DNA from: Enorma burkinafasonensis
Lineage (GTDB): Bacteria > Actinomycetota > Coriobacteriia > Coriobacteriales > Coriobacteriaceae
DNA: 64,000 nt
Assembly (NCBI RefSeq): GCF_902150035.1
Contig: NZ_LR597503.1
Coordinates: 124,001-188,000 of the forward strand
Direction of reading: 5' to 3'
Part shown: in pieces, positions 1 to 64,000 of the stretch
How the letters are laid out: each line of letters opens with the position of its first letter
Position numbering within the stretch: the first letter of the stretch is position 1
Notes under the pieces: generated by a model
Database searches by the model: none
What the model saw: only the letters and a program-made list of their open reading frames with translations
Told to the model about the DNA's origin: nothing
Translations under genes and position numbers: made by a program

Positions 1-1
1 C

Positions 2-886
2 AACACGCTCTTCGTGGTCAAGCAGCAGCACGCGGTCATCATCGAGCGGCTCGGCAAGTTCAGCGGCATCGTGGGCGCGGGCATCCACGCCAAGATCCCC
101 GTGATCGACCGCAAGGCCGCCACCGTGAGCCTGCGCACGATGAAGAACGGCTTCGATATCGACGCGAAGACCGAGGACAACGTCACCATCGGCCTCGAGG
201 TCTCCGTGCAGTACCACGTCTCCTACGACATGGGTCGCGGCCCGGCCGACTCCGGCGTCTACAAGAGCTACTACATGCTCCAGCAGCCCGTGGCGCAGAT
301 GCGCGACTTCATCACCGACGCCCTGCGCTCGTCGATCCCGGTCTACACGCTCGACGAGGTCTTCGCCAAGAAGGACGACATCGCGCAGGACGTGAACGCC
401 ACGGTGTCCGAGCAGATGGCCGCCTACGGCTTCACGCTCGTGTCGACCCTCATCACCCGCATCGCGCTGCCTGCCGAGGTCGAGGACTCCATGAACCAGA
501 TCAACGCCGCCCAGCGCACCAAGGCCGCCGCGCAGGACCTGGCCGAGGCGGACCGCATCCGCCGCGTGACCGAGGCCCGTGCCGAGGCCGAGGCGATGGA
601 GAAGTCGGGCGAGGGCATCGCCAACCAGCGCAAGGCCATCGCCGTGGGCATCAAGGACTCGCTGGAGTCCATCCAGGAGACCGGCGTGTCCAACACCGAG
701 GCGAACCTGCTGTTCATGTACACGCAGTGGACCGAGATGATGACCGAGTTCGCGCGCACCGGCAAGAGCTCCACGGTCGTGCTGCCGGCGAGCTTCAAGG
801 AGAGCGCCTCGATGTTCGAGCAGATGCTCGCCGCGAGCGAGGCGGGCGAGCAGGGCAACGTCCCGCCGACCGCGCCGGGCAAATAG
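2..886 (+). CDS. SPFH/band-7 (stomatin/prohibitin-like) protein, 5' end missing
   Basis: The frame is open to the window edge, so the N-terminus, which should carry the membrane anchor, lies outside. The visible part begins with a typical band-7 stretch (QQHAVIIERLGKF), continues through an SPFH domain to about residue 160, and then an Ala/Glu-rich helical segment (about 165-215) like the coiled coil of stomatins and flotillins. Family members form membrane-associated oligomers that scaffold proteases or other membrane proteins. The GTG at position 14 is internal and is not a credible start. It converges on bioY, with only 11 bases between the stop codons. The family call is firm; the specific role is unknown. 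Confidence 0.85.
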   Translation, partial: NTLFVVKQQHAVIIERLGKFSGIVGAGIHAKIPVIDRKAATVSLRTMKNGFDIDAKTEDNVTIGLEVSVQYHVSYDMGRGPADSGVYKSYYMLQQPVAQMRDFITDALRSSIPVYTLDEVFAKKDDIAQDVNATVSEQMAAYGFTLVSTLITRIALPAEVEDSMNQINAAQRTKAAAQDLAEADRIRRVTEARAEAEAMEKSGEGIANQRKAIAVGIKDSLESIQETGVSNTEANLLFMYTQWTEMMTEFARTGKSSTVVLPASFKESASMFEQMLAASEAGEQGNVPPTAPGK

Positions 887-897
887 GGAAGCCCCCG

Positions 898-1434
898 TTA
901 GGATCTCGCGGGCCGGACGCTCACGGCCTTCCGCACGATGCGGCCCACCTGCACGCCGATCACGGCCTTGACGGCGTCGGCCACCACGAAGGGCGCCACC
1001 GCCGCGGCGAGCGCCTCGGTAAGGCCCATGCCGGAGATGGCCATGAGCTGGAGCGTCCCCGCCGCATAGGAGATTGCGATAAGGCACGCGATGGCGAGCG
1101 GCTCGCGGATGCCCAAGGGGATGCGCCCGCGGTCGAGCACGCCTGCCGCGGCGATTGTCCCGAGCAGGAAGCCCCACAGAAAGCCGCCGGTCGGTCCGGC
1201 GAGCGATGCGATGCCGCCGGAGAACCCGGAGAACACGGGCATGCCGATGCCGCCCAGAAGCAGGTAGACGGCGACCGTGACCACGGCGTCGCGCCCGCCG
1301 AGCGCGATGGGCAGCATGGCGAGGACGAGCGTCTGCAAGGTGAAGGGGATCGGTCCCAAGGGGATGCTGATCGAGGACGCCACGGCGAGCAGCGCAACGC
1401 TCAGGCCGCAGCGGGCGATGCGGACGGTTTCCAT
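898..1434 (-). CDS. bioY: BioY, biotin-specific S component of an ECF transporter
   Basis: This 178-residue protein has about five or six hydrophobic segments and the BioY pattern near the N-terminus (ISIPLGPIPFTLQTLV), followed by a glycine-rich region (GGIGMPVFSGFSGGIA) found in biotin S components. BioY binds biotin in the membrane and works with the shared EcfAA'T module, which is not in this window. The ATG is preceded by an AAAGGAGG ribosome site. It ends a minus-strand run with two small membrane-protein genes 12 and about 370 bases upstream. No biotin synthesis gene is nearby, which is consistent with uptake of biotin. Confidence 0.9.
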   Translation of the reverse strand: METVRIARCGLSVALLAVASSISIPLGPIPFTLQTLVLAMLPIALGGRDAVVTVAVYLLLGGIGMPVFSGFSGGIASLAGPTGGFLWGFLLGTIAAAGVLDRGRIPLGIREPLAIACLIAISYAAGTLQLMAISGMGLTEALAAAVAPFVVADAVKAVIGVQVGRIVRKAVSVRPARS

Positions 1435-1446
1435 GGTTGGCCTCCT

Positions 1447-1779
1447 TTAGAGCAACAAGCCGAAGACGAGCGGCAGGAGCACTGCGATGAGCATCATGAC
1501 GACGAAGAAGACGATGATGCTCCGCAGCTGCGATAGGATCGCCGATGCCTGTTGGGGTGCGGTTGACGCGGGCCTACGATGCCAGGCATGGCGCTGGTGA
1601 TGCTCCACCTCGCGACGGGCCTGCTCATGGCGTCTTTGCGCCTCGTGCGCCCGGAGCCGCTCGGCGCCGTCGGTCATATCGGGCGCCTCGAAGCCGGGCT
1701 CATCGGTCGGCATGATGGGATCCGGTGCGTTGAACGGATCGATATCGGGCGCGTAGCGAGGTGTCTGGCTCCAGGCCAT
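1447..1779 (-). CDS. small tail-anchored membrane protein, unknown function
   Basis: I do not recognise this 110-residue protein. Residues 1-80 are hydrophilic, Pro-rich at first and then Arg/His/Glu-rich. The last 25 residues form a single hydrophobic helix ending almost at the C-terminus, so it is probably tail-anchored. It lies 12 bases upstream of bioY on the same strand and downstream of another small membrane protein, so the three are likely co-transcribed. Confidence 0.65.
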
Positions 1780-1806
1780 GGGTCTCCAACCTTCCGAGAA
1801 CCGTCG

Positions 1807-1977
1807 CTAGAAGAGGCTGCCGTCCTCGTCCTCGGGCTTGGGCCCGCGGTCGACGTACATCTTGCTCGTGCGCTTCTCCAAGATGAAGGCAACGACCGCC
1901 GCGACGACGATGCCCCCGAAGAACAGGACGGCCAGGCCGCCGCGCGTGCCGAAGAGAAACGAAAAGACATCGCCCAT
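1807..1977 (-). CDS. 56-residue single-pass membrane protein, unknown function
   Basis: A short gene with a start preceded by a good ribosome site (GGGAGGGCTCACC before ATG). The product has one hydrophobic helix at about residues 14-34, followed by a charged tail ([19 protein letters not shown]). It is the first gene of the minus-strand group leading to bioY and is divergent from serS. The palindromic AAGTATATACTT at 2076-2087 can supply -10 elements in both directions. No family was recognised. Confidence 0.6.
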
Positions 1978-2075
1978 GGTGAGCCCTCCCGGAGCTTGCG
2001 AGTCGAGGTCGTGCAAGTAGAAGTCATGCCCGTGCGGGGCACGGGCGCGTCCAGCGTTCCCGCGGGGCGCCCAAT

Positions 2076-2087
2076 AAGTATATACTT
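2076..2087. promoter_or_regulatory. divergent promoter core (AAGTATATACTT)
   Basis: A perfect 12-base palindrome contains TATACT on both strands and lies between the minus-strand 56-residue gene and serS. It is the only AT-rich patch in this intergenic stretch. It plausibly supplies overlapping -10 boxes for both directions; no strong -35 is obvious on either side. Confidence 0.4.
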
Positions 2088-2136
2088 GCCAAAGCACACA
2101 TGCCCCAAAGACGACGAGCTGGAAACCGGAGGAATC

Positions 2137-3420
2137 ATGCTCGACATCAAATTCGTCCGCGAGAACCCCGATGCGGTGGACGCCGCCATGGCGAATCGCC
2201 AGACCTCCTGGGACCGCGAGCGCTTCTTCGCGATCGACGGGGAGCGTCGCGCCGTCATCACCGAGGTCGAGGAGCTGCAGGCCACGCGCAACGCCGCGTC
2301 CAAGAACATCGGCGCCCTCATGCGCGAGGGCAAGCGCGACGAGGCCGAGGCTGCCAAGGAGTCCGTGCGCGAGGTCAACGAGAAGATCGATGCCCTGGCC
2401 GAGCGCCGCAGCGCCCTGGAGGCCGAGCTCAATGAGTTCATGGCGCACCTTCCCAACATCCCGTGCGATGCCACGCCCGTGGGCAAGGACGAGAACGAGA
2501 ACCCGGAGCGCCGCCGCTGGGGCGTCCCGCGTGATTTCGCCGCCGAGGGCTTCGAGGCCAAGGCGCATTGGGACCTGGGTACCGATCTGGGGATCCTCGA
2601 CTTCGACCGCGGTTCCAAGCTCTCCGGTGCGCGCTTCACCGTGCTCGCCGGCGCCGGCGCCGCGCTCGACCGCGCGCTGCAGAACTTCTTCCTGAACACG
2701 CACATCGCCCGCGGCTTCAAGGAGTTCATCCCGCCGGTCATCGTGAACCGCGAGATCATGTACGGCACGGGTCAGCTGCCCAAGTTCGAGGACGACGCCT
2801 ACCACACCGGCGACGACCAGTTCCTCATCCCCACGGCCGAGGTCGCGCTCACGAACCTCCACGCCGGCGAGGTGCTCGACGTCGCCGAGCTGCCGCTGCG
2901 CTACACCGCCGGCACCCCGTGCTTCCGCGAGGAGGCGGGCTCGGCGGGCCGCGACACGCGCGGCATCATCCGCCAGCACCAGTTCACCAAGGTCGAGATG
3001 GTCAAGTTCGCCACGCCCGAGCAGTCCGACGACGAGCTCGAGAGCATGGTCGCCGAGGCCGAGTACCTGCTCCAGCAGCTGGGGCTGCCGTACCGCGTGA
3101 TCAGCCTGTGCACGGGCGACCTCGGGTTCTCGGCGCGCCAGACCTACGACATCGAGGTGTGGCTGCCGAGCTACAACGCCTACAAGGAGATCTCGTCGTG
3201 CTCCAACTGCGGCGACTTCCAGGCGCGCCGCGCGAACATCAAGTACCGCGACCCCGAGCACTTCAAGGGCGTGCGCCTCGTGCACACGCTGAACGGCTCG
3301 GGCCTGCCCACCGGCCGCACCATGGCCGCCATCATGGAGAACTACCAGAACGCCGACGGCTCGATTACCGTGCCCGAGGTGCTGCGCCCCTACATGGGCG
3401 GCATGGAGCGCATCGGATAG
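2137..3420 (+). CDS. serS: seryl-tRNA synthetase
   Basis: A class II synthetase that charges tRNA-Ser with serine, 427 residues as usual for bacteria. It starts [10 protein letters not shown] like other SerRS, has the long N-terminal coiled-coil arm (about 30-105), motif 2 ([21 protein letters not shown]) and motif 3 ([18 protein letters not shown]). The start has GGAGGA at 2128-2133. The in-frame sequence upstream is GC-rich read-through without a ribosome site. SerRS also charges tRNA-Sec, so it supplies the first step of the selenocysteine pathway encoded further along. A terminator follows at 3449-3490. Confidence 0.97.
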
Positions 3421-3448
3421 CACCCCCGCGCATCCCCGGCGAACGCAG

Positions 3449-3490
3449 CGGGCCCGTCCTCGGTCGCATCGAGGACGGGCCCGTTCTCGT
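3449..3490. terminator. bidirectional intrinsic terminator between serS and the M19 gene
   Basis: A perfect 14-bp stem (3449-3462 with 3470-3483) and 7-base loop is followed by TTCTCGTTT. It lies between two converging genes, so it may serve both. Confidence 0.8.
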
Positions 3491-3547
3491 TTCCCTAGGT
3501 TGCGTGCACGCCCGGCGCCGCACCGTCGCACGCCGTCGCCCTGCGCC

Positions 3548-4561
3548 CTAGCGCGCGCTCTCGCGCCCCCAGCGCTCGAAGAAGTCGCAGGCGTTGCGGT
3601 AGCAGATCTTGGCCGTGAGCTCCTTGCCGAAGCGCCCCTCGAGGAGCTTCTGGAACGAGGGCATGGCGGCGGCGTCGGCGATGAAGGCCGGGGTGTCGCA
3701 GCCGTCGAAGTCGCTGCCGAGCGCGAGCACGTCCTCGCCGCCGAGCTCGAGCATATGGTCGATATGCCGGGAGAGGTCGTCGAACGTGGGGTTGCCGCCG
3801 TAGCGGAGGAAGTCGTCGCAGTAGTTGAGGCCCACGATGCCGCCGCGGTCGCGGATCTCGGCGAACTGGGCATCGGTGAGGTTGCGCGGGTGCCCGCAGA
3901 CGGCGCGGCTGTTGGAGTGGCTCGCGACGAAGGGACGTTCGGTCGCTCGGACGACGGTATCGAAGCATACGTCGTTGAGGTGCGAGACGTCGAGCACCAT
4001 GCCCGCGCGCTCCATCCGCCGCATGACCTCGAGGCCCACCGGCGTCACGTCGGCGCCCTCGACGTCGTGGCCGCTCGCGAGGGGGCCCTCGGCGTTCCAG
4101 CTGAGCGAGGCCATGAGCACGCCGGTGCCGGCGAGCTCGTCGACAAGGGCGGGATCGTGGGCGAAGAGGCGCGCGTTCTCGATCGTGCGGATGCAGGCGA
4201 CCCCGCCGCGCTCGATGGCGGGCCGGATCTCGCTCCCGGAGCGAACCTCTGCGACCTGCGGCAGCTTCGCGAGCTCGCCGGCGAGGAAGTCCTGGACGAA
4301 CCGGTAGAAGCGCAGCGCCTGCTCGGGAGATAGCTCATCGGGGATGTAGCAGGCGAAGCACTGGGCCCACGGCGTGTCGCCGATGCCCGCAAGCGAGATG
4401 TGCCCATGGTTGCGCGCGAGCTCGCGCATGGTCTCGGGGCTCTCGGCATCGCCGGGGAAGTAGAAGTCATCCCCGGTGGCGATCTTGAACTCGGCGGGGA
4501 GCCGCTGCCAGACGAGGCGGTCGATGGTGTCGCAGTGGAGGTCGACGACAGGGTAGGGCAT
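3548..4561 (-). CDS. membrane dipeptidase, peptidase family M19
   Basis: A 337-residue zinc dipeptidase of the renal-dipeptidase type, which hydrolyses dipeptides, including D-amino-acid-containing ones in some members. The HxD metal motif is at residues 9-11 (VDLHCDTIDR), and the SHSNSRAVCGHPRNL segment carries the conserved histidines and arginine. No signal peptide is seen, so it is probably cytoplasmic. The ATG at 4561 was chosen because GAAGGAGC lies just upstream and the family motif begins there. Longer in-frame starts cross the intergenic region with the LexA-like box. It may release glycine from dipeptides, but this is only inferred. Confidence 0.92.
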   Translation of the reverse strand: MPYPVVDLHCDTIDRLVWQRLPAEFKIATGDDFYFPGDAESPETMRELARNHGHISLAGIGDTPWAQCFACYIPDELSPEQALRFYRFVQDFLAGELAKLPQVAEVRSGSEIRPAIERGGVACIRTIENARLFAHDPALVDELAGTGVLMASLSWNAEGPLASGHDVEGADVTPVGLEVMRRMERAGMVLDVSHLNDVCFDTVVRATERPFVASHSNSRAVCGHPRNLTDAQFAEIRDRGGIVGLNYCDDFLRYGGNPTFDDLSRHIDHMLELGGEDVLALGSDFDGCDTPAFIADAAAMPSFQKLLEGRFGKELTAKICYRNACDFFERWGRESAR

Positions 4562-4653
4562 GGCGGCTCCTTCGGCTCGAAGTTGGTCTCGGGGCCAGCA
4601 TAGCACCATAGCACTCCGTGCGGACACGCCTGGATTCCTGAACAAAAGATACA

Positions 4654-4667
4654 CGAACATATGTTCT
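4654..4667. promoter_or_regulatory. LexA-type SOS box (CGAACATATGTTCT)
   Basis: The core GAACATATGTTC (4655-4666) is a perfect palindrome fitting the Gram-positive/actinobacterial LexA consensus CGAAC-N4-GTTCG. A TACACT -10-like hexamer lies 9-10 bases downstream (about 4677-4682), so a bound repressor would cover the promoter of the gene at 4717. It could also affect the divergent M19 gene. Confidence 0.65.
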
Positions 4668-4716
4668 GAATCTGGCGTACACTAGAGCTACGAGAACGCG
4701 GGAAAGGGGTGGTCGC

Positions 4717-5070
4717 ATGGAGACGGCGTGCAGGTCGGATCAGGTTCTGTTCCATCGGAGTGAAGGCGGCGAGGGGCTGCTCATAGGCTGCTTCCCGACT
4801 GCGGCGGGCGGTCTTGCCATCTGCGAGGTGAGCGCGGGGGCGCTGACGGCCTGGTGCTTCGGGGCCTCGCCCCGCGTGACCCAGATCGAGCTGGGCGCGC
4901 GTCCGGCGGCGGCGCTCGTCGACTACTACCACGTCGAGACGGTCGAGCAGCTCTGCCGGGTGATCGCCCTGGTGTTCGGCGGCGCGGAGGGCATGGCGGG
5001 GATCGAGCGTCTGCTGGAGCGGCTCGAGCTGTCGTATACCGTGGTCGAGTGCCCGGTTTTCGAGGGGTGA
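4717..5070 (+). CDS. small protein of unknown function, probably SOS-regulated
   Basis: A 117-residue soluble protein whose family I do not recognise. It contains three cysteines in the first half and a C-terminal region (about 65-110) that looks alpha-helical with hydrophobic spacing, and has no signal peptide or membrane segment. The ATG has AAAGGGG about 8 bases upstream. Its distinguishing feature is the LexA-type box about 50 bases upstream, which suggests DNA-damage induction. It is monocistronic and followed by tRNA-Arg with its own promoter. Candidate roles such as damage tolerance or division control are speculation. Confidence 0.7.
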   Translation: METACRSDQVLFHRSEGGEGLLIGCFPTAAGGLAICEVSAGALTAWCFGASPRVTQIELGARPAAALVDYYHVETVEQLCRVIALVFGGAEGMAGIERLLERLELSYTVVECPVFEG

Positions 5071-5114
5071 TGAGCGCGGGAGGCATGGCGGCCGAATTTT
5101 TTGAAAAAAGTTGC

Positions 5115-5146
5115 TTGACGAACCCTAGGGGCAGTGCCATTATAGT
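5115..5146 (+). promoter_or_regulatory. promoter of tRNA-Arg
   Basis: TTGACG at 5115-5120 is followed 18 bases later by ATTATA/TATAGT (5139-5146), placing the transcript start a few bases before the mature tRNA end at 5156. Confidence 0.6.
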
Positions 5147-5155
5147 TCGTGCGTT

Positions 5156-5232
5156 GCGGCGTTACCTCAGCTGGATAGAGGGTCTGACTACGAATCAGAA
5201 CGTCATAGGTTCGAATCCTATACGCCGCACCA
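5156..5232 (+). tRNA. tRNA-Arg (anticodon ACG)
   Basis: A full cloverleaf: 7-bp acceptor stem (GCGGCGT with ACGCCGC), anticodon stem TCTGA/TCAGA around loop CTACGAA with anticodon ACG, T-arm GGTTCGAATCC, and an encoded CCA end. The A34 would be modified to inosine by TadA. Confidence 0.96.
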
Positions 5233-5244
5233 GCCGATGGTTAG

Positions 5245-5270
5245 AGGGCACCCGAAAGGGTGCCCTTTTC
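5245..5270 (+). terminator. terminator of tRNA-Arg
   Basis: A 9-bp stem (AGGGCACCC / GGGTGCCCT) with a GAAA tetraloop is followed by TTTTCGTTTT. Confidence 0.9.
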
Positions 5271-5438
5271 GTTTTCACAGCCCCGTGCGCAACGGCGTGC
5301 GCCCACAGACGCGCGGTCCGTGCCGGCGCGGAACCCCCTTTGGCGGCGGATCGCGCACCGACTCCCCTGGATATGCATTCAAGCTGGTCGTTCATGCAGA
5401 ATTGTCGGCTAGCGGTGGGTAGGCGACGGCGAATGGCA

Positions 5439-5467
5439 TTGTTTACTAATCGCGATTATTCTAAAAT
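5439..5467 (+). promoter_or_regulatory. promoter of the glycine reductase operon
   Basis: TTGTTT (5439-5444), a 17-base spacer and TAAAAT (5462-5467) lie in a locally AT-rich patch about 80 bases before grdE. I saw no glycine riboswitch-like structure in the 280 bases between the tRNA-Arg terminator and grdE. Confidence 0.6.
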
Positions 5468-5548
5468 TTCCGGTATGAAGGCGTAGTGTGTCGATACGCC
5501 CCGAAGGAAAGTTGGAAGTCGAGGATTCGCAAGAAAGGAGTGCCTATC

Positions 5549-6877
5549 GTGAAACTGGAGATTGGGAACATCCACGTCGAGGACGTTCGGTTCGGCGATG
5601 CCGACTCGTTTGAGAACGGCGTGCTCACCATCGACAAGGATGCCGCCATCGCATACCTCAAGGAGTGCGACGAGCATCTGACCGACGTGGACCTCGTCAT
5701 CGCCCATCCCGGCGATGACACGCGCATCGTGCCCGTGGTCGAGACCATCGAGCCGCGCGTGCGCATGGACGGCCGCTGCCTGTTCCCCGGCGTCACCGAC
5801 GACGTGGTGCCGGCGGGCGACGGCGAGCTCAAGGCCCTCAAGGGCTGCTGTGTGACCGTGGTGGCCAAGGAGTACGGCTCGTTCGGTGACGGCGTCATCG
5901 ACATGGGCGGGGAGGGCGCCAAGCACACCTACTGGTCGAAGCTCATCAACATCTGCCTCGTTGCCGACACCGACGAGGAGTTCGAGCGCCATGAGCAGCA
6001 GAAGTGCAACCACGCCCTGCGCTGGGGTGGCCACCGCCTCGCGGAGTACCTGGGCCGTATCGCCCGCGACGTCGAGGTCGACGAGACCGAGACCTACGTG
6101 GTCGATCCGGTGCTCAAGCGCGACCCGGCCCGCAAGGACCTGCCGAACGTGGCGCTCGTCCTGCAGCCGCAGTCGCAGATGGAGGCCCTGGGCTACAACG
6201 ACCTGTGGTACGGCTGGGACATGAACAAGTACCTGCCGACCTTCGTGAGCCCGACCGAGATCCTGGACGGCGCCCTCATCTCGGGCTCGTTCATGCCCTC
6301 GTCCTCCAAGTGGTCCACCTACGAGATGCAGAACTTCCCCACCATCAAGGAGCTCTTCGCCGAGGACGGGAAGTCCATCAACTTCGTGGGCGTGATCCTC
6401 TCCATGCTGAACGTCGCGCTCGACCAGAAGGAGCGCGCGGCCGTCATGGTGCGCAACATGGCCTTGAACCTCGGTATCGACTACGCGCTCGTGACCGAGG
6501 AGGGCTACGGCAACCCCGATACCGACTACGTGCGCTGCCAGGTGATCCTCGAGGACGCCGGCATCCCCGTCGTGGGCATCTCGAACGAGTGCACCGGCCG
6601 TGACGGCCGCTCGCAGCCGCTCGTGACCCTCGACGAGAAGATGACCGCGCTCGTCTCGACGGGCAACGTCTCCGAGCTGTCCGAGCTCCCCGCGTGCGCG
6701 ACGGTGATCGGCAGCCTGGAGGCCATGAACCGCGACGGCATGTCCGGTTCGTGGGGTTATGATGAGGTGCTCGGCAAGTCCGCTCGCGACGACGGCTCCA
6801 TCATCATGGAAGGCAACAATTGGTTCTGCGGGGACCATATCTCCGGTTTCTCCGTCAAGACCATGGTCGAAGTCTAG
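5549..6877 (+). CDS. grdE: glycine/sarcosine/betaine reductase component B, GrdE-type subunit
   Basis: The 442-residue product belongs to the GrdE/GrdG/GrdI family, which pairs with selenoprotein B and in characterised enzymes is cleaved to form a pyruvoyl cofactor that binds the substrate amine. It starts with GTG (KLEIGNIHVEDVRFG, the family N-terminus), with AAAGGAG at 5534-5540; the longer in-frame ATG at 5486 lacks a ribosome site. It is followed directly by grdB. Oddly, there is no cysteine between residues 153 and 330, and the expected cleavage region reads SGSFMPSSSK (about 245-254). This matters because the known proproteins make pyruvoyl from a mid-protein cysteine. The substrate is probably glycine from context, but this is not proven. 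Confidence 0.88.
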   Translation: MKLEIGNIHVEDVRFGDADSFENGVLTIDKDAAIAYLKECDEHLTDVDLVIAHPGDDTRIVPVVETIEPRVRMDGRCLFPGVTDDVVPAGDGELKALKGCCVTVVAKEYGSFGDGVIDMGGEGAKHTYWSKLINICLVADTDEEFERHEQQKCNHALRWGGHRLAEYLGRIARDVEVDETETYVVDPVLKRDPARKDLPNVALVLQPQSQMEALGYNDLWYGWDMNKYLPTFVSPTEILDGALISGSFMPSSSKWSTYEMQNFPTIKELFAEDGKSINFVGVILSMLNVALDQKERAAVMVRNMALNLGIDYALVTEEGYGNPDTDYVRCQVILEDAGIPVVGISNECTGRDGRSQPLVTLDEKMTALVSTGNVSELSELPACATVIGSLEAMNRDGMSGSWGYDEVLGKSARDDGSIIMEGNNWFCGDHISGFSVKTMVEV

Positions 6878-6891
6878 GGAGGTGCGCATAG

Positions 6892-8211
6892 GTGAAGAAG
6901 GTAATCTGCTACCTCAACCAGTTCTTCGGTGGTGTCGGTGGCGAGGATAAGGCCGATATCGAGCCCTACATCGTCGAAGGTGTCGTGGGCCCGACCATGG
7001 CCATCAACGGCGCCCTCAAGGACGCCGAGGTCACCCACACGATCGTGTGCGGCGACAACTTCATGGGCTCCAACACCGAGGAGGCCGTCTCGCGCATCAT
7101 GGAGATGCTCGAGGGCAAGGAGTTCGACTTCTTCGTCGCCGGCCCGGCGTTCCGCGCCGGCCGCTACGGCGTGGCCTGCGGCACGATCTGCAAGGCCGTC
7201 CAGGAGAAGCTCGGCGTCCCCGCGGTCACCTCGATGAACGAGGAGAACCCCGGCGTCGAGATGTTCAAGGGCGACGTCGTGATCTTCAAGGGCGGCGACG
7301 GCGCCGCGAAGATGCGCAAGGACGTGCCCAAGATGATCGGCTACGTCAACAAGGTGCTCGCTGGCGAGCAGACGCTCGGCGCCGACGCCGAGGGCTACTT
7401 CGCGCGCGGCATCCGCCACGAGATCTACCTCGAGGACAAGCGCGAGAACACGGCCGCCTACCGCGGCGTGCAGATGCTGCTCAAGAAGATCCGCGGCGAG
7501 GAGTACCAGACCGAGCTCGTGATCCCCAAGAAGGAGACCGTGCCGGTCGCCGACGCCATCAAGGACCTCGGCAGCTCCGTCATCGCGCTCGTGACCACCG
7601 GCGGTATCGTGCCCATCGCGAACCCCGACCGTATCCAGTCCGCGTCCGCGACGCGCTGGGGCCGTTACGACATCTCCGATATGGACCGCCTCGATGCGGG
7701 CAAGTTCAAGACGATCCACGCCGGCTTCGACCCGGCGGCGGCCAACGCCGACCCCAACGTGATCGTCCCGGTCGACGCCATGCGCGCCTACGAGCGTGAG
7801 GGCAAGATCGGCCGCCTGCATCCGTACTTCTACTCCACCGTGGGTACCGGTACCACCGAGGCCGAGGCCTCGCGCATGGCCATCGAGATGATCCCGTACC
7901 TCAAGGAGGACGGTGTGAACGGCGTTATCGTCGGCAGCACTTGAGGCACCTGCACTCGTTGCGGTGCAACGATGGTCAAGGAGTTCGAGAAGGCCGGGTT
8001 CCCCGTGGTGCACATGTGCAACCTGGTCCCGGTTTCCACGACGGTCGGCGCGAACAGGATCGTGCCCACCATCTCGATCCCCTATCCTCTGGGAGACCCC
8101 AACACGTCGCCCGAGGAGCAGTGGAAGCTGCGCTATCATCGCGTTGGCGTCGCGCTCGACGCGCTCGCCACGCCGGTGACCGAGCAGACGGTCTTCAAGG
8201 TCAAGTACTAA
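6892..8211 (+). CDS. grdB: glycine reductase selenoprotein B (GrdB), selenocysteine at codon 351
   Basis: Component B activates the amine substrate and passes its carboxymethyl group to the selenium of GrdA. The 439-residue reading frame crosses an in-frame TGA at 7942-7944 in the family context UGTCTRCG (U-x-x-C-x-x-C), and continues with clearly conserved sequence (VPTISIPYPLGDP) to TAA at 8211. It starts with GTG, and GGGAGGTG overlaps the grdE stop. The N-terminus (YLNQFFGGVGGEDKAD) is canonical GrdB. A hairpin just after the TGA could act as SECIS. Without Sec insertion the product would end at 350 residues. Confidence 0.96.
7942..7970 (+). promoter_or_regulatory. UGA(Sec) codon and SECIS-like hairpin in grdB
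   Basis: The TGA is followed by a stem TGCAC (7951-7955) / GTGCA (7964-7968) with an 8-base loop. It lies within the distance at which bacterial SelB recognises its hairpin. Pairing is by inspection only. Confidence 0.6.
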
Positions 8212-8232
8212 AGCAGGGAGGTACGCTCGTCC

Positions 8233-9180
8233 ATGGCAGAGGTGTACGACGTTATCATCTTGGGCGCCGGCCCCGCGGGGCTCGCCGCCGGTCTCTATGC
8301 CGGCCGCAGCAGGCTCAAGACGCTCATCATCGAGAAGGCCCAGGACGGTGGCCAGATTGCCATCACCGATGAGATCGAGAACTACCCCGGGCAGATGCTC
8401 GAGGGCGAATCCGGCCCCTCGCTCATCGCGCGCATGACCGCGCAGGCCGAGAAGTTCGGCTGCGAGCGCGTGAGCGACACCATCACCGGGCTCGAGCTCG
8501 AGGGCCCGGTCAAGAAGCTCATCGGCTACGGTGGGGAGTACGAGGCGAAAAGCGTCATCCTGGCGCTCGGCGCCCACCCGCGCAAGATCGGGTGCAAGAA
8601 CGAGGCCGAGTTCACCGGACGCGGCATCTCGTTCTGCGCGACCTGCGACGCGGCGTTCTTCGAGGACTTCGAGGTCTACGTCGTGGGCGGTGGCGACGCC
8701 GCCGTCGAGGAGGCGATGTATCTCACCAAGTTCGCGCGCAAGGTGACGATCATCCATCGTCGCGACGAGCTGCGCGCCGCCAAGTCCATCCAGGAGAAGG
8801 CCTTCGCCAACCCCAAGATCCACTTCATGTGGGACACCGTGGTGGACGAGGTCGACGGTGACGGCATCCTCTCCAAGATGGTCGTCAAGAACACCAAGAC
8901 CGGCGAGCTCACCACCATCGAGGCCGACCCCGAGGACGGCATGTTCGGCCTCTTCGGCTTCATCGGGCTTCTGCCCTCGACCTCGCTCATCGAGGGTATC
9001 ATCGACACGGACGAGCGCGGCTACGCGCTCACCGATGCCGACATGCATACCAATATCGAGGGTGTCTACGCCGCTGGCGACATGCGCCAGAAGAGCCTGC
9101 GCCAGGTGGTGACCGCCGTCGCCGACGGCGCCATCGCCGCCATGCAGGCCGAGCACTACATCTCCAACCTGTCCGAGTAA
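8233..9180 (+). CDS. trxB: thioredoxin reductase
   Basis: A 315-residue flavoprotein that passes NAD(P)H electrons to thioredoxin, here to reduce the selenoprotein A/C cycle of glycine reductase. It has the FAD motif GAGPAGLAAG (11-20), the redox pair CATC (Cys135, Cys138) and the nucleotide motif GGGDAAVEE (152-160). The typical NADPH-specific arginines appear as HRRDELRA. It starts at ATG with GGGAGG 10 bases upstream, 21 bases after grdB, so it is in the same operon. In clostridial grd operons trxB and trxA are likewise part of the cluster. Confidence 0.96.
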   Translation: MAEVYDVIILGAGPAGLAAGLYAGRSRLKTLIIEKAQDGGQIAITDEIENYPGQMLEGESGPSLIARMTAQAEKFGCERVSDTITGLELEGPVKKLIGYGGEYEAKSVILALGAHPRKIGCKNEAEFTGRGISFCATCDAAFFEDFEVYVVGGGDAAVEEAMYLTKFARKVTIIHRRDELRAAKSIQEKAFANPKIHFMWDTVVDEVDGDGILSKMVVKNTKTGELTTIEADPEDGMFGLFGFIGLLPSTSLIEGIIDTDERGYALTDADMHTNIEGVYAAGDMRQKSLRQVVTAVADGAIAAMQAEHYISNLSE

Positions 9181-9195
9181 AAAGGAGGAACGGAT

Positions 9196-9513
9196 ATGCT
9201 CGAGGTTGATAAGAACACGTTCGAGGACGAGGTGCTGAAGGCCGACGGCTACGTGCTCGTCGACTACTTCGGTGACGGCTGCGTGCCCTGCGCCGCGCTC
9301 CACCCGCACATCGAGGCCTTCGCCGAGAAGTACGGCGAGAGCATCAAGTTCTGCGAGCTCAACACCACCAAGGCTCGTCGCCTGGCCATCGCCCAGAAGA
9401 TCCTGGGCCTGCCGGTGATCGCCATCTACAAGGACGGCGAGAAGGTCGACGAGTGCGTCAAGGATGACGCCACGCCCGAGAACGTCGAGGCGATGATTCA
9501 GAAGTACGTCTAG
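9196..9513 (+). CDS. trxA: thioredoxin of the glycine reductase type (GCVPC active site)
   Basis: A 105-residue thioredoxin fold protein with the atypical active site GCVPC (Cys29, Cys32) instead of WCGPC, and the cis-proline at GLPVIAIY. A changed active site of this kind is known from thioredoxins of amino-acid-reducing clostridia such as Eubacterium acidaminophilum. It would re-reduce GrdA after each turnover. It lies 15 bases after trxB with AAAGGAGG. A strong intercistronic hairpin follows before grdA. Confidence 0.95.
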
Positions 9514-9527
9514 GTGCACCGGGACGC

Positions 9528-9553
9528 CCGCCGGGCCGTCTTCGGCCCGGCGG
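9528..9553 (+). other. intercistronic hairpin between trxA and grdA
   Basis: A perfect 11-bp GC stem (CCGCCGGGCCG / CGGCCCGGCGG) with a TCTT loop and no U-run behind it. It is more likely an RNA stability or processing element than a full terminator, and may separate grdA expression from the upstream genes. Confidence 0.6.
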
Positions 9554-9606
9554 ACACGCGGCCACGTAGGCTGTAACTACGAGATATGGAAGGGAGTGGA
9601 GAGAAC

Positions 9607-10077
9607 ATGAGCATCTTAGCTGGGAAAAAGTGCGTCGTCATCGGCGACCGCGACGGCATCCCCGGCGAGGCCATCTCGGCCTGTGCCGCTAGCGCGGGTG
9701 CCGAAGTGATTTTCTCTTCGACAGAGTGCTTCGTTTGAACCGCTGCAGGTGCAATGGACCTGGAGAATCAGAAGCGTGTTAAGGAGTTCACCGAGCAGTA
9801 TGGCCCCGAGAACGTCGTCGTTCTCCTTGGCGCCGCTGACGGTGAGGCTGCCGGCCTCGCTGCTGAGACGGTCACCAACGGTGACCCGACCTATGCCGGT
9901 CCGTTGACTGGAGTCCAGTTGGGACTCGCGGTTTATCACGTTGTCGAGCCTGAGGTCAAGGCGGAGTTCGATGAAGCCGTCTACGACGAGCAGGTAAGCA
10001 TGATGGAGATGGTCCTCGACGTCGATGACATCATCGGCGAGATGACCACCATTCGCGACCAGTATTGCAAGTTCTAG
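9607..10077 (+). CDS. grdA: glycine reductase selenoprotein A (GrdA), selenocysteine at codon 44
   Basis: GrdA is the small carrier that accepts the carboxymethyl group on selenium and hands it to protein C. The 156-residue frame contains TGA at 9736-9738, giving Cys41-Phe-Val-Sec44, the CxxU motif of the family at its usual position. It continues [17 protein letters not shown], also typical. The ATG is preceded by GGAAGGGAGTGGAGA. Reading TGA as stop would leave a 43-residue fragment. Hairpins on both sides (9528-9553 and 10110-10135) isolate this cistron, which fits a need for a different amount of the carrier. Confidence 0.97.
9736..9762 (+). promoter_or_regulatory. UGA(Sec) codon and SECIS-like hairpin in grdA
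   Basis: Behind the TGA, CAGGT (9746-9750) pairs with ACCTG (9758-9762) around the loop GCAATGG. The stem begins 7 bases after the UGA, close to the grdB arrangement. Confidence 0.6.
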
Positions 10078-10109
10078 AAGAGTAGTACCGGGCGCTTGAC
10101 GTGCTTCGG

Positions 10110-10135
10110 GGGGCGGTGGCTGGGGCCGCCGCCCC
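10110..10135 (+). other. intercistronic hairpin between grdA and grdC
   Basis: A 10-bp stem (GGGGCGGTGG / CCGCCGCCCC, one G-U pair) with a 6-base loop lies in the 110-base gap. It has no U-run, so partial termination or mRNA stabilisation is more likely than a true end of the operon. Confidence 0.55.
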
Positions 10136-10187
10136 TTCCCGGATTGAGCGACTGCTCTTCGCCAGACATCGAGCTAGGAGTGGAAAC

Positions 10188-11729
10188 GTGAACAGCGTTA
10201 TCAAGGGGGTCGGGTACGTGCTCGCCCATACTCCCGATATGGTGATCGAGAACGGCACGACCCAGATGACCGAGCGGATCGTGAATCCGGAGAGCGAGTA
10301 CCTGAAGGAGCTGCCGAGCCATCTGCGCAGCTTCGACGAGGCGCTCGCGTACTGGCCCAACCAGGTCTACATCGGCAACAAGACCCCGCTTGAGCTCGCC
10401 GAGGTGGAGCAGCCCTGGTACGACAAGTCCTGCGACGAGACCTCGCGCTACGGCGCCTACGGCCAGATGATGCCCGAGGACGAGTTCATCCTGCTCATGC
10501 AGGCGTGCGACGTCTTCGACCTCGTCAAGCTCGAGCGCGGCTTCGTCGCGGCCCACAAGGACGCGCTCGCCGCCAACCCCGTGATCGACGAGAGCATCAT
10601 GGCCCGCATCGTCGAGGGCGTCGACGCCTCCGAGATCGAGGCGCTCATCGCCGACGACCATGCCGAGCGCATCTGCTTCGAGGGCGCGGTCGTGGGCTGC
10701 GTCAAGCCCGCGCACGACATCGACGTGAACCTCTCCGCCGAGATTATGCTCGAGAACATCGTCGAGAAGGCGTCCTCGGTCCTCTCCCTGCTCTCGCTCG
10801 TCCACAACACGGGCGTCGCCAAGGACGAGATCGAGTACGTCATCGATTGCTCCGAGGAGGCCTGCGGCGACATGAACCAGCGCGGCGGCGGCAACTTCGC
10901 CAAGGCCGCGGCCGAGATCGCCGGCCTCACCGCCGCGACCGGCTCCGACGTCCGCGGCTTCTGCGCCGCGCCGACCCATGCGCTCGTCGAGGCGGCCGCG
11001 CTCGTCGCCTCCGGCGCCTACAAGACCGTCGCCGTGACGGCCGGCGGTTGTACCGCCAAGCTCGGCATGAACGGCAAGGACCACGTCAAGAAGGGCCTGC
11101 CCATCCTCGAGGACGTGGTCGCCGGCCTCGCCGTGCTCGTCACCGTGAACGACGGCGTGAACCCCGAGATCGACCTCTCGGTGCTCGGCCGCCACACCGT
11201 GGGCACCGGCTCCGCCCCGCAGGTGGTCATCGGCTCGCTCGTCTACGACCCGCTCGAGCGCGCCGGCCTCAAGGTCACCGACGTGGACTACTTCTCGCCC
11301 GAGCTGCAGAACCCCGACATCACCAAGTTCGCCGGCGCCGGCGACGTGCCCGCGTCCAACTACAAGATGATCGGCGCCCTCGGCGTGAAGCGCGGTGAGC
11401 TCGAGCGCACCCAGCTGAACGACTTCGTGAGCCAGCACGGTTTCGTGGGCTGGGCGCCCACGCAGGGACACATCCCCTCGGGCGTGCCCTCGATCGGCTA
11501 CGCGCGCGACGCGATGCTCGCGGGCGACATGGAGCGCGTGATGATCATCGGCAAGGGGTCGCTGTTCCTGGGCCGCATGACCAACCTCTTCGACGGCGTG
11601 TCCGTGCTCATCAAGCGCAACGAGGGTGCCGCCGACGAGGCCGCCGGCGTCTCCGAGACCGAGGTCAAATCCATGATCGCCAAGGCCATGCGCGAGTTCG
11701 CCGCGACCCTGATCGAGCAGGCTGAGTAG
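10188..11729 (+). CDS. grdC: glycine reductase component C subunit beta (GrdC)
   Basis: A 513-residue GrdC, the usual length. Together with GrdD it converts the carboxymethyl-selenoether on GrdA to acetyl-phosphate, the energy-yielding step. The protein is related to thiolase/FabH-fold enzymes, and the central APTHALVEAAALVASG and AGGCTAKLG segments are typical of the family. The GTG start is chosen for CTAGGAG 8-9 bases upstream; the longer open frame runs into the grdA-grdC hairpin. It lies 9 bases before grdD, in the same transcript. Confidence 0.95.
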   Translation: MNSVIKGVGYVLAHTPDMVIENGTTQMTERIVNPESEYLKELPSHLRSFDEALAYWPNQVYIGNKTPLELAEVEQPWYDKSCDETSRYGAYGQMMPEDEFILLMQACDVFDLVKLERGFVAAHKDALAANPVIDESIMARIVEGVDASEIEALIADDHAERICFEGAVVGCVKPAHDIDVNLSAEIMLENIVEKASSVLSLLSLVHNTGVAKDEIEYVIDCSEEACGDMNQRGGGNFAKAAAEIAGLTAATGSDVRGFCAAPTHALVEAAALVASGAYKTVAVTAGGCTAKLGMNGKDHVKKGLPILEDVVAGLAVLVTVNDGVNPEIDLSVLGRHTVGTGSAPQVVIGSLVYDPLERAGLKVTDVDYFSPELQNPDITKFAGAGDVPASNYKMIGALGVKRGELERTQLNDFVSQHGFVGWAPTQGHIPSGVPSIGYARDAMLAGDMERVMIIGKGSLFLGRMTNLFDGVSVLIKRNEGAADEAAGVSETEVKSMIAKAMREFAATLIEQAE

Positions 11730-11738
11730 GAGCGTCGT

Positions 11739-12890
11739 ATGGGAAGCTTAGAGAAGACCATCGCCTCCGCGTTCCTGGAGATGGCGGAGGGTCTGGAGAG
11801 CGGGCGCTACGGTGCCCGTCCCCGCATCGCGCTCACCGGCATGGGCAGCGAGCACGGCGAGGAGAACGCCATGGCGGCGGCCCGCGCCGCGGCCAAGCAG
11901 GGCATCGACGTGCACTACATCGGCTCGCTCGCCGATGACGCGGTGACCTGCGTGCCGGTCGCCGACGACGAGGCCGGCCATGCCAAGATGGATGAGCTGC
12001 TCGCCTCCGGCGAGGTCGACGGCGCCGTGACCATGCACTACCCGTTCCCCATCGGCGTGAGCACCGTGGGCCGCGTGGTGACCCCGGCGACGGGCAAGGA
12101 GATGCTCATCGCCAACACCACGGGAACCTCGTCGGGCGACCGCATCGAGGGCATGGTGCTCAACGCCATCGCGGGCATCATCGTGGCCCGTGCGCTCGGC
12201 AACGAGCACCCCACCGTGGGCATCCTGAACGTCGACGGCGCCCGCCAGTGCGAGATCGCGCTCAAGAAGCTCGCCGAGGGCGGCTACCCCATCACGTTCG
12301 CCGAGTCCTCCCGCGCCGACGGCGGCGCCGTCATGCGCGGCAACGACGTGCTGCGCGGCACGCCGGACATTCTCGTGACCGACTCCCTCACGGGCAACGT
12401 GCTCACGAAGATGATCTCGGCCTTCACGACGGGCGGCAGCTTCGAGGCCACGGGCTTCGGCTACGGCCCGGGCATCGGCCGGGGCTACGACAGGCTCGTG
12501 CTCATCGTGTCGCGCGCCTCGGGTGCGCCCGTGGTGGAGCACGCCCTCGAGTTCGCGGGCGAGCTCGTGCGCGGCGGCGTCTTCAAGATCGCCGAGGAGG
12601 AGTACGCGCGCGCCGACGCCGCGGGCCTCGAGGCCATCCTCGCCGAGCGCCGCGCCTCCGAGAAGAGGCCCGCCGAGGAGGAGGCCGTATCTGCCCCGCC
12701 GGCGGAGCCGGTCACGGCGAGCATCCCCGGCATCGAGGTCATGGACCTCGAGGATGCCGTGCAGGTGCTCTGGCGCGCCGGCATCTACGCCGAGTCGGGC
12801 ATGGGCTGCACCGGCCCGCTCGTCATGATGAGCGAGGCCAACCACGATAAGGCCGTGGAGCTCCTTACCCAGGCCGGGTATATCGGCTAG
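11739..12890 (+). CDS. grdD: glycine reductase component C subunit alpha (GrdD)
   Basis: A 383-residue GrdD, related to the phosphate acyltransferase PlsX. It ends with the family's conserved cysteine segment (GMGCTGPLVMMSEANHDKA, Cys357), where an acetyl-thioester is thought to form before phosphorolysis to acetyl-phosphate. A Pro/Ala/Glu-rich linker at about 305-330 separates this C-terminal segment from the main domain. Its product would be converted to ATP by acetate kinase, which is not in this window. A strong hairpin at 12905-12931 lies behind the stop. Confidence 0.95.
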   Translation: MGSLEKTIASAFLEMAEGLESGRYGARPRIALTGMGSEHGEENAMAAARAAAKQGIDVHYIGSLADDAVTCVPVADDEAGHAKMDELLASGEVDGAVTMHYPFPIGVSTVGRVVTPATGKEMLIANTTGTSSGDRIEGMVLNAIAGIIVARALGNEHPTVGILNVDGARQCEIALKKLAEGGYPITFAESSRADGGAVMRGNDVLRGTPDILVTDSLTGNVLTKMISAFTTGGSFEATGFGYGPGIGRGYDRLVLIVSRASGAPVVEHALEFAGELVRGGVFKIAEEEYARADAAGLEAILAERRASEKRPAEEEAVSAPPAEPVTASIPGIEVMDLEDAVQVLWRAGIYAESGMGCTGPLVMMSEANHDKAVELLTQAGYIG

Positions 12891-12904
12891 TATGCAATGA
12901 GCGA

Positions 12905-12931
12905 CTGCCGGGGGCGCTGTGCCCCCGGCAG
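12905..12931 (+). terminator. strong hairpin after grdD (partial terminator or processing site)
   Basis: A perfect 11-bp stem (CTGCCGGGGGC / GCCCCCGGCAG) with a 5-base loop. A second stem follows (12937-12944 with 12960-12967). Neither has a U-run. They mark the boundary between the grd structural genes and the selenium machinery. Confidence 0.5.
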
Positions 12932-12998
12932 GGCCAGCGGGGCGCCGGGCTGCACCTGCCGCCCCGCGGGCGTTTGCCGGACCGCGAGAGGAGGGGCC

Positions 12999-14042
12999 GT
13001 GACCGCCAAGAAGATCAAGCTCACGTCGATGACGAAAGCCGCCGGTTGAGCCGCCAAGATGGCGCCCGGCGCCCTCGCTCAGGTTCTGCGCGAGATCCCA
13101 ACCATGAACGACCCCAACGTGCTCGTGGGGCTCGACACCTCGGATGACGCCTGCGTCTACCGCGTGAGCGATGACGTGGCGCTCATCGAGACCGTCGACT
13201 TCTTCCCGCCGATGGTGGACGACCCCTTCGTCTTCGGGCAGATCGCGGCCGCGAACGCGCTCTCCGACGTGTACGCCATGGGCGGCACGCCGGTGCTCGC
13301 GATGAACATCCTGTGCTTCCCCAACTGCCTCGGCGTCGAGGTCGCGGGCCAGATCATCGCCGGCGGTGCCGACAAGGCGCGCGAGGCCGGCGTGACCGTC
13401 GCGGGCGGGCACACCCTCACGGATGACGAGCCCAAGTACGGCATGTGCGTCACGGGCATGGCGCACCCGGACCGCATCCTCAAGAACTGCTCCGCCCGTC
13501 CGGGCGATGCCTTGGTGCTCACCAAGGAGCTGGGCACGGGCCTTATCATGACGGCGCTCAAGGGCGAGCTCGTCGCAGGGGAGACGGTCGAGCGGGCGGT
13601 CGAGAGCATGCGCACGCTCAACCGCTACGCCGCCGAGTGCGCGCGCGGCCTTGCCGTCCACGCCTGCACCGACGTGACGGGGTTCGGCCTTGCCGGCCAC
13701 CTCTGCGAGATGGCGGAGGGGAGCGGGCTTACCGCGACGGTGAGCGCGGGCGCGTTCCGCCTTCTGCCCGAGGCGCTCGAGATGGCGCGCATGGGCGTCA
13801 TCCCCGCCGGCGCCTACCGCAACGCCGACCATTTCGGCGCGGGCGTCATCTTCGATGAGGACGTGGAAAACGGCATGGAGGACGTGCTCTTCGACCCGCA
13901 GACCTCGGGCGGCCTGCTCTTCGCGCTGCCGCCCGCAGACGCCGAGACGCTGCTCGCGCGCCTGCGCGATGCCGGGGTGCCCGCCGCGCTCGTGGGGTCG
14001 CTCTCGACGTACGAGGGGTATCACGTCCACGTGCGCGCGTGA
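12999..14042 (+). CDS. selD: selenide, water dikinase (SelD), itself a selenoprotein (Sec17)
   Basis: SelD makes selenophosphate from selenide and ATP, the selenium donor for SelA. The 347-residue frame starts at GTG 12999 with GAGAGGAGGGG upstream and contains TGA at codon 17 (13047-13049). The context AAG-Sec-AAK places Sec where E. coli has Cys17 and Lys at 20, both catalytic. The downstream sequence is canonical (DDACVYRV; QTSGGLLFALP). The downstream ATG at 13059 would make an enzyme without the catalytic residue and has no ribosome site. Sec in SelD makes its own synthesis dependent on selenium. Confidence 0.96.
13047..13065 (+). promoter_or_regulatory. UGA(Sec) codon and short hairpin in selD
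   Basis: CGCC (13052-13055) pairs with GGCG (13061-13064) around AAGAT directly after the TGA. This is shorter than the grdA and grdB stems, so its SECIS role is less certain. Confidence 0.4.
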
Positions 14043-14226
14043 TGCGCGAGGTTTGGCGATAGGGTACCGACTATCGATGGCCCGATTCGCGTTTGCGCAG
14101 GATTCGGAAAACAAAAAATCAAGTAGTAGGTACGTTGTCCCGGTGAAGCCGGCGAGTCCAACGGGTCTGTCCGCGCGTTGGCCCCGTGCTTGCGCGAGGC
14201 AGCGTCGCCGCTTGGGGCAAGGACCG

Positions 14227-14255
14227 TTGACACCATCGCCCATCGCGATTATCGT
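14227..14255 (+). promoter_or_regulatory. promoter of the selC-selA-selB unit
   Basis: TTGACA (14227-14232), exactly 17 bases, then TATCGT (14250-14255). Predicted initiation is some 20 bases before the mature tRNA-Sec. The 185 bases between selD and this promoter show no gene. Confidence 0.7.
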
Positions 14256-14284
14256 TTAACCGAAGCCGCGAGCGCAGGCGACAG

Positions 14285-14379
14285 GGGAGCATTTAGGTAA
14301 CTGGTGTGCCTCCCGGTCTTCAAAACCGGTGTGAGTAGAAACCTGCTCGGGTGGGTTCGATTCCCACATGCTCCCGCCA
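14285..14379 (+). tRNA. selC: tRNA-Sec (anticodon TCA)
   Basis: A long (95-base) tRNA with the 8-bp acceptor stem characteristic of tRNA-Sec (GGGAGCAT / ATGCTCCC), a long variable arm, T-arm GGGTTCGATTCCC, discriminator G and encoded CCA. The anticodon is TCA in loop TCTTCAAAA. It decodes UGA in grdA, grdB and selD. It sits 90 bases upstream of selA, its own modifying enzyme. Confidence 0.97.
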
Positions 14380-14469
14380 ACCGCCGCCTGGACGGCCGGC
14401 TCATAGATAGCGCTGCCGGAGGCGGATTCCGGCTCCTTGCATGGACCGTGCGAGCGGATGGGAGACCGT

Positions 14470-15891
14470 ATGGACGTGGGTCAGGTATTGCGTCGGATCC
14501 CCAAGATGGATGCGCTGCTGGCGCTCCCGGAGATCTCCCAGGCATGTGAGCGCTTCTCATATCCCGAGGTGAAACATCTGATCGGCCAAGAGCTCGAGGG
14601 CATCCGCAGGCAGGTGCTCGCGGGCGCGCTCGACGAGGTTCCCGCCCAGGAGGACATCGCGGCGCGCGTGCTCGCCGGGCTCGAGGCGTCGGGAGCCTTC
14701 AGCCTGCGCCCGGTCATCAACGCGACGGGCGTGGTGCTGCACACCAACCTGGGGCGCGCGCCGTTCGGCGAGCGCATGGCGCGCCACGTGGCGCAGGTCG
14801 CCGCGGGCTACAGCAACCTGGAGTACAACCTCGCCCGCGGCAAGCGCGGCAGCCGCTACGTGCATGTGGAGCACCTGCTCTGCGAGCTCACGGGCGCCGA
14901 GGCCGCCATGGTGGTCAACAACAACGCCGCGGCGGTGTTCCTCATGCTCAACACGCTCGCCGCGGGCGAGCAGGTCGCGGTGTCGCGCGGTGAGCTCGTG
15001 GAGATCGGCGGGTCGTTCCGCGTTCCCGAGATCATGGCGGCGAGCGGGGCCGAGCTCGTCGAGGTGGGCACCACCAACAAGACGCACGCCTACGACTACG
15101 AGCGCGCGGTCGAGGCCGGCGCGCAGGCACTGCTCAAGGTCCACACGAGCAACTTCGTCATGCGCGGGTTCACCGAGGCCGTGGGCATCGCCGAGCTCGC
15201 GCGCATCGCGCACCCCGCCGGCGCCCGCGTGCTCTACGACGTGGGGTCGGCGCTCATGTTCCCCGGGGAGGTGCTCGGCCTCACCGACGTCGAGGTGGTG
15301 CGCCGCGCGATCGCCGACGGCGCGGACGTGGTCACGTTCTCCGGCGACAAGCTGCTGGGGTCGGCGCAGGCCGGCGTCATCGTGGGCTCGCAGGACGCCA
15401 TCCAGCGCATGAAGCGCAACCAGGTGACCCGCATGCTGCGCATCGACAAGCTCTCGCTCGCGGCACTCGAGCAGGCGCTCATCTGGCAGCTCGACCCCGC
15501 GTGCGCGCGCGAGCAGGTGCCGGCGCTGCGCATGATCGCTGAGGACGTGGAGACGCTCGAGGCCCGCGCCGGCGAGCTCGCCGGGGCACTCGGCGGTATC
15601 GCCGGGGCGAGGCTCGAGGTCGTGCCGGTCGTCGACGAGGTGGGCGGCGGCTCGCTGCCTGGCGTGGAGCTCGAGGGGCGCGCCGTCGCGCTCGAGCTTG
15701 CGGGCCATACCGCGGAGGAGCTGGAGCGCGCGCTCAGGTGCGCGGCCCACGCGATCGTCGCGCGCGTCTCGGAGGGCCGCGTGCTCTTCTCCGTGCGCAC
15801 GCTCATGGCGGGCGACATCCAGCGCATCGCCGACACGGTCGGCGAGATCGCGCGCGGCGCGGCCGCGGCCGGGGCGGGGGAGGCGCGATGA
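14470..15891 (+). CDS. selA: L-seryl-tRNA(Sec) selenium transferase
   Basis: SelA is a PLP enzyme that converts Ser-tRNA(Sec) to Sec-tRNA(Sec) with selenophosphate. The 473-residue protein has the family core (NATGVVLHTNLGRAP, near 85-99) and the PLP lysine in FSGDKLLGS at Lys294, matching Lys295 of E. coli. I chose the ATG at 14470, with GGGAGA just upstream; an upstream in-frame ATG at 14437 has no ribosome site. The stop overlaps the selB start by 4 bases, so the two are translationally coupled. Confidence 0.96.
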   Translation: MDVGQVLRRIPKMDALLALPEISQACERFSYPEVKHLIGQELEGIRRQVLAGALDEVPAQEDIAARVLAGLEASGAFSLRPVINATGVVLHTNLGRAPFGERMARHVAQVAAGYSNLEYNLARGKRGSRYVHVEHLLCELTGAEAAMVVNNNAAAVFLMLNTLAAGEQVAVSRGELVEIGGSFRVPEIMAASGAELVEVGTTNKTHAYDYERAVEAGAQALLKVHTSNFVMRGFTEAVGIAELARIAHPAGARVLYDVGSALMFPGEVLGLTDVEVVRRAIADGADVVTFSGDKLLGSAQAGVIVGSQDAIQRMKRNQVTRMLRIDKLSLAALEQALIWQLDPACAREQVPALRMIAEDVETLEARAGELAGALGGIAGARLEVVPVVDEVGGGSLPGVELEGRAVALELAGHTAEELERALRCAAHAIVARVSEGRVLFSVRTLMAGDIQRIADTVGEIARGAAAAGAGEAR

Positions 15892-17792
15892 AGCACGTGA
15901 TCATCGGCACCGCGGGCCATGTCGACCACGGCAAGACCGAGCTCACACGGGCGCTCACGGGCACCAACACCGACCGGCTCGAGGAGGAGCGCCGCCGCGG
16001 CATCACGATCCAGATCGGCTTCGCGCGCCTCGAGCTCCCCGGCGGGCGCACGGCGAGCATCATCGACGTGCCCGGCCACGAGCGCCTGATCAAGAACATG
16101 CTCACCGGAGCCTCCGGTATCGACGTGGTCCTCTTCGTCGTGGCGGCGGACGAGGGCTTCATGCCGCAGTCCCAGGAGCACCTCGACATCTTGTCGCTTC
16201 TGGGCGTGCGCGACGGCATCATCGTCTTCACCAAGGCCGACCTCGTCGACGCCGACTGGCTCGAGATGGTCGAGGCCGACACGCGCGACCGCGTCGCGGG
16301 GACGTTCCTCGAGGATGCTCCCGCCATCGCGGTATCCTCGGTCACGGGGGAGGGCATCGACGAGCTCAAGGAGCTTATCGTGGGGCTCGTCGAGCATGCC
16401 GCGCCCAAGCGGCTCGACCTGCCGTTCCGCATGCCGGTCGACCGTTCGTTCACCATCAAGGGGTTCGGCACGGTCGTGACCGGTACCTGCACCGAGGGCA
16501 CGGTCCAGGTGGGAGAGACCGTCGAGGTGTACCCGGAGCGCACGAGCGCGCGCGTCCGCGAGCTGCAGAACCATGGCGTCTCGGAGAAGTCGTCCGAGGC
16601 GGGCATGCGCGTCGCGGCGAACCTGGCGGGCATCGAGCAGAAGCAGGTGGCCCTCGGCTGCACCCTGGCTGCGCCCGGCACGCTCGCGCTCACCGAGATG
16701 GCGAGTGCGGTGCTCACCCTGACCGCGAGCGCGCCGTTCAGTGTGCGCAACTCCTCGCGGGTCCACGTCTACGCCGGCACGCAGGAGACGGTCGCCCGCG
16801 TTCGCCTACTCGATTGCGACGAGCTGCTCCCCGATGAGAGCGCGCTCGCGCAGCTCTCGTTCGAGAAGCCGCTCGCCCTGCGCAACCTCGACCGCTTCAT
16901 CGTGCGCTTCCTCTCGCCGCTCGTGACGATCGGCGGAGGGCGCGTGCTCGACTGCCATGCGACGCGGCTGCGCCGACACGACGCGCAGGTGCAGGAGCGC
17001 CTGCGCCGCCTCGACGGCGCGCCCGAGGAGCGCGTGGCCCAGCTCGTGAGCGACGCGGGCACCGCGCCCTGCGACCCGGCGCGCCTCGCGCTCGATGCCG
17101 TGGTCGCTCCGGGCGAGCTCGACGCCGCGCTCGCCGCCCTCGTGGACGCGGGCGCGCTCGTGCGCATCGCCGGGATCCCGTTCACGACCGAGGCGCTCGG
17201 CGAGCTCGAGTCCCGCGCGGTCGCGGCCGCCGAGGCCTATCAGGCGGAGCACCCGCTCGAGGCGGGCCCGCGCGCGGCGGACGTTCGCCAGCAGCTCTGC
17301 GCCTCGGACCCGGCCGTCGCCGAGGGCCTGCTCGGAGCGATCGTCGAGCGCGGTGCGCTCGAGATGGCGGGCGACCGCGTGCACACGCCCGGCTTCGCGC
17401 CCAAGCTCACCGCCGAGCACGAGCGCCTGAAGCGCGAGATCTGCGCCTTCGTTGAGGGCCGGGGGTTCGAGGCGCCCACGATCGAGGAAGTCTCCGAGGC
17501 CGCCCCGGGCAACGCCAAGGCGTTCAAGCAGGTTGTCTCGCACCTGCGCGAGACGGGCGAGGTGGTGTTTCTCACCGCGCAGTCATGTGTCTCGCGCGAG
17601 GCGTACGACCGCGCGCTCGCGCTCTTCCTCGAGATGTTCGATGACGCCGACGCCGTCGCGCTCGCCGACTTCAGGACCCGCGCAGGTATCTCGCGCAAGT
17701 ACGCCCAGCAGCTCCTCGACGCGTTCGACGCGAAGGGAATCTCGAAGATGGTCGGCGACAAGAGGATCCTGCTCGCACCCCGCGAGCGGTGA
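15888..17792 (+). CDS. selB: selenocysteine-specific elongation factor
   Basis: The 634-residue SelB brings Sec-tRNA(Sec) to the ribosome at UGA codons and binds the SECIS hairpin. The GTPase has GHVDHGKT (10-17), DVPGHE and TKAD. Translation-factor beta-barrel domains follow to about 370, and the remaining C-terminal half has the winged-helix repeats that bind SECIS RNA. It is slightly longer than E. coli SelB (614). Its ATG overlaps the selA stop (ATGA). Confidence 0.96.
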   Translation: MKHVIIGTAGHVDHGKTELTRALTGTNTDRLEEERRRGITIQIGFARLELPGGRTASIIDVPGHERLIKNMLTGASGIDVVLFVVAADEGFMPQSQEHLDILSLLGVRDGIIVFTKADLVDADWLEMVEADTRDRVAGTFLEDAPAIAVSSVTGEGIDELKELIVGLVEHAAPKRLDLPFRMPVDRSFTIKGFGTVVTGTCTEGTVQVGETVEVYPERTSARVRELQNHGVSEKSSEAGMRVAANLAGIEQKQVALGCTLAAPGTLALTEMASAVLTLTASAPFSVRNSSRVHVYAGTQETVARVRLLDCDELLPDESALAQLSFEKPLALRNLDRFIVRFLSPLVTIGGGRVLDCHATRLRRHDAQVQERLRRLDGAPEERVAQLVSDAGTAPCDPARLALDAVVAPGELDAALAALVDAGALVRIAGIPFTTEALGELESRAVAAAEAYQAEHPLEAGPRAADVRQQLCASDPAVAEGLLGAIVERGALEMAGDRVHTPGFAPKLTAEHERLKREICAFVEGRGFEAPTIEEVSEAAPGNAKAFKQVVSHLRETGEVVFLTAQSCVSREAYDRALALFLEMFDDADAVALADFRTRAGISRKYAQQLLDAFDAKGISKMVGDKRILLAPRER

Positions 17793-17837
17793 GGCGCCCG
17801 GGCATATCGCCGGGGGAACGGTTAAGGAGGAATCCGT

Positions 17838-18479
17838 ATGAGCGATCGTATCGAAGTCGATGCCGTGGGCGATGCCTGCCCCATCCCGGTGGTGAAGACC
17901 CTGAAGGCCCTGCGCGACCGCGCGACGGGCGACGTGGTGGTCACGACCGTCGACAACGAGGTGGCCGTCCAGAACCTGCTCAAGATGGCGAGCGAGAAGG
18001 GCTGCGCCGCGACCTCGGCGCAGGATGCCGAGGACCGCTTCACCGTGACGCTCACGGTGGGCGAGGACGTGTCTGTCCCCGCCGGCGAGGAGGATGCGGT
18101 CAGCTGCCCGGTTGACGCCCCCGAGCCCGAGAGCGGCATCGTGCCCGGGTACGTGGTGGCGGTCTCGTCCGCGACGATGGGGTCGGGCTCAGACGAGCTC
18201 GGCGGCGCCCTCATGAAGAGCTTCATCTACGCGCTCGGCCAGCAGGACGCCTTACCTGAGACCATCCTGTTCTACAACGGCGGAGCGCACCTCACCTGCA
18301 CGGGGTCGGAGTCGCTCGAGGACCTGCGCGCCCTCGCGGAGCAGTGCGTCGAGATCCTCACCTGCGGAACCTGCCTCAACTACTACGGGATCGCCGAGAC
18401 GCTCGAGGTGGGCGACGTGACCAACATGTACGTCATCGTCGAGAAGCTCGGGCGCGCCCGCCGCATCGTGAAGCCGTAA
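17838..18479 (+). CDS. yedF: YedF family selenium-metabolism protein (TusA domain plus DsrE-like domain)
   Basis: A 213-residue two-domain protein. Residues 1-72 form a TusA/SirA-like sulfur-carrier domain with the key ACPIPV motif (Cys14). Residues about 110-205 are DsrE-like, with a cysteine pair in LTCGTCLNYYG. Proteins of this architecture occur mainly in genomes with SelD and are proposed to handle selenium or sulfur before SelD. It starts 45 bases after selB with AAGGAGGA, and is followed by a DUF3343 gene, a frequent companion. The function remains unproven. Confidence 0.88.
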   Translation: MSDRIEVDAVGDACPIPVVKTLKALRDRATGDVVVTTVDNEVAVQNLLKMASEKGCAATSAQDAEDRFTVTLTVGEDVSVPAGEEDAVSCPVDAPEPESGIVPGYVVAVSSATMGSGSDELGGALMKSFIYALGQQDALPETILFYNGGAHLTCTGSESLEDLRALAEQCVEILTCGTCLNYYGIAETLEVGDVTNMYVIVEKLGRARRIVKP

Positions 18480-18490
18480 AGGGGCCGGCG

Positions 18491-18730
18491 ATGTTGCGCG
18501 CCAAGGCGCCGGCGCTCGTCATCTCGTTCGCGTCGGCGGTCGACGCCATGCAGGTCGAGAAGCACTGTCGGGCCGAGGGCCTGCCGGGCAGGCTCATCCC
18601 CGTCCCGCGCGAGATCACGGCGGGGTGCGGGCTCGCGTGGAAGGCCGCGCCCGAGGACCGCGAGGCCATCCTCGCCTCGCTCGAGGGCGCCGGGATCTTC
18701 TGGCAGGGGACCTACACCATCGACCTGTGA
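18491..18730 (+). CDS. DUF3343 small protein, putative Se/S carrier
   Basis: A 79-residue protein of the DUF3343 type. It has the family pattern of a short ferredoxin-like fold with FASAVDAMQVEKHCRAEGLPGRLIPVPREITAGCGLAW; the second cysteine in the TAGCGLAW segment is the likely selenium or sulfur-binding residue. It lies 11 bases after yedF. A terminator follows, closing the selenium unit. Confidence 0.82.
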   Translation: MLRAKAPALVISFASAVDAMQVEKHCRAEGLPGRLIPVPREITAGCGLAWKAAPEDREAILASLEGAGIFWQGTYTIDL

Positions 18731-18792
18731 TGCCGCACCGGGGTGCCGGCATTTTGCGGTACCTGCGAAAACCCCATCGATAGCAGCCTTGA

Positions 18793-18830
18793 GCAGGGGC
18801 CGGGAGGAACGCTTCCGGCCCCTGCCGTTT
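18793..18830 (+). terminator. terminator of the selenium operon
   Basis: A 13-bp stem (18793-18805 with 18813-18825, one G-U pair) with a 7-base loop and CGTTT behind it. It lies 62 bases after the DUF3343 gene. Confidence 0.8.
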
Positions 18831-18860
18831 GCCGGGTATCCGCTACCGCTTGCGCGATAT

Positions 18861-18889
18861 TTGTCCGTGAAGCATTTATGGAGTATAAA
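18861..18889 (+). promoter_or_regulatory. promoter of the YfcC-type carrier gene
   Basis: TTGTCC (18861-18866), a 17-base spacer and TATAAA (18884-18889). An inverted repeat TCCGACGCGTTCGGA at 18909-18923 lies just downstream and could be an operator. Confidence 0.65.
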
Positions 18890-18957
18890 ATGAACGTGAT
18901 TAATTAACTCCGACGCGTTCGGAGAAAGAAGGTACCGATCAGGTAAAGGAGGCAATT

Positions 18958-20550
18958 GTGGCAGAAGAAGTAAAGGAGAAAAAGCATTTCAAGATGCCGA
19001 GTGCCATCGTGCTGCTGTTCATGGTGCTTGTCGCCGTCGCCATCGTGACGTGGTTCGTTCCCACGTCGGTCGCGGTGACCGCCGAGGACGGCACGCAGGA
19101 GATCATCTTCAACGCGGCACTTGACGCGGACGGCAACGTCATCGAGAACGCCGGCCCCGACCCCAAGGGCCTGTGGGACGTGCTCTACGCTCCCATCCAG
19201 GGCTTCTCCGACGGTGCGGCCGTGAGCATGGCCATCCTCATCTCCGGTGGCCTGCTGGCGCTGCTCAGCTACACGGGAGCCATGAATGCGGGCGTGGGCG
19301 CCCTGCTCAAGCATCTGAAGGGCAACGCGCTCATCGCGGCGCTCATGTTCTTCTTCGCGATCACGGGTGCCGTCTACGGCGCCTGGGAGGAGCTGCCCGC
19401 CTACGCGTTCGTCATCATCCCGCTGTGCGTGACCGCGGGCTATGACGCCATGACGGGCTTCCTCATCATCTTCATCGGCGCCACCGTCGGCAACATGGGC
19501 TCCATCGTGAACCCCTACTCCATCGGCGCCGCCGTTGCCGCCATCGGCAACCCCGAGCTCTCGCTCGGCACGGGCATCGTGATGCGCATCCTGCTGTTCG
19601 CCGTCATGTACCTGCTGGCGACCTTCCTCGTCATGCGCTACGCCGCGAAGGTCAAGGCCAACCCGCGGGCCTCCGTCATCGCCAACATCGAGGGCATCAA
19701 CAACCTCACCGACATGGCCGGCAGCGACGAGGAGGGCTCGTTCCCCGAGATGAACGGCCGCCATGCCGCGTCGCTTCTCATCTTCGGCCTCGTGGTCGTC
19801 TTCCTCATCATGGGCTACATGCCCTGGGCCTCGATCCCCGTGGGCGACGGCACCATGTACGACGTCATCAACGGCTGGACCACGTTCCTCGCCACCAACG
19901 TGCCGTTCCTGAGCGACCTGCTTGGTGCCGGTAGCTTCACGTGGTTCGGTGACTGGTACTTCAACGAGTACGGCGTGGTGTTCCTGCTTGCCACCATCCT
20001 GATCGTGGTCATCAACCGCATCCCGCAGGATGTGTTCGTGGAGGAGTTCGTCAAGGGCGCGGCCGACCTCGTGTCCCTCGTCATCGTCATCTCGATCTGC
20101 CGTGGCATCTCCGCCATCATCGGCACCAGCGAGTACGGCATGTCCGTCACCTTCGTGTACTGGATCCAGAACGCGCTCTCCAGCGTGCCCATGTGGGCCT
20201 TCGCCCTGGCCGCCTTCGCCGCGTATTTCGGCATCGGCTTCGCCATCCAGTCCACCTCCGCCGTCGCCGGCATGACGATGTCCATCCTCGGCGCCGTCGC
20301 CATGGCGCTCTTCGCCGGCACCGCCGTCTCGCCCGAGGCTGGCCAGATGGTCCTCATCTCCGCCTTCACCATGGGCCTGAACCTGTCGGCTTCCGGCCTG
20401 TTCCCCGAGGCGTCCAAGATGGGCGTGCTCGAGCTCACGGGCATCCCGTATCCCACCTATCTCGCGGTGGCGACCAAGATGTTCATCCCCGTCACCATCG
20501 CGGGCCTGGCCGTGCTCATGCTCGCGCCCTACATCGGCATCGCGGGCTAG
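18958..20550 (+). CDS. YfcC/DcuC-superfamily membrane carrier
   Basis: A 530-residue carrier with about 12 to 13 hydrophobic segments and an N-terminal EKKHFKMPSAIVLLFMVLV start typical of YfcC proteins, which group with C4-dicarboxylate and arginine/ornithine carriers. The GTG start has AAAGGAGG upstream. The transported compound cannot be read from sequence. It is followed 45 bases later by a C45-type amidohydrolase, so the pair may import and hydrolyse an N-acyl amino acid or peptide, possibly releasing glycine. That link is inference from neighbourhood only. Confidence 0.85.
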   Translation: MAEEVKEKKHFKMPSAIVLLFMVLVAVAIVTWFVPTSVAVTAEDGTQEIIFNAALDADGNVIENAGPDPKGLWDVLYAPIQGFSDGAAVSMAILISGGLLALLSYTGAMNAGVGALLKHLKGNALIAALMFFFAITGAVYGAWEELPAYAFVIIPLCVTAGYDAMTGFLIIFIGATVGNMGSIVNPYSIGAAVAAIGNPELSLGTGIVMRILLFAVMYLLATFLVMRYAAKVKANPRASVIANIEGINNLTDMAGSDEEGSFPEMNGRHAASLLIFGLVVVFLIMGYMPWASIPVGDGTMYDVINGWTTFLATNVPFLSDLLGAGSFTWFGDWYFNEYGVVFLLATILIVVINRIPQDVFVEEFVKGAADLVSLVIVISICRGISAIIGTSEYGMSVTFVYWIQNALSSVPMWAFALAAFAAYFGIGFAIQSTSAVAGMTMSILGAVAMALFAGTAVSPEAGQMVLISAFTMGLNLSASGLFPEASKMGVLELTGIPYPTYLAVATKMFIPVTIAGLAVLMLAPYIGIAG

Positions 20551-20595
20551 CGTTCGCGCACGTCAGGTAACCAACGTTTTCGCTAAGGAGCGGAC

Positions 20596-21684
20596 ATGGA
20601 AATGTACAAGCGTCTGTATCGCGTCGAGGGCAACGCCTACGAGCGCGGCAAGCAGGCCGGCGAGGCCATGAACGAGCAGATGAAGGCGAACTACAACAAC
20701 CAGGTCACCTTCTACAAGAACCAGGGCTATGACTACGCCGACTGGGAGGCCATCGCCGAGCGCCGCTACGTGCCGATCCTCGAGAAGTGGGCTCCTGAGG
20801 TCCTCGACGAGGTCCGCGGCATGGCCGACGGCTCCGACCTCTCGTTCGCCCAGGTGCTCGCCATGACCACCGCCTACGAGAAGTCGTTCGCCGTGGACAC
20901 CGTCGCCGACAAGCACGTCGACGGCAAGTGCACCTCGTTCCTCGCCACCGGCGAGGCCACCAAGGGCGGCCAGACCGTCATCGGCCAGACCAACGACGAG
21001 GACCTCATCGAGTGGATCTACCAGCTCGACGTCGTGGTCCATCATGTCGACCCCGAGACGGGCAAGGAGCAGCTCATCTACACCCACCCCGGCGTGCCGG
21101 CCTACATGGGCATGAACAACGACGGCGTGGCGGTGCTGTGGACCTACATCGACAACGGCAAGCTCAACGAGGAGGGCGGCGTGCCCACCTGCGTGATCAT
21201 CCGTCACCTGCTCGAGTGCTCCTCGACCGCCGAGGCCGTCGAGTACCTGCAGACGATCCCGCACGACATCCCCAACGAGTTCGGCATCGGCGACAAGTCC
21301 GGTGACGTGGCCCAGGTCGAGTGCTTCCCCAACGCCGTCTACGTGCAGCGCGGCCTGCCCACCATGGCCCACACCAACCACAACCGCTTCAGCGACCCCG
21401 AGCCGGAGGAGACCGTCTCCGCCACCACGTTCGATCGCTGCGAGCTCATGGAGGAGCAGCTCAAGGCCCACTACGGCGAGATCGACGCCGAGGTGGCCAA
21501 GGAGTTCTTCAAGTGCCACGACCGCTTCCCCAACGGGATTTGCGTGCACCCCTGCGCCGACCGTCCGTACCGCAAGACGTTCGCGGCCCAGGTGTACGAG
21601 CTCGAGGCCGGCAAGATGCACATCACGTTCGGCAACGCCTGCGAGCATCCGTACATGACCTACGAGTTCGACAACTACCGCTAA
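20596..21684 (+). CDS. C45-family autoproteolytic acyltransferase/hydrolase
   Basis: A 362-residue Ntn-hydrolase of the acyl-CoA:6-APA acyltransferase-like family (C45). The predicted self-cleavage site is Gly110-Lys111-Cys112 (DGKCTSF), with Cys112 as nucleophile, followed by the family segment IGQTNDEDL. Members hydrolyse or transfer amide bonds of N-acyl compounds. No signal peptide, so it is cytoplasmic. The AAGGAGCG ribosome site precedes ATG. It shares a transcript with the YfcC-type carrier and ends at a strong terminator. Confidence 0.85.
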   Translation: MEMYKRLYRVEGNAYERGKQAGEAMNEQMKANYNNQVTFYKNQGYDYADWEAIAERRYVPILEKWAPEVLDEVRGMADGSDLSFAQVLAMTTAYEKSFAVDTVADKHVDGKCTSFLATGEATKGGQTVIGQTNDEDLIEWIYQLDVVVHHVDPETGKEQLIYTHPGVPAYMGMNNDGVAVLWTYIDNGKLNEEGGVPTCVIIRHLLECSSTAEAVEYLQTIPHDIPNEFGIGDKSGDVAQVECFPNAVYVQRGLPTMAHTNHNRFSDPEPEETVSATTFDRCELMEEQLKAHYGEIDAEVAKEFFKCHDRFPNGICVHPCADRPYRKTFAAQVYELEAGKMHITFGNACEHPYMTYEFDNYR

Positions 21685-21729
21685 GCTCTTTCCTCTCGAT
21701 TAGCGGTCTTGCGCTCGTAGCGTGAGCTG

Positions 21730-21765
21730 GCGCCCCGCCTGCGATGGCAGGTGGGGCGCTATTTT
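21730..21765 (+). terminator. terminator after the C45 hydrolase gene
   Basis: A 13-bp stem (GCGCCCCGCCTGC / GCAGGTGGGGCGC) with GATG loop, followed by TATTTTG. Confidence 0.9.
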
Positions 21766-21923
21766 GATGGCTGGGGCATTGCGCGCCGGCATGAGGGTGG
21801 GAACGGCGGCGTGAGGGGAGCGCGGCGGCTGGCAGGCGCGGCGCGGCCGGGCCGGTAAGGCGGCATGGCGCTGTTGCCGCATGGGGCGCGGCTTGCTGTG
21901 AGGCTTGCGCGGTGGGGGTGCGT

Positions 21924-22643
21924 CTACTCGGCGGCACGGTCGCGCTCGCGCATCGCGCGGCGCATCTCGCTCGTGGCGGTGGCGTTTCTGAAGAGGAAGT
22001 TGATGCCCTCGATCATCTCGGCGGTGAGGTCGGTCGCGCTCGGTCCCTCGCCGGTCTCGACCGCACGGCAGCGCTCGGCGAGCAGGCGCTTGAAGAAGCA
22101 CGTCGTCATGGTGTTGACCATGAGCGTCTCCTCCTCGTCGTAGCCGAGCTCGGCGGCGAGCGGGCGCAGGATGTGGATGTTGCGGTCGTCGAGCTCGCCG
22201 GCGGTGAGCATCTCGGTCACGGCCACATCCATGCTGTCGAGCTGGTGGGGGTAGACCTTGTAGTAGCGCTTGACCATCTCGCCCAGGGCCAAGTCATGCT
22301 CGCCGAAGAACAGCTGCTGGAACACCTGGGGGCTCTCGAAGGCGCAGTTGCAGAAGATCTCCCAGGTCTTGTAGTAGACGTCGCGGGGGGTCTTCATCTG
22401 CGGGGCGGCATCGGCCATCTTGCGGCAGTAGCCCACGAGGTAGCCCATGCAGGCGAAGGTGACGAGCTCGTCGAGGTTGCGGAAGTAGAGGTAGAGCGTC
22501 GAGCTATGGTAGCCCGCCGCGGTCGCGACCTTGCGTATCGAGACGTTGTTGATTCCCTCGGAGTCGATGATCTTGCGCGTGGCGCGCAGGAAGATATCGA
22601 CCATCTGCGCGCGCTCCTCGTCGGAGTACTCTCTTCTGCCCAT
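21924..22643 (-). CDS. TetR/AcrR family transcriptional regulator
   Basis: A 239-residue regulator with an N-terminal TetR helix-turn-helix at about residues 30-55 (VSIRKVATAAGYHSSTLYLYF) and an unrecognised ligand-binding C-terminal domain rich in aromatic residues and cysteines. The start at 22643 is used because a GGAAGGA sequence lies upstream. Convergent with the YfcC-C45 pair, it may control that pair or the DUF3841 genes on its other side. Palindromes in its upstream region (22750-22805) are candidate operators. Confidence 0.88.
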   Translation of the reverse strand: MGRREYSDEERAQMVDIFLRATRKIIDSEGINNVSIRKVATAAGYHSSTLYLYFRNLDELVTFACMGYLVGYCRKMADAAPQMKTPRDVYYKTWEIFCNCAFESPQVFQQLFFGEHDLALGEMVKRYYKVYPHQLDSMDVAVTEMLTAGELDDRNIHILRPLAAELGYDEEETLMVNTMTTCFFKRLLAERCRAVETGEGPSATDLTAEMIEGINFLFRNATATSEMRRAMRERDRAAE

Positions 22644-22749
22644 ACACCATCCTTCCGCAGCTGCCGCCCGGCCATGCATTGCGCGTGCCGGCGCCCAAAA
22701 GAAGATAGGTCACCTTACATCGCTGAACACGTTTATTGAATAGCTATCA

Positions 22750-22805
22750 CGGTTAGTGTAAATCTTTAACCGTTCGGACATGTCCGTTCGGTCGGAATTA
22801 ATCCG
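22750..22805. promoter_or_regulatory. cluster of palindromes upstream of the TetR gene
   Basis: Three symmetric elements lie close together: CGGTTA-N11-TAACCG (22750-22772), the 12-base palindrome CGGACATGTCCG (22775-22786), and CGGAATTAATCCG (about 22793-22805). TetR proteins bind such palindromes near their own start. The remainder of this 460-base gap to 23106 shows no gene that I can support. Confidence 0.4.
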
Positions 22806-23105
22806 GAAACGGTCGCATAGGCCACGGGGGCGGCATGTTGAGATGCGCAGGGAACGCGTGCCGCCCGCCCACGCGGCCCCGCAGCAGCCGGTGCGCGCGT
22901 GGGCCCCCAACGGTCCTGGGACAGTAGCCGGAACGCCCCCTACGCTCGGCGATTGGCCGCTGCCACCGTGGACGGCGGCGGTATCCTAGAGATGGCCGCC
23001 TGCGAGCGGCGGCCGCCTGCCGCGAGCGCGCTTGCGGGCGCTTCGGCGCGGCGAAGGTCAACCGGAGGAGAAGGGGCGCGACGCCGCCCGGCGGGAGGAG
23101 CTGCG

Positions 23106-23687
23106 ATGGGCGATACGGTGCACGCGTGGACACGGCAGGGCCTCGCGGTGCTCGATGTCCTCGAGCGCGAAGGCGTCTACCGGGCGCGCGAGGAGTTCGT
23201 GCGCGAGAAGTACGGCGACATCGCCGACCACTACCTCGGCCTCTACCACTGGCTGATCGCCGGTTGCCGCGCGCGGGGCGCGGACATCCCGGCGTGTGCG
23301 ACCCTGCCGATCTGGATCGCGCTCACCGAGTCGCAGAAGCTCGGCGAGACCGAGGGCGCGGTGATGTTCGAGCTCGAGATCCCGCGCGACAGGATCGCCG
23401 TCATCGACGGGGCGCGTTGGGGATACCGCGTGAACAACTGGTACGTGCCGGCAGATCCCGCCGACGAGACCGCGCACAACGAGGAGCTCGCGCGCCTGGG
23501 CGTGGCGAATGAGTCGCTCGTGGTGGCGGGGCCCCTGGGGAACTACCACCCGGCCCTCAAGGGCAAGATCACGCGCAGCTGGGAGCGCGTCTTCACCCCG
23601 GCGGCGTCGATGGAGGACAACCTCGGCCTGTGCTGGGAGCTCAGGCGCGAATGGGTACGCGGCTACACGGTGGGGGAGCGGCCATGA
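23106..23687 (+). CDS. DUF3841 family protein, first copy
   Basis: A 193-residue soluble protein of the DUF3841 type, with the pattern of an N-terminal WTRQGLAVLDVLEREGVYRA segment, a central domain of aromatic and charged residues, and a C-terminal WELRREWV. The function is not known. The ATG has GGGAGGAG upstream. Its stop overlaps the start of a second, clearly related gene (ATGA), so the pair arose by tandem duplication and is translated together. A TetR gene diverges from it. Confidence 0.72.
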   Translation: MGDTVHAWTRQGLAVLDVLEREGVYRAREEFVREKYGDIADHYLGLYHWLIAGCRARGADIPACATLPIWIALTESQKLGETEGAVMFELEIPRDRIAVIDGARWGYRVNNWYVPADPADETAHNEELARLGVANESLVVAGPLGNYHPALKGKITRSWERVFTPAASMEDNLGLCWELRREWVRGYTVGERP

Positions 23688-24274
23688 CGGCGGGAGACGG
23701 CGAGACGATCGAGCTCTGGGCGGCACAGGACCGCGTCGTCATCGATGCGCTCGAGCGCGACGGGGTGTCGCGGGTCAAGATGGCCTATGTCGAGCGGAAG
23801 TACGGCGAGAGCGCCTGGGCGTTCGCCGAGGCGTACCGCTTCTTCCGGCGCGAGGGCGCGCGCCTGGTGGAGGTGCCCGAGGGCGCCGAATCCGCCATCT
23901 GGCTCTATGCGGACCGCAAGAACCTCTACGCCGCGCCGGGAAGCTACGTGCTGAGGCTCGAGGTGCCGCGCGCCGCGGCGATCCTCTTCGACTCGCGCGT
24001 GTGGAACGCGATCCTGAACCTCTCGTACGTGCCCGCCGACGAGGCGGACGGCCGCCGCTTCCAGGAGGAGCTCGAGCGCGCGGGCGTCGATGATGCGCGC
24101 AGGCTCTTCGAGACCCCGTTCTACCCGCTGCAGAGGCAGCGGGTGCAAAAGAGCTGGGAGCGCTTGTTCTCGTCCGCGGAGGGCTGTCCGGCGTGCTACC
24201 TGCAGGCGGGCGTGTGGGAGCTCAGGCGCGCGTGGGTGCGCGAGGTCATCCCCGTGGGCGGGGCGACGGGCTAG
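23684..24274 (+). CDS. DUF3841 family protein, second copy
   Basis: A 196-residue paralogue of the preceding gene. Shared landmarks include ELWAAQDRVVIDALERDGVSRV at the N-terminus, VPADEADGRRFQEEL in the middle (versus VPADPADETAHNEEL) and KSWERLFS...WELRRAWV near the end (versus RSWERVFT...WELRREWV). The copies have diverged considerably, so the duplication is not recent. The stop overlaps the stop of the converging gene by 4 bases. Function unknown. Confidence 0.72.
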   Translation: MTAGDGETIELWAAQDRVVIDALERDGVSRVKMAYVERKYGESAWAFAEAYRFFRREGARLVEVPEGAESAIWLYADRKNLYAAPGSYVLRLEVPRAAAILFDSRVWNAILNLSYVPADEADGRRFQEELERAGVDDARRLFETPFYPLQRQRVQKSWERLFSSAEGCPACYLQAGVWELRRAWVREVIPVGGATG

Positions 24275-25374
24275 AAGCCGTTGCGCTCGGCGAAGCGCTC
24301 GGACTCGTCGTAGATGCCCTCGACCGATTCCGCCCAGGCGGCGAAATCGGGCGTGTCGGCGATGATGCCGTCGGCCTCCCAGACCGCCTGGTGCGAGAGC
24401 TCCCATGCGCGGCGCGGTGCGGGCCGCACCGGCAGGTAGGGCGTCAGGTAGGTGGGGTTGAGCAGGAAGAACGCGCCGCCTTCGCAGCGGGAGGCGAAGT
24501 CGCGCAGCGCACGGCGCGCGGGCCTGCGCCTGCCGAGCTTGTAGAGCAGAAGCGTCCGCGCGAGCAGAAACCAGGGCGAGTCGTCGAGCAGCCCGCTCGC
24601 CCGGTCGCCCGCCTCGGCCTCGAGCCGGTGGGCGAAGGCGAAGAAGCCCTCCTCGTCCTCGAGGCGCGCGAGCGCCAGGAACACCGTCCCCTCGGCGCGG
24701 TTGGGATAGCCCGCGGCGCGTCGCACCCGCTGCGCGTACTCGGCGGCGGCGCGGTAGCGCGCGCTCGCGAGGCAGAGCTGCGAGATGGCCTCGAGGGTGT
24801 GGAGCCAGCCGATGAGGGCGGGCTCCTGCACGGTCATGCGCTCCCGGGCGGCCGCGGCGCGCTCGCCGGCGTCGTCGATGCAAAGCGCCGCGCCCGCGAG
24901 CTCGAGCCACGAGGCGACCGCGCGGTCCTCCCAGAAGCCCGGGGCCTCGATCGAGAACCCGGGCACGCCGCCCGCGAGGTACTCGCGTGCCGCCTGCTCG
25001 AGCTTCATGAGCTCGCCGATGCAGGCGTCGAGCGGGATGTCGGCGAGCAGGATCCCCACCAGGCGGGCGTCGATGCAGAGCCGGTCCGTCTCGGCGATCT
25101 TGTAGAGCTCGAGGCGCGTCCGGTCGAAGAGCTCGCCGCGCTTGCGCTCGAACTCATCGTCCGGCAGGTCGTCCATGCGCGCGAGCTCGGCCATAAGATG
25201 CTCGTGGCAGCGCGCGTAGGCGACGAGCGCCTGGGCATGGGCGTCCGCGGCGTACTTCTCGGGATGCTGGGCTATCTCGTCGTGGACGAGCTCGCGCGCG
25301 GCGGGCGTGAGCTCGGGGTGGTTCTCTAGATAGGTGCGCTCGAGGTAGGCGGCGACGTAGCGCGCGGGCTCCAT
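24271..25374 (-). CDS. TPR-like helical repeat protein, unknown function
   Basis: A 367-residue alpha-helical protein, rich in Ala, Leu, Arg and Glu. Helix pairs of about 34 residues resemble tetratricopeptide repeats (for example around 205-300, ALIGWLHTLEAISQLC and RRAAGYPNRAEGTVFLAL). No signal peptide or enzyme motif is visible. Its ATG overlaps the stop of the upstream gene (TGATG), so it is translationally coupled to a second, similar helical protein. It converges on the DUF3841 pair. Confidence 0.65.
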   Translation of the reverse strand: MEPARYVAAYLERTYLENHPELTPAARELVHDEIAQHPEKYAADAHAQALVAYARCHEHLMAELARMDDLPDDEFERKRGELFDRTRLELYKIAETDRLCIDARLVGILLADIPLDACIGELMKLEQAAREYLAGGVPGFSIEAPGFWEDRAVASWLELAGAALCIDDAGERAAAARERMTVQEPALIGWLHTLEAISQLCLASARYRAAAEYAQRVRRAAGYPNRAEGTVFLALARLEDEEGFFAFAHRLEAEAGDRASGLLDDSPWFLLARTLLLYKLGRRRPARRALRDFASRCEGGAFFLLNPTYLTPYLPVRPAPRRAWELSHQAVWEADGIIADTPDFAAWAESVEGIYDESERFAERNGF

Positions 25375-26453
25375 CAGTTCTCGCCTCCCGTCCCGCGTCG
25401 GCCGACCGTGCGCTTGCGGCCGTCCGCGGCGTCGAGCGCGGCGCGAACGGCCTCGTGCTCGGCGATCCAGATCGACAGGCCGGCGTTGTCTGGTGCGCCG
25501 AGGCCCTCCTGCAGAAGCGGCGTCGCCTCGCTGATGGCGAGGATGAGCTCGTCCTCGCTGCCGGGGGCGACGTTCACGCGCGCGAAGAGCCCGTCGGGGA
25601 ACTCCGCTTGGTAGTAGAGGGGCGCCGCGGCGTTGGGGAACGATTGCAGGATGGTCTGGAGCACCCGCGTCGCGCCGGCGAAATCGAAGGAGCGGTACCT
25701 GACGGCGAGCTCGGAGAGGAGCGCCCAGGCGTCGGGCGCCTTCTCGGCGAGGTGGTGGCGCCTGCCGCGCGTGACCGTGGGGCGCAGCGCGCTGGCGTGC
25801 TTGCGGCGGAAGCGGTCGAGGTCATCGACCGTGCACTCGAGCTTGGCGAGGGCGAGCAGCGCGGTGCGGCGCACGTCGGCGGGGTCATCAGGCGCAAAGG
25901 CCAAGCAGTCCTCCGCCGCGGAGAGCGCGACGCGGTACTGGCCCGAGATGAGGGCGCGCGAGGCGATGGCGGCGAGCCAGCGGATGAGGGGGCGCCGAGC
26001 TAGGTCGCTCGCGTACTCGCGGCTGTAGACGTCGCTCGCCGCCTCGATGGTGCGCTCGAGGTCCTCCGCGACCTCGTCGCGGTGCTCGAGGAGGTAGGCG
26101 ACGTAGGCGTCGTTCGATTCGGAGCGGAGCGCCACGAGCATGCGCTTCGCGTCCCAGTTGGCGGGATCGAGCTCGCACGCCTCGCGCAGCTGCGCCTCGG
26201 CCTGTGCCGCCTCCTGCTCGGCGACGGCGTCGTCGGTGATGAAGGGGAAGCGGTAGTCGATGGTCTGGGTGGCCTTGGCGACCAGGTGGAAAGCCCGGTC
26301 GCGGTCGGTCACGATGAGCTTGGCGGGGTCGTCGTTGAACGCGGTCATGCACGTCTCGATGAACAGCGCGTCCTCGAGCGGGTAGACGCGTTCGCGCCGC
26401 ATCGCCTCGAGGATGAGGCGCAGGCAGTCCTCTTGGATGGGATCGAAAGCCAC
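25374..26453 (-). CDS. TPR-like helical repeat protein, unknown function
   Basis: A 359-residue all-helical protein of the same general type as the gene it is coupled to. Residues 1-60 (FDPIQEDCLRLILEAMRRERVYPLEDALFIETCM) form an N-terminal helical cap, followed by TPR-like helix pairs, such as SAEDCLAFAPDDPADVRRTALLALAKLE. The GTG at 26453 is selected because AAAGGAGG lies directly upstream; the longer frame has no ribosome site. The gene is first in a two-gene operon. Confidence 0.65.
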   Translation of the reverse strand: MAFDPIQEDCLRLILEAMRRERVYPLEDALFIETCMTAFNDDPAKLIVTDRDRAFHLVAKATQTIDYRFPFITDDAVAEQEAAQAEAQLREACELDPANWDAKRMLVALRSESNDAYVAYLLEHRDEVAEDLERTIEAASDVYSREYASDLARRPLIRWLAAIASRALISGQYRVALSAAEDCLAFAPDDPADVRRTALLALAKLECTVDDLDRFRRKHASALRPTVTRGRRHHLAEKAPDAWALLSELAVRYRSFDFAGATRVLQTILQSFPNAAAPLYYQAEFPDGLFARVNVAPGSEDELILAISEATPLLQEGLGAPDNAGLSIWIAEHEAVRAALDAADGRKRTVGRRGTGGEN

Positions 26454-26726
26454 GGCGCGCCTCCTTTCGCGGACGGGGTCGGCATCGGTGCCGTGTGGGC
26501 GCGGTACCCCTGGCTGAATGGACCAGCATAGCACATCGGGGCAGGTACATAAACCGTGCGGGCCCGCTTGGGGTCCGGTTTGGCCCCGCGGGCGCCCGCG
26601 CGGGCCGATTTCCTATCGGGACGGGAAAAGTATGCCGTTTCATGCATAGGAGTCCGTCATGCGTTGTAGAATATGCGGTGGCGAAACGCACCCGGCATCC
26701 CGCCCGGGTGCGAAAGAGCGGTCCTT

Positions 26727-26775
26727 ACGGGGCCGATGGGCGGCCCCGTGTGTATTCGGGCTCCGATGGAGCCCG
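26727..26775 (+). other. two leader hairpins before the alcohol dehydrogenase gene
   Basis: ACGGGGCC/GGCCCCGT (26727-26734 with 26742-26749) and CGGGCTCC/GGAGCCCG (26757-26764 with 26768-26775, loop GAT) lie back to back just before the ribosome site at 26781. They could form an attenuator or stabilise the mRNA. The rest of the 340-base gap shows no gene. Confidence 0.5.
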
Positions 26776-26790
26776 TGTTTGGAGGCAACT

Positions 26791-28005
26791 ATGGGACGTT
26801 TCACCAACCCCCGCGACCTGTACTTCGGTGAGGGTGCCCGCCATGAGGTGAAGAACCTCAAGGGCGAGCGCGCCGTCATCGTCACCGGCGGCGGCTCCAT
26901 GCGCCGCGGTGGCTTCCTGCAGGACGTCGAGAACGACCTCAAGGAGGCCGGTTTCGAGGTCAAGCTCATCGAGGGCGTCGAGTCCGACCCCTCCGTCGAG
27001 ACCGTCATGAACGGCGCTGCCGTCATGGCCGAGTTCCAGCCCGACTGGATCATCGCCCTCGGTGGCGGCTCGCCCATCGACGCGGCCAAGGCCATGTGGA
27101 TCAAGTACGAGTACCCCGAGACCACCTTCGAGGACATGTGCAAGGTCTTCGGCCTGCCGAAGCTCCGCACCAAGGCCCACTTCTGCGCCATCTCCTCGAC
27201 CTCCGGCACCGCGACCGAGGTGACCGCGTTCTCGATCATCACCGACTACTCCAAGGGCGTCAAGTTCCCGATCGCCGACTTCGAGATCACGCCCGACGTG
27301 GCCATCGTCGACCCCGAGCTCACCTACACCATGCCCGCCAAGCTCTGCGCGCACACCGGCATGGACGCGCTTACCCACTCCATCGAGGCCTACGTCTCCA
27401 CCGCCGGCTCCGCCTACACCGACGCCAACGCCCTCTACGCCATGCGTGAGATCGTCGAGTGGCTGCCCAAGAGCTACCAGGGCGACAAGGAGGCCCGCCA
27501 GCACATGCACGACGCCCAGTGCATCGCCGGCATCGCCTTCTCCTCGGGTCTGCTCGGCATCGTGCACTCCATGGCGCACAAGACCGGTGCCGCCTTCACC
27601 GGCGACCACATCATCCACGGCTGCGCCAACGCCATGTACCTCGGCAAGGTCATCCAGTTCAACGCCAAGGACGCCCGCGCCAAGAGCCGCTACGCCTACA
27701 TCGCCAAGGAGGTCTTCCACCTCGCCGGCGAGACCGAGGACGAGCTCGTGGCCGCGCTCGTTCAGATGATCCGCGACCTGAACGACAAGATCGACATCCC
27801 GCAGGGCATCAAGAACTACGGCAAGGGCGGCGTCAAGGCCGACGAGTCCGTCATCGACTACGCCGAGTTCGAGGAGAAGAAGGGCCGCATCGCCGTCGAC
27901 GCCATCGGCGACGCCTGCACCGGCTCCAACCCGCGCCAGCCGACGCCCGAGGAGATGGAGAAGCTCCTCGAGTGCGTCTACAACGACGTGGACGTGGACT
28001 TCTAA
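26791..28005 (+). CDS. iron-containing alcohol dehydrogenase
   Basis: A 404-residue group III (iron-dependent) alcohol dehydrogenase, probably reducing aldehydes with NADH during fermentation. The nucleotide-binding GGGSPIDAAKAM is near residue 97, the family signature with metal-binding Asp and His is in GMDALTHSIEAYVS (near 198), and further histidines are at HSMAHKTGA and GDHIIHGCANA. The ATG at 26791 has GGAGG at 26781; the longer frame lacks a ribosome site. Codon use is highly biased, suggesting strong expression. Two hairpins follow. Confidence 0.94.
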   Translation: MGRFTNPRDLYFGEGARHEVKNLKGERAVIVTGGGSMRRGGFLQDVENDLKEAGFEVKLIEGVESDPSVETVMNGAAVMAEFQPDWIIALGGGSPIDAAKAMWIKYEYPETTFEDMCKVFGLPKLRTKAHFCAISSTSGTATEVTAFSIITDYSKGVKFPIADFEITPDVAIVDPELTYTMPAKLCAHTGMDALTHSIEAYVSTAGSAYTDANALYAMREIVEWLPKSYQGDKEARQHMHDAQCIAGIAFSSGLLGIVHSMAHKTGAAFTGDHIIHGCANAMYLGKVIQFNAKDARAKSRYAYIAKEVFHLAGETEDELVAALVQMIRDLNDKIDIPQGIKNYGKGGVKADESVIDYAEFEEKKGRIAVDAIGDACTGSNPRQPTPEEMEKLLECVYNDVDVDF

Positions 28006-28028
28006 GCCGCGCTATCGCGAGCGAGACC

Positions 28029-28087
28029 TGCCGGCGCCCTGTGCGCCGGCATCCAGGGCCGGGACCTCAGGGTTCCGGCCCTTTTTC
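28029..28087 (+). terminator. terminators after the alcohol dehydrogenase gene
   Basis: A 9-bp stem (28029-28037 with 28043-28051) is followed by a 10-bp stem (28055-28064 with 28073-28082) and TTTTCTG. The second is a typical intrinsic terminator. Confidence 0.85.
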
Positions 28088-28134
28088 TGTCCACGGGCAG
28101 ACCGGGGCCTCAGGGTTCCGGCCCTTTCTCTGTC
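28065..28134 (+). repeat. 27-base direct repeat covering half of a terminator
   Basis: The loop, right arm and T-rich tail of the terminator (28065-28091) are repeated at 28108-28134 with one T-to-C change. The left arm is not repeated, so the second copy cannot fold in the same way. Confidence 0.8.
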
Positions 28135-28224
28135 GCGGGTCGGCCGGTGCCCGAAGCCCTCGGCGGCGGCGCGCCCGGATGCTGCCGGGCGTGGTACCAT
28201 GCGAGCTGAGCGAAGGGGGTGGAG

Positions 28225-28956
28225 ATGGAATTCGCGGTGGTCGCGCTCGCGGCCTTCCTCGGCGGCGTGCTGCAGGGCGTCACGGGCTTCGGCGCGGGGC
28301 TCGTCCTCATGATGGCGCTGCCCATGCTCTACTCCGTGCCCAGCTCGGCCGCGGTGTCGGGGCTGGTGTTCCTCGTGCTCAGCGTCGCGATGACGGTCCA
28401 GTACCGCGAGAGCCTCCAGCCGCGCAAGATCGCCCTCCCGCTCATCTGCTACATGGCGCTCTCGGGTTCCTCGGCGTACCTCACGAGCGTCGCGACCGAC
28501 CAGGTGCTCATCAAGCGCGTCTTCGGCCTCTTCCTCATCGCGCTCAGCATCTACTATCTGTGCTTCCACGAGCGCTTCGGCGAGCGGCACATGAGCCGGG
28601 GCGCCGGCGTGCTCTGCGTCGTCATCTCGGGGCTTTGCGACGGGCTCTTCGGCATCGGCGGGCCGCTGCTCGTGGTCTATTTCCTCGACCGCTTCGAGAC
28701 GCGCGAGGCGCGCCTCGGGTCCTTGCAGCTCTTCTTCACCATCAACGCCGTCTACACCACGGTGGTCCGCGCGGTCGCCGGGGCGTTCCCGCCCCATGCG
28801 CTCGGCTCGATCGCGATCGGCAGCGTGAGCATCGGGGTCGGCCTCGTGGTGGCCAACGCCATCCAGTCCAAGATCGACGACGCGCTCCTGAGAAAGATCA
28901 CCTACGTGCTCATCGGCGCGTGCGGCGTGATCCAGCTCGCGAACGGGCTCATCTAG
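28225..28956 (+). CDS. TSUP (TauE/SafE) family membrane permease
   Basis: A 243-residue protein with about eight hydrophobic segments in two half-repeats. Each half carries the TSUP glycine-rich pattern (FLGGVLQGVTGFGAGLVLMMALPM near the start; GLCDGLFGIGGPLLVVYFL near 140). TSUP carriers export or import sulfite, sulfoacetate, taurine-derived or other anions; the substrate is not deducible here. The ATG at 28225 is chosen for the AAGGGGGTGG ribosome site. It converges on the Xaa-Pro peptidase gene, 38 bases apart. Confidence 0.88.
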   Translation: MEFAVVALAAFLGGVLQGVTGFGAGLVLMMALPMLYSVPSSAAVSGLVFLVLSVAMTVQYRESLQPRKIALPLICYMALSGSSAYLTSVATDQVLIKRVFGLFLIALSIYYLCFHERFGERHMSRGAGVLCVVISGLCDGLFGIGGPLLVVYFLDRFETREARLGSLQLFFTINAVYTTVVRAVAGAFPPHALGSIAIGSVSIGVGLVVANAIQSKIDDALLRKITYVLIGACGVIQLANGLI

Positions 28957-28994
28957 CGGGCGGGGCGCACCGCCGGCGTGCGGAAGGGTCGCGC

Positions 28995-30074
28995 CTAGCG
29001 GCCGATGACCTGGATGCCCTTGGGGTAGCGGTTGAGCACCTCGCAGCCGTCCTCGGTCACGATGACGAGGTCCTCGATGCGCACGCCCATGTCGCCCGGC
29101 AGGTAGATGCCCGGCTCGATGGAGAAGCACATACCCGGCTGCACCGGCTCGTCATGTGTGGCGGAGACGTCGCCGGGCTCGTGGTCCTGCAGGCCGATCT
29201 GGTGGCCCAGCCGGTGGTTGAACTGCGGTCCCCAGCCGGCGTCCTCGATGATGCGGCGCGCGGTGAGGTCGATCTCGGCGAAGGTGACGCCGGGGCGGAC
29301 GATGGCCTCGGCCGCCTCGTTGGCGGCGAGCACGGCCTCGTAGACGGCGCGCTGGTGGTCGGTCGGCTCGGCGGTGAAGAACGTGCGGGTCATGTCCGAG
29401 CAGTACCGGGAGCGCTTGCAGCCCACGTCGAAGAGAACCATGTTGCCGGGGGCAAGGACGGTCCCGTCGGGCTCGTGGTGCGGGTCGGCGGCGTTCGCGC
29501 CGAAGCTCACGATGGGGGTGAAGGAGTGGTCGTCGGCCCCCAGGCGCCGGTAGGTCCCGAGCAGCCCCTCCGCGATCTCGAGCTCGGTCGCGCCAGGGCG
29601 CACCTGCTCGGCGAGCCAGGCCATGGCCTCGTCGTTCACGGCCGAGGCGGCGCGCATGAGCTCGCGCTCGCGGGCGTCCTTGATGGCGCGCGCGTCGTCC
29701 ACGGCGTCGGATGCGAGCACGAAGCCGCTCGCCGCGCCCGCCTGCATGAGGGGCACGAGCCAGCGGGCGGCGAGCTCCTTGTCGACGCCGAGCGGGCGCG
29801 CGGGGTCGAGGGCGGCGGCGACGAGCGGCACCGGGTCGTCGGTGTCGGCGTAGCACACCACCTGGGCACCCGTTGCCGCGGCGTCGGGGAACAGGCGGTT
29901 CACGAAGAGCGTCGGCGTGCCCTCGCGGCCGATGTAGAGGGCGAGCAGGCGCTCGTAGGGCTCGGTATGGTAGCCGGTGAGCCACCAGATGGAGAGGGGG
30001 TCGACCACGAGGAGCTGCGTGAGGCCCGCAGCCTCGAGGTTGGCGCGTACCCGTGCGATGCGTTCGATATCCAT
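28995..30074 (-). CDS. Xaa-Pro peptidase family protein (M24)
   Basis: A 359-residue peptidase that removes N-terminal residues before proline. The N-terminal creatinase-like domain (1-120) precedes the pita-bread domain with the five metal ligands visible: Asp in FDVGCKRSRYCSDMT (two Asp), His in GHQIGLQDHE, Glu in FSIEPGIY and Glu in GVRIEDLV. No signal peptide, so it is cytoplasmic. ATG is preceded by GGGAGGC. It stands alone. Confidence 0.93.
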   Translation of the reverse strand: MDIERIARVRANLEAAGLTQLLVVDPLSIWWLTGYHTEPYERLLALYIGREGTPTLFVNRLFPDAAATGAQVVCYADTDDPVPLVAAALDPARPLGVDKELAARWLVPLMQAGAASGFVLASDAVDDARAIKDARERELMRAASAVNDEAMAWLAEQVRPGATELEIAEGLLGTYRRLGADDHSFTPIVSFGANAADPHHEPDGTVLAPGNMVLFDVGCKRSRYCSDMTRTFFTAEPTDHQRAVYEAVLAANEAAEAIVRPGVTFAEIDLTARRIIEDAGWGPQFNHRLGHQIGLQDHEPGDVSATHDEPVQPGMCFSIEPGIYLPGDMGVRIEDLVIVTEDGCEVLNRYPKGIQVIGR

Positions 30075-30297
30075 GATGCCTCCCGGGATGGGTGTCGTTG
30101 GAACAAGGCAAGTGTAGCAGGGTTGATGCGGCGCAGCAGGGTTTCGCCCGGCATGACAGGATCTTGCCCGGCGCGGCGCGGTACATGACGGCGTGCCGTG
30201 GGGCGCACGCGCCGTCCCATCGAGGCGCATCGGCGTATTCGCGCGAGAACCGCGATTCGGATTCCGGTAAACGGGCTCTGCAGTGGCCGCTTTCGAT

Positions 30298-30434
30298 GTT
30301 CGTTTCGGAATTCGGTGTGAGTTTCGCGGGCGCGCGCCGTGCCGGCAAAGACGGGAAACCGCGACCTGCAGTTTTATTACATCAAAAAGCCGCTCTCGGG
30401 GCCTCCCCGGATTCTTCGCACCGAATACCGAAAC
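30298..30434. repeat. long inverted repeat in the pepP-gatC gap
   Basis: A 21-base arm at 30298-30318 pairs with 30414-30434 with about two mismatches, around a 95-base loop. It lies in a 538-base gap between divergent genes. No gene in this gap is credible: the open frames overlap each other and lack ribosome sites. A TATAAT at 30559-30564 is the likely -10 of gatCAB. Confidence 0.6.
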
Positions 30435-30558
30435 GAGCGTGCGGCGCCGGCCCCGGCGGGGCCGTTTCCGCCTTGCAGCGCGAGGTCTGCGCGGTGCCTC
30501 CATGTTTCCGTTCCGCGCTTGAGGGCGGCCGCGCGCATTCGATGCTCGACGTGCCGCG

Positions 30559-30564
30559 TATAAT
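30559..30564 (+). promoter_or_regulatory. -10 element of the gatCAB promoter
   Basis: A perfect TATAAT about 50 bases upstream of gatC. The -35 is weak (ATTCGA or TTCGAT, about 17 or 15 bases upstream). Confidence 0.55.
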
Positions 30565-30612
30565 GGTGCGGATTGACTGAAACGAACGGGACGATCCCGG
30601 ATTGGAGCGCCC

Positions 30613-30918
30613 ATGGCACTCAGCGAAGAAGACGTGCGCGGCATCGCGGACTACGCCCGCATCGCGCTCGAGGGGGAGGAGCTCACCGAGATGACGTCGT
30701 ATATGAACGACGCCGTCGCCATGCTCGAGCCCGTCCTCGAATACGATCTGCCCGACGTCGAGCCCACGTTCCATCCCATCGGGAGCCTCTCGAACGTTAT
30801 GCGCGCCGATGCGGTCGACGCCGCGCGCGGGCTCGCCGTCGACGATGCCCTGGGCAACGCCGCGAGCGCGCGCGAGCGCAGCTTCCGCGTGCCCTCGATT
30901 CTGGGGGAGGAGGAGTAG
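30613..30918 (+). CDS. gatC: Asp-tRNA(Asn)/Glu-tRNA(Gln) amidotransferase subunit C
   Basis: A 101-residue GatC, the small clamp subunit. The pattern is typical: LSEEDVRGIADYARIAL at the start, then MNDAVAMLEPVLEYDLPDVEPTFHP. The complex amidates mischarged Glu-tRNA(Gln) and/or Asp-tRNA(Asn), so the organism probably lacks GlnRS and/or AsnRS. It is followed with no gap by gatA, and TTGGAG precedes its ATG. Confidence 0.93.
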   Translation: MALSEEDVRGIADYARIALEGEELTEMTSYMNDAVAMLEPVLEYDLPDVEPTFHPIGSLSNVMRADAVDAARGLAVDDALGNAASARERSFRVPSILGEEE

Positions 30919-32451
30919 ATGGCCTCGTTCGACACCCTTTCCGCCAAAGAGATCGCCCGGGGCGTCGCCGCCGGAACCTTCACGGCCGTGGAGGTCGCCC
31001 GCGCGGCACTTGACGCCATCGATGCGCGCGAACCGCATGTGCAGGCGTTCCTGCAGGTCACGCCCGAGCTTGCGCTCGAGCGCGCCCGGCGCATCGACGA
31101 CGCCCGCGCCGCGGGTGAGGAGCTGCCGCCGCTCGCGGGCGTGCCGGTCGCCATCAAGGACAACATGAACCTCGCGGGCACGCGCACCACCTGCGCGTCG
31201 CACATGCTCGAGACCTACGAGTCGCCCTATACCGCCACCTGCGTGAAGCGCATGCTCGCGGCGGGCTGCGTGCCGGTGGGCAAGGCCAACATGGACGAGT
31301 TCGCCTTCGGCTCGTCGACCGACACCTCGGCGTTCCACCCCACGAACAACCCGTGGGACCTCGAGCGCGTGCCCGGCGGGTCCTCGGGCGGGTCGGCGGC
31401 GGCGGTCGCGGCGGGCGAGGTTCCGCTCGCGCTCGGCTCCGACACCGGCGGCTCGATCCGCCAGCCCGCCGCGCTCTGCGGCGTCGTGGGCATGAAGCCC
31501 ACCTATGGCGCCGTCTCGCGCTACGGCGTGGTCGCCTTCGGCAGCTCGCTCGACCAGGTGGGGCCCTTCGGCCGTACGGTCGAGGACGTGGCGCTCGCCA
31601 TGGACGCGCTCGTCACCGGCGGGCGCGACCCCTTCGACTCGACCGCCCAGGACGTCCCGGCCACCTTCGCCGAGCATGTGGGTGCCGACATCGCGGGCAA
31701 GCGCGTGGGCATCATCCCCGCCTTCATGGGGGCCGAGGGCCTCACGGCCGAGATGCGCGCCGCTGTCGAGACGGCCGCCGCGGACCTCGAGCGCGCCGGC
31801 GCCGAGCTCGTCGAGGTCGACCTGCCGCACCTCGCCGCGGCGATCGCCGCCTACTACGTGATCGGCCCCGCCGAGGCGTTCTCCAACCTCGCGCGCTTCG
31901 ACGGCATCCGCTACGGCTACCAGGAGCCCGGTTGCGCGACCCTCGCCGCCCAGAGCGCGCTCTCGCGCGCGCACGGCTTCGGCCCGGAGGCCAAGCGCCG
32001 CCAGATGCTCGGCGCCTACCTGCTGTCCTCGGGCGTGTACGACAAGTACTACTACGCCGCGCAGAAGGCACGCACGCTCATCACCGATGACTACCGTCAC
32101 GCCTACGAGCAGGTGGACGTGATCCTCATGCCGGCGAGCCCGCATGCGGCGTTCAAGCACGGTGAGATCTCGGACCCCACGCAGATGTACCTCGCCGACC
32201 TCTACACCATCTCGATCAACATCGCCGGCAACGGCGGCATCACGGTGCCGCTCGGGCTGGGCGAGGCGTCCGGGCTGCCGGTCGCCGCCCAGCTCGTGGC
32301 GCCCGCGTTCGGCGACGAGCGCCTCATCGCGTTCGGGTCGGCGCTCGAGTGCGCCTACGCGGGCAAAGACGGCATCTGGGGCGCGGCGGCGCGCGGGCGC
32401 GCGGGGGCCCCGGTCGCTGCTGCCTTCGCCGGGAAGGGAGGTGAGCTCTAG
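30919..32451 (+). CDS. gatA: Asp-tRNA(Asn)/Glu-tRNA(Gln) amidotransferase subunit A
   Basis: A 510-residue amidase-signature enzyme that releases ammonia from glutamine for the amidotransferase. The Ser-cis-Ser-Lys triad is visible: Lys in VAIKDNMN (near 80), cis-Ser in GGSSGGSAAAVAAG (near 155) and nucleophile Ser in GSDTGGSIRQPAAL (near 178). It starts directly after the gatC stop and is followed directly by gatB, so translation is coupled throughout. Confidence 0.96.
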   Translation: MASFDTLSAKEIARGVAAGTFTAVEVARAALDAIDAREPHVQAFLQVTPELALERARRIDDARAAGEELPPLAGVPVAIKDNMNLAGTRTTCASHMLETYESPYTATCVKRMLAAGCVPVGKANMDEFAFGSSTDTSAFHPTNNPWDLERVPGGSSGGSAAAVAAGEVPLALGSDTGGSIRQPAALCGVVGMKPTYGAVSRYGVVAFGSSLDQVGPFGRTVEDVALAMDALVTGGRDPFDSTAQDVPATFAEHVGADIAGKRVGIIPAFMGAEGLTAEMRAAVETAAADLERAGAELVEVDLPHLAAAIAAYYVIGPAEAFSNLARFDGIRYGYQEPGCATLAAQSALSRAHGFGPEAKRRQMLGAYLLSSGVYDKYYYAAQKARTLITDDYRHAYEQVDVILMPASPHAAFKHGEISDPTQMYLADLYTISINIAGNGGITVPLGLGEASGLPVAAQLVAPAFGDERLIAFGSALECAYAGKDGIWGAAARGRAGAPVAAAFAGKGGEL

Positions 32452-34128
32452 ATGCGCGAGCTCAACGAGGTGCTCCAGGACTGGGAGGCCGTGATCGGCC
32501 TCGAGATCCACACGGAGCTCACCACGCTCGAGACCAAGATGTTCTGCGGCTGCAAGCTCAGCCACGACGACGAGCCCAACGCGAACGTCTGCCCGGTGTG
32601 CCTGGGCCTGCCGGGAGCGCTGCCGGTGCCCAACCGCCGCGCGATCGAGTACATCGTGAAAGCCGGTCTCGCCACGAACTGCGAGATCCAGAAGCACTCG
32701 ATGTTCTACCGCAAGCACTACTTCTATCCGGATATGGCCAAGAACTTCCAGACCACGCAGGGGCCGGTCGCCTTCGCGATGCACGGTCGCCTCGATCTGG
32801 AGGTCACCGGCCGCGGCGCTGAGGAGCGGCCCGCCTGCGCGTTCGGAGCGGACGAGGCGGCGAGCCTCGCCTCGGCGAGCGCCGGCGCGGTGGGTCTCTC
32901 GTCGCAGATGGCGAAGACCATGCCCGAGGGAGCCCTCGCAGGGCTTGCGGCCTATGACACCGCCTCGCTCTCCGTGGCCGAGCGCCGCGACGACGGCTCC
33001 TACACGGTGCCCATCCGGATCCTGCGCATCCACATGGAGGAGGACGCCGCCAAGATGGTGCACGTCGGCGGCGAGGAGGGGCGCATCGGCGGCGCGGCGG
33101 AGTCGCTCATAGACTACAACCGCTGCGGCACGCCGCTCATCGAGCTCGTGACCGAGCCCGACCTGCGCACGCCCGAGGAGGCGCGCCTCTTCATGGAGAA
33201 GCTGCGCCGCATCTTCGTGACGCTCGGCATCTCCGACTGCTCCATGGAGAAGGGCTCCATGCGCTGCGACGGCAACGTGAGCCTGCGCCACCGTGGCTCG
33301 ACCGAGCTGGGCGTGAAGACCGAGCTCAAGAACCTCAACTCCTTCAAGGCCCTGCACGACGGCCTCGCCTACGAGATCTGCCGCCAGGCCGAGGTGCTCG
33401 AGGAGGGCGGCGAGATCTATCAGGAGACCCGCCACTGGGAGCCCAGCCGCAAGCGCACCGTCGTGATGCGCACCAAGGAGACGGCGGACGACTACCGCTT
33501 CTTCCCCGACCCCGACCTCGCGCCCTTCGACCTCACGGACGAGTTCATCGACCGCTGCCGCGCCGAGCTGCCGGAGCTGCCGGACGCCAAGCGCGACCGC
33601 TACGAGCGCGACTTCGGCATCAAGCGCGCTGACGCCGGGCAGCTCGCCGGCGACCCGGATGCGTCCGCCTTCTTCGAGGAGGCTGCCGCCGGCATGCGGG
33701 GCGCCGCCGCGCAGACCGTCGCGAACCTGATCGTGAACGAGCTCACCGGCTACCTCAACGCGCAGGGCGCCGACGTGACGATCGCCACGTGCGGCATCGC
33801 GCCCGCGCAGGTGGCCTCGCTCGCGCGGCTCCTCGCCGAGGATGCTATCTCGAGCAACCAGGCGCACGAGGTCTTCGAGCTCATGGCGCGATCGGGGGAG
33901 GACCCGGAGCGCATCGTCGACGAGCGCGGCATGCGCCAGGTCAACGACACGGGCGCGCTGCAGGCGGTCGTCGACGCCGTGCTCGCGCGCTGCGAGGACC
34001 AGGCGCAGCAGTACCGCGACGGCAACCAGAAGGTGCTCGGCTTCCTCGTGGGGCAGTGCATGCGCGAGAGCCGCGGCAGCGGCAACCCCAAGCTGTTCAA
34101 CGAGCTGCTGCGCAAGAGCCTGGCCTAG
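32452..34128 (+). CDS. gatB: Asp-tRNA(Asn)/Glu-tRNA(Gln) amidotransferase subunit B with an extra segment
   Basis: GatB binds the mischarged tRNA and activates its side chain with ATP. The product is 558 residues, about 80 longer than the usual 475. The extra length is an in-frame, Ala/Ser-rich stretch at about 118-190 between MHGRLDLEV and IRILRIHMEED, where other GatB proteins have only a short loop. A zinc-knuckle pattern CGC...CPVC is present (about 26-46). The YqeY-like tail ends KVLGFLVGQCMRESRGSGNPK. It starts directly after the gatA stop. There is no sign of a frameshift. Confidence 0.95.
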   Translation: MRELNEVLQDWEAVIGLEIHTELTTLETKMFCGCKLSHDDEPNANVCPVCLGLPGALPVPNRRAIEYIVKAGLATNCEIQKHSMFYRKHYFYPDMAKNFQTTQGPVAFAMHGRLDLEVTGRGAEERPACAFGADEAASLASASAGAVGLSSQMAKTMPEGALAGLAAYDTASLSVAERRDDGSYTVPIRILRIHMEEDAAKMVHVGGEEGRIGGAAESLIDYNRCGTPLIELVTEPDLRTPEEARLFMEKLRRIFVTLGISDCSMEKGSMRCDGNVSLRHRGSTELGVKTELKNLNSFKALHDGLAYEICRQAEVLEEGGEIYQETRHWEPSRKRTVVMRTKETADDYRFFPDPDLAPFDLTDEFIDRCRAELPELPDAKRDRYERDFGIKRADAGQLAGDPDASAFFEEAAAGMRGAAAQTVANLIVNELTGYLNAQGADVTIATCGIAPAQVASLARLLAEDAISSNQAHEVFELMARSGEDPERIVDERGMRQVNDTGALQAVVDAVLARCEDQAQQYRDGNQKVLGFLVGQCMRESRGSGNPKLFNELLRKSLA

Positions 34129-34189
34129 CGGCCGCCCGCGGCGACCCTTCGCGACGGCCCCTTGCGCGCACCGCAGGTAGCGCGGTTAC

Positions 34190-34289
34190 GTGCACGAGAA
34201 AAGCTGTTAGGTGCAAACCCGCAGGTTGTTCTGACGCCCCGTGCGTCAGTTTCCCTGCGGGTTTGCACGTAACTCGAAATCGGGTGCAC
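34190..34289. repeat. 100-base long hairpin after gatB
   Basis: Arms 34190-34236 and 34243-34289 pair along about 47 bases, with a perfect 15-bp core (GTGCAAACCCGCAGG with its complement) and an inner CTGACGC/GCGTCAG stem. It begins 61 bases after gatB, in the 373-base gap before the next gene. It may end the gatCAB transcript, though no clear U-run follows. Confidence 0.8.
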
Positions 34290-34501
34290 CAAACGTGCGG
34301 GACCCCGTGGATTCGGCCTCGGCGCATCCGGGGGAAGGACGCGAGCGGGCATGCGGGCGATGCGGAGGCTGCCGTTTGGGGGCGGTTCGATACCGTCCAT
34401 CTTCCCTGTCGGGGCTCGCGCGATTCGATGGTGCCTTCGATGGGTAGACAAAACGAACTGTGTATCGGTAGGCGCTCATGCGTCCGGACGAGAGGAACAC
34501 T

Positions 34502-36106
34502 ATGAAACCACAGCTGATGCTTGGACGTCGCGGATTTCTAGCCATGGGCGCCGCCGGCGCGCTCGGTGCTGCGGGGCTTGCAGGGTGCGGCAGCCAACGC
34601 GCGAGCGAGGCGGGTTCCGGTGCCGCCGAGACGACCTCGCTCACCTACGGCGTCCGCACCGAGTCGCTCGGCCTCGACCCGGCGCTGGCGAGCTCCGACC
34701 CCGGCACGATCATGAGCCAGATGTACGAGGGCCTCGTGAAGTTCAACGCCGACTGCACCGATGTCGAGCCCTGCCTGGCGGAGGACTGGAGTGTCTCCGA
34801 CGACGGCCTGACCTATACCTTCACGCTGCGCCAGGGCGTCAAGTTCCATGACGGAACCGATTTCAACGCCGATGCCGTGGTGCGCTCCATCGAGCGCCAG
34901 CTCGAGCCCAACCGCACCGACGACATGGCCTACGCGTCGTTCGTGTTCGGGTCCGAGAGCACGGGCACGGGTGTGGCCTCCGTCGAGAAGACCGGCGATT
35001 ACGAGGTCGTCCTGCACATGCGCGCCGCCTCGACGCCGTTCAAGATGAACCTCGCCATGCTCTTCGGTGCGCCCATCGTGAGCCCCACCGCCCTCGACGA
35101 GTACGACAACAACCTGAACGAGCACCCCTGCGGCACGGGCCCCTACAAGTTCGTCTCGTGGTCCAAGGGCGAGAACGTGCAGATGGAGACCTTCGAGGAC
35201 TACTGGGACAAGGAGCACATGCCCAAGTGCTCGCCCATCGTGTACCGTTTCATCCCCGAGCCCTCGAGCCGCGTCACTGCGCTCAGCAACGGCGAGGTCG
35301 ACATCATCGACGGCGTGGACCCGGCCATGATCGACCAGGTCGAGCAGGCGGGCGGCGTGGGCGTGATCGAGGACGCCTCGAGCCTCAACTACATGGCGTT
35401 CAACATGGAGAGCGACATCTTCTCCAACCTTGAGGCGCGCACAGCGTTCTGCCAGGCCATCAACATCGAGGAGCTGGTCGAGACGCTCTACGGCGAGTAC
35501 TCCACGGTCGCGCATTCCTGCATGCCCGAGTCGATGGCTCCCTATGCGCAGGATCTCGAGCGTCCCGCGTTCGACCCCGATGCCGCTCGTGAGGCCTTCG
35601 CGCGCTTGGGTGTGACCAACATCACGATGCTCACCTACACCAACGCGCAGGACTACAACGTCGTGAACGGGCAGAACCTCGCCGAGACGCTCCAGGGCTA
35701 CCTTGCCGAGGTCGGCGTCGATATGGAGATCGTCGCCTACGACATGGCGACCTACAAGAACCGCCAGCAGACCGATTACTACGACGTGTGTCTGGCCGGC
35801 TGGCTCTCCGATAACGGCGACCCGGACAACTTCATGAACCTGCTCGCCACGAGCGCGGGCACGCAGAACATCGCGCACTACTCCAACCCCGAGTACGACG
35901 CGCTCATCGTCGAGGGCCTGGGCACGCCTGCCGGCGATGACCGCGACGAGGTGTACCTCAAGTGCGAGGAAATCGTCGCACGTGACCTGCCGTGGATGGT
36001 CATCAGCCACGGTGTCTCGCTCGGCGCTACCTCGGCCGCCATCGACGGGTACGACGTGAACCCGCTCAGCTTCTACGATGCGGAGTACATCACCAAGAGC
36101 GCCTAG
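34502..36106 (+). CDS. family 5 extracellular solute-binding lipoprotein (peptide ABC type)
   Basis: A 534-residue periplasmic-binding-protein family 5 member, the class that captures oligopeptides, nickel or related ligands. The N-terminus has a twin-arginine signal (LGRRGFLAMG) and a lipobox LAGC near residue 29, so it is probably exported folded by Tat and anchored by lipid. DPALASSDPGTIMSQMYEGLVKF is the family's hinge entrance. ATG at 34502 follows GAGAGGAAC. No permease or ATPase gene is adjacent, so it is an orphan that must use a transporter encoded elsewhere. Confidence 0.92.
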   Translation: MKPQLMLGRRGFLAMGAAGALGAAGLAGCGSQRASEAGSGAAETTSLTYGVRTESLGLDPALASSDPGTIMSQMYEGLVKFNADCTDVEPCLAEDWSVSDDGLTYTFTLRQGVKFHDGTDFNADAVVRSIERQLEPNRTDDMAYASFVFGSESTGTGVASVEKTGDYEVVLHMRAASTPFKMNLAMLFGAPIVSPTALDEYDNNLNEHPCGTGPYKFVSWSKGENVQMETFEDYWDKEHMPKCSPIVYRFIPEPSSRVTALSNGEVDIIDGVDPAMIDQVEQAGGVGVIEDASSLNYMAFNMESDIFSNLEARTAFCQAINIEELVETLYGEYSTVAHSCMPESMAPYAQDLERPAFDPDAAREAFARLGVTNITMLTYTNAQDYNVVNGQNLAETLQGYLAEVGVDMEIVAYDMATYKNRQQTDYYDVCLAGWLSDNGDPDNFMNLLATSAGTQNIAHYSNPEYDALIVEGLGTPAGDDRDEVYLKCEEIVARDLPWMVISHGVSLGATSAAIDGYDVNPLSFYDAEYITKSA

Positions 36107-36154
36107 GGTCAAGAGCGCATAGGGTTAAGGGCGTAGTGGTCTGCGCTCGAAAGC

Positions 36155-36206
36155 GGGCGGGAGCGCGGGGGCTTCCGCTCGCTCCCATTCCGCCCGGAGG
36201 CCGGTG
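36155..36206. terminator. possible terminator between converging genes
   Basis: An imperfect GC-rich stem (GGGCGGGAGCG against CGCTCCCATTCCGCCC) lies between the solute-binding protein and the histidine kinase genes, which converge. There is no U-run, so the call is weak. Confidence 0.35.
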
Positions 36207-36273
36207 GCCCGCCGCGCCCTAATGCGCGGGATGCCGGGCGGGGCGGTACCGCATCGCGCCATGCCGCCGCGAT

Positions 36274-37197
36274 CTACGCCGACATGGCGGGCGCGCGCGG
36301 GAGCATGAGGTCGATCGCGAGGACGTCGCCTGCCAGGTGCGCCCCGATGCCCGCTCCCATGGCCTCCGCGAGGTTCTTGCATACCGCGAGGCCAAGACCG
36401 CTGCCCGCCGTGCCGCGAGCCCTGTCCGCTTGATAGAACCGGTCGAAGAGGCGGTCGACGTCGAGCGCCCCGGGTTCGGCGACGGGGTTCTCGACCGTGA
36501 CGCGCACCCGGTCCTCGTCCTCGGCGGATATCCTGACCTGGGGCGCCGCTGTGCCGTAGCGCAGGGCGTTCACGAGCAGGTTCTCCATGATGCGGGCGAG
36601 CGCGTCGGCATCAACCCAGGCAGCGAGGCCGTCGTCGGCGCATTCGAGGCGCGGCTCCCAGCCTCGTCCCTCGAAGGCGGGGTACTGGTTGAGGAGCGCG
36701 CGCTCGGCAAGCGGCCGTACGGCAACGGCCTCGCGCTCCAGGGCAAGGTCGGGATCGGCGGATCGCGTGTAGGCGAAGAGCGCTTCGAGCAACTCCGTCG
36801 TGGCGTCGATGCGCTCCATCGCCGCCGCGAGGTGTCGGCCGCGCAGAGCGGGATCGCCCTCGTCGGCGGCAAGCTGCAGGTAGCCCTTGGCCCCGGCGAG
36901 CGGCGTGCGGATATCGTGCGAGAGGGCCGCGAGGTCGCGCTGGAAGTCCGCGCGGTCGCGCAAGGCCTGGACGCGCTCGCGGGCGTCGCGGTCGAGCACC
37001 TCGTTCACGGCCTCGGCGAGCTCGCGGGCGCCCGGTGCCGGCGAGCCCAGCGTGAGGCGAGCGTTGCTGCCGGGCTCGAGGTCGCGCAGCAGCCGCGTCA
37101 TGCGGCGCATCTCGGTGAGGTAGGTCGCCGCCGCGATCATGAGGCCCAGGCAGATGCCGAGGATAAGCAGCATGATCGGGAGCAGGTCGTCAGGCAT
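36274..37197 (-). CDS. sensor histidine kinase
   Basis: A 307-residue kinase with one N-terminal membrane helix (about 6-26) and almost no extracellular part, so it probably senses within the membrane or through a partner. The H-box is SHDIRTPLAG with His94, the N-box MENLLVNALRYG, and the G-box GSGLGLAVCKNLAEAMG. Its partner is the OmpR-type regulator at 39700, on the same strand but separated by an ABC exporter. This order fits intramembrane-sensing kinases tied to an ABC transporter. Confidence 0.9.
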   Translation of the reverse strand: MPDDLLPIMLLILGICLGLMIAAATYLTEMRRMTRLLRDLEPGSNARLTLGSPAPGARELAEAVNEVLDRDARERVQALRDRADFQRDLAALSHDIRTPLAGAKGYLQLAADEGDPALRGRHLAAAMERIDATTELLEALFAYTRSADPDLALEREAVAVRPLAERALLNQYPAFEGRGWEPRLECADDGLAAWVDADALARIMENLLVNALRYGTAAPQVRISAEDEDRVRVTVENPVAEPGALDVDRLFDRFYQADRARGTAGSGLGLAVCKNLAEAMGAGIGAHLAGDVLAIDLMLPRAPAMSA

Positions 37198-37273
37198 GGC
37201 CCCTCTTTTCTAGCGAAGCGGGCGGATGGGTCGCGCCCATCCACCCCATTATCCCGTGACGGCGCCGCCGTCG

Positions 37274-38173
37274 CTAGATGTCGCGCCTGCGCGAGGCGGC
37301 GAAGATGACGAGCGCGCCGAGGGCGATCCAGACCAGCGGGTCCACCAGCGCCTGGGTGGCGAAATCGCCCGGAACGTACTCCCCGAGCCCGCCGAGGGCG
37401 GCGCCCGAGAGCGCGGGCGCGCCGCTGCCGAGGATGTCGAGCAGGTGCGAGGGCATGCGGTAGGCGATCTCGTCGAGCGCCGGGGCGATGGGCGCGAGCA
37501 CGTGGAGCAGGCCCGAGCGGGCGAGCCCGGCGAGGAGCTGGAGCGCCCCGGGGACGAAGCCGACCTCGAACAGGAAGGCGGCGATGTAGCCTGCCGGCAC
37601 CTTGCGGAAGAGGTAGGCCACGACGAGGCCCGCGGTGGCGATCGCCCAGGTGTTCAGGATGAACGCGGCGAACCACCCGAGCGCGGGCAGCACGCCGTCC
37701 GTGCGCTCGACGGTGGCGCCGGCGGGGATCGCCGCGAGCGCGACCATGAGCGCCGCGAAGAGCGTGAGCGCGAGCGCCATGATGCCGGTGAAGACGATCT
37801 TCTCGGCGAAATAGGAGAGCCGCCCGCGCCGCGCGGAGACGATGCTCCGGGCGAAGCCCTCCTTGAAGTCGGCGAAGGCGTGCTCGACGGCCATGAAGCC
37901 GACGCAGAGGGGCACGATGCCGCCGAGGAAGCTGGCGAGCATGGCCGTGGGCGTCTCGAAGCGCAGCCACGCCGCGGACTCGATCGCCGCGGCTGCGCGC
38001 TCCTCGGCGGAGAAGCCCGCCAGGTCGGCGAGGAGGTCCGACCCGGAGAACCAGACGAAGCCGAAGACCACGGCGTAGACGACGGCGAGCGCGATGCCGT
38101 ACTGCCAGAAGGTCCCGCGCAGGCCGCGCGGGCGGGTGATGCGGTAGAGGTCCGCTGCGAGGAGGTTGAACAT
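37274..38173 (-). CDS. ABC-2 type transporter permease
   Basis: A 299-residue membrane protein with six predicted helices and a large loop after the first. It has the ABC-2 permease layout: N-terminal NLLAADLYRITRPRGL, then helices near 25, 85, 130, 165, 195 and 275. The partner ATPase gene lies just upstream at 38286. Together with the flanking kinase and regulator it may export or sense an antimicrobial compound, but the substrate is unknown. Confidence 0.85.
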   Translation of the reverse strand: MFNLLAADLYRITRPRGLRGTFWQYGIALAVVYAVVFGFVWFSGSDLLADLAGFSAEERAAAAIESAAWLRFETPTAMLASFLGGIVPLCVGFMAVEHAFADFKEGFARSIVSARRGRLSYFAEKIVFTGIMALALTLFAALMVALAAIPAGATVERTDGVLPALGWFAAFILNTWAIATAGLVVAYLFRKVPAGYIAAFLFEVGFVPGALQLLAGLARSGLLHVLAPIAPALDEIAYRMPSHLLDILGSGAPALSGAALGGLGEYVPGDFATQALVDPLVWIALGALVIFAASRRRDI

Positions 38174-38209
38174 CAGAGTTCCTTCCCTGGTGAGAGGCCG
38201 GACGGCGGG

Positions 38210-38284
38210 TCAGCGCGTGCGCGCGCCCGCGAGCAGGTAGATGAGGGCGGCGATGATGGCGCCGTCCAGGATGAGCGCGCCCAT
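38210..38284 (-). CDS. possible 24-residue membrane microprotein
   Basis: A tiny open frame begins one base after the ATPase stop (TGAcATG) and ends 37 bases before the permease. It encodes MGALILDGAIIAALIYLLAG followed by ARTR, a single hydrophobic helix with a positive tail. A GAGGCG lies 6 bases upstream. The position between ATPase and permease and the translational coupling are suggestive, but a frame this short can arise by chance. Confidence 0.4.
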   Translation of the reverse strand: MGALILDGAIIAALIYLLAGARTR

Positions 38285-38285
38285 G

Positions 38286-39308
38286 TCAGCGCCTCGCATG
38301 CCGGGGCGCCGGGACGGCACCCGCATGGTCGTCGCCGTAGCCGCCCATGAGCTCGACGAAGTACTCCTCGACGTCGCGCTCGACCACGATGAGCTCGAGG
38401 ATGATCTGGTCGGCGGCGGCGAGCGCCCGCGAGACCTCCTCGACGGCCGGTGCGCTCACGGTCGCATCGCCCGCCGCGCCGCCGAAGGCGGAGGCTGCGT
38501 GCCGCTCGCCAGTGACGCCCATGATCGAGATCGCGCCGTCGGGCTCGGCCCTGAAGGTCGCCGCGGGCAGGCGCTCCTCAAGCAGCGCGAGGCTGCGGGC
38601 GGGATCGGTCGTCTTCACGCGGATCGAGCTGCTGCACGTCGCGTGCAGCTCGTCATCGGTGAACTCGCGCACCATGCGCCCCTGGCGGATCACCCCGAAG
38701 CGCGTGGCCATGCGGTTCAGCTGGTCGAGGACGTGGCTCGAGATGACCATGGTGACGCCACGCTCGCGGTTCATGGTCATGAGCGCCCCGCGCAGCTCGC
38801 GCGTCGCCTCGGGGTCGAGGCCGTTGAACGGCTCGTCGAGCATCAGCAGGTCGGGGGAGCCCACGAGCGCGAGCGCGAGGCCGAGTCGCTGCTTCATGCC
38901 CATGGAGAACTTCTTGGCCTTGCGCGGGCTCGCGGGATCGAGGCCGACGAGCTCGAGCAGCTCCGTGCACTGGATCCGGGGCTTGATGACGCCGATAGCG
39001 AGGGCCTTCATCATGAGGTTCTCATACGCGGAGAAGTTGGGCTGGATGCCCGGCTGCTCGATGAGGGCGCCGATGCGCGAGTAGGCGCTCGAGAACGCGG
39101 GGCCGCGGCCCTCGACGCCGAAGACGCGCACGGTGCCCGAGGTCGGTTCGGTAAGGCCGGCGACGATCTTCATGGTGGTCGACTTGCCGGCGCCGTTCTT
39201 GCCCACGAAGCCGTAGATGTCGCCTTGGGCGACCCGCATGTCGAGGCCGTCGACGGCGTGCATGCCGCCGTAGCGCTTCGTGAGGCCGTGCAGTTCGATG
39301 ACGTTCAT
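38286..39308 (-). CDS. ABC transporter ATP-binding protein
   Basis: A 340-residue ATPase with Walker A GKNGAGKST (36-44), signature FSMGMKQRLGLAL, Walker B LLMLDEP and H-loop ISSHVLDQ. The C-terminal 110 residues are a variable extension, found in multidrug and lantibiotic-immunity exporters. I chose the ATG at 39308, where the family N-terminus (IELHGLTKRYGG) begins; a start 13 codons upstream is possible, and neither has a strong ribosome site. It pairs with the permease at 37274. Confidence 0.92.
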   Translation of the reverse strand: MNVIELHGLTKRYGGMHAVDGLDMRVAQGDIYGFVGKNGAGKSTTMKIVAGLTEPTSGTVRVFGVEGRGPAFSSAYSRIGALIEQPGIQPNFSAYENLMMKALAIGVIKPRIQCTELLELVGLDPASPRKAKKFSMGMKQRLGLALALVGSPDLLMLDEPFNGLDPEATRELRGALMTMNRERGVTMVISSHVLDQLNRMATRFGVIRQGRMVREFTDDELHATCSSSIRVKTTDPARSLALLEERLPAATFRAEPDGAISIMGVTGERHAASAFGGAAGDATVSAPAVEEVSRALAAADQIILELIVVERDVEEYFVELMGGYGDDHAGAVPAPRHARR

Positions 39309-39414
39309 GGCTGTCCAATCGCCGTGGTGCTTCCTGTTGGAAACCACTATGGCACGCGACGTTTCAGAGAGCCTTCAGCAAGTATAAAGAAAGGATAAAG
39401 CTGTCCGGCGTCGC

Positions 39415-39649
39415 GTTTTTTCCGTTCGGGGTCAAGAAATTGGCCGCGCAGTTCAGATATGCGCGATTCCGCTGCCAAGTGGGGAGCCAAAAGGTCCCTG
39501 AACGACGTGACCGAGAGGCCGGAATACGCCCACGCACGCCAAAATCCCAGGATTCATCCATTCGCATCAGCGGATGCCGAGCCGCCTCGGCAACCCAATC
39601 GTACATATCTGAACTGCACGGCCAAAACACCGGCCTCGAACGGAAAAAC
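39415..39649. repeat. large inverted repeat between the response regulator and ABC genes
   Basis: Arms 39415-39468 and 39597-39649 match along about 54 bases, including a run CAGTTCAGATATG/CATATCTGAACTG with flanking GGCCG/CGGCC. Weaker pairing continues inward. It fills most of a 390-base gap inside an otherwise co-directional two-component/ABC cluster. No credible gene is present in the gap. Confidence 0.8.
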
Positions 39650-39699
39650 TGGATCCTACCGGTCCGCGCGGTCGGGGCCTGGCCCCGGGTGCTCAGGCA

Positions 39700-40428
39700 T
39701 CACGCCTCGGCGAGCTTGAAGCCCATGCCCCAGACGGTCTTGAGGTAGCCGTCGGTGCCACCCGGCCGCAGCTTGGTGCGGATGTTCGAGATGTGGACGT
39801 TCAGGGTGCTGTCGTCGGCGGCGTACGGCTCGCCCCAGGCACCCTCGAAGAGCTCCTGCTTGCTGAAGACGCGTCGCGGATGGCGCATGAGCAGTTCCAT
39901 GATCGCGAACTCGATGCGCGTGAGCTCGATGGGTGCGCCCGCCGCGGTGAAGGTCTTGGAGACGGGGTCGAGCTCCCAGGACCGGAAGCGCAGCGTTCCA
40001 CCGACGCTCGACGCCGTGGCGCGGCCGCGGTGCCTGAGCTGCACCGCGATGCGCGCGACGAGCTCGTCGAGGTCGAAGGGCTTCGTGAGGTAGTCGTCGG
40101 CGCCGATGCCCAGAAGGTCGATCTTGTCGGCCGGCGCGGTCCGCGCGGAGACGACGATGATGGGGACGCCCGCGTCGAGGGCGCGGATCTCGCCCACGAG
40201 CTCGTCGCCGGCGACACCGGGAAGCATGAGGTCGCAGATCACGAGGTCGAAGGGGAATGTTCCCGCCTCGCTGCGCGGGTTTTCGTCCGGCGCAGCCTTC
40301 ATCAGCAGGCGCGCCTCGCTGCCCGAGAACGCTTGGGTACACGTATAGCCCTCGCGTGCGAGGCGCGTGGTCACGATCTGGTTGATGTCGGCGTCATCCT
40401 CGACGATGAGCACATGGGTAGTCGGCAT
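39700..40428 (-). CDS. OmpR-family response regulator
   Basis: A 242-residue regulator with an N-terminal receiver (acidic pair Asp11/Asp12, phosphoacceptor Asp66 in VICDLMLPG, Lys in TKPFD) and a C-terminal winged-helix domain (LTRIEFAIMELLMRHP...SNIRTKL...VWGMGFKL). The receiver has about 11 extra residues (DENPRSEAGTF) before the phosphorylated Asp, unusual for this fold. GGAGG precedes the chosen ATG. The cognate kinase is probably the one at 36274. Confidence 0.92.
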   Translation of the reverse strand: MPTTHVLIVEDDADINQIVTTRLAREGYTCTQAFSGSEARLLMKAAPDENPRSEAGTFPFDLVICDLMLPGVAGDELVGEIRALDAGVPIIVVSARTAPADKIDLLGIGADDYLTKPFDLDELVARIAVQLRHRGRATASSVGGTLRFRSWELDPVSKTFTAAGAPIELTRIEFAIMELLMRHPRRVFSKQELFEGAWGEPYAADDSTLNVHISNIRTKLRPGGTDGYLKTVWGMGFKLAEA

Positions 40429-40565
40429 GTTCGGACCTCCTGTCGACATCCCAGTATACCGGGGACCGCATCGCGGCGGCAGCGCATATACTTGTGCGAT
40501 AAGGGCTTGGTGCTCTGCGGGCTTGGCGACAATGGCCAAGCGACGCTTGTGAGAAGGGGGTAACC

Positions 40566-41246
40566 ATGTTCTGTTCCAAATGCGGCTCGCAGGTTCCGGA
40601 CGGTGTCTCGTTCTGCTCTGTTTGCGGCGCTGCCACGGGTAATGCTGCCCCTGCGGGAGCTGCGCCGCAAGCAGCTCCGGCGTCCGGTGCCCCGAGCACG
40701 CAGGCCGAACCAGGTGCTCCTAGCCAGCAGGCCGTATTCGGCGGCTGGAACCAGACGGCTCCTCAGGCGTGGAACGCGCCCGGACAGGCTTCCTTCGGCA
40801 CCGCTCAGCTTGGTATGAAGTGGTACAAGTTCGTGATCTGGTTCCAGCTGTTCGCCGCCGCGCTTCTTGCCATAGGCCAAGCCATCCAGCTGTTCACGGG
40901 TCTGCAGTACGAGGGCTCCGCGCATGCCGTCTACCTGCTGTACGGCGGGGTGCGGGTGCTCGATATCCTCACGGCGCTCGTCATGCTCGGTCTCGCCGCG
41001 TTCGCGATTCTCGTCCGGTTCGAGCTCGCGGGCTTCAAGCGCGACGCGCCGATGCATTATCTCATCTACCTTGCGGCGATTATCGGCGTCAACGTGCTCT
41101 ACTCGCTGCTGTTCATCATCCTGATCCACGCGAGTTTTGCCGCGATCTTCACCCCTTCGTTCATTGGGACCTTCATCGGCTACGGCGCGCTGATCTTCGC
41201 CAACAAGATCTATTTCGACAAGCGTCAAGCCCTGTTCGTCAACTAG
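40566..41246 (+). CDS. zinc-ribbon membrane protein, unknown function
   Basis: A 226-residue protein with an N-terminal zinc ribbon (FCSKCGSQVPDGVSFCSVCG, two CxxC pairs), an Ala/Pro/Gln-rich linker (25-75), and four hydrophobic segments in the second half. Such zinc-ribbon plus membrane proteins are common in Firmicutes and Coriobacteriia, with no general function assigned. AGAAGGGGG precedes ATG. It is divergent from the response regulator. Confidence 0.78.
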   Translation: MFCSKCGSQVPDGVSFCSVCGAATGNAAPAGAAPQAAPASGAPSTQAEPGAPSQQAVFGGWNQTAPQAWNAPGQASFGTAQLGMKWYKFVIWFQLFAAALLAIGQAIQLFTGLQYEGSAHAVYLLYGGVRVLDILTALVMLGLAAFAILVRFELAGFKRDAPMHYLIYLAAIIGVNVLYSLLFIILIHASFAAIFTPSFIGTFIGYGALIFANKIYFDKRQALFVN

Positions 41247-41387
41247 GGGGTATGAGCTGGGGCGAGGCCTCGGCTGCGGTAGAGCGCGCGTGCGCCACGG
41301 TTACCCCGCGGCGGCGTCTCCGCATGGCTTTCTCGTGCCGAGGGGCGCTTGCGCGAGGTCAAGCGCGCTCGGTATCAAGGCAGATTC

Positions 41388-42254
41388 CTACGAGAAACGA
41401 CCGACGAGGATGTCCGCCTCGACGGTGACCTCGCGCACATCCGTCCAGTCGATTGCGGCGCGGTCCACATGGAAGAGCAGCGGCGTCATGGCGACGAGCG
41501 CCTCGAGCTCGTCGGGCTCGAGTTCCTGTGTGCGGCTGACGCGTCGGCGCCCGACGAGCTCGCACGACTCCTCGAGGTGCTCGACCACGCGCTCGTTGGA
41601 GTAGTCGCCCCGCGCGAGCTGGCCGGCCGCGCGCTCGCGCAGCTCGTGCAGGTGGTTCTCGGTCGGCACGACCTTCACCAGGTGCCCGCCCGGTGCGAGC
41701 ACGCGGCGGAACTCGCCGTAGTGCGCAGGCGAGAACACGTCGAGCACGCAGTCCACGGCGCCGCAGGCCACGGGGATCGACGCGAGGTCGGCGACGAACC
41801 ACACGACGTCGTCCCCGGCGTCGGCGCCCGCGGCGAGCTGCACGGAATCCTTGGAGATGTCGAAGGCCCAGACCCGCGCCCCGGTGCGCGCGGCGACCGC
41901 GCGCGCGAAGTGGCCCTCGCCGCAGCCGGCGTCGAGCACGCGCAGGCGGCCTTCGCCGCCCGCAGCGATTCTGTCGGCTGCCAGCTCGGCCACGACCTCG
42001 CAGAGCGCATCCGCGATGCCGTCGTAGATGCCGCTCGCGAACACCTGACGCCGGTTCTCGAAGGACGCTCGGTCGTAGTTCTGGTTGCGATGGCCGCCCG
42101 TGAGGAGGTTCACGTACCCCTGGCGCGCCACATCGAAGCTGTGGCCCGCGGCACAGCGCAGCGACGTGCCCTCGAGGGCGAGCGCCGCTCCGCATACGGG
42201 GCAGGCGAGCGCCTCTGCTCTCTGCGCGAACCGCATGAGTTTCCGTTGGTCCAT
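41388..42254 (-). CDS. RlmA-type 23S rRNA (guanine-N1)-methyltransferase
   Basis: A 288-residue methyltransferase with an N-terminal zinc finger (CPVCGAAL...RCAAGHSFD), the RlmA signature RQGYVNLL, and a Rossmann methyltransferase domain with SAM motif LDAGCGEGHFARA near residue 107. RlmA(I) and RlmA(II) methylate G745 or G748 of 23S rRNA, and the II form can affect macrolide response. Which position is modified cannot be told from sequence alone. It is monocistronic. Confidence 0.87.
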   Translation of the reverse strand: MDQRKLMRFAQRAEALACPVCGAALALEGTSLRCAAGHSFDVARQGYVNLLTGGHRNQNYDRASFENRRQVFASGIYDGIADALCEVVAELAADRIAAGGEGRLRVLDAGCGEGHFARAVAARTGARVWAFDISKDSVQLAAGADAGDDVVWFVADLASIPVACGAVDCVLDVFSPAHYGEFRRVLAPGGHLVKVVPTENHLHELRERAAGQLARGDYSNERVVEHLEESCELVGRRRVSRTQELEPDELEALVAMTPLLFHVDRAAIDWTDVREVTVEADILVGRFS

Positions 42255-42351
42255 GGACTTGCTCCCCTCATATCTCCCTGCATCTTACCGTAGAAGAGCA
42301 ACGGGCCCGATGTGCTGTCACGATTACCCCGAGTATCGCTGGACAGCATTC

Positions 42352-42406
42352 TGTCGACTATAAAAGACAACTCAGCTCTAGATTTGTCTCGTATAGAAGA
42401 CGAATG
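42352..42406. repeat. short imperfect direct repeat upstream of the methyltransferase gene
   Basis: TGTCGACTATAAAAGAC (42352-42368) and TGTCTCGTATAGAAGAC (42385-42401) match in most positions, 33 bases apart. They lie in an AT-richer part of the 376-base gap between two divergent genes and may be paired operator or promoter sites. No gene was found in the gap. Confidence 0.35.
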
Positions 42407-42630
42407 GCTATCCGGGGAACACCGCTGTCTCATCTAGACGCTCTGCAGCATGTTCAAGTCAATCGGCCGCCACATCTCCAAGGATGCCGCCATCTCGTAT
42501 TTCGGGCATGCGCGGGGCTGTTTCTAGGGAATACTATGCGACAGCATGACCCGATGGCGGTCCTGTGATGGTGGTGTGCGGCGACGACCGTGCGCCGGTG
42601 ATGGGCCCCATAGCATCGATAGGAGACGAT

Positions 42631-43452
42631 ATGTTCGAACCAACCCTCGTCCGCGGCCTCATGTGGGCGGCTGCGGGCTGCGGCTTCACGTGGCTCATGA
42701 CCACGGCGGGCTCGGCGGTGGTGCTCTTCACGGGCAAGGACCCCGAGCGCGGCAAGCTCACGCACCACATCTTCTTGGGGTTCGCCGCCGGCGTGATGAT
42801 CGCGGCGAGCGTCTGGTCGCTTCTGAACCCCGCCATCGAGCAGGCCGAGGAGCTGGGGCAGATCGGCTGGATACCGGCTGCGGGCGGCTTCCTGCTCGGC
42901 GTCGCCTTCCTCATCGCGCTCGACACCCTCCTGCCGCACCTGCATGCCGGCAGCGACGAGCCCGAGGGCATGCGGAGCGATTGGAAGCGCACGACGCTTC
43001 TGGTCTCGGCCGTGACGCTCCACAACATCCCCGAGGGCATGAGCGTGGGCCTGCTCTTCGCGATGGCCTCGCAGGCGGCGGGTGCGGCCGGCGACGCCTA
43101 CCTGGGCATGGCGGTGGCGCTCGCGATCGGCATCGGCCTGCAGAACTTCCCCGAGGGCGCCGCGGTCTCGCTCCCCCTCAGGCGCGAGGGCATGAGCCGG
43201 CTCAAGGCGTTTGTGGTGGGAAGCCTCTCGGGTATCGTCGAACCCATCTTCGGCATCCTCGTGGTGCTCGCGAGCGGCTGGATCTCGCCCTTCATGCCGT
43301 GGCTCCTGTCGTTCGCCGCCGGCGCGATGATCTACGTGGTGGTGGAGGAGCTCATCCCCGAGGCGCACCTGGGCGAGCACTCCAACGTGGGCACGCTCGG
43401 CGTCATCGCGGGCTTCGTGATCATGATGGTGCTCGACGTCGCGCTGGGGTAA
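42631..43452 (+). CDS. ZIP family metal transporter
   Basis: A 273-residue membrane protein of the GufA/ZupT-like ZIP family, which imports zinc or other divalent metals. The metal-binding helices are clear: LHNIPEGMSVG (near 155) and LQNFPEGAAVS (near 185), plus EELIPEAH toward the end. A histidine in LDTLLPHLH marks the cytoplasmic loop. ATG at 42631 has AGGAG 9 bases upstream; the longer frame lacks one. It converges on the VanZ-RDD gene. Confidence 0.9.
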   Translation: MFEPTLVRGLMWAAAGCGFTWLMTTAGSAVVLFTGKDPERGKLTHHIFLGFAAGVMIAASVWSLLNPAIEQAEELGQIGWIPAAGGFLLGVAFLIALDTLLPHLHAGSDEPEGMRSDWKRTTLLVSAVTLHNIPEGMSVGLLFAMASQAAGAAGDAYLGMAVALAIGIGLQNFPEGAAVSLPLRREGMSRLKAFVVGSLSGIVEPIFGILVVLASGWISPFMPWLLSFAAGAMIYVVVEELIPEAHLGEHSNVGTLGVIAGFVIMMVLDVALG

Positions 43453-43537
43453 GGAGCCCGGCTCGGTGCCTTCCGGGTGCCTTGGCTCGGCCGGTTCCCA
43501 AGTTGCCGGCGGTCATCCCGAGTGGCGCCGGCGCCCG

Positions 43538-44536
43538 TCAGATGAGGTCGTAGGGCATCTGCCGCCAGATGAGGTAGAAGAGGGCGAGCAGCGGCCAGGC
43601 GATCGGGAAGTAGAAGTAGGACGCGCCCAGCACCGCCGCGCGTGCGGCGAAGAACGCCACCCGCCGCACGCCGGCGCGCTCCACCGTCTCGCAGCTCATG
43701 CGCACGAACCTCCCGCCCGGCGTGGAACCCTCGGAACGCCAGGGGATGAACGCCTCCACCCAGAGGAACGCCGCCCCGGTCACGACGGTCTGCCAGGAAG
43801 CGAGAGGCTCCACGTCGCTCGTGACGAGGCCGGGCGCCGCGCATGACAGCAGCCCCGCGGCAACGAGCGTGATGAGGCCCACGAGCAGGGTGTCGAGCCA
43901 GAATGCCACCGACCGGCGGACGAAGCCCGGCTCGTGTGTGACCTCGCCCTCCTCGGCGAGCGCGCCGGGCGGGAGCACGCGGCCGAGCATCGAGGCGACC
44001 CACCAGCCCGCAGCCGCGCCCGCGGCGTTGTAGATGAGGTCGTCGACGTCGGCGGTGCGGAAGGCGTACGGGTAGATGCCGAAGAGCCCCGTGCCCTGGG
44101 CGGCTTCGATGAGCAGTGACACGGCGAGGCCGCAGGCGATCGAGCGCACAGCGCCCCAGCGCAGAAGGCGCCCCGCGATGAAGCCCAGCGGCATGAAGAG
44201 CACGACGTTGAAGACGATCTGCGGCAGGACGGAGACGCCCTCGCGCATGAAGTCGCCGATCGGCGCGAGGGGGTTCAGCTGCCAGGGGATCCCGTAGCTG
44301 ATCCCGGGACCGCTCGTGCCGCTGGGCAGCGGGTAGAGGGTGAAGCACCCGAGGCCCATCAGGTAGAGCACTGCGAGGTAGGTCGTCACGACGGAGGGGA
44401 ACCTGAGCCGGCCCTCGCGGTGGTAGAGGAAGGCGAGGATTGGCAGGGTGAGCGCCGCCGAGGCGAGGGGCCACAGGATGAGGGCCATCTCGAAGTTGCG
44501 CGAGTACCCCGTGATGAAGCGGTCGATAGCTCCCAT
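43538..44536 (-). CDS. VanZ domain-RDD domain membrane protein
   Basis: A 332-residue protein with two fused membrane modules. Residues about 40-190 are VanZ-like (FNVVLFMPLGFIAGRLLRWG ... SLLIEAAQGTG ... DVDDLIYNAAGAAAGWW). Residues about 205-325 are RDD-like (RRSVAFWLDTLLVGLITLV). VanZ domains are linked to low-level glycopeptide tolerance; RDD domains occur in many transporters. The function of the fusion is not known. A small membrane-protein gene lies 4 bases upstream. Confidence 0.82.
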   Translation of the reverse strand: MGAIDRFITGYSRNFEMALILWPLASAALTLPILAFLYHREGRLRFPSVVTTYLAVLYLMGLGCFTLYPLPSGTSGPGISYGIPWQLNPLAPIGDFMREGVSVLPQIVFNVVLFMPLGFIAGRLLRWGAVRSIACGLAVSLLIEAAQGTGLFGIYPYAFRTADVDDLIYNAAGAAAGWWVASMLGRVLPPGALAEEGEVTHEPGFVRRSVAFWLDTLLVGLITLVAAGLLSCAAPGLVTSDVEPLASWQTVVTGAAFLWVEAFIPWRSEGSTPGGRFVRMSCETVERAGVRRVAFFAARAAVLGASYFYFPIAWPLLALFYLIWRQMPYDLI

Positions 44537-44540
44537 CGCG

Positions 44541-44738
44541 CTACCGCCCCGATACCTTCCAGAGCATCCAGAGCATGCCGATGGTCAGCACCGCCATGGC
44601 GGCGATGTAGGCGATGAGGCTCGCGCACGAGCGGACGGCACCTTTCACCGACGCCGCCTGTGTCGGCCCGTCTGCCTGGGGGCGATAGGGGTTGCCGACG
44701 CGCTCGCCCGGCCGAAGGTCGTTCGTCTTCCGTTTCAT
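44541..44738 (-). CDS. 65-residue membrane protein, unknown function
   Basis: A small protein with a basic N-terminus (MKRKTNDLRPGERVGNPYRP) and a C-terminal hydrophobic helix at about 40-60. The ATG at 44738 is favoured because AAAGGCG lies 9 bases upstream; the GTG three codons earlier is too close to it. Four bases separate its stop from the VanZ-RDD start, so they form one operon. Confidence 0.6.
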   Translation of the reverse strand: MKRKTNDLRPGERVGNPYRPQADGPTQAASVKGAVRSCASLIAYIAAMAVLTIGMLWMLWKVSGR

Positions 44739-44957
44739 GTTCGCCACCGCCTTTCGTAGCTGTATCCGATGCTTCCATTCTGCGGAGGGCGGCGCCCGGA
44801 TGCCATCGATTTGCCTTACAGATGGGTGACGATTTTGTAATCGACGGGGCCGCGGGGCGGGAGGCGGGCGCGGGGCGCCGCTTCCGCCGTCCAGCGGGCG
44901 CGCCTCACGGCGGCGCGGCGGCCATCATCAAGCGCGCGTATGCCGCCCGCGGCGATT

Positions 44958-45022
44958 GTAAGCGGCGGGTAAGGCGGCCGTTCGAGCCGGGTAATGGATG
45001 ATAAGACCCCGGTAATAACCGC
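44958..45022 (+). promoter_or_regulatory. GTAA direct repeats with about 11-bp spacing, probable PHO box of the pst operon
   Basis: Units beginning GTAA, GTAA, GTTC, GTAA, (A)TAA and GTAA start at 44958, 44969, 44980, 44991, 45002 and 45012, that is, every 10-11 bases. Actinobacterial PHO boxes, bound by PhoP-type regulators, consist of 11-bp direct repeat units. The position 110 bases before pstS fits phosphate control. The other 220 bases of this gap show no gene. Confidence 0.5.
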
Positions 45023-45131
45023 TTGACGAGGCCGATCGGCCGGATTTCGGCGCGCTACAGTGCCATCGACAGGCGCAAGGGAGGGCTCCCGACGCGCCTC
45101 TGCGTAGAGATTTCCGGAAGGAGAATCATCC

Positions 45132-46094
45132 ATGTTCGATCAGTCGTGCTCTCGTCGTCAGTTCCTCGGCCTCGCCGGTGGCGTGGCCGCCTTCGCCGGC
45201 CTCGGCCTCGCGGGCTGCGGCCAGGCCCCCGCGGCCGGCTCCGCCGCCGGCAGCGGTGACGCCGCGGCCGCCCTCTCCGGCACCATCAACTGCGGTGGCG
45301 CCACCTCGTTCCAGCCGCTCATCGAGGCGGTCGCCGACGACTTCATGAACGACAACCCCGACGTGGTCATCGCCATCTCCGGCGGCGGCTCGGGCGACGG
45401 CATCTCCGGCATCGTCGACGGCTCGCTCCAGATCGGCCGCTCCGACGTCTTCGCCGAGGAGAAGGTCGATGACGAGTCCCAGCTCGAGGGCCTTGTCGAC
45501 AACCAGGTCTGCATCGTCGGGATGGGCCCGATCGTGAACGCCTCCGTCGACATCGACGACATCACCACCGAGCAGCTCAAGGGCATCTTCACCGGTGCTA
45601 TCACCGACTGGTCCGAGGTGGGCGGCACCGCCGGCACCATCAACGTGATCAACCGCGAGGCCGGCTCGGGCACCCGCGCCACCTTCGAGGCCGCCGTGCT
45701 CCAGGGCGCCGAGGTTCCCGCCGACTTCACCCCGGTCGCCGAGGTCGACTCCTCGGGCACCGTCGTCGAGCAGGTCGCCGCGACCGAGGGCTCCATCTCC
45801 TACGTCGCCTTCAACTACTACGAGACCAACGAGGGCATCAAGGCGCTCACCGTCGACGGCGTCGAGCCCACGCAGGAGAACGTCGAGACCGGCGACTTCA
45901 ACATCTGGGCCTACGAGCACATGTACACCCGTTCCGACGAGGACGAGTCCACGGCCGCCATCACCAAGGCCTTCATCGACTACATCATGAGCGAGGACGT
46001 CCAGTCCACGACCGTCATCGAGCAGGGCTTCATCCCCGTGAGCAACATGAAGGTCCAGAAGGACGTCGACGGCAACGTGACTCCCGTCGAGTAG
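45132..46094 (+). CDS. pstS: phosphate-binding lipoprotein PstS
   Basis: A 320-residue phosphate-binding protein of the high-affinity Pst system. It has a Tat-type signal (CSRRQFLGLAGG) and lipobox LAGC with Cys29, then a short Ala/Gly/Ser linker. The phosphate pocket residues appear in GGATSFQPLIEAVA, SGGGSGDGISGI and NREAGSGTRATFE. The start has GGAAGGAG upstream. It heads pstS-C-A-B-B-phoU, and a hairpin after its stop probably lets it be made in excess. Confidence 0.94.
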   Translation: MFDQSCSRRQFLGLAGGVAAFAGLGLAGCGQAPAAGSAAGSGDAAAALSGTINCGGATSFQPLIEAVADDFMNDNPDVVIAISGGGSGDGISGIVDGSLQIGRSDVFAEEKVDDESQLEGLVDNQVCIVGMGPIVNASVDIDDITTEQLKGIFTGAITDWSEVGGTAGTINVINREAGSGTRATFEAAVLQGAEVPADFTPVAEVDSSGTVVEQVAATEGSISYVAFNYYETNEGIKALTVDGVEPTQENVETGDFNIWAYEHMYTRSDEDESTAAITKAFIDYIMSEDVQSTTVIEQGFIPVSNMKVQKDVDGNVTPVE

Positions 46095-46131
46095 CGCGCG
46101 CATCGTTCAGCTAGCGCAACTGTCGTAAGAA

Positions 46132-46165
46132 GGGGCGCCTCTCGTTCGCGTGGGGCGCCCCCTTT
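46132..46165 (+). terminator. attenuator-type hairpin between pstS and pstC
   Basis: An 8-bp GC stem (46132-46139 with 46154-46161) is followed by CTTT. It is weak enough for read-through, giving more pstS than pstCAB mRNA. Confidence 0.6.
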
Positions 46166-46187
46166 CCCTGTTTGAGAAAGGCGTCAC

Positions 46188-47087
46188 ATGGCAAAGGTAA
46201 TGCCGAAGCGCCAACTGGAGAACATCGGCCTGGGGATCACGGGCGCCTGCGTGCTGCTCGTGGCCGTCGTGGTCCTCGCGCTGATCGTGATGGTGGCCCA
46301 GCAGGGCCTCACCACGTTCTTCGTTGACGGATTCGACCCCATCGCGTTTCTGACCGGACAGCACTGGATCCCCGAGCAGGATATGTACGGGGCGCTGCCC
46401 ATGATCGTGGGCTCGTTCTCGGTCACGCTGCTCTCGACCCTCATCGCCCTGCCCATCGCGCTCGGGTCGGCGATGTTCGTGGTCGAGGTCGCGCCGGGTT
46501 TCGGCACGCGCGTGTTCCAGCCGCTCGTCGAGCTGCTCGTGGGCATCCCGTCGGTCGTCTACGGCGTGCTCGGCCTGTACGTGGTCAACTCCTTCATGCG
46601 CCTCGTCTTCGGCGCGGCGGCCGGTACCGGCGCGGGCATCCTCTCGGGCTCCATCGTGCTCGCGGTCATGATCCTGCCCACGGTGACCACGCTCTCCATC
46701 GACGCGCTGCGCGCCGTGCCCAACGAGTACCGCGAGGGCTCCTACGCGCTCGGGTGCACCCGCTGGCAGACCGTGTGGCACGTGGTGCTCAAGAGCGCCA
46801 CGCCCTCGATCATGACGGCGGTCATCCTCGGCATGACGCGCGCCTTCGGCGAGACCCTCGCCGTGCAGATGGTCATCGGCGGCGTCGAGCGCAACATGCC
46901 CACGGGCCTGCTCTCGCCGGCGTCCACCCTCACGGCGACCTTGACCTCCGGTCTCAACAACGCCGTGGCGGGCACCGAGTTCTACCATGCGCTCTGGTCG
47001 CTCGGATTGATCCTGCTCGCCATGTCGCTCGTCTTCATCTTTATCATCCACCTCATCGGCCATAAGGGGGCGAAGCAGAATGGCTAG
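46188..47087 (+). CDS. pstC: phosphate ABC transporter permease PstC
   Basis: A 299-residue permease with six hydrophobic segments. The EAA loop that contacts PstB is visible (NEYREGSYALGCTRWQTVWHVVLKSATPSIMTAVILG near 185-220). It forms the phosphate channel with PstA. The start lies 8-9 bases behind GAGAAAGG. Its end overlaps pstA by 8 bases. Confidence 0.94.
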   Translation: MAKVMPKRQLENIGLGITGACVLLVAVVVLALIVMVAQQGLTTFFVDGFDPIAFLTGQHWIPEQDMYGALPMIVGSFSVTLLSTLIALPIALGSAMFVVEVAPGFGTRVFQPLVELLVGIPSVVYGVLGLYVVNSFMRLVFGAAAGTGAGILSGSIVLAVMILPTVTTLSIDALRAVPNEYREGSYALGCTRWQTVWHVVLKSATPSIMTAVILGMTRAFGETLAVQMVIGGVERNMPTGLLSPASTLTATLTSGLNNAVAGTEFYHALWSLGLILLAMSLVFIFIIHLIGHKGAKQNG

Positions 47088-48015
47088 CCAGACCACCGCG
47101 GCGCCCCAGGCGCGCGACCTCTCGGCGCACGTCAGGCGCATCGGCCGCCAGGACCGTATCGTCACCGGCATCCTGACCGCCATCGTGGGGCTCGTGCTCG
47201 CGCTTCTCGCCGCGATTATCATCTACATCCTCGCGCGCGGCGGCGGCATCGCGCTCACGCCCGGGTTCCTCACCAACCCGTCCTCGGCGGACGTGTCGGG
47301 CATTCTCTACCAGCTGTTCGACTCGTTCTACATGCTCATCATCACGCTCATCATCTCGGTGCCCATCTCGCTCGGCGGCGCGATCTTCCTCGTGGAGTAC
47401 GCCCCCGACAACTGGGTCACCTCGGCGGCCAAGACCGCGATCGAGACGCTCTCCAGCCTGCCGTCGATCGTCGTGGGCATGTTCGGCTCGCTGTTCTTCG
47501 TCGTGGTGCTGGGCTGGGGCATCTCGATCATCTCCGGCGCCGTGGCGCTCACGATGTTCAACATCCCCATCCTGGTGCGCACCATCCAGCAGGCCCTCGA
47601 GGACGTGCCGCGCAGCCAGCGCGATGCGGCGCTCGCCATGGGTCTCACCCGCTGGGAGACCACGGTGAACGTGCTTCTGCCCGCCGCCATGCCCGCCATC
47701 GTCACGGGTATCGTGATCTCGGCCGGCCGCGTGTTCGGCGAGGCCGCGGCGCTGATCTTCACCTCGGGCTCCGCGCCGAGCCGCCTAAACTTCGGCAACG
47801 TGCTCAACTTCAGCTCGCCCACGAACCCCTTCAACATCTTCCGTCCCGCCTGCACGCTCGCCGTCTACATCTGGCGTCTCACGAGCGAGCCCACGCCCGG
47901 CTCGACCGAGATCGTGTGGGGCACCGCCACGGTGCTGCTCGTCTGCGTGCTCCTCTTCAACGTGCTCGCCCGCGTGCTGGGCAAGTTCCTCGCAAGGAGG
48001 CTGACCGCCGAATGA
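47080..48015 (+). CDS. pstA: phosphate ABC transporter permease PstA
   Basis: A 311-residue second permease with six hydrophobic segments. The EAA loop is at [33 protein letters not shown]. The N-terminal 30 residues are hydrophilic and longer than usual. It overlaps pstC by 8 bases and the first pstB by 4 (ATGA), indicating tight coupling. Confidence 0.94.
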
Positions 48016-48821
48016 CCGAGAATACCCAAGACCGCCTGATCGGGCAGGCCGCCCCCACCGACGCCCTCCTCACCACCAAGGACGTCACCGTCACCTACGA
48101 CCTCAAGCACGAGGCGCTCCATGCGACGAGCCTCGAGTTCCGCGCGGGCGAGGTCACGGCCCTCATCGGCCCCTCCGGCTGCGGCAAGTCGACCTTTCTG
48201 CGCTGCCTGAACCTCATGAACCTCGAGATCCCGCGCTGCAAGGTGGGCGGCGAGATCTTCTACCACGGGCACAACATCAACACGCCCAAGGAGAACCTCT
48301 TCGAGCTGCGCAAATCCATCGGCATGGTGTTCCAGCAGCCCACGCCCTTCCGCAAGTCCATCCGCGAGAACATCCTGTTCGCGCCCAAGAAGCACGGGAG
48401 GCTCCACGGCAAGGACGAGGAGGACGAGCTCGTGGAGACCGCGCTCAGGCAGGCGGCGCTTTGGGACGAGGTCAAGGACAAGCTCAAGCAGAGCGCCCAC
48501 GCCCTCTCCGGCGGCCAGCAGCAGCGCCTGTGCATCGCGCGCACGCTCGCGATGAAGCCCGACGTGGTGCTCTACGACGAGCCGTGCTCGGCGCTCGACC
48601 CGATCTCGACCTACACGATCGAGGAGACGATCCGCTCGCTGTCCGACACGGGCCTCTGCCAGATCATCGTGACCCACAACATGCAGCAGGCCGGCCGCGT
48701 GAGCGACCGCACCGCCTTCTTCTACGTGGGCGACATGGTCGAGACGGGCACGACGCAGCAGATCTTCTCGGCACCGCGCGACCAGCGGCTCTCGGATTAT
48801 CTGACAGGCAGGTTCGGCTGA
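48012..48821 (+). CDS. pstB: phosphate ABC transporter ATPase PstB, first copy
   Basis: A 269-residue ATPase with Walker [10 protein letters not shown] (53-61), signature [13 protein letters not shown], Walker [13 protein letters not shown] and H-loop VTHNMQQA. The N-terminal 20 residues are longer than in typical PstB. CSALDP replaces the usual TSALDP. It overlaps pstA at its start and lies directly before a second PstB. Confidence 0.93.
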
Positions 48822-48832
48822 TGGAGAACCAT

Positions 48833-49627
48833 ATGGATACAGCAATCAACGAGGACGTCCATCGCAGCATCGAGGGCGTGGAGAGCATGCTCTCCATCCG
48901 CGACTTCAACCTGTGGTACGGCGACTTCCAGGCGCTCAAGAGCATCTCGCTCGAGATTCCCAAGAATCGCGCGACGGCCTTCATCGGGCCTTCGGGCTGC
49001 GGCAAGTCGACGCTGCTGCGCACGTTCAACCGCATGTGCGACTTCGTCGAGTCCGTGCGCACCGAGGGCACCATCGAGTTCGGTGGCCAGGACATCTTCA
49101 AGATGGACGCCAACGCCCTGCGCGTGTACGTGGGCATGGTGTTCCAGCATCCCAACCCGTTCCCGATGAGCATCCGCGAGAACATCCTCTACGGGCCCAA
49201 GCGCATGAAGCGCATGAGCCGCGCGGAGGAGGACGAGATTCTGGAGCGGTGCCTCACCCGCGCGGCGCTGTGGGACGAGGTCAAGGACGACCTGGGCAAA
49301 AGCGGCCTGGGGCTCTCGGGCGGGCAGCAGCAGCGCCTGTGCATCGCGCGCGCCCTCGCCACGGATCCCGAGGTCCTGCTCATGGACGAGCCCACCTCCG
49401 CCCTCGACCCCATCTCGACGAGCATGGTCGAGGAGCTCATGATGCAGCTCTCCGAGGACCATACGGTCGTCGTGGTCACGCACAACATGGAGCAGGCCGC
49501 GCGTGTGGCCGACAAGACCTGCTTCTTCTACCTGGGCGAGCTCATCGAGGCCGGTCCCACCAGGGAACTCTTCTCCAACCCCAAGGAGAAGCTCACGAAC
49601 GACTATCTGACGGGAAGGTTCAGCTAA
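48833..49627 (+). CDS. pstB: phosphate ABC transporter ATPase PstB, second copy
   Basis: A 264-residue ATPase with Walker [10 protein letters not shown] (52-60), signature [13 protein letters not shown] and Walker [13 protein letters not shown], the more canonical of the two. The ATG at 48833 has GGAG six bases upstream. An in-frame ATG at 48821 overlaps the previous stop and is an alternative. The two PstB copies differ at many positions, so the duplication is old. Its stop overlaps the phoU start by one base. Confidence 0.92.
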
Positions 49628-50307
49628 TGCTTACCACACGCTCCAAGTACCTCAACCAGCTCGAGGAGATCGATGCGACGCTCGGGCGCTTCTCGGATGA
49701 GACGGCGGCCGACATCCGCGCGCTCGCCCAGGCGCTCTCGGGCGATGCCGCGGCGGCGCAGGACGTGCTCGACCGCGCGGTGTCGGGCCGGCGCCTGCGC
49801 GGCACGATCGAGGAGACCTGCCTCGACGCCATGCTTCTGCAGCAGCCGGTCGCCGGCGACCTGCGCTTCCTCACGGGCACGTTCCGGCTGGTATCTGACC
49901 TCGCGCACATCGATGCCAAGGCCAACGACGTTGCCGAGCTCGCCCAGGCCCTGCCCGCCGACGTCACGGCGAAGCTCGGCGACCACCTCAGGTTCGCGGC
50001 CGACCACGTCGCGACGATGGTCGAGGAGGCCGTCGAGGCGTTCCGCACCTCCGATGTGGACCGCGCGCACGGCGTCTTCGCCATGGACGATGACATCGAT
50101 GACGTCTACCTTGCCGCCGAGGGCGTGGTGATCGATCTCATCAAGGCGAGCGAGACGCGCGCCAAGTACCTGCCCGAGCTGCTCATGGTCGCCAAGTACT
50201 TCGAGCGCATGGGCGACGACGCCGTGCGCATCGCCGACTGGGCGATCTTCCGCGCCATGGGCGCGCGCGAGCGCGCCGTGGAGACCGGCGAGGCCGCCGC
50301 GCAGTAG
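49627..50307 (+). CDS. phoU: phosphate-signalling protein PhoU
   Basis: A 226-residue all-helical protein of two three-helix bundles. The metal-binding motif pattern (E/D-x-x-x-D) appears in AHIDAKANDVAEL and FERMGDDAVRIADWAI. PhoU links Pst activity to the phosphate two-component system and restrains Pst uptake. No phoR/phoP pair is adjacent. It is the last gene of the operon and is followed by a long hairpin. Confidence 0.92.
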   Translation: MLTTRSKYLNQLEEIDATLGRFSDETAADIRALAQALSGDAAAAQDVLDRAVSGRRLRGTIEETCLDAMLLQQPVAGDLRFLTGTFRLVSDLAHIDAKANDVAELAQALPADVTAKLGDHLRFAADHVATMVEEAVEAFRTSDVDRAHGVFAMDDDIDDVYLAAEGVVIDLIKASETRAKYLPELLMVAKYFERMGDDAVRIADWAIFRAMGARERAVETGEAAAQ

Positions 50308-50355
50308 CCCTTGCATCTCGCCGCGCGCGGGGACCCCTCGCACGGCGACTCCATA

Positions 50356-50451
50356 CGCCCCCTTCTGATCGTGTGCCCCCGCATCCGTACCCTGACGTCC
50401 TCCTCAGGCGAAAGGGAAACGGAGCGGGGGCGCACGATCAGAAGGGGGGCG
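50356..50451. repeat. 96-base near-perfect hairpin after phoU
   Basis: About 33 bases at 50356-50388 pair with 50419-50451 with one G-U pair and one single-base bulge on each side. The loop itself has a CCTGA/TCAGG stem. It may terminate the pst transcript, but it is far longer than needed and lacks a U-run. Confidence 0.85.
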
Positions 50452-50568
50452 GCGATCGGTGCGATGGCGGGCCGGTGCGCTCAGATGCGCTTTGCATCCC
50501 TGCGGGATGGGCTGGCGTCATGGGCTCGCGATGCCGGACGAGCGGTCCAACTTTTCGTCCGCAGTCCC

Positions 50569-50735
50569 TCCGCATTCCCCTTCTAGACACTTTTTGCGAT
50601 TTTGCATGATGCATCCTGGGCAATCACCAGTGCTTTCTCTCCAGCCGGCGAATAGAGGGACTGCAATCCAGCGGAAACGTGGGCGCCGGAGGTTTCGCCG
50701 CGAGCCCAATCGTACAAAATCGAAAAATGTGTCTG
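50569..50735. repeat. overlapping inverted repeats in the phoU-tRNA gap
   Basis: Two interlocked inverted repeats: GCAGTCCCTC (50571-50580) with GAGGGACTGC (50655-50664), and about 27 bases at 50586-50612 with 50708-50735 (GACAC-TTTTT-CGATTTTG pattern). The repeats could form alternative structures. No gene in this 595-base gap is supported. It shares the 12-mer CCCAATCGTACA with the repeat at 39415. Confidence 0.6.
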
Positions 50736-50857
50736 CCGTAGTGCCGGTGACGCCGCGATAGGGCGCTCAGACGGCCGGAGGCGCCGTCGGTGATGACGCA
50801 GGGGGAGCTCGAGACCACGGCATGGGACCGTCCATGGCTCGAGGGCGGTTGCATGTG

Positions 50858-50895
50858 AAAAAAGGCCGGCGCCTTATGGCAGCCGGCCTTTTCCT
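50858..50895 (-). terminator. terminator of tRNA-Thr
   Basis: On the minus strand, AAGGCCGGC pairs with GCCGGCCTT around an 11-base loop, followed by a run of T (seen as AAAAAA at 50859-50864 on the plus strand). Confidence 0.85.
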
Positions 50896-50902
50896 GGGCA
50901 AC

Positions 50903-50978
50903 TGGAGCCAGCAATCGGACTCGAACCGATGACCCCCGCTTTACGAGAGCGGTGCTCTACCAACTGAGCTATGCTGGC
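50903..50978 (-). tRNA. tRNA-Thr (anticodon CGT)
   Basis: A 76-base cloverleaf including encoded CCA. Acceptor GCCAGCA/TGCTGGC, D-arm AGCTCAGTTGGTAGAGC, anticodon stem CGCTC/... around loop CTCGTAA with anticodon CGT, and T-arm GGTTCGAGTCC. Confidence 0.95.
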
Positions 50979-51013
50979 ACTCCACGGCAGACGCGAAGCG
51001 CCTGCGACCGCTA

Positions 51014-51042
51014 ATGATACGTGGAAACGCGGCGTCGCGCAA
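51014..51042 (-). promoter_or_regulatory. promoter of tRNA-Thr
   Basis: Reading the minus strand, TTGCGC, 17 bases, TATCAT. Initiation would fall about 25-30 bases before the tRNA. Confidence 0.6.
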
Positions 51043-51052
51043 GTGCGCGGGG

Positions 51053-51073
51053 CGAAAAATCGCTGCGCGCAGC
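51053..51073 (-). terminator. terminator of the gal operon
   Basis: On the minus strand, GCTGCGCGCAGC (51062-51073) forms a compact hairpin followed by GATTTTTC. It lies just after the galT stop. Confidence 0.55.
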
Positions 51074-51083
51074 CGGGTGGGCG

Positions 51084-52754
51084 CTAGAGGGCATCGATGA
51101 AGCGCTGTTGCGCCGCGCGACCAGTCTCGTCCCACTTGTAGACGCCGGCATCCTCGAGCACGTGCCCGAAGACCTCGCCCACGCCCGTGCGGATGATGCC
51201 CTCGGCGTTGGCCTCGTCGAGCTCGGGGTGAGCCGCGGCGAGCTCGACGCCCCAGGCGGCGTGCGGGGCGGTAAGCGGGTCCGCCTCAAGCGCCTGCGCG
51301 AGCGCTCCCGCGTCCCCGCGGTGGGCGAGCAGGTGGCCGCGCACGGCGTCGAGCTCGTCGACCAGGCGCGGCGGCAGGATCGCGAGGCCCATGACCTCGA
51401 TGAGGCCGATGTTCTCCTTCTTGATGTGGTGCCACTCCGCATGCGGGTGGAACACGCCGAGCGGGTGCTCGTCGGTTGCGATGTTGCAGCGAAGCGCGAG
51501 GTAGAGCGTGTAGGTTCCCGTCTCGCCGCGGAGGGCGACCGGTGTCACGGTGTTGTGGCGCTCCTCGCCGGTGCGCGCGACCACGCCCACGGCCTCGTCC
51601 GACCAGCCGCGCCAGAGCTCGAGCACATGGTCGGCGGCATCGAGCAGCTCCTCGCGATCGGTACCGGTGAGCCGCAGGACGGAGAGCGGCCAACGCAGCA
51701 CGGCGCCCTCGATACCGGGGAAGCCCTTCATCGAGAACGTGGACGCGACCGGCGCCTTCATCATGGGGAACACGTGGCGTCCGCCCTGGAAGTGGTCGTG
51801 CGAGAGGATCGAGCCGCCCACGATGGGCAGGTCGGCGTTGGATCCCACGAAGTAGTGCGGGAAGAGGTCCACGAAGTCGAGGAGGCGCGCCATGTTCTCG
51901 CGGTCGACGTGCATGAGGCGGTGCTCGGCGCTCATCGCGATGCAGTGCTCGTCGAAGTAGGCGTACGGGCTGTACTGCAGGCCCCAGTGCTCGCCCCCGA
52001 GCGTGATGGGGACGATGCGGAGGTTCTGGCGGGCGGGATGGCTCCCGTGCGCCTCGCCGGCCCCGCGGCCGCGATAGCCCTCGTTCTCCATGCAGAGCTG
52101 GCAGGCGGGGTAGACGTCGCCGGTGGCGGGCGCGGCGCCCGCGGCGGCGATGGCCTTGGGGTCCTTCTCGGGTTTAGACAGGTTGATGGTGATCTCGAGG
52201 TCGCCCCACGCGGTCGCCGAGGTCCACGCGACGTTGCGCGCGATGGCGGCGGTGCGCACGTAGCGGGCGTTGCAGCACAGGCGGTAGAACCAGTCGGTCG
52301 CCGCCTGGGGGCCCGCCTCGAGGTAGAGCTCGGCGAAGTCGCGGTCGACCTGGGAGGGGCGCGGCATGAGGAGGTCCATCACGCGCGTGGCGATGCGGTC
52401 GGCGCCCGAGGGCGTGTCCTCGTCGCGGCCCGCGCCGACGCCCGCCGCGGCGATGCGCGCGATGGTGCCCTCGAGGTCGAAGTCCTCGGTCTCGATGAAG
52501 AAGCCGGACGCGCCCTCCTCGAGGGCGAGGTCGCGCGTGGGCGCGGCGGCGTAGGCGACCGAGAGGAGCCCGGAGGCGTCGGGCGCCGCAGGGCCCGTGG
52601 CGCCTACGGTCTCGAGGATGGCGTTAAAGGCCCACATGCCGTCTTCGGGCGCGAGCAGGCCGCAGCCGAGCGCATAGCGCACGAGTGCCTGGATATCCTG
52701 CGCGAGCGCCGCGGCGTCCGTCGCCGCGGCGGTGTTTGCGGTCGTTACAGCCAT
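51084..52754 (-). CDS. galT: UDP-glucose--hexose-1-phosphate uridylyltransferase (GalT, type 2)
   Basis: A 556-residue enzyme of the long GalT family of Firmicutes and Actinobacteria. It exchanges galactose-1-phosphate with UDP-glucose. The active region HPHAEWHHIKKENIGLIEVMGLAILP and SILSHDHFQGGRHVFPM are typical of this type. It overlaps the galK stop by 10 bases and is last in galM-galK-galT. UDP-galactose 4-epimerase (galE), needed to complete the Leloir pathway, is not in the window. Confidence 0.94.
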   Translation of the reverse strand: MAVTTANTAAATDAAALAQDIQALVRYALGCGLLAPEDGMWAFNAILETVGATGPAAPDASGLLSVAYAAAPTRDLALEEGASGFFIETEDFDLEGTIARIAAAGVGAGRDEDTPSGADRIATRVMDLLMPRPSQVDRDFAELYLEAGPQAATDWFYRLCCNARYVRTAAIARNVAWTSATAWGDLEITINLSKPEKDPKAIAAAGAAPATGDVYPACQLCMENEGYRGRGAGEAHGSHPARQNLRIVPITLGGEHWGLQYSPYAYFDEHCIAMSAEHRLMHVDRENMARLLDFVDLFPHYFVGSNADLPIVGGSILSHDHFQGGRHVFPMMKAPVASTFSMKGFPGIEGAVLRWPLSVLRLTGTDREELLDAADHVLELWRGWSDEAVGVVARTGEERHNTVTPVALRGETGTYTLYLALRCNIATDEHPLGVFHPHAEWHHIKKENIGLIEVMGLAILPPRLVDELDAVRGHLLAHRGDAGALAQALEADPLTAPHAAWGVELAAAHPELDEANAEGIIRTGVGEVFGHVLEDAGVYKWDETGRAAQQRFIDAL

Positions 52755-53932
52755 CGGTAACCAGCCCCCTCGCTCACGATGCGGTAATGGCGCGCCGCAC
52801 CCTCGCCGAACCAGCGGTCCATGCCGCAGACGAATGCGTCGACGCGCTCGATGGGCACGAACGCCTGGATGGACCCGCCGAAGCCGCCTCCATGGATGCG
52901 GCAGGCGCCGCGGCCGTCGAGCAGGCGCTCGGCGAGCGCGAGCGCAATCATGGCAGGCTGCTCGGCCGCCCCGCCCACCGAGACGTTCTGCAAAAACATC
53001 GCCGAGCTCGCGCCCGACTCGCGCGTGAGCTCGAGGAAGCTGTCGATGTCGCCGGCCTTGAGCGCGTCCCAGCGCTTGAGGACGAGGTCGTTCTCGCGCC
53101 AGTAATGGAGCGCGCGCAGCACCGGCCGGTCGCCGAGCTCACGGCGCAGCCCGCCCACGCGCTCGTCGAACGCCGCGGGGTCGACCTCGCGCAGGCGCTC
53201 CTTGCCGAAGGCGGCCGCGACGGCCTTCATCTCGCCGGGGACGGCGGCGTACTCGCCGGTGAGGGCGCTGTGGTCGCTGCCCACGTTGACGAGCACCAGG
53301 CCGTAGCCGTGGTCCTCGAAGTCGAGGGAGAGCTTCTCCGAGGCGGGGACCTCCGGGTCGGCGAAGCTCATGTGCGCGAGGCCGCCGAGCGCCTCGGCGA
53401 GCTGGTCGAGCAGGCCGCAGGGCTTGCCGAAGAACACGTTCTCGGTGCGCTGCGCCATCTTGGCGAGGGTCACCGCGTCGATGGGGTCGCCCTCCCAGAG
53501 GCCCTCCATCGCGCGGCCGAAGGCGAGCTCCACGGCCGCCGAGGAGGAGAGCCCGCTGCCGCTGGGGATGGAGCTCTCCATGAGCAGGTCGAAGCCGAGC
53601 GGCTCGCGGCCGCCGGCGACGAGCTCGCTGGCCATGCCGCGGGCGAGCGACGCGGTCGATTCGCGCTCGCTCTCCTGCGGGGCGAGCTTGCCCAGGTCGA
53701 TCTTGAAGGGCTGGTATCCCAGGCTCTCGATGCGGACGGTGTTGGTGCCGTTGAGCGTGCAGACGGCGTGCACCTGCACGTCGAGCGCGCCGCCGATGAC
53801 GTCGCCGCCCTCATGGTCGGTGTGGTTGCCGGCGATCTCGGAGCGGGCGGGGACGGTCACCTCGAGGAGGTCGCGCGCGCCGCCGAACCGTTCGCGGAAG
53901 AGGTCCTGCAATCCTTGTTCCGGTGTGGGCAT
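52745..53932 (-). CDS. galK: galactokinase
   Basis: A 395-residue GHMP kinase that phosphorylates galactose. The galactokinase signature is RSEIAGNHTDHEGG (30-43; usual form GRxNxIGEHTDY, so an Asn replaces the usual Glu). The ATP loop is SSIPSGSGLSSSAAVELA. ATG at 53932 has AAAGGA 7 bases upstream; the longer frame extends into galM. The middle gene of galM-galK-galT. Confidence 0.94.
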   Translation of the reverse strand: MPTPEQGLQDLFRERFGGARDLLEVTVPARSEIAGNHTDHEGGDVIGGALDVQVHAVCTLNGTNTVRIESLGYQPFKIDLGKLAPQESERESTASLARGMASELVAGGREPLGFDLLMESSIPSGSGLSSSAAVELAFGRAMEGLWEGDPIDAVTLAKMAQRTENVFFGKPCGLLDQLAEALGGLAHMSFADPEVPASEKLSLDFEDHGYGLVLVNVGSDHSALTGEYAAVPGEMKAVAAAFGKERLREVDPAAFDERVGGLRRELGDRPVLRALHYWRENDLVLKRWDALKAGDIDSFLELTRESGASSAMFLQNVSVGGAAEQPAMIALALAERLLDGRGACRIHGGGFGGSIQAFVPIERVDAFVCGMDRWFGEGAARHYRIVSEGAGYRWL

Positions 53933-53976
53933 TTCCTTGTCCTTTCCTCGATGCGCCGGTGCCGGGCGCATGCGGT

Positions 53977-55122
53977 TCATGCCGTGAAGAAGCGGTACTC
54001 GGTCACCGCGCGATAGGGGCGTTTGGGCGTGAAGATCGCGCAGGGGAACTCGGGGTGGGAGGGCGTGGCGGGGTAGAGCTGGGGCTCGAGCGCGAACCCG
54101 CTGCGGGCGCCGTACACATGGCCCGCCTTGCCGCGCGGCGCGTCCGTGCCATCGCAGGCGGGGACGAAGTTGCCGGTATAGAGCTGCACGCCCGGCAGCG
54201 TGGTCCAGAGCTCCATGCCGCGCCCGCTCGCGGGGTCGAGCGCCCGGACGGCGCGGCGCGGGGCGAGGGCGCCGGCGGCGTCGTAGCCGTCGATACAGAA
54301 GCAGTGGTCGTAGCCGCTGCCGCACGCGAGCTGCCCGTCGGCGGAGGCGATGTCGCGGCCGATGGACTTGGGGGCGCGGAAGTCGAAGGGCGTCCCCGCG
54401 ACCGGGCGCAGCTCGCCTGTGGGAAGCGAGGCGCCGTCGATGGGCAGGAAGCGCTCGGCGCAGATCTCGAGCTCCTGGCCGAGCACCGTGCCCGTGCCCT
54501 CGCCCGCGAGGTTGAAGTAGCTGTGGTTCGTGAGGTTGATGAACGTCGGGGCGTCGGTCGTGGCGCTCATGGTCGTGCGCAGGCAGGAGCCCTCGAGCTC
54601 GTAGCGCACGCGAAAGACCCGGTTGCCGGGCAGGCCGCCCCGGCGCTCCTCGCCGTCCTCATGCCAAGAGAACTCCGAGAGGTCCCCGCTCACGGCGACC
54701 GTGAAGGTGACGGCGTCTGCGCCGGGGTCGATCTCGGCATCCCAACGGCGGGCATGGAGGCCGAGGAGCGGATCGGTGTGGAGGTTGTTCGGGCCCTCGT
54801 TCGGCGGAAGCCGGTACGCGCGGCCCTCGATGGGGACGCGGCCGCCCGCGACGCGGTTGGCGCTCGGGCCGATGGTCATGCCGAAGTACGCGCCGTGCGC
54901 CGTGGGGTAGTAGGAGGAGGCATCGCCGAAGCCGAGCGTGACGTCCGCGCGGCTGCCGTCGCGTCCCGGTGCCTCGATGCCCACGATGGTCGCACCGAGG
55001 TCCATGACGCGCACGGTGATGCGGTCGTTGCCGAGCGTGTAGAGCGTGGCGGCGCGCCCATCGCTTCCGGTGGGGCAGGCATCGGCCCGCCCGTACCGTC
55101 CAAACGGCTGCGCTTCGACCAT
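53977..55122 (-). CDS. galM: aldose 1-epimerase (galactose mutarotase)
   Basis: A 381-residue mutarotase that interconverts beta- and alpha-galactose before galactokinase. The catalytic histidines appear in NEGPNNLHTDPLLGLH and NLTNHSYFNLAGEG, and the catalytic glutamate in GFALEPQLYPATP. The ATG at 55122 has GGGAGGCG upstream. First gene of the gal operon, and divergent from the beta-galactosidase/PTS locus, 607 bases away. Confidence 0.93.
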   Translation of the reverse strand: MVEAQPFGRYGRADACPTGSDGRAATLYTLGNDRITVRVMDLGATIVGIEAPGRDGSRADVTLGFGDASSYYPTAHGAYFGMTIGPSANRVAGGRVPIEGRAYRLPPNEGPNNLHTDPLLGLHARRWDAEIDPGADAVTFTVAVSGDLSEFSWHEDGEERRGGLPGNRVFRVRYELEGSCLRTTMSATTDAPTFINLTNHSYFNLAGEGTGTVLGQELEICAERFLPIDGASLPTGELRPVAGTPFDFRAPKSIGRDIASADGQLACGSGYDHCFCIDGYDAAGALAPRRAVRALDPASGRGMELWTTLPGVQLYTGNFVPACDGTDAPRGKAGHVYGARSGFALEPQLYPATPSHPEFPCAIFTPKRPYRAVTEYRFFTA

Positions 55123-55400
55123 GGCGGACGCCTCCCACCTCGATGCGGCTTCCCGCCGCAACCTTACCCGACCGTTACCTGAGTAGGATAGCGCACTTCC
55201 CGTGGCCTGTGGCTGCGTGGCGTGGGCGGGCGGGTAAAGAAGGGGCGCACGGCGCCCGGCGCCGGGTGAGCGGCGCCATGTCGAGCGACGGGGGCGCGGG
55301 CGGCGCGGCGAGGAGGGGAGCCGGCTATCGAAGCGCGCGATGCGGGAGGCGTGCCGTGGGCGGCATGGGGCGAAGGGCTTGGGGGCCGGGGAGAGGATGG

Positions 55401-55455
55401 GATCATGCGACCCCTGGCCATCCTTTCGCGCGGATTATGCGACCAGTCGGCCATC
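55401..55455. repeat. tandem pair of about 22-base direct repeats between galM and the GH35 gene
   Basis: GATCATGCGACCCCTGGCCATC (55401-55422 region, shown split: GATCATGCGACC then CCTGGCCATC) recurs as GATTATGCGACC with GTCGGCCATC at 55433-55455, ten bases later. It may be a paired regulatory site; no known motif was recognised. Confidence 0.6.
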
Positions 55456-55482
55456 ATTTAGTGCTCATTCGTTGAGTGGTTG

Positions 55483-55498
55483 AGTGGTTACTACCAGT
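55483..55498. promoter_or_regulatory. DasR/NagR-like operator (AGTGGTTACTACCAGT)
   Basis: The outer positions match the dre consensus A(G/C)TGGTCTAGACCA(G/C)T exactly; the central four bases differ. It lies about 10 bases before a promoter (55507-55534) upstream of the GH35 gene. The GntR/UTRA regulator at 61250 in the same locus belongs to the family that binds such sites. Confidence 0.55.
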
Positions 55499-55506
55499 TA
55501 AGCACC

Positions 55507-55534
55507 TTGAGAATTGCTTATCTTGTCTTAGAAT
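55507..55534 (+). promoter_or_regulatory. upstream promoter of the GH35/PTS locus
   Basis: TTGAGA (55507-55512), 16 bases, TAGAAT (55529-55534), directly downstream of the dre-like site. Confidence 0.5.
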
Positions 55535-55620
55535 GTCTTACAACCTAATGTTTAGCAGGGGAAACGCAAAATACCGTTCACACGGCAAAACAGACCGCTC
55601 GCAGGTTTCTTCACAATCTG

Positions 55621-55649
55621 TCGACATTTATGGCGGCAGCGTGTATACT
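55621..55649 (+). promoter_or_regulatory. downstream promoter of the GH35/PTS locus
   Basis: TCGACA (55621-55626), exactly 17 bases, TATACT (55644-55649), about 80 bases before the ATG. The better-scoring of two candidate promoters. Confidence 0.6.
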
Positions 55650-55729
55650 TCTCCATCGTGAGATATCCAGCTCTCGCCGATACGCAGCTGCAGGCGGGCG
55701 AGAGACGAGGACGCGTCGTCGGGAGGAAC

Positions 55730-57532
55730 ATGCACACGTTCGAGATTCGAGATCGGTTCTTGCTTGACGGCGAGCCGTTCACGATTCTTTCCGGCGCGAT
55801 CCATTACTTCCGCGTCCATCCCACCGACTGGCACCACTCCCTCTACAACCTGAAGGCGATGGGCTTCAACACCGTCGAGACCTATGTGCCGTGGAACCTG
55901 CACGAGCCCCGTCCGGGCGAGTTCACGTTCACGGGCGCGGGCGATCTTGCCGCCTTCCTCGACGAAGCCGCCGAGCTGGGCCTGTGGGCCATCGTGCGCC
56001 CGAGCCCCTTCATCTGCGCCGAGTGGGAGTGGGGCGGCATGCCCGCGTGGCTGCTCGCCGACCGCTCGATGCGCCCGCGCTCGCGCGACCCCAAGTTCCT
56101 CGCCCGCGTGGCGAGCTACTACGATGAGCTCATGCCCATCCTGGTCGAGCGCCAGATCACGCGCGGCGGCAACATCATCATGATGCAGATCGAGAACGAG
56201 TACGGTTCGTACTGCGAGGACAAGGACTACCTGCGCGCCATCCGCGACCTCATGGTCGAGCGCGGCGTCGACGTGGCGCTGTGCACCTCGGACGGCCCGT
56301 GGCGCGGGTGCTTGCGCGCCGGCACGCTCGTCGACGACGATATCCTCGCCACCGGGAACTTCGGCTCCCGCTCGGCCGAGAACCTCGCCGCCTTGAAGGC
56401 CTTCCACGAGGAGCACGGCAAGACGTGGCCGCTCATGTGCATGGAGTTCTGGGACGGTTGGTTCAACCGCTGGGGCGAGAACGTCATCCGCCGCGACGCC
56501 CAGGACCTCGCCGACTGCGTGCGCGAGTGCCTCGAGGTGGGCGACGGCATCAACCTCTACATGTTCCACGGCGGCACGAACTTCGGCTTCATGAACGCCT
56601 GCTCGGCGCGCCACACGCACGACATCCACCAGGTCACGAGCTACGACTACGACGCACCGCTCGACGAGGAGGGCAACCCCACCGAGAAGTGGTACAAGCT
56701 CCGCGACGTGGTGCGCGACCTCTACCCGGACGCCTGGACGGCAGATCCGCTCGTCAAGAGCGCCGTCGCGATCGAGAGCATCCCCGCGACCGGGCGCGTG
56801 AGCCTCTTCAACGTGCTCGACGCGCTCTCCGAGCCCATCGAGTCGCAGTACCCCCAGCCCATGGAGGACCTGGGCCAGAGCTTTGGCTACACGCTCTACA
56901 CCACCACGATCGAGCGCGACGTTGCCGAGGGCGCCGAGGAGCGCATCCGCGTGATCGACGGCCGCGACCGCGCGAAGGTCTACGTCGAGGGCTCCTGCGT
57001 CGCCACCCAGTACCAGGAGCGCATCGGCGAGGACATCAAGTGCGTGCTGCCGGCGCGCGAGAACCGCCTCGACATCCTCATGGAGAACATGGGGCGCGTG
57101 GGCTACGGCCACAAGCTCCTCGCGGACACCCAGCACAAGGGCATCCGCACGGGCGTTTGCGTCGATCTGCACTTCATCACCGGGTGGGAGCAGCGCCCGC
57201 TGCCGCTCACCGATATCTCCGGCATCGATTTCTCCGCCGGCTTCGTGGAGGGCCAGCCCGCCTTCCACCGCTTCGAGTTCACGCTCGACGAGGCTGCCGA
57301 TACCTTTATCGACACCACGGGCTTCGGGAAGGGCTGCGCATTCGTGAACGGGGTGAACGTCGGGCGCTTCTGGGGCATCGGTCCCATCATGACGCTTTTC
57401 GTTCCCCACGGCCTCACGCATGCCGGCGCAAACGAGCTCGTTCTGTTCGAAACCGAGGGTGTGTACGAGGGCACGATCTCCCTGCGCTCCGAGCCCCTCA
57501 TCCGTCATCTAGATCAAGAAGGAGTTGAGTGA
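55730..57532 (+). CDS. beta-galactosidase, glycoside hydrolase family 35 (BgaC-like)
   Basis: A 600-residue GH35 enzyme that removes terminal beta-linked galactose. The acid/base is Glu157 in QIENEYGSY and the nucleophile Glu239 in MEFWDGWFNRWGE. No signal peptide or anchor, so it acts in the cytoplasm on imported sugars. ATG at 55730 has GGGAGG upstream; the longer frame begins inside the promoter. The order GH35-IIB-IIC-IID-IIA-agaS matches the pneumococcal bgaC-gadVWEF-agaS locus, where BgaC prefers Gal-beta-1,3-HexNAc. By analogy the substrate could be galacto-N-biose or lacto-N-biose from mucin. Confidence 0.92.
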   Translation: MHTFEIRDRFLLDGEPFTILSGAIHYFRVHPTDWHHSLYNLKAMGFNTVETYVPWNLHEPRPGEFTFTGAGDLAAFLDEAAELGLWAIVRPSPFICAEWEWGGMPAWLLADRSMRPRSRDPKFLARVASYYDELMPILVERQITRGGNIIMMQIENEYGSYCEDKDYLRAIRDLMVERGVDVALCTSDGPWRGCLRAGTLVDDDILATGNFGSRSAENLAALKAFHEEHGKTWPLMCMEFWDGWFNRWGENVIRRDAQDLADCVRECLEVGDGINLYMFHGGTNFGFMNACSARHTHDIHQVTSYDYDAPLDEEGNPTEKWYKLRDVVRDLYPDAWTADPLVKSAVAIESIPATGRVSLFNVLDALSEPIESQYPQPMEDLGQSFGYTLYTTTIERDVAEGAEERIRVIDGRDRAKVYVEGSCVATQYQERIGEDIKCVLPARENRLDILMENMGRVGYGHKLLADTQHKGIRTGVCVDLHFITGWEQRPLPLTDISGIDFSAGFVEGQPAFHRFEFTLDEAADTFIDTTGFGKGCAFVNGVNVGRFWGIGPIMTLFVPHGLTHAGANELVLFETEGVYEGTISLRSEPLIRHLDQEGVE

Positions 57533-57533
57533 C

Positions 57534-57998
57534 ATGATCGTAGGTGCACGCGTTGACTTTCGTCTCATCCATGGTCAGGTCGGCAACCTCTGGGCCAACG
57601 CCCGTCAGGTGAGCCGCTTCATGGTGGTGGACGACCAGATCGCCGAGGATGCCACCCAGAAGCAGGTCCTGCGTATGGCCACGCCCGCTTCCTGCAAGCT
57701 CTCGGTGCTCCCTGTCGCCAAGGCCGCCGAGAACATCCTCGCCGGCAAGTACGACGCCCAGCGTCTGTTCATCGTGGTGAAGAAGCCCGAGACCTATCTG
57801 AAGCTCGCCCAGGCCGGCGTCAAGCTCGACCAGATCATCCTCGGTAACCTCACCAGCATGGATATCGTCAAGAGCTACAACCGCAACATCAACTGCGGCC
57901 AGGACGACGTCGACGCCCTGACCGAGCTCTCGAACATGGGCATCCCCATGGTCATCCAGCTCACCCCGCAGGACAACCCGGTTGAGTTCAAGCTCTAA
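57534..57998 (+). CDS. PTS mannose/fructose/sorbose family IIB component
   Basis: A 154-residue IIB protein. Phosphotransfer His13 is in the family motif DFRLIHGQVGNLW. It passes phosphate from IIA to the incoming sugar. AAGGAG lies 9 bases before ATG, right after the GH35 stop. The start with TTG three codons earlier is unlikely. Probably specific for a galactosamine- or galactose-containing sugar, judging from the neighbours. Confidence 0.93.
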   Translation: MIVGARVDFRLIHGQVGNLWANARQVSRFMVVDDQIAEDATQKQVLRMATPASCKLSVLPVAKAAENILAGKYDAQRLFIVVKKPETYLKLAQAGVKLDQIILGNLTSMDIVKSYNRNINCGQDDVDALTELSNMGIPMVIQLTPQDNPVEFKL

Positions 57999-58096
57999 CC
58001 CACTTTTCTTCGGTGCTTTGCCGCGAGGGGAGATGCGCGGCTTCGCATAGCTCAAGGAACGTTTCGTTTCGAGGTTTTGTTAGAAGGAGGAAAACC

Positions 58097-58984
58097 ATGA
58101 TTCAGTGGTGGCAGATCATTCTGCTCACGGCCTACGCCGGATTCCAGATCATGGACGAGCTGCACTGGTACTCCAGCGCCGGCTCCGCCGTGTTCTCCGG
58201 CTTCATCACGGGCCTTATCATGGGCGACCTGGCGACGGGTCTCTTCATCGGTGGTAGCATGCAGCTCACCATCCTGGGCGTCGGCACCTTCGGTGGCGCG
58301 TCCCGTATCGACGCCAACTCCGGTACCCTCATCGCCACGGCCTTCGCCGTGAGCGCGGGTATGGACCCGGAGCAGGCGCTTGCCGTCCTCGGCGTGCCGG
58401 TGGCCGCCATCCTGGTCTACACCGACATCGCCGGCCGTATGGCCAACACCTTCTGGGGTCATGCGTGCGACGCCGACGTCGAGAAGATGAACTGGAACGC
58501 CTACAACTTCCATTACTGGATGGGTGCCGTGTCCTGGTGCCTCAGCCGTATGCTTCCGGTCTTTTTGGCCCTCGCATTCGGTGAGCCCCTGGTCACCGCC
58601 ATCACCAACGCCCTTAACGGCGACTTCAAGTGGCTCGGCGACGGCCTGACGCTCGCTGGCGGCATGCTGCCCGCGGTCGGCTTCGCCATCCTGCTGCGCT
58701 ACCTGCCGGTCAAGAAGCACATCGCCTACCTGATCCTCGGTTTCGTCATCGCCGCCCTGCTCGGCACCGCGTTCTCCAGCATCGTCACCATCGGTGGCGA
58801 CGTTGCGACCGTGGCCGCCGCTGGCGAGGTCGAGATCGCCGGTGGCAGCTTCAAGGGCCTGTCCATGCTGACGATCGCCCTCATCGGCTTCGCTCTGGCT
58901 TACATCTACTATCAGCAGCATCAGAACGCTCCCGTTGCGGCTGTCTCTGCTGGCGCGGAGGGAGATGACGAAGATGAGCTCTAA
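58097..58984 (+). CDS. PTS mannose family IIC component
   Basis: A 295-residue membrane component with the IIC pattern (WWQIILLTAYAGFQIMDELHW, FIGGSMQLTILGVGTFGGASRID) and about seven to eight hydrophobic segments. With IID it forms the sugar channel. AGAAGGAGG precedes ATG. The C-terminal tail is acidic (EGDDEDEL) and overlaps the start of IID. Confidence 0.93.
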   Translation: MIQWWQIILLTAYAGFQIMDELHWYSSAGSAVFSGFITGLIMGDLATGLFIGGSMQLTILGVGTFGGASRIDANSGTLIATAFAVSAGMDPEQALAVLGVPVAAILVYTDIAGRMANTFWGHACDADVEKMNWNAYNFHYWMGAVSWCLSRMLPVFLALAFGEPLVTAITNALNGDFKWLGDGLTLAGGMLPAVGFAILLRYLPVKKHIAYLILGFVIAALLGTAFSSIVTIGGDVATVAAAGEVEIAGGSFKGLSMLTIALIGFALAYIYYQQHQNAPVAAVSAGAEGDDEDEL

Positions 58985-59795
58985 TACCACTGGCTACAAG
59001 CTCACCAAGGCTGACTTCCAGCAGATCAACCGTCGTAACCTTCTCGGCTTCCAGGCCGGTTGGAACTACGAGCGCATGCAGCACTCCGGTTACCTCTGGA
59101 TCATCCTGCCCCAGCTCCGTAAGATCTACGGGGACGACACCGAGGCCCTGAAGACCGCCTGCCGCACCCAGTGCTCGCCGTTCTTCAACACCTCGAACTT
59201 CCTCAACACCATCATCACCGGTGTTGACCTGGCCATCGAGGAGACCGAGGGCCTTGAGGGCATGGAGACCGTCGCGTCCCTCAAGACCGGTCTCATGGGC
59301 CCGCTGGCCTCCATCGGCGACTCGATCTTCGGCTCGCTGCTCCCGACCATCTTCGGCGCCCTCGCTGCCAACATGGCCATGCAGGGCAACCCCATCGGCA
59401 TCTTCATCTGGATCGCCGTCAACATCGTGGTCGACTGGTTCCGCTGCAAGCAGACCTACGTCGCCTACGATCAGGGCATGAAGCTCGTCACCACGATGAG
59501 CGACCAGCTCAACGCCATCACCGATGCCGCGACCGTCATGGGTGTCTTCATGGTCGGCGCGCTCATCTCCACGAACGTGGGTGTCGTGCTCAACATCGTG
59601 CCGAACATCGGTGGCGTGACCATGAACGTTCAGGACATCCTGAACCAGATCTGCCCCAAGCTCGTGCCCGCGGCCCTCGTCGGCTTCGTGTACTGGCTCC
59701 TTGGTCGCAAGGGCATGACCTCGACCAAGGCGATCTTCATCGTGCTGGTCATCGGCATCGTCCTCGGTGCCCTCGGCCTCGCCATGAAGGGCTAA
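58974..59795 (+). CDS. PTS mannose family IID component
   Basis: A 273-residue IID protein with the family core NRRNLLGFQAGWNYERMQHSGYLW, LMGPLASIGDSIF and three to four C-terminal membrane segments. The ATG at 58974 is selected because GGAGGGA (58958) lies at normal distance; the ATG at 58965 is too close. It overlaps the IIC end by 11 bases. A hairpin follows. Confidence 0.92.
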   Translation: MSSNTTGYKLTKADFQQINRRNLLGFQAGWNYERMQHSGYLWIILPQLRKIYGDDTEALKTACRTQCSPFFNTSNFLNTIITGVDLAIEETEGLEGMETVASLKTGLMGPLASIGDSIFGSLLPTIFGALAANMAMQGNPIGIFIWIAVNIVVDWFRCKQTYVAYDQGMKLVTTMSDQLNAITDAATVMGVFMVGALISTNVGVVLNIVPNIGGVTMNVQDILNQICPKLVPAALVGFVYWLLGRKGMTSTKAIFIVLVIGIVLGALGLAMKG

Positions 59796-59817
59796 GGCAC
59801 AAGGGTTCATCCCTCCA

Positions 59818-59852
59818 ATGCGGCGCCTGGGCCCAGGGCGCGGGCGCCGCAT
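59818..59852 (+). terminator. hairpin after the IID gene
   Basis: A 10-bp stem ATGCGGCGCC/GGCGCCGCAT with a 15-base loop. No U-run follows, so it may only reduce transcription into the downstream genes. Confidence 0.5.
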
Positions 59853-59995
59853 CGTTGCCATAGCACGCAAGATCCGTGTGAAACGGGTGCGCATCCTCAC
59901 GGCAGAAGCGAAAGCCCATGCCACGTTCTCCCGGAGGTGCGTACCCGTTTTCCCTACAATGTCGCTAGAGCGTAGTCGTCGTGAAAGGTCGTCCC

Positions 59996-60610
59996 GTGGC
60001 ACCCGAGGTCCTCGTCTTCATCATCGTGCTCATCGTCTACTTCCTCGCAAGCGAGGGTCTGAGGCGCTATTTCGAGGCGAAGGTCGAGGCGCTCTATGCG
60101 GCGGGGCTCTACGACGAGTGCTTCGAGTTTCTGAACAAGCTCCCCGCGCGCGTGCTCATGACCACGTTCAAGCAGTACTACCTGCGCTTCATGGTCCACG
60201 AGGCCCGCGGTGAGGAGGAGATGGCCACGCGCATGATCGAGATCATGCTCCGCATGCGCAACTCCAAGAAGCGCCAGGCGGCCCTCGTGGTGATGGCGTT
60301 CAACTACTTCGCCACCATCGAGGACAAGAAGCGCGCCAAGGAGCTGCTCGTCGAGGTGAAGCAGCGCTGCGACAAGCAGGTCATCCAGGACTGCCAGCTC
60401 ACGTACGACATCGTCTTCGGCAGACGGCACGACTACATCGAGAAGATGGAGCAGATGCTGCCCCGGGCGGACAAGCCGCTCAAGGCGAAACTCTACTTCC
60501 TCCTCTCGAAGCAGTATGAGAATGCCGGCGACGGCAAGGGCGCGCGCCGCTACGTCGAGCTCATGAAGGAGCTCGACACGCCCGGCTCCGCGTCCGCAAA
60601 CGCTTCGTAA
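59996..60610 (+). CDS. membrane-anchored TPR-like helical protein, unknown function
   Basis: A 204-residue protein with one N-terminal membrane helix (about 3-20, EVLVFIIVLIVYFLA) and a cytoplasmic alpha-helical region with TPR-like pairs (for example YDECFEFLNKLPARVLMTTFKQYY and KAKLYFLLSKQYENAGDGKGARRYVELM). GTG at 59996 has AAAGG at good distance; GTG at 59981 is the alternative. It separates PTS IID from IIA, where no such gene lies in the pneumococcal locus. Its link to sugar uptake is unknown. Confidence 0.65.
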   Translation: MAPEVLVFIIVLIVYFLASEGLRRYFEAKVEALYAAGLYDECFEFLNKLPARVLMTTFKQYYLRFMVHEARGEEEMATRMIEIMLRMRNSKKRQAALVVMAFNYFATIEDKKRAKELLVEVKQRCDKQVIQDCQLTYDIVFGRRHDYIEKMEQMLPRADKPLKAKLYFLLSKQYENAGDGKGARRYVELMKELDTPGSASANAS

Positions 60611-60703
60611 GCGGATGCGGCGTTGCGAACGTCGCACGTGGGTACCAGTCAAGGTAAGCGGGCGTCCCTGCCCGTTTGCGAATACCTAGGAAAGGGGACA
60701 GAC

Positions 60704-61132
60704 ATGATCGGTTTCATCATCACCGGACACGGGGACTTCTCCCTCGGCCTCAAGAGCGCGGTCGATATGGTCGCGGGCCAGCAGAAGGCCTTCCAGGCCG
60801 TGCCCTTCGAGGGCTCCCAGGCCGCCACGTTCGGTGACGACCTCCGCGCCGCCATCACCGCCATGCGCGCCGAGACCGACGGCGTGATCGTGTTCACCGA
60901 CCTGCTCGGCGGCACGCCGTTCAACCAGTCCATGCTCGTCTCGCAGGACGTCGACAACGTCGAGGTCATCGCCGGCACCAACCTGCCGATGCTCATCGAG
61001 CTCATCATGACGCGCGACTTCTCGACCGCGTCGCTCGACGAGATGGTCGAGCAGGCCGTGACGGTCGGCCAGGCCGCCGTCTGCCACAAGAAGCTCGAGC
61101 CCGTCGGCGACGACGAGGACGACGAGATGTAG
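60704..61132 (+). CDS. PTS mannose family IIA component
   Basis: A 142-residue IIA protein. The phosphorylated His9 is in FIITGHGDFS, and FTDLLGGTPFNQS is the second conserved segment. It takes phosphate from HPr. AAAGGGG lies 10 bases before ATG. The C-terminus is strongly acidic. A hairpin at 61143-61172 follows. Confidence 0.93.
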   Translation: MIGFIITGHGDFSLGLKSAVDMVAGQQKAFQAVPFEGSQAATFGDDLRAAITAMRAETDGVIVFTDLLGGTPFNQSMLVSQDVDNVEVIAGTNLPMLIELIMTRDFSTASLDEMVEQAVTVGQAAVCHKKLEPVGDDEDDEM

Positions 61133-61142
61133 CACGTCTTGC

Positions 61143-61175
61143 GCCGCGCGCGACCGAGGGGCCGCGCGCGGCAAT
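61143..61175 (+). terminator. hairpin between IIA and the GntR gene
   Basis: A 10-bp stem GCCGCGCGCG/CGCGCGCGGC with a 10-base loop followed by AATTT. Either a leaky terminator or an attenuator. Confidence 0.5.
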
Positions 61176-61249
61176 TTGGCTGCCGTTTGGATAGGACGAT
61201 CGATCGAGGCGCCCGGCACCTGCCGGGGGCAAGGGAAAGGAGGGGCCGC

Positions 61250-61981
61250 ATGGCGGGGTTCTTGCGCAGGCAGCCCCTGTACGACCAGCTCGTCGACATC
61301 CTGTCCGAGAAGATCGAGCATGAGTACAGCCCCGGTGACCTGCTGCCATCGGAGCGCGAGCTCTCGGAGCGCTACGGGCTCTCGCGCACCACGGTGCGCC
61401 TGGCCCTGCAGGAGCTCGAGCAGCTCGGGCTCGTGGTGAGGCGCCACGGTCGCGGCACCTTCGTCGCCGACCGCTCCGCGCGCAGCACCAACCTGTCCCA
61501 GCAGTACAGCTTCACCGACCAGATGCGCGCCATGGGGCGCAATCCCCATACCACCATCCTCGAGTTCAGGGAGCTCGTGGCCGACCGCAACATCGCCGAG
61601 CACATGGGCATCCGCGTGGGCGACAAGGTGTTCAAGCTGAAGCGCCTGCGCCTCGCCGACGACGTACCCATGATGGTGGAGCGCACCTACCTGCCCATGC
61701 GCAAGTTCCTCACCCTGAAGCGCCCGTTGCTCGACAGCAAGCCGCTATACGAGATCATCGAGCAGGACTACCGCGAGACGATCAAGGTCGCCGAGGAGGA
61801 GTTCTACGCGAGCATCGCGCGTCCGGGCGACGCCCATCTGCTGGGCATCGGCGAGGGGGCGCCCGTGCTCGACCTGGTGAGGACGACCTACAACGTGAGC
61901 AACGAGATCGTGGAGTACACGCTCTCCGTCGCCCGTGCCGACCAGTTCAAGTACAAGGTGTTCCACCACCGCACCGACTAG
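61250..61981 (+). CDS. GntR/HutC family (UTRA) transcriptional regulator
   Basis: A 243-residue regulator: winged-helix GntR domain at about 5-72 (PLYDQLVDILSEKI ... LLPSERELSERYGLSRTTVRLALQELEQLGLV) and UTRA ligand domain to the end. Such regulators sense phosphorylated amino sugars and repress uptake genes (NagR, AgaR, DasR type). ATG at 61250 has AAAGGAGG upstream. It probably controls this locus; a matching dre-like site is at 55483. Confidence 0.92.
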   Translation: MAGFLRRQPLYDQLVDILSEKIEHEYSPGDLLPSERELSERYGLSRTTVRLALQELEQLGLVVRRHGRGTFVADRSARSTNLSQQYSFTDQMRAMGRNPHTTILEFRELVADRNIAEHMGIRVGDKVFKLKRLRLADDVPMMVERTYLPMRKFLTLKRPLLDSKPLYEIIEQDYRETIKVAEEEFYASIARPGDAHLLGIGEGAPVLDLVRTTYNVSNEIVEYTLSVARADQFKYKVFHHRTD

Positions 61982-62056
61982 GGGGAGCGCCCCGACGCAG
62001 GCGGCGGCGAGACGCCGGGCCCGCATGCGATCGGTGTGCGTTTAGAAAGGAAGACA

Positions 62057-63223
62057 ATGTTCGAGAAGGATATCGAGGAGCTCAAATCGCTCGGTGCCGA
62101 CATCACCACCGGCGAGATCCGCCAGCAGCCGGAGCTCTGGGAGGATACCTACCGTATCTACGCCGAGAACAAGGCGGCCATCGAGGAGTTCCTCGCCGCC
62201 GCGAACGCCATGGGCGAGGGCCGCACCTCGGTCATCTTCACCGGCGCCGGCACGTCGGACTACGTGGGCGACACCGTGGCGCCCTACCTGCGCCATGTGG
62301 GCGACACCGACACCTATGACTTCAAGCCCATCGCCACGACCGACATCGTCTCCGCGCCGCGCGACTTCCTGCGCGCCGAGGACCCCACGGTCCTGGTGTC
62401 GTTCGCCCGCTCGGGCAACAGCCCCGAGAGCCTCGCCGCCGTCGAGGTCGCTCGCGCGTACGTGAAGAACATCAAGTTCCTGAACATCACCTGCGCGCCC
62501 GAAGGGCGTCTCGCCGTCGAGAGCGCCGACGACCCCGATGCGCTCACGCTGCTCATCCCGCGCGCGAACGACAAGGGCTTCGCGATGACGGGCAGCTACA
62601 GCTGCATGGCGCTGCTGTCGACCCTCATCTTCGACCCGGCGTCCGACGATCAGAAGCGCGCCTGGGTCGACCAGGCCGCCGCGATGGGCCGCGAGGTCGT
62701 CGAGCGCGAGGGCGAGATCGCCGCGTACCTCGCGGGCGACTTCAACCGCGTGACCTACCTGGGCTCGGGCGCCTACGTGGGCCTCGCCCAGGAGGCGCAG
62801 CTCAAGATCCTCGAGCTCGCGCACGGGCTGGTGGCCACCTCGTGGGACAGCTGCATGGGCTACCGCCACGGGCCCAAGAGCTTCGTCGACGACAAGACGC
62901 TCGTCTTCGTCTTCGTGAACAACGACGCCTACACCCGCCAGTACGACCTCGACATCCTGAACGAGATCGCCGGTGACGAGATCGCGCAGAAGACCGTCGC
63001 CATCCAGCAGGATGCCGGCGAGCTCTTCTCCGGCGAGTCCTTCACCTTCGCCGGCTCGCCCGAGCTGCCCGAGGCCTACCTCGCCCTGCCCTTCGTCATG
63101 GTCGCGCAGGTCGTGTCGCTCCTGAACTCGGTGCGCGTGGGCAACACGCCCGACACGCCGAGCCCCACCGGCACCGTGAACCGCGTGGTGAAGGGCGTCA
63201 TCATCCATCCGTTCGAGGCCTAA
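62057..63223 (+). CDS. agaS: AgaS family sugar isomerase/deaminase (SIS domains)
   Basis: A 388-residue protein with two SIS domains; the first has VIFTGAGTSDYVGDTVAPYL and FARSGNSPESLAAVEVA, typical of AgaS. Characterised AgaS proteins deaminate and isomerise galactosamine-6-phosphate to tagatose-6-phosphate. ATG has AAAGGA 7-8 bases upstream. It is followed by nagA, so N-acetylgalactosamine-6-phosphate would be deacetylated and then deaminated. Confidence 0.9.
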   Translation: MFEKDIEELKSLGADITTGEIRQQPELWEDTYRIYAENKAAIEEFLAAANAMGEGRTSVIFTGAGTSDYVGDTVAPYLRHVGDTDTYDFKPIATTDIVSAPRDFLRAEDPTVLVSFARSGNSPESLAAVEVARAYVKNIKFLNITCAPEGRLAVESADDPDALTLLIPRANDKGFAMTGSYSCMALLSTLIFDPASDDQKRAWVDQAAAMGREVVEREGEIAAYLAGDFNRVTYLGSGAYVGLAQEAQLKILELAHGLVATSWDSCMGYRHGPKSFVDDKTLVFVFVNNDAYTRQYDLDILNEIAGDEIAQKTVAIQQDAGELFSGESFTFAGSPELPEAYLALPFVMVAQVVSLLNSVRVGNTPDTPSPTGTVNRVVKGVIIHPFEA

Positions 63224-63237
63224 GGGGCGTGCGTCTC

Positions 63238-64000
63238 ATGGCTAGCTTCGCAATCTCCGCCGACCGCTTCGTGCTTCCGGGCGCCGTCATGCAGGGCGGC
63301 TACCTCATGGTCGAGGACGGCATCTTCGGTACCTGGACCGCCGAGAAACCCGACTGCGAGATCGTCTCGTACCCCGGCGCGACGGTGGGCCCCGGCCTCG
63401 TGGACACGCATATCCACGGCTTTTACAACCACGCGACGACCGACCGCACCCCCGAGGGCATCAACGCCTCGAGCGAGGCGCTCGCCCGTCGCGGCACCAC
63501 CACCTGGCTGCCCACGACGTTCACCGAGTCGGTGGACGAGATCGAGGCGTCCTGCGCCGCCATCGCCGCCGCCGACGAGTCCCGCGGCGACGACTTCATG
63601 GGCGCGCGCATCGGGGGCATCTACCTCGAGGGCCCCTTCTTCACGATGAAGCACGTGGGCGCCCAGAACCCCAAGTACCTCATCGAGCCTAAGGTCGAGG
63701 TCTTCGAGCGGTGGCAGGAGGCCGCGGGCGGCCGTATCGTGAAGAGCGCGCTGGCCGCGGAGCGCACGGGCGCGCCCGCGTACTGCGCCGCGCTCGACGC
63801 CATGGGCGTGACCACCTGCATCGGCCACTCCGACGCGACCTATGACGAGGTGCTCGCCGCCGTCAACGCCGGCGCGAGCTGCATCGTGCACACCTACAAC
63901 GGCCAGCGCGGCCTGCACCACCGCGACCCGGGTTGCGTGGGCGGCGCCATGACCGCCAACGGCACGTACGCCGAGATCATCTGCGACGGGCGCCATGTCG
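63238..64000 (+). CDS. nagA: N-acetylhexosamine-6-phosphate deacetylase, 3' end beyond the window
   Basis: The first 254 residues of an amidohydrolase that removes acetyl from N-acetylglucosamine- or N-acetylgalactosamine-6-phosphate. The frame is open to the window edge. HxH is at His58/His60 (VDTHIHGFYN), the catalytic-site glutamate in IYLEGPFF, and metal or substrate histidines in CIGHSDATY and VHTYNGQRGLHH. The context with agaS suggests the GalNAc form, but nagA and agaA cannot be separated by sequence here. ATG follows AGGGGCG, 14 bases after agaS. Confidence 0.9.
   Translation, partial: MASFAISADRFVLPGAVMQGGYLMVEDGIFGTWTAEKPDCEIVSYPGATVGPGLVDTHIHGFYNHATTDRTPEGINASSEALARRGTTTWLPTTFTESVDEIEASCAAIAAADESRGDDFMGARIGGIYLEGPFFTMKHVGAQNPKYLIEPKVEVFERWQEAAGGRIVKSALAAERTGAPAYCAALDAMGVTTCIGHSDATYDEVLAAVNAGASCIVHTYNGQRGLHHRDPGCVGGAMTANGTYAEIICDGRHV

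Follow-up and report, generated by a model that had tools for sequence, protein, structure and literature searches.

Probable GrdI rather than GrdE: a component B subunit without processing cysteines in Enorma burkinafasonensis

The window analysed here, a stretch of 64,000 nucleotides from Enorma burkinafasonensis (contig NZ_LR597503.1, positions 124,001 to 188,000), carries an operon that could be taken for a glycine reductase with an odd GrdE, but the best reading of which is betaine reductase; this amounts to a gene-name correction. The PF09338 protein encoded there is very probably GrdI, which in betaine reductases forms the alpha subunit of the betaine-specific component B, lacks the pyruvoyl-forming Cys and would not be cleaved at that site. 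Judging from the phylogeny, the protein is a member of a separate PF09338 branch and not a GrdE stripped of its Cys. The absence of the Cys is real, yet it is normal for this protein because a GrdI-type group without it is already known; as an established property of that subfamily, it makes the case essentially ordinary.

The protein and its former processing site

The protein of 442 residues, read from a GTG start, is a full member of PF09338 according to a profile search (residues 2-439), with the domain and the length of about 440 residues expected for GrdI. It contains ten Cys (positions 40, 77, 100, 101, 136, 153, 330, 348, 383 and 427), and the stretch between residues 153 and 330 is free of Cys, as the earlier note had observed. 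In the alignment, the segment DGALISGSFMPSSSKWSTY lies opposite DGAIVSGNCVSACDKNPTY of true GrdE, with S247 facing Asn241, F248 facing the pyruvoyl-forming Cys242, and S252 facing Cys246, the second conserved Cys of GrdE. Both positions of the processing pair are therefore occupied by other residues, and where GrdE has SGNC, the Cys of which gives the pyruvoyl, this protein has SGSF. In Clostridioides difficile GrdE, mass spectrometry of the peptide 242-266 identified an N-terminal pyruvoyl derived from Cys242 (PMC9908766).

The segment SGSFMPSSSK quoted in the earlier note is indeed encoded by codons 245-254, and SGNC, given there as the GrdE motif, is correct, being present in 36/36 sequences of the other main branch. 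The cleavage Cys maps to neither Cys153 nor Cys330 but opposite F248, which rules out a shift to either of these residues. A Cys found three residues further in many relatives (SGSFMPC) was rejected as a substitute, since GrdE has an Ala opposite it, it is not conserved, and the protein studied here has Ser instead. Mutational loss and sequencing error are likewise ruled out by identical residues fixed in 80 relatives.

Two branches of PF09338

When 84,980 species genomes were scanned with peptide patterns that exclude the SGSF/SGNC site, 546 relatives emerged among the pattern-matching stretches. The best 80 of these 546, from Bacillota, Actinomycetota, Fusobacteriota and Desulfuromonas, share 61-86% identity with the E. 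burkinafasonensis protein, and 80/80 harbour SGSF or GGSF at the site. Every PF09338 protein was also sought in 20 of the relatives' genomes, and the resulting alignment of 120 distinct sequences comprises 82 with [SG]GSF, 36 with SGNC, and two with neither. S247, F248 and W255 are identical in 82/82 members of the F branch, a conservation that, as judged from the alignment, is far beyond chance, and S252/S253 are identical in 98% of them.

A maximum-likelihood tree was built from 67 of the 120 sequences (29 F-type, 36 C-type and the two divergent ones). The F and C types part by a single change, with support of 97/99 for the F branch and 90/57 for the C branch, and the published grdI product of strain M8S5 belongs to the same branch as the E. 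burkinafasonensis protein. The two divergent sequences (L121:1625-3343 and L122:1358-2629) are about 28-32% identical to either type, have neither SGNC nor SGSF, and sit on very long branches that make their placement unsure. Of note, a C-type protein from Tissierella praeacuta (G071, L123:1795-3090), also on a long branch, reads SGNCVSAGSK, in which the first Cys is kept and Gly replaces the second.

The genome of E. burkinafasonensis contains two PF09338 genes according to the profile search. The second one (L001/L126) is a canonical grdE with SGNC, whose product is 39% identical to that of the gene described here, and it precedes a grdB of its own carrying the STUGTCTRCG motif. The label GrdE, and with it the notion of an anomalous GrdE, is thus not borne out: the trait is fixed throughout a subfamily, is described in the literature, and coexists with a canonical GrdE encoded elsewhere in the same genome.

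The operon and its genomic setting

The features of the grd/sel region are collected in Table 1. The selenoprotein partner GrdH is encoded directly after the grdI-type gene, and its in-frame TGA is followed by a SECIS_4 element. GrdH has its Sec at residue 351 of 439, while that of C. sticklandii has it at 352 of 440 (PMC3091704), and it shares 49% identity with the second GrdB of the same genome. The operon is complete and looks functional, as had been supposed, but this function would most likely concern betaine and not glycine. A second tRNA-Sec predicted by ARAGORN on the minus strand (31439-31531) is probably false, being antisense within an amidase gene and unsupported by Rfam.

Table 1. 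Features of the grd/sel region, with positions in the window
Feature	Position	Strand	Evidence and remarks
grdI-type gene (called GrdE in the earlier note), betaine-type component B alpha subunit without processing cysteines	5549..6877	+	PF09338, 543 bits; branch with published M8S5 grdI, support 97/99
Codons 245-254, SGSFMPSSSK opposite SGNCVSACDK of GrdE	6281..6310	+	Alignment; F248 codon at 6290-6292
grdH-type selenoprotein partner (called GrdB in the earlier note), 439 aa	6892..8211	+	STUGTCTRCG, Sec residue 351, TGA 7942-7944; 68% identical to the M8S5 GrdH-position protein
SECIS_4, directly after the grdH TGA	7945..7982	+	Rfam RF01990, 60.5 bits
trxB, thioredoxin reductase	8233..9180	+	Name inferred from ORF sequence; homologues in many grd loci
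trxA, thioredoxin	9196..9513	+	Name inferred from ORF sequence; homologues in many grd loci
grdA, shared selenoprotein A, start inferred	9607..10077	+	Translation across TGA; Sec residue 44, TGA 9736-9738; PF04723, 174 bits past the TGA
grdC, component C beta subunit, start inferred	10179..11729	+	PF19364, 271 bits; homologues in grd loci
grdD, component C alpha subunit	11739..12890	+	PF02504, 136 bits; homologues in grd loci
selD	13059..14042	+	PF00586/PF02769
tRNA-Sec	14285..14379	+	ARAGORN; RF01852, 75.6 bits
selA, start uncertain	14437..15891	+	Name inferred from ORF sequence; several grd loci have a gene of 33-40% identity nearby
selB, start inferred	15888..17792	+	TIGR00475, 346 bits, full length; sole one above cut-off in this genome

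With regard to the genomic setting (5156-17792), the grd/sel genes come directly after a tRNA-Arg gene, which is conserved in 4/4 congeners with 91-94% DNA identity by blastn, serS being near in three of the four. Beyond the tRNA-Arg, the compared congener stretches gave no blastn match to the window. Neither a PF09338 gene nor a SelB above cut-off was found in the four congeners, and among 67 genomes of the family only that of E. burkinafasonensis carries PF09338. The G+C content of the grd/sel stretch (0.675) equals that of its surroundings (0.676) to within a thousandth. The pattern fits either the acquisition, at a tRNA gene, of a self-contained, selenium-dependent reductase island or its repeated loss in other lineages.

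The link to betaine

Strain M8S5 has a first operon annotated as betaine reductase, with grdI and grdH, trxA, grdA, the transporter gene betL, grdC, grdD and trxB, and a second one with grdX and grdE/grdB (PMC10536192). In our analysis, the SGSF protein of M8S5 (locus L064) is encoded in the order grdI, grdH, trxA, grdA, BCCT transporter, grdC, grdD and trxB, and the SGNC protein of that strain is encoded elsewhere in its genome. Furthermore, a passage of PMC10838667 that cites Bednarski 2001 describes both GrdI of betaine reductase and FarE of fluoroacetate reductase as devoid of the two Cys and not as proproteins.

Among the best 80 relatives, GrdH is encoded nearby in 76 loci, and a transporter of the BCCT family (betaine/choline/carnitine, PF02028) is encoded no more than 8 kb from the gene in 65 of the 71 informative loci, that is, those in which a BCCT gene is present or the flank is long enough to judge. 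Such a transporter in or near the operon is usual, though not defining, for GrdI. In E. burkinafasonensis, no BCCT (PF02028), OpuAC (PF04069) or SNF (PF00209) transporter was found in the genome at the thresholds used, a point against the betaine reading. The assignment to betaine is the best reading of the sequence data, anchored on the annotation of M8S5, the transporter linkage and published statements.

Proposed mechanism and alternative explanations

In these reductases the substrate is bound by component B, a selenocysteine takes over its carboxymethyl group and hands it on to GrdA, and acetyl phosphate is released by component C. In E. burkinafasonensis, GrdI would pair with GrdH, the selenoprotein whose gene comes next in the operon, and the resulting complex would bind glycine betaine, transfer its carboxymethyl group to the selenocysteine, and release trimethylamine. 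This group would then proceed via GrdA to GrdC/GrdD, yielding acetyl phosphate, with electrons supplied by Trx. Betaine, a quaternary amine, has no N-H and is already positively charged, and a Schiff base between it and a pyruvoyl carbonyl is not possible. With such a substrate, neither Schiff base nor pyruvoyl would be needed, which presumably explains why the GrdI subfamily has no pyruvoyl-forming Cys and is not cleaved there. In the case of glycine and sarcosine, activation of the C-N bond proceeds through a Schiff base with a carbonyl of the protein (PMC10838667). The role of the pyruvoyl of GrdE is debated, one view being that it keeps GrdB active (PMC9908766).

The absence of BCCT, OpuAC and SNF transporters leads to consider that this component B, although of the same branch, acts in this lineage on a substrate other than betaine, for example a different methylated amine or a derivative of acetate that is not an amine. 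FarE, a Cys-free member taking fluoroacetate, offers a precedent, and the close relatives L009, L013, L017 and L019 also have no BCCT gene nearby. However, the protein shares 81-84% identity with relatives adjoined by a BCCT gene (L003, L004, L005, L007, L010 and L040), its score with the FarE model is far below cut-off (see below), and the transporter survey covered the BCCT, OpuAC and SNF families only. Taken together, we consider another substrate unlikely.

The earlier note had left the choice between a pyruvoyl derived from a serine and a variant working without cleavage or on another substrate. The latter option agrees with the known Cys-free GrdI subfamily, and the former gained no positive support. 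A GrdI that is cleaved nonetheless, at S247 or at S252/S253, by analogy with pyruvoyl decarboxylases, could invoke the near-complete conservation of these serines, but such conservation equally fits a substrate-binding loop. As betaine forms no Schiff base, and as the passage citing Bednarski 2001 does not treat GrdI and FarE as proproteins, this scenario appears very improbable. A degenerate, inactive GrdE would also lack the processing Cys, but here the reading frame, the SECIS element and the Sec partner are intact, the operon is full, and the same residues are fixed across several phyla and conserved in 80 relatives, which leaves this explanation next to no credit. GrdI of betaine reductase thus stays the preferred identity of the protein.

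The former pyruvoyl loop may set the choice of substrate. OpuAC-like betaine-binding proteins hold the quaternary ammonium in a prism of three tryptophans through cation-pi contacts (PMC2861598). Comparison of the 82 GrdI-type with the 36 GrdE-type sequences indicates that Y216, W223, F248 and W255 are fixed in the former, the GrdE equivalents being His, mostly Val, Cys and mostly Asn, respectively. Given this precedent and these fixed residues, we can propose, tentatively and with more doubt than confidence, that this loop acts as a switch of substrate specificity, in which the covalent cofactor formed from the GrdE Cys would be exchanged for a non-covalent pocket, F248 of GrdI building with W255, W223 and Y216 an aromatic box around the trimethylammonium group.

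With regard to structure, no solved structure related by sequence to the protein was found. The AlphaFold2 model has a mean pLDDT of 85.9 and a pTM of 0.90, with values of about 80 to 82 in the former pyruvoyl loop, and a Foldseek search with this model returned no credible match (best E 0.03).

Significance

On the betaine reductase reading, the operon may give rise to trimethylamine in an anaerobic host. In practical terms, SGNC versus SGSF provides a short sequence diagnostic for distinguishing the cysteine-type from the betaine-type subunits of component B.

Comparison with known systems

No NCBIfam model scores above its own cut-off with the protein, and FarE, GrdG and PrdA were all rejected as names on this basis. 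GrdG, the component B alpha subunit of sarcosine reductase (NF040793), gives the highest score, yet its 313 bits are far under the cut-off of 780. FarE of fluoroacetate reductase resembles the protein in that both processing Cys are likewise missing, according to the above-mentioned passage of PMC10838667, but differs in that its model (NF053623) attributes to the protein 153 bits against a cut-off of 675. GrdE, whether that of E. burkinafasonensis or that of C. difficile, belongs to the same Pfam family, is of similar length, and has the same kind of selenoprotein partner; however, identity is about 39%, and SGNC with the pyruvoyl-forming Cys242 (C. difficile, PMC9908766) contrasts with F248. 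The closest counterpart is GrdI of M8S5. A BCCT transporter gene is present in the M8S5 operon and absent from the operon and the genome of E. burkinafasonensis, but both proteins belong to the same branch, are about 63% identical, and carry SGSF, with grdH directly downstream and grdA, grdC, grdD, trxA and trxB in the same cluster.
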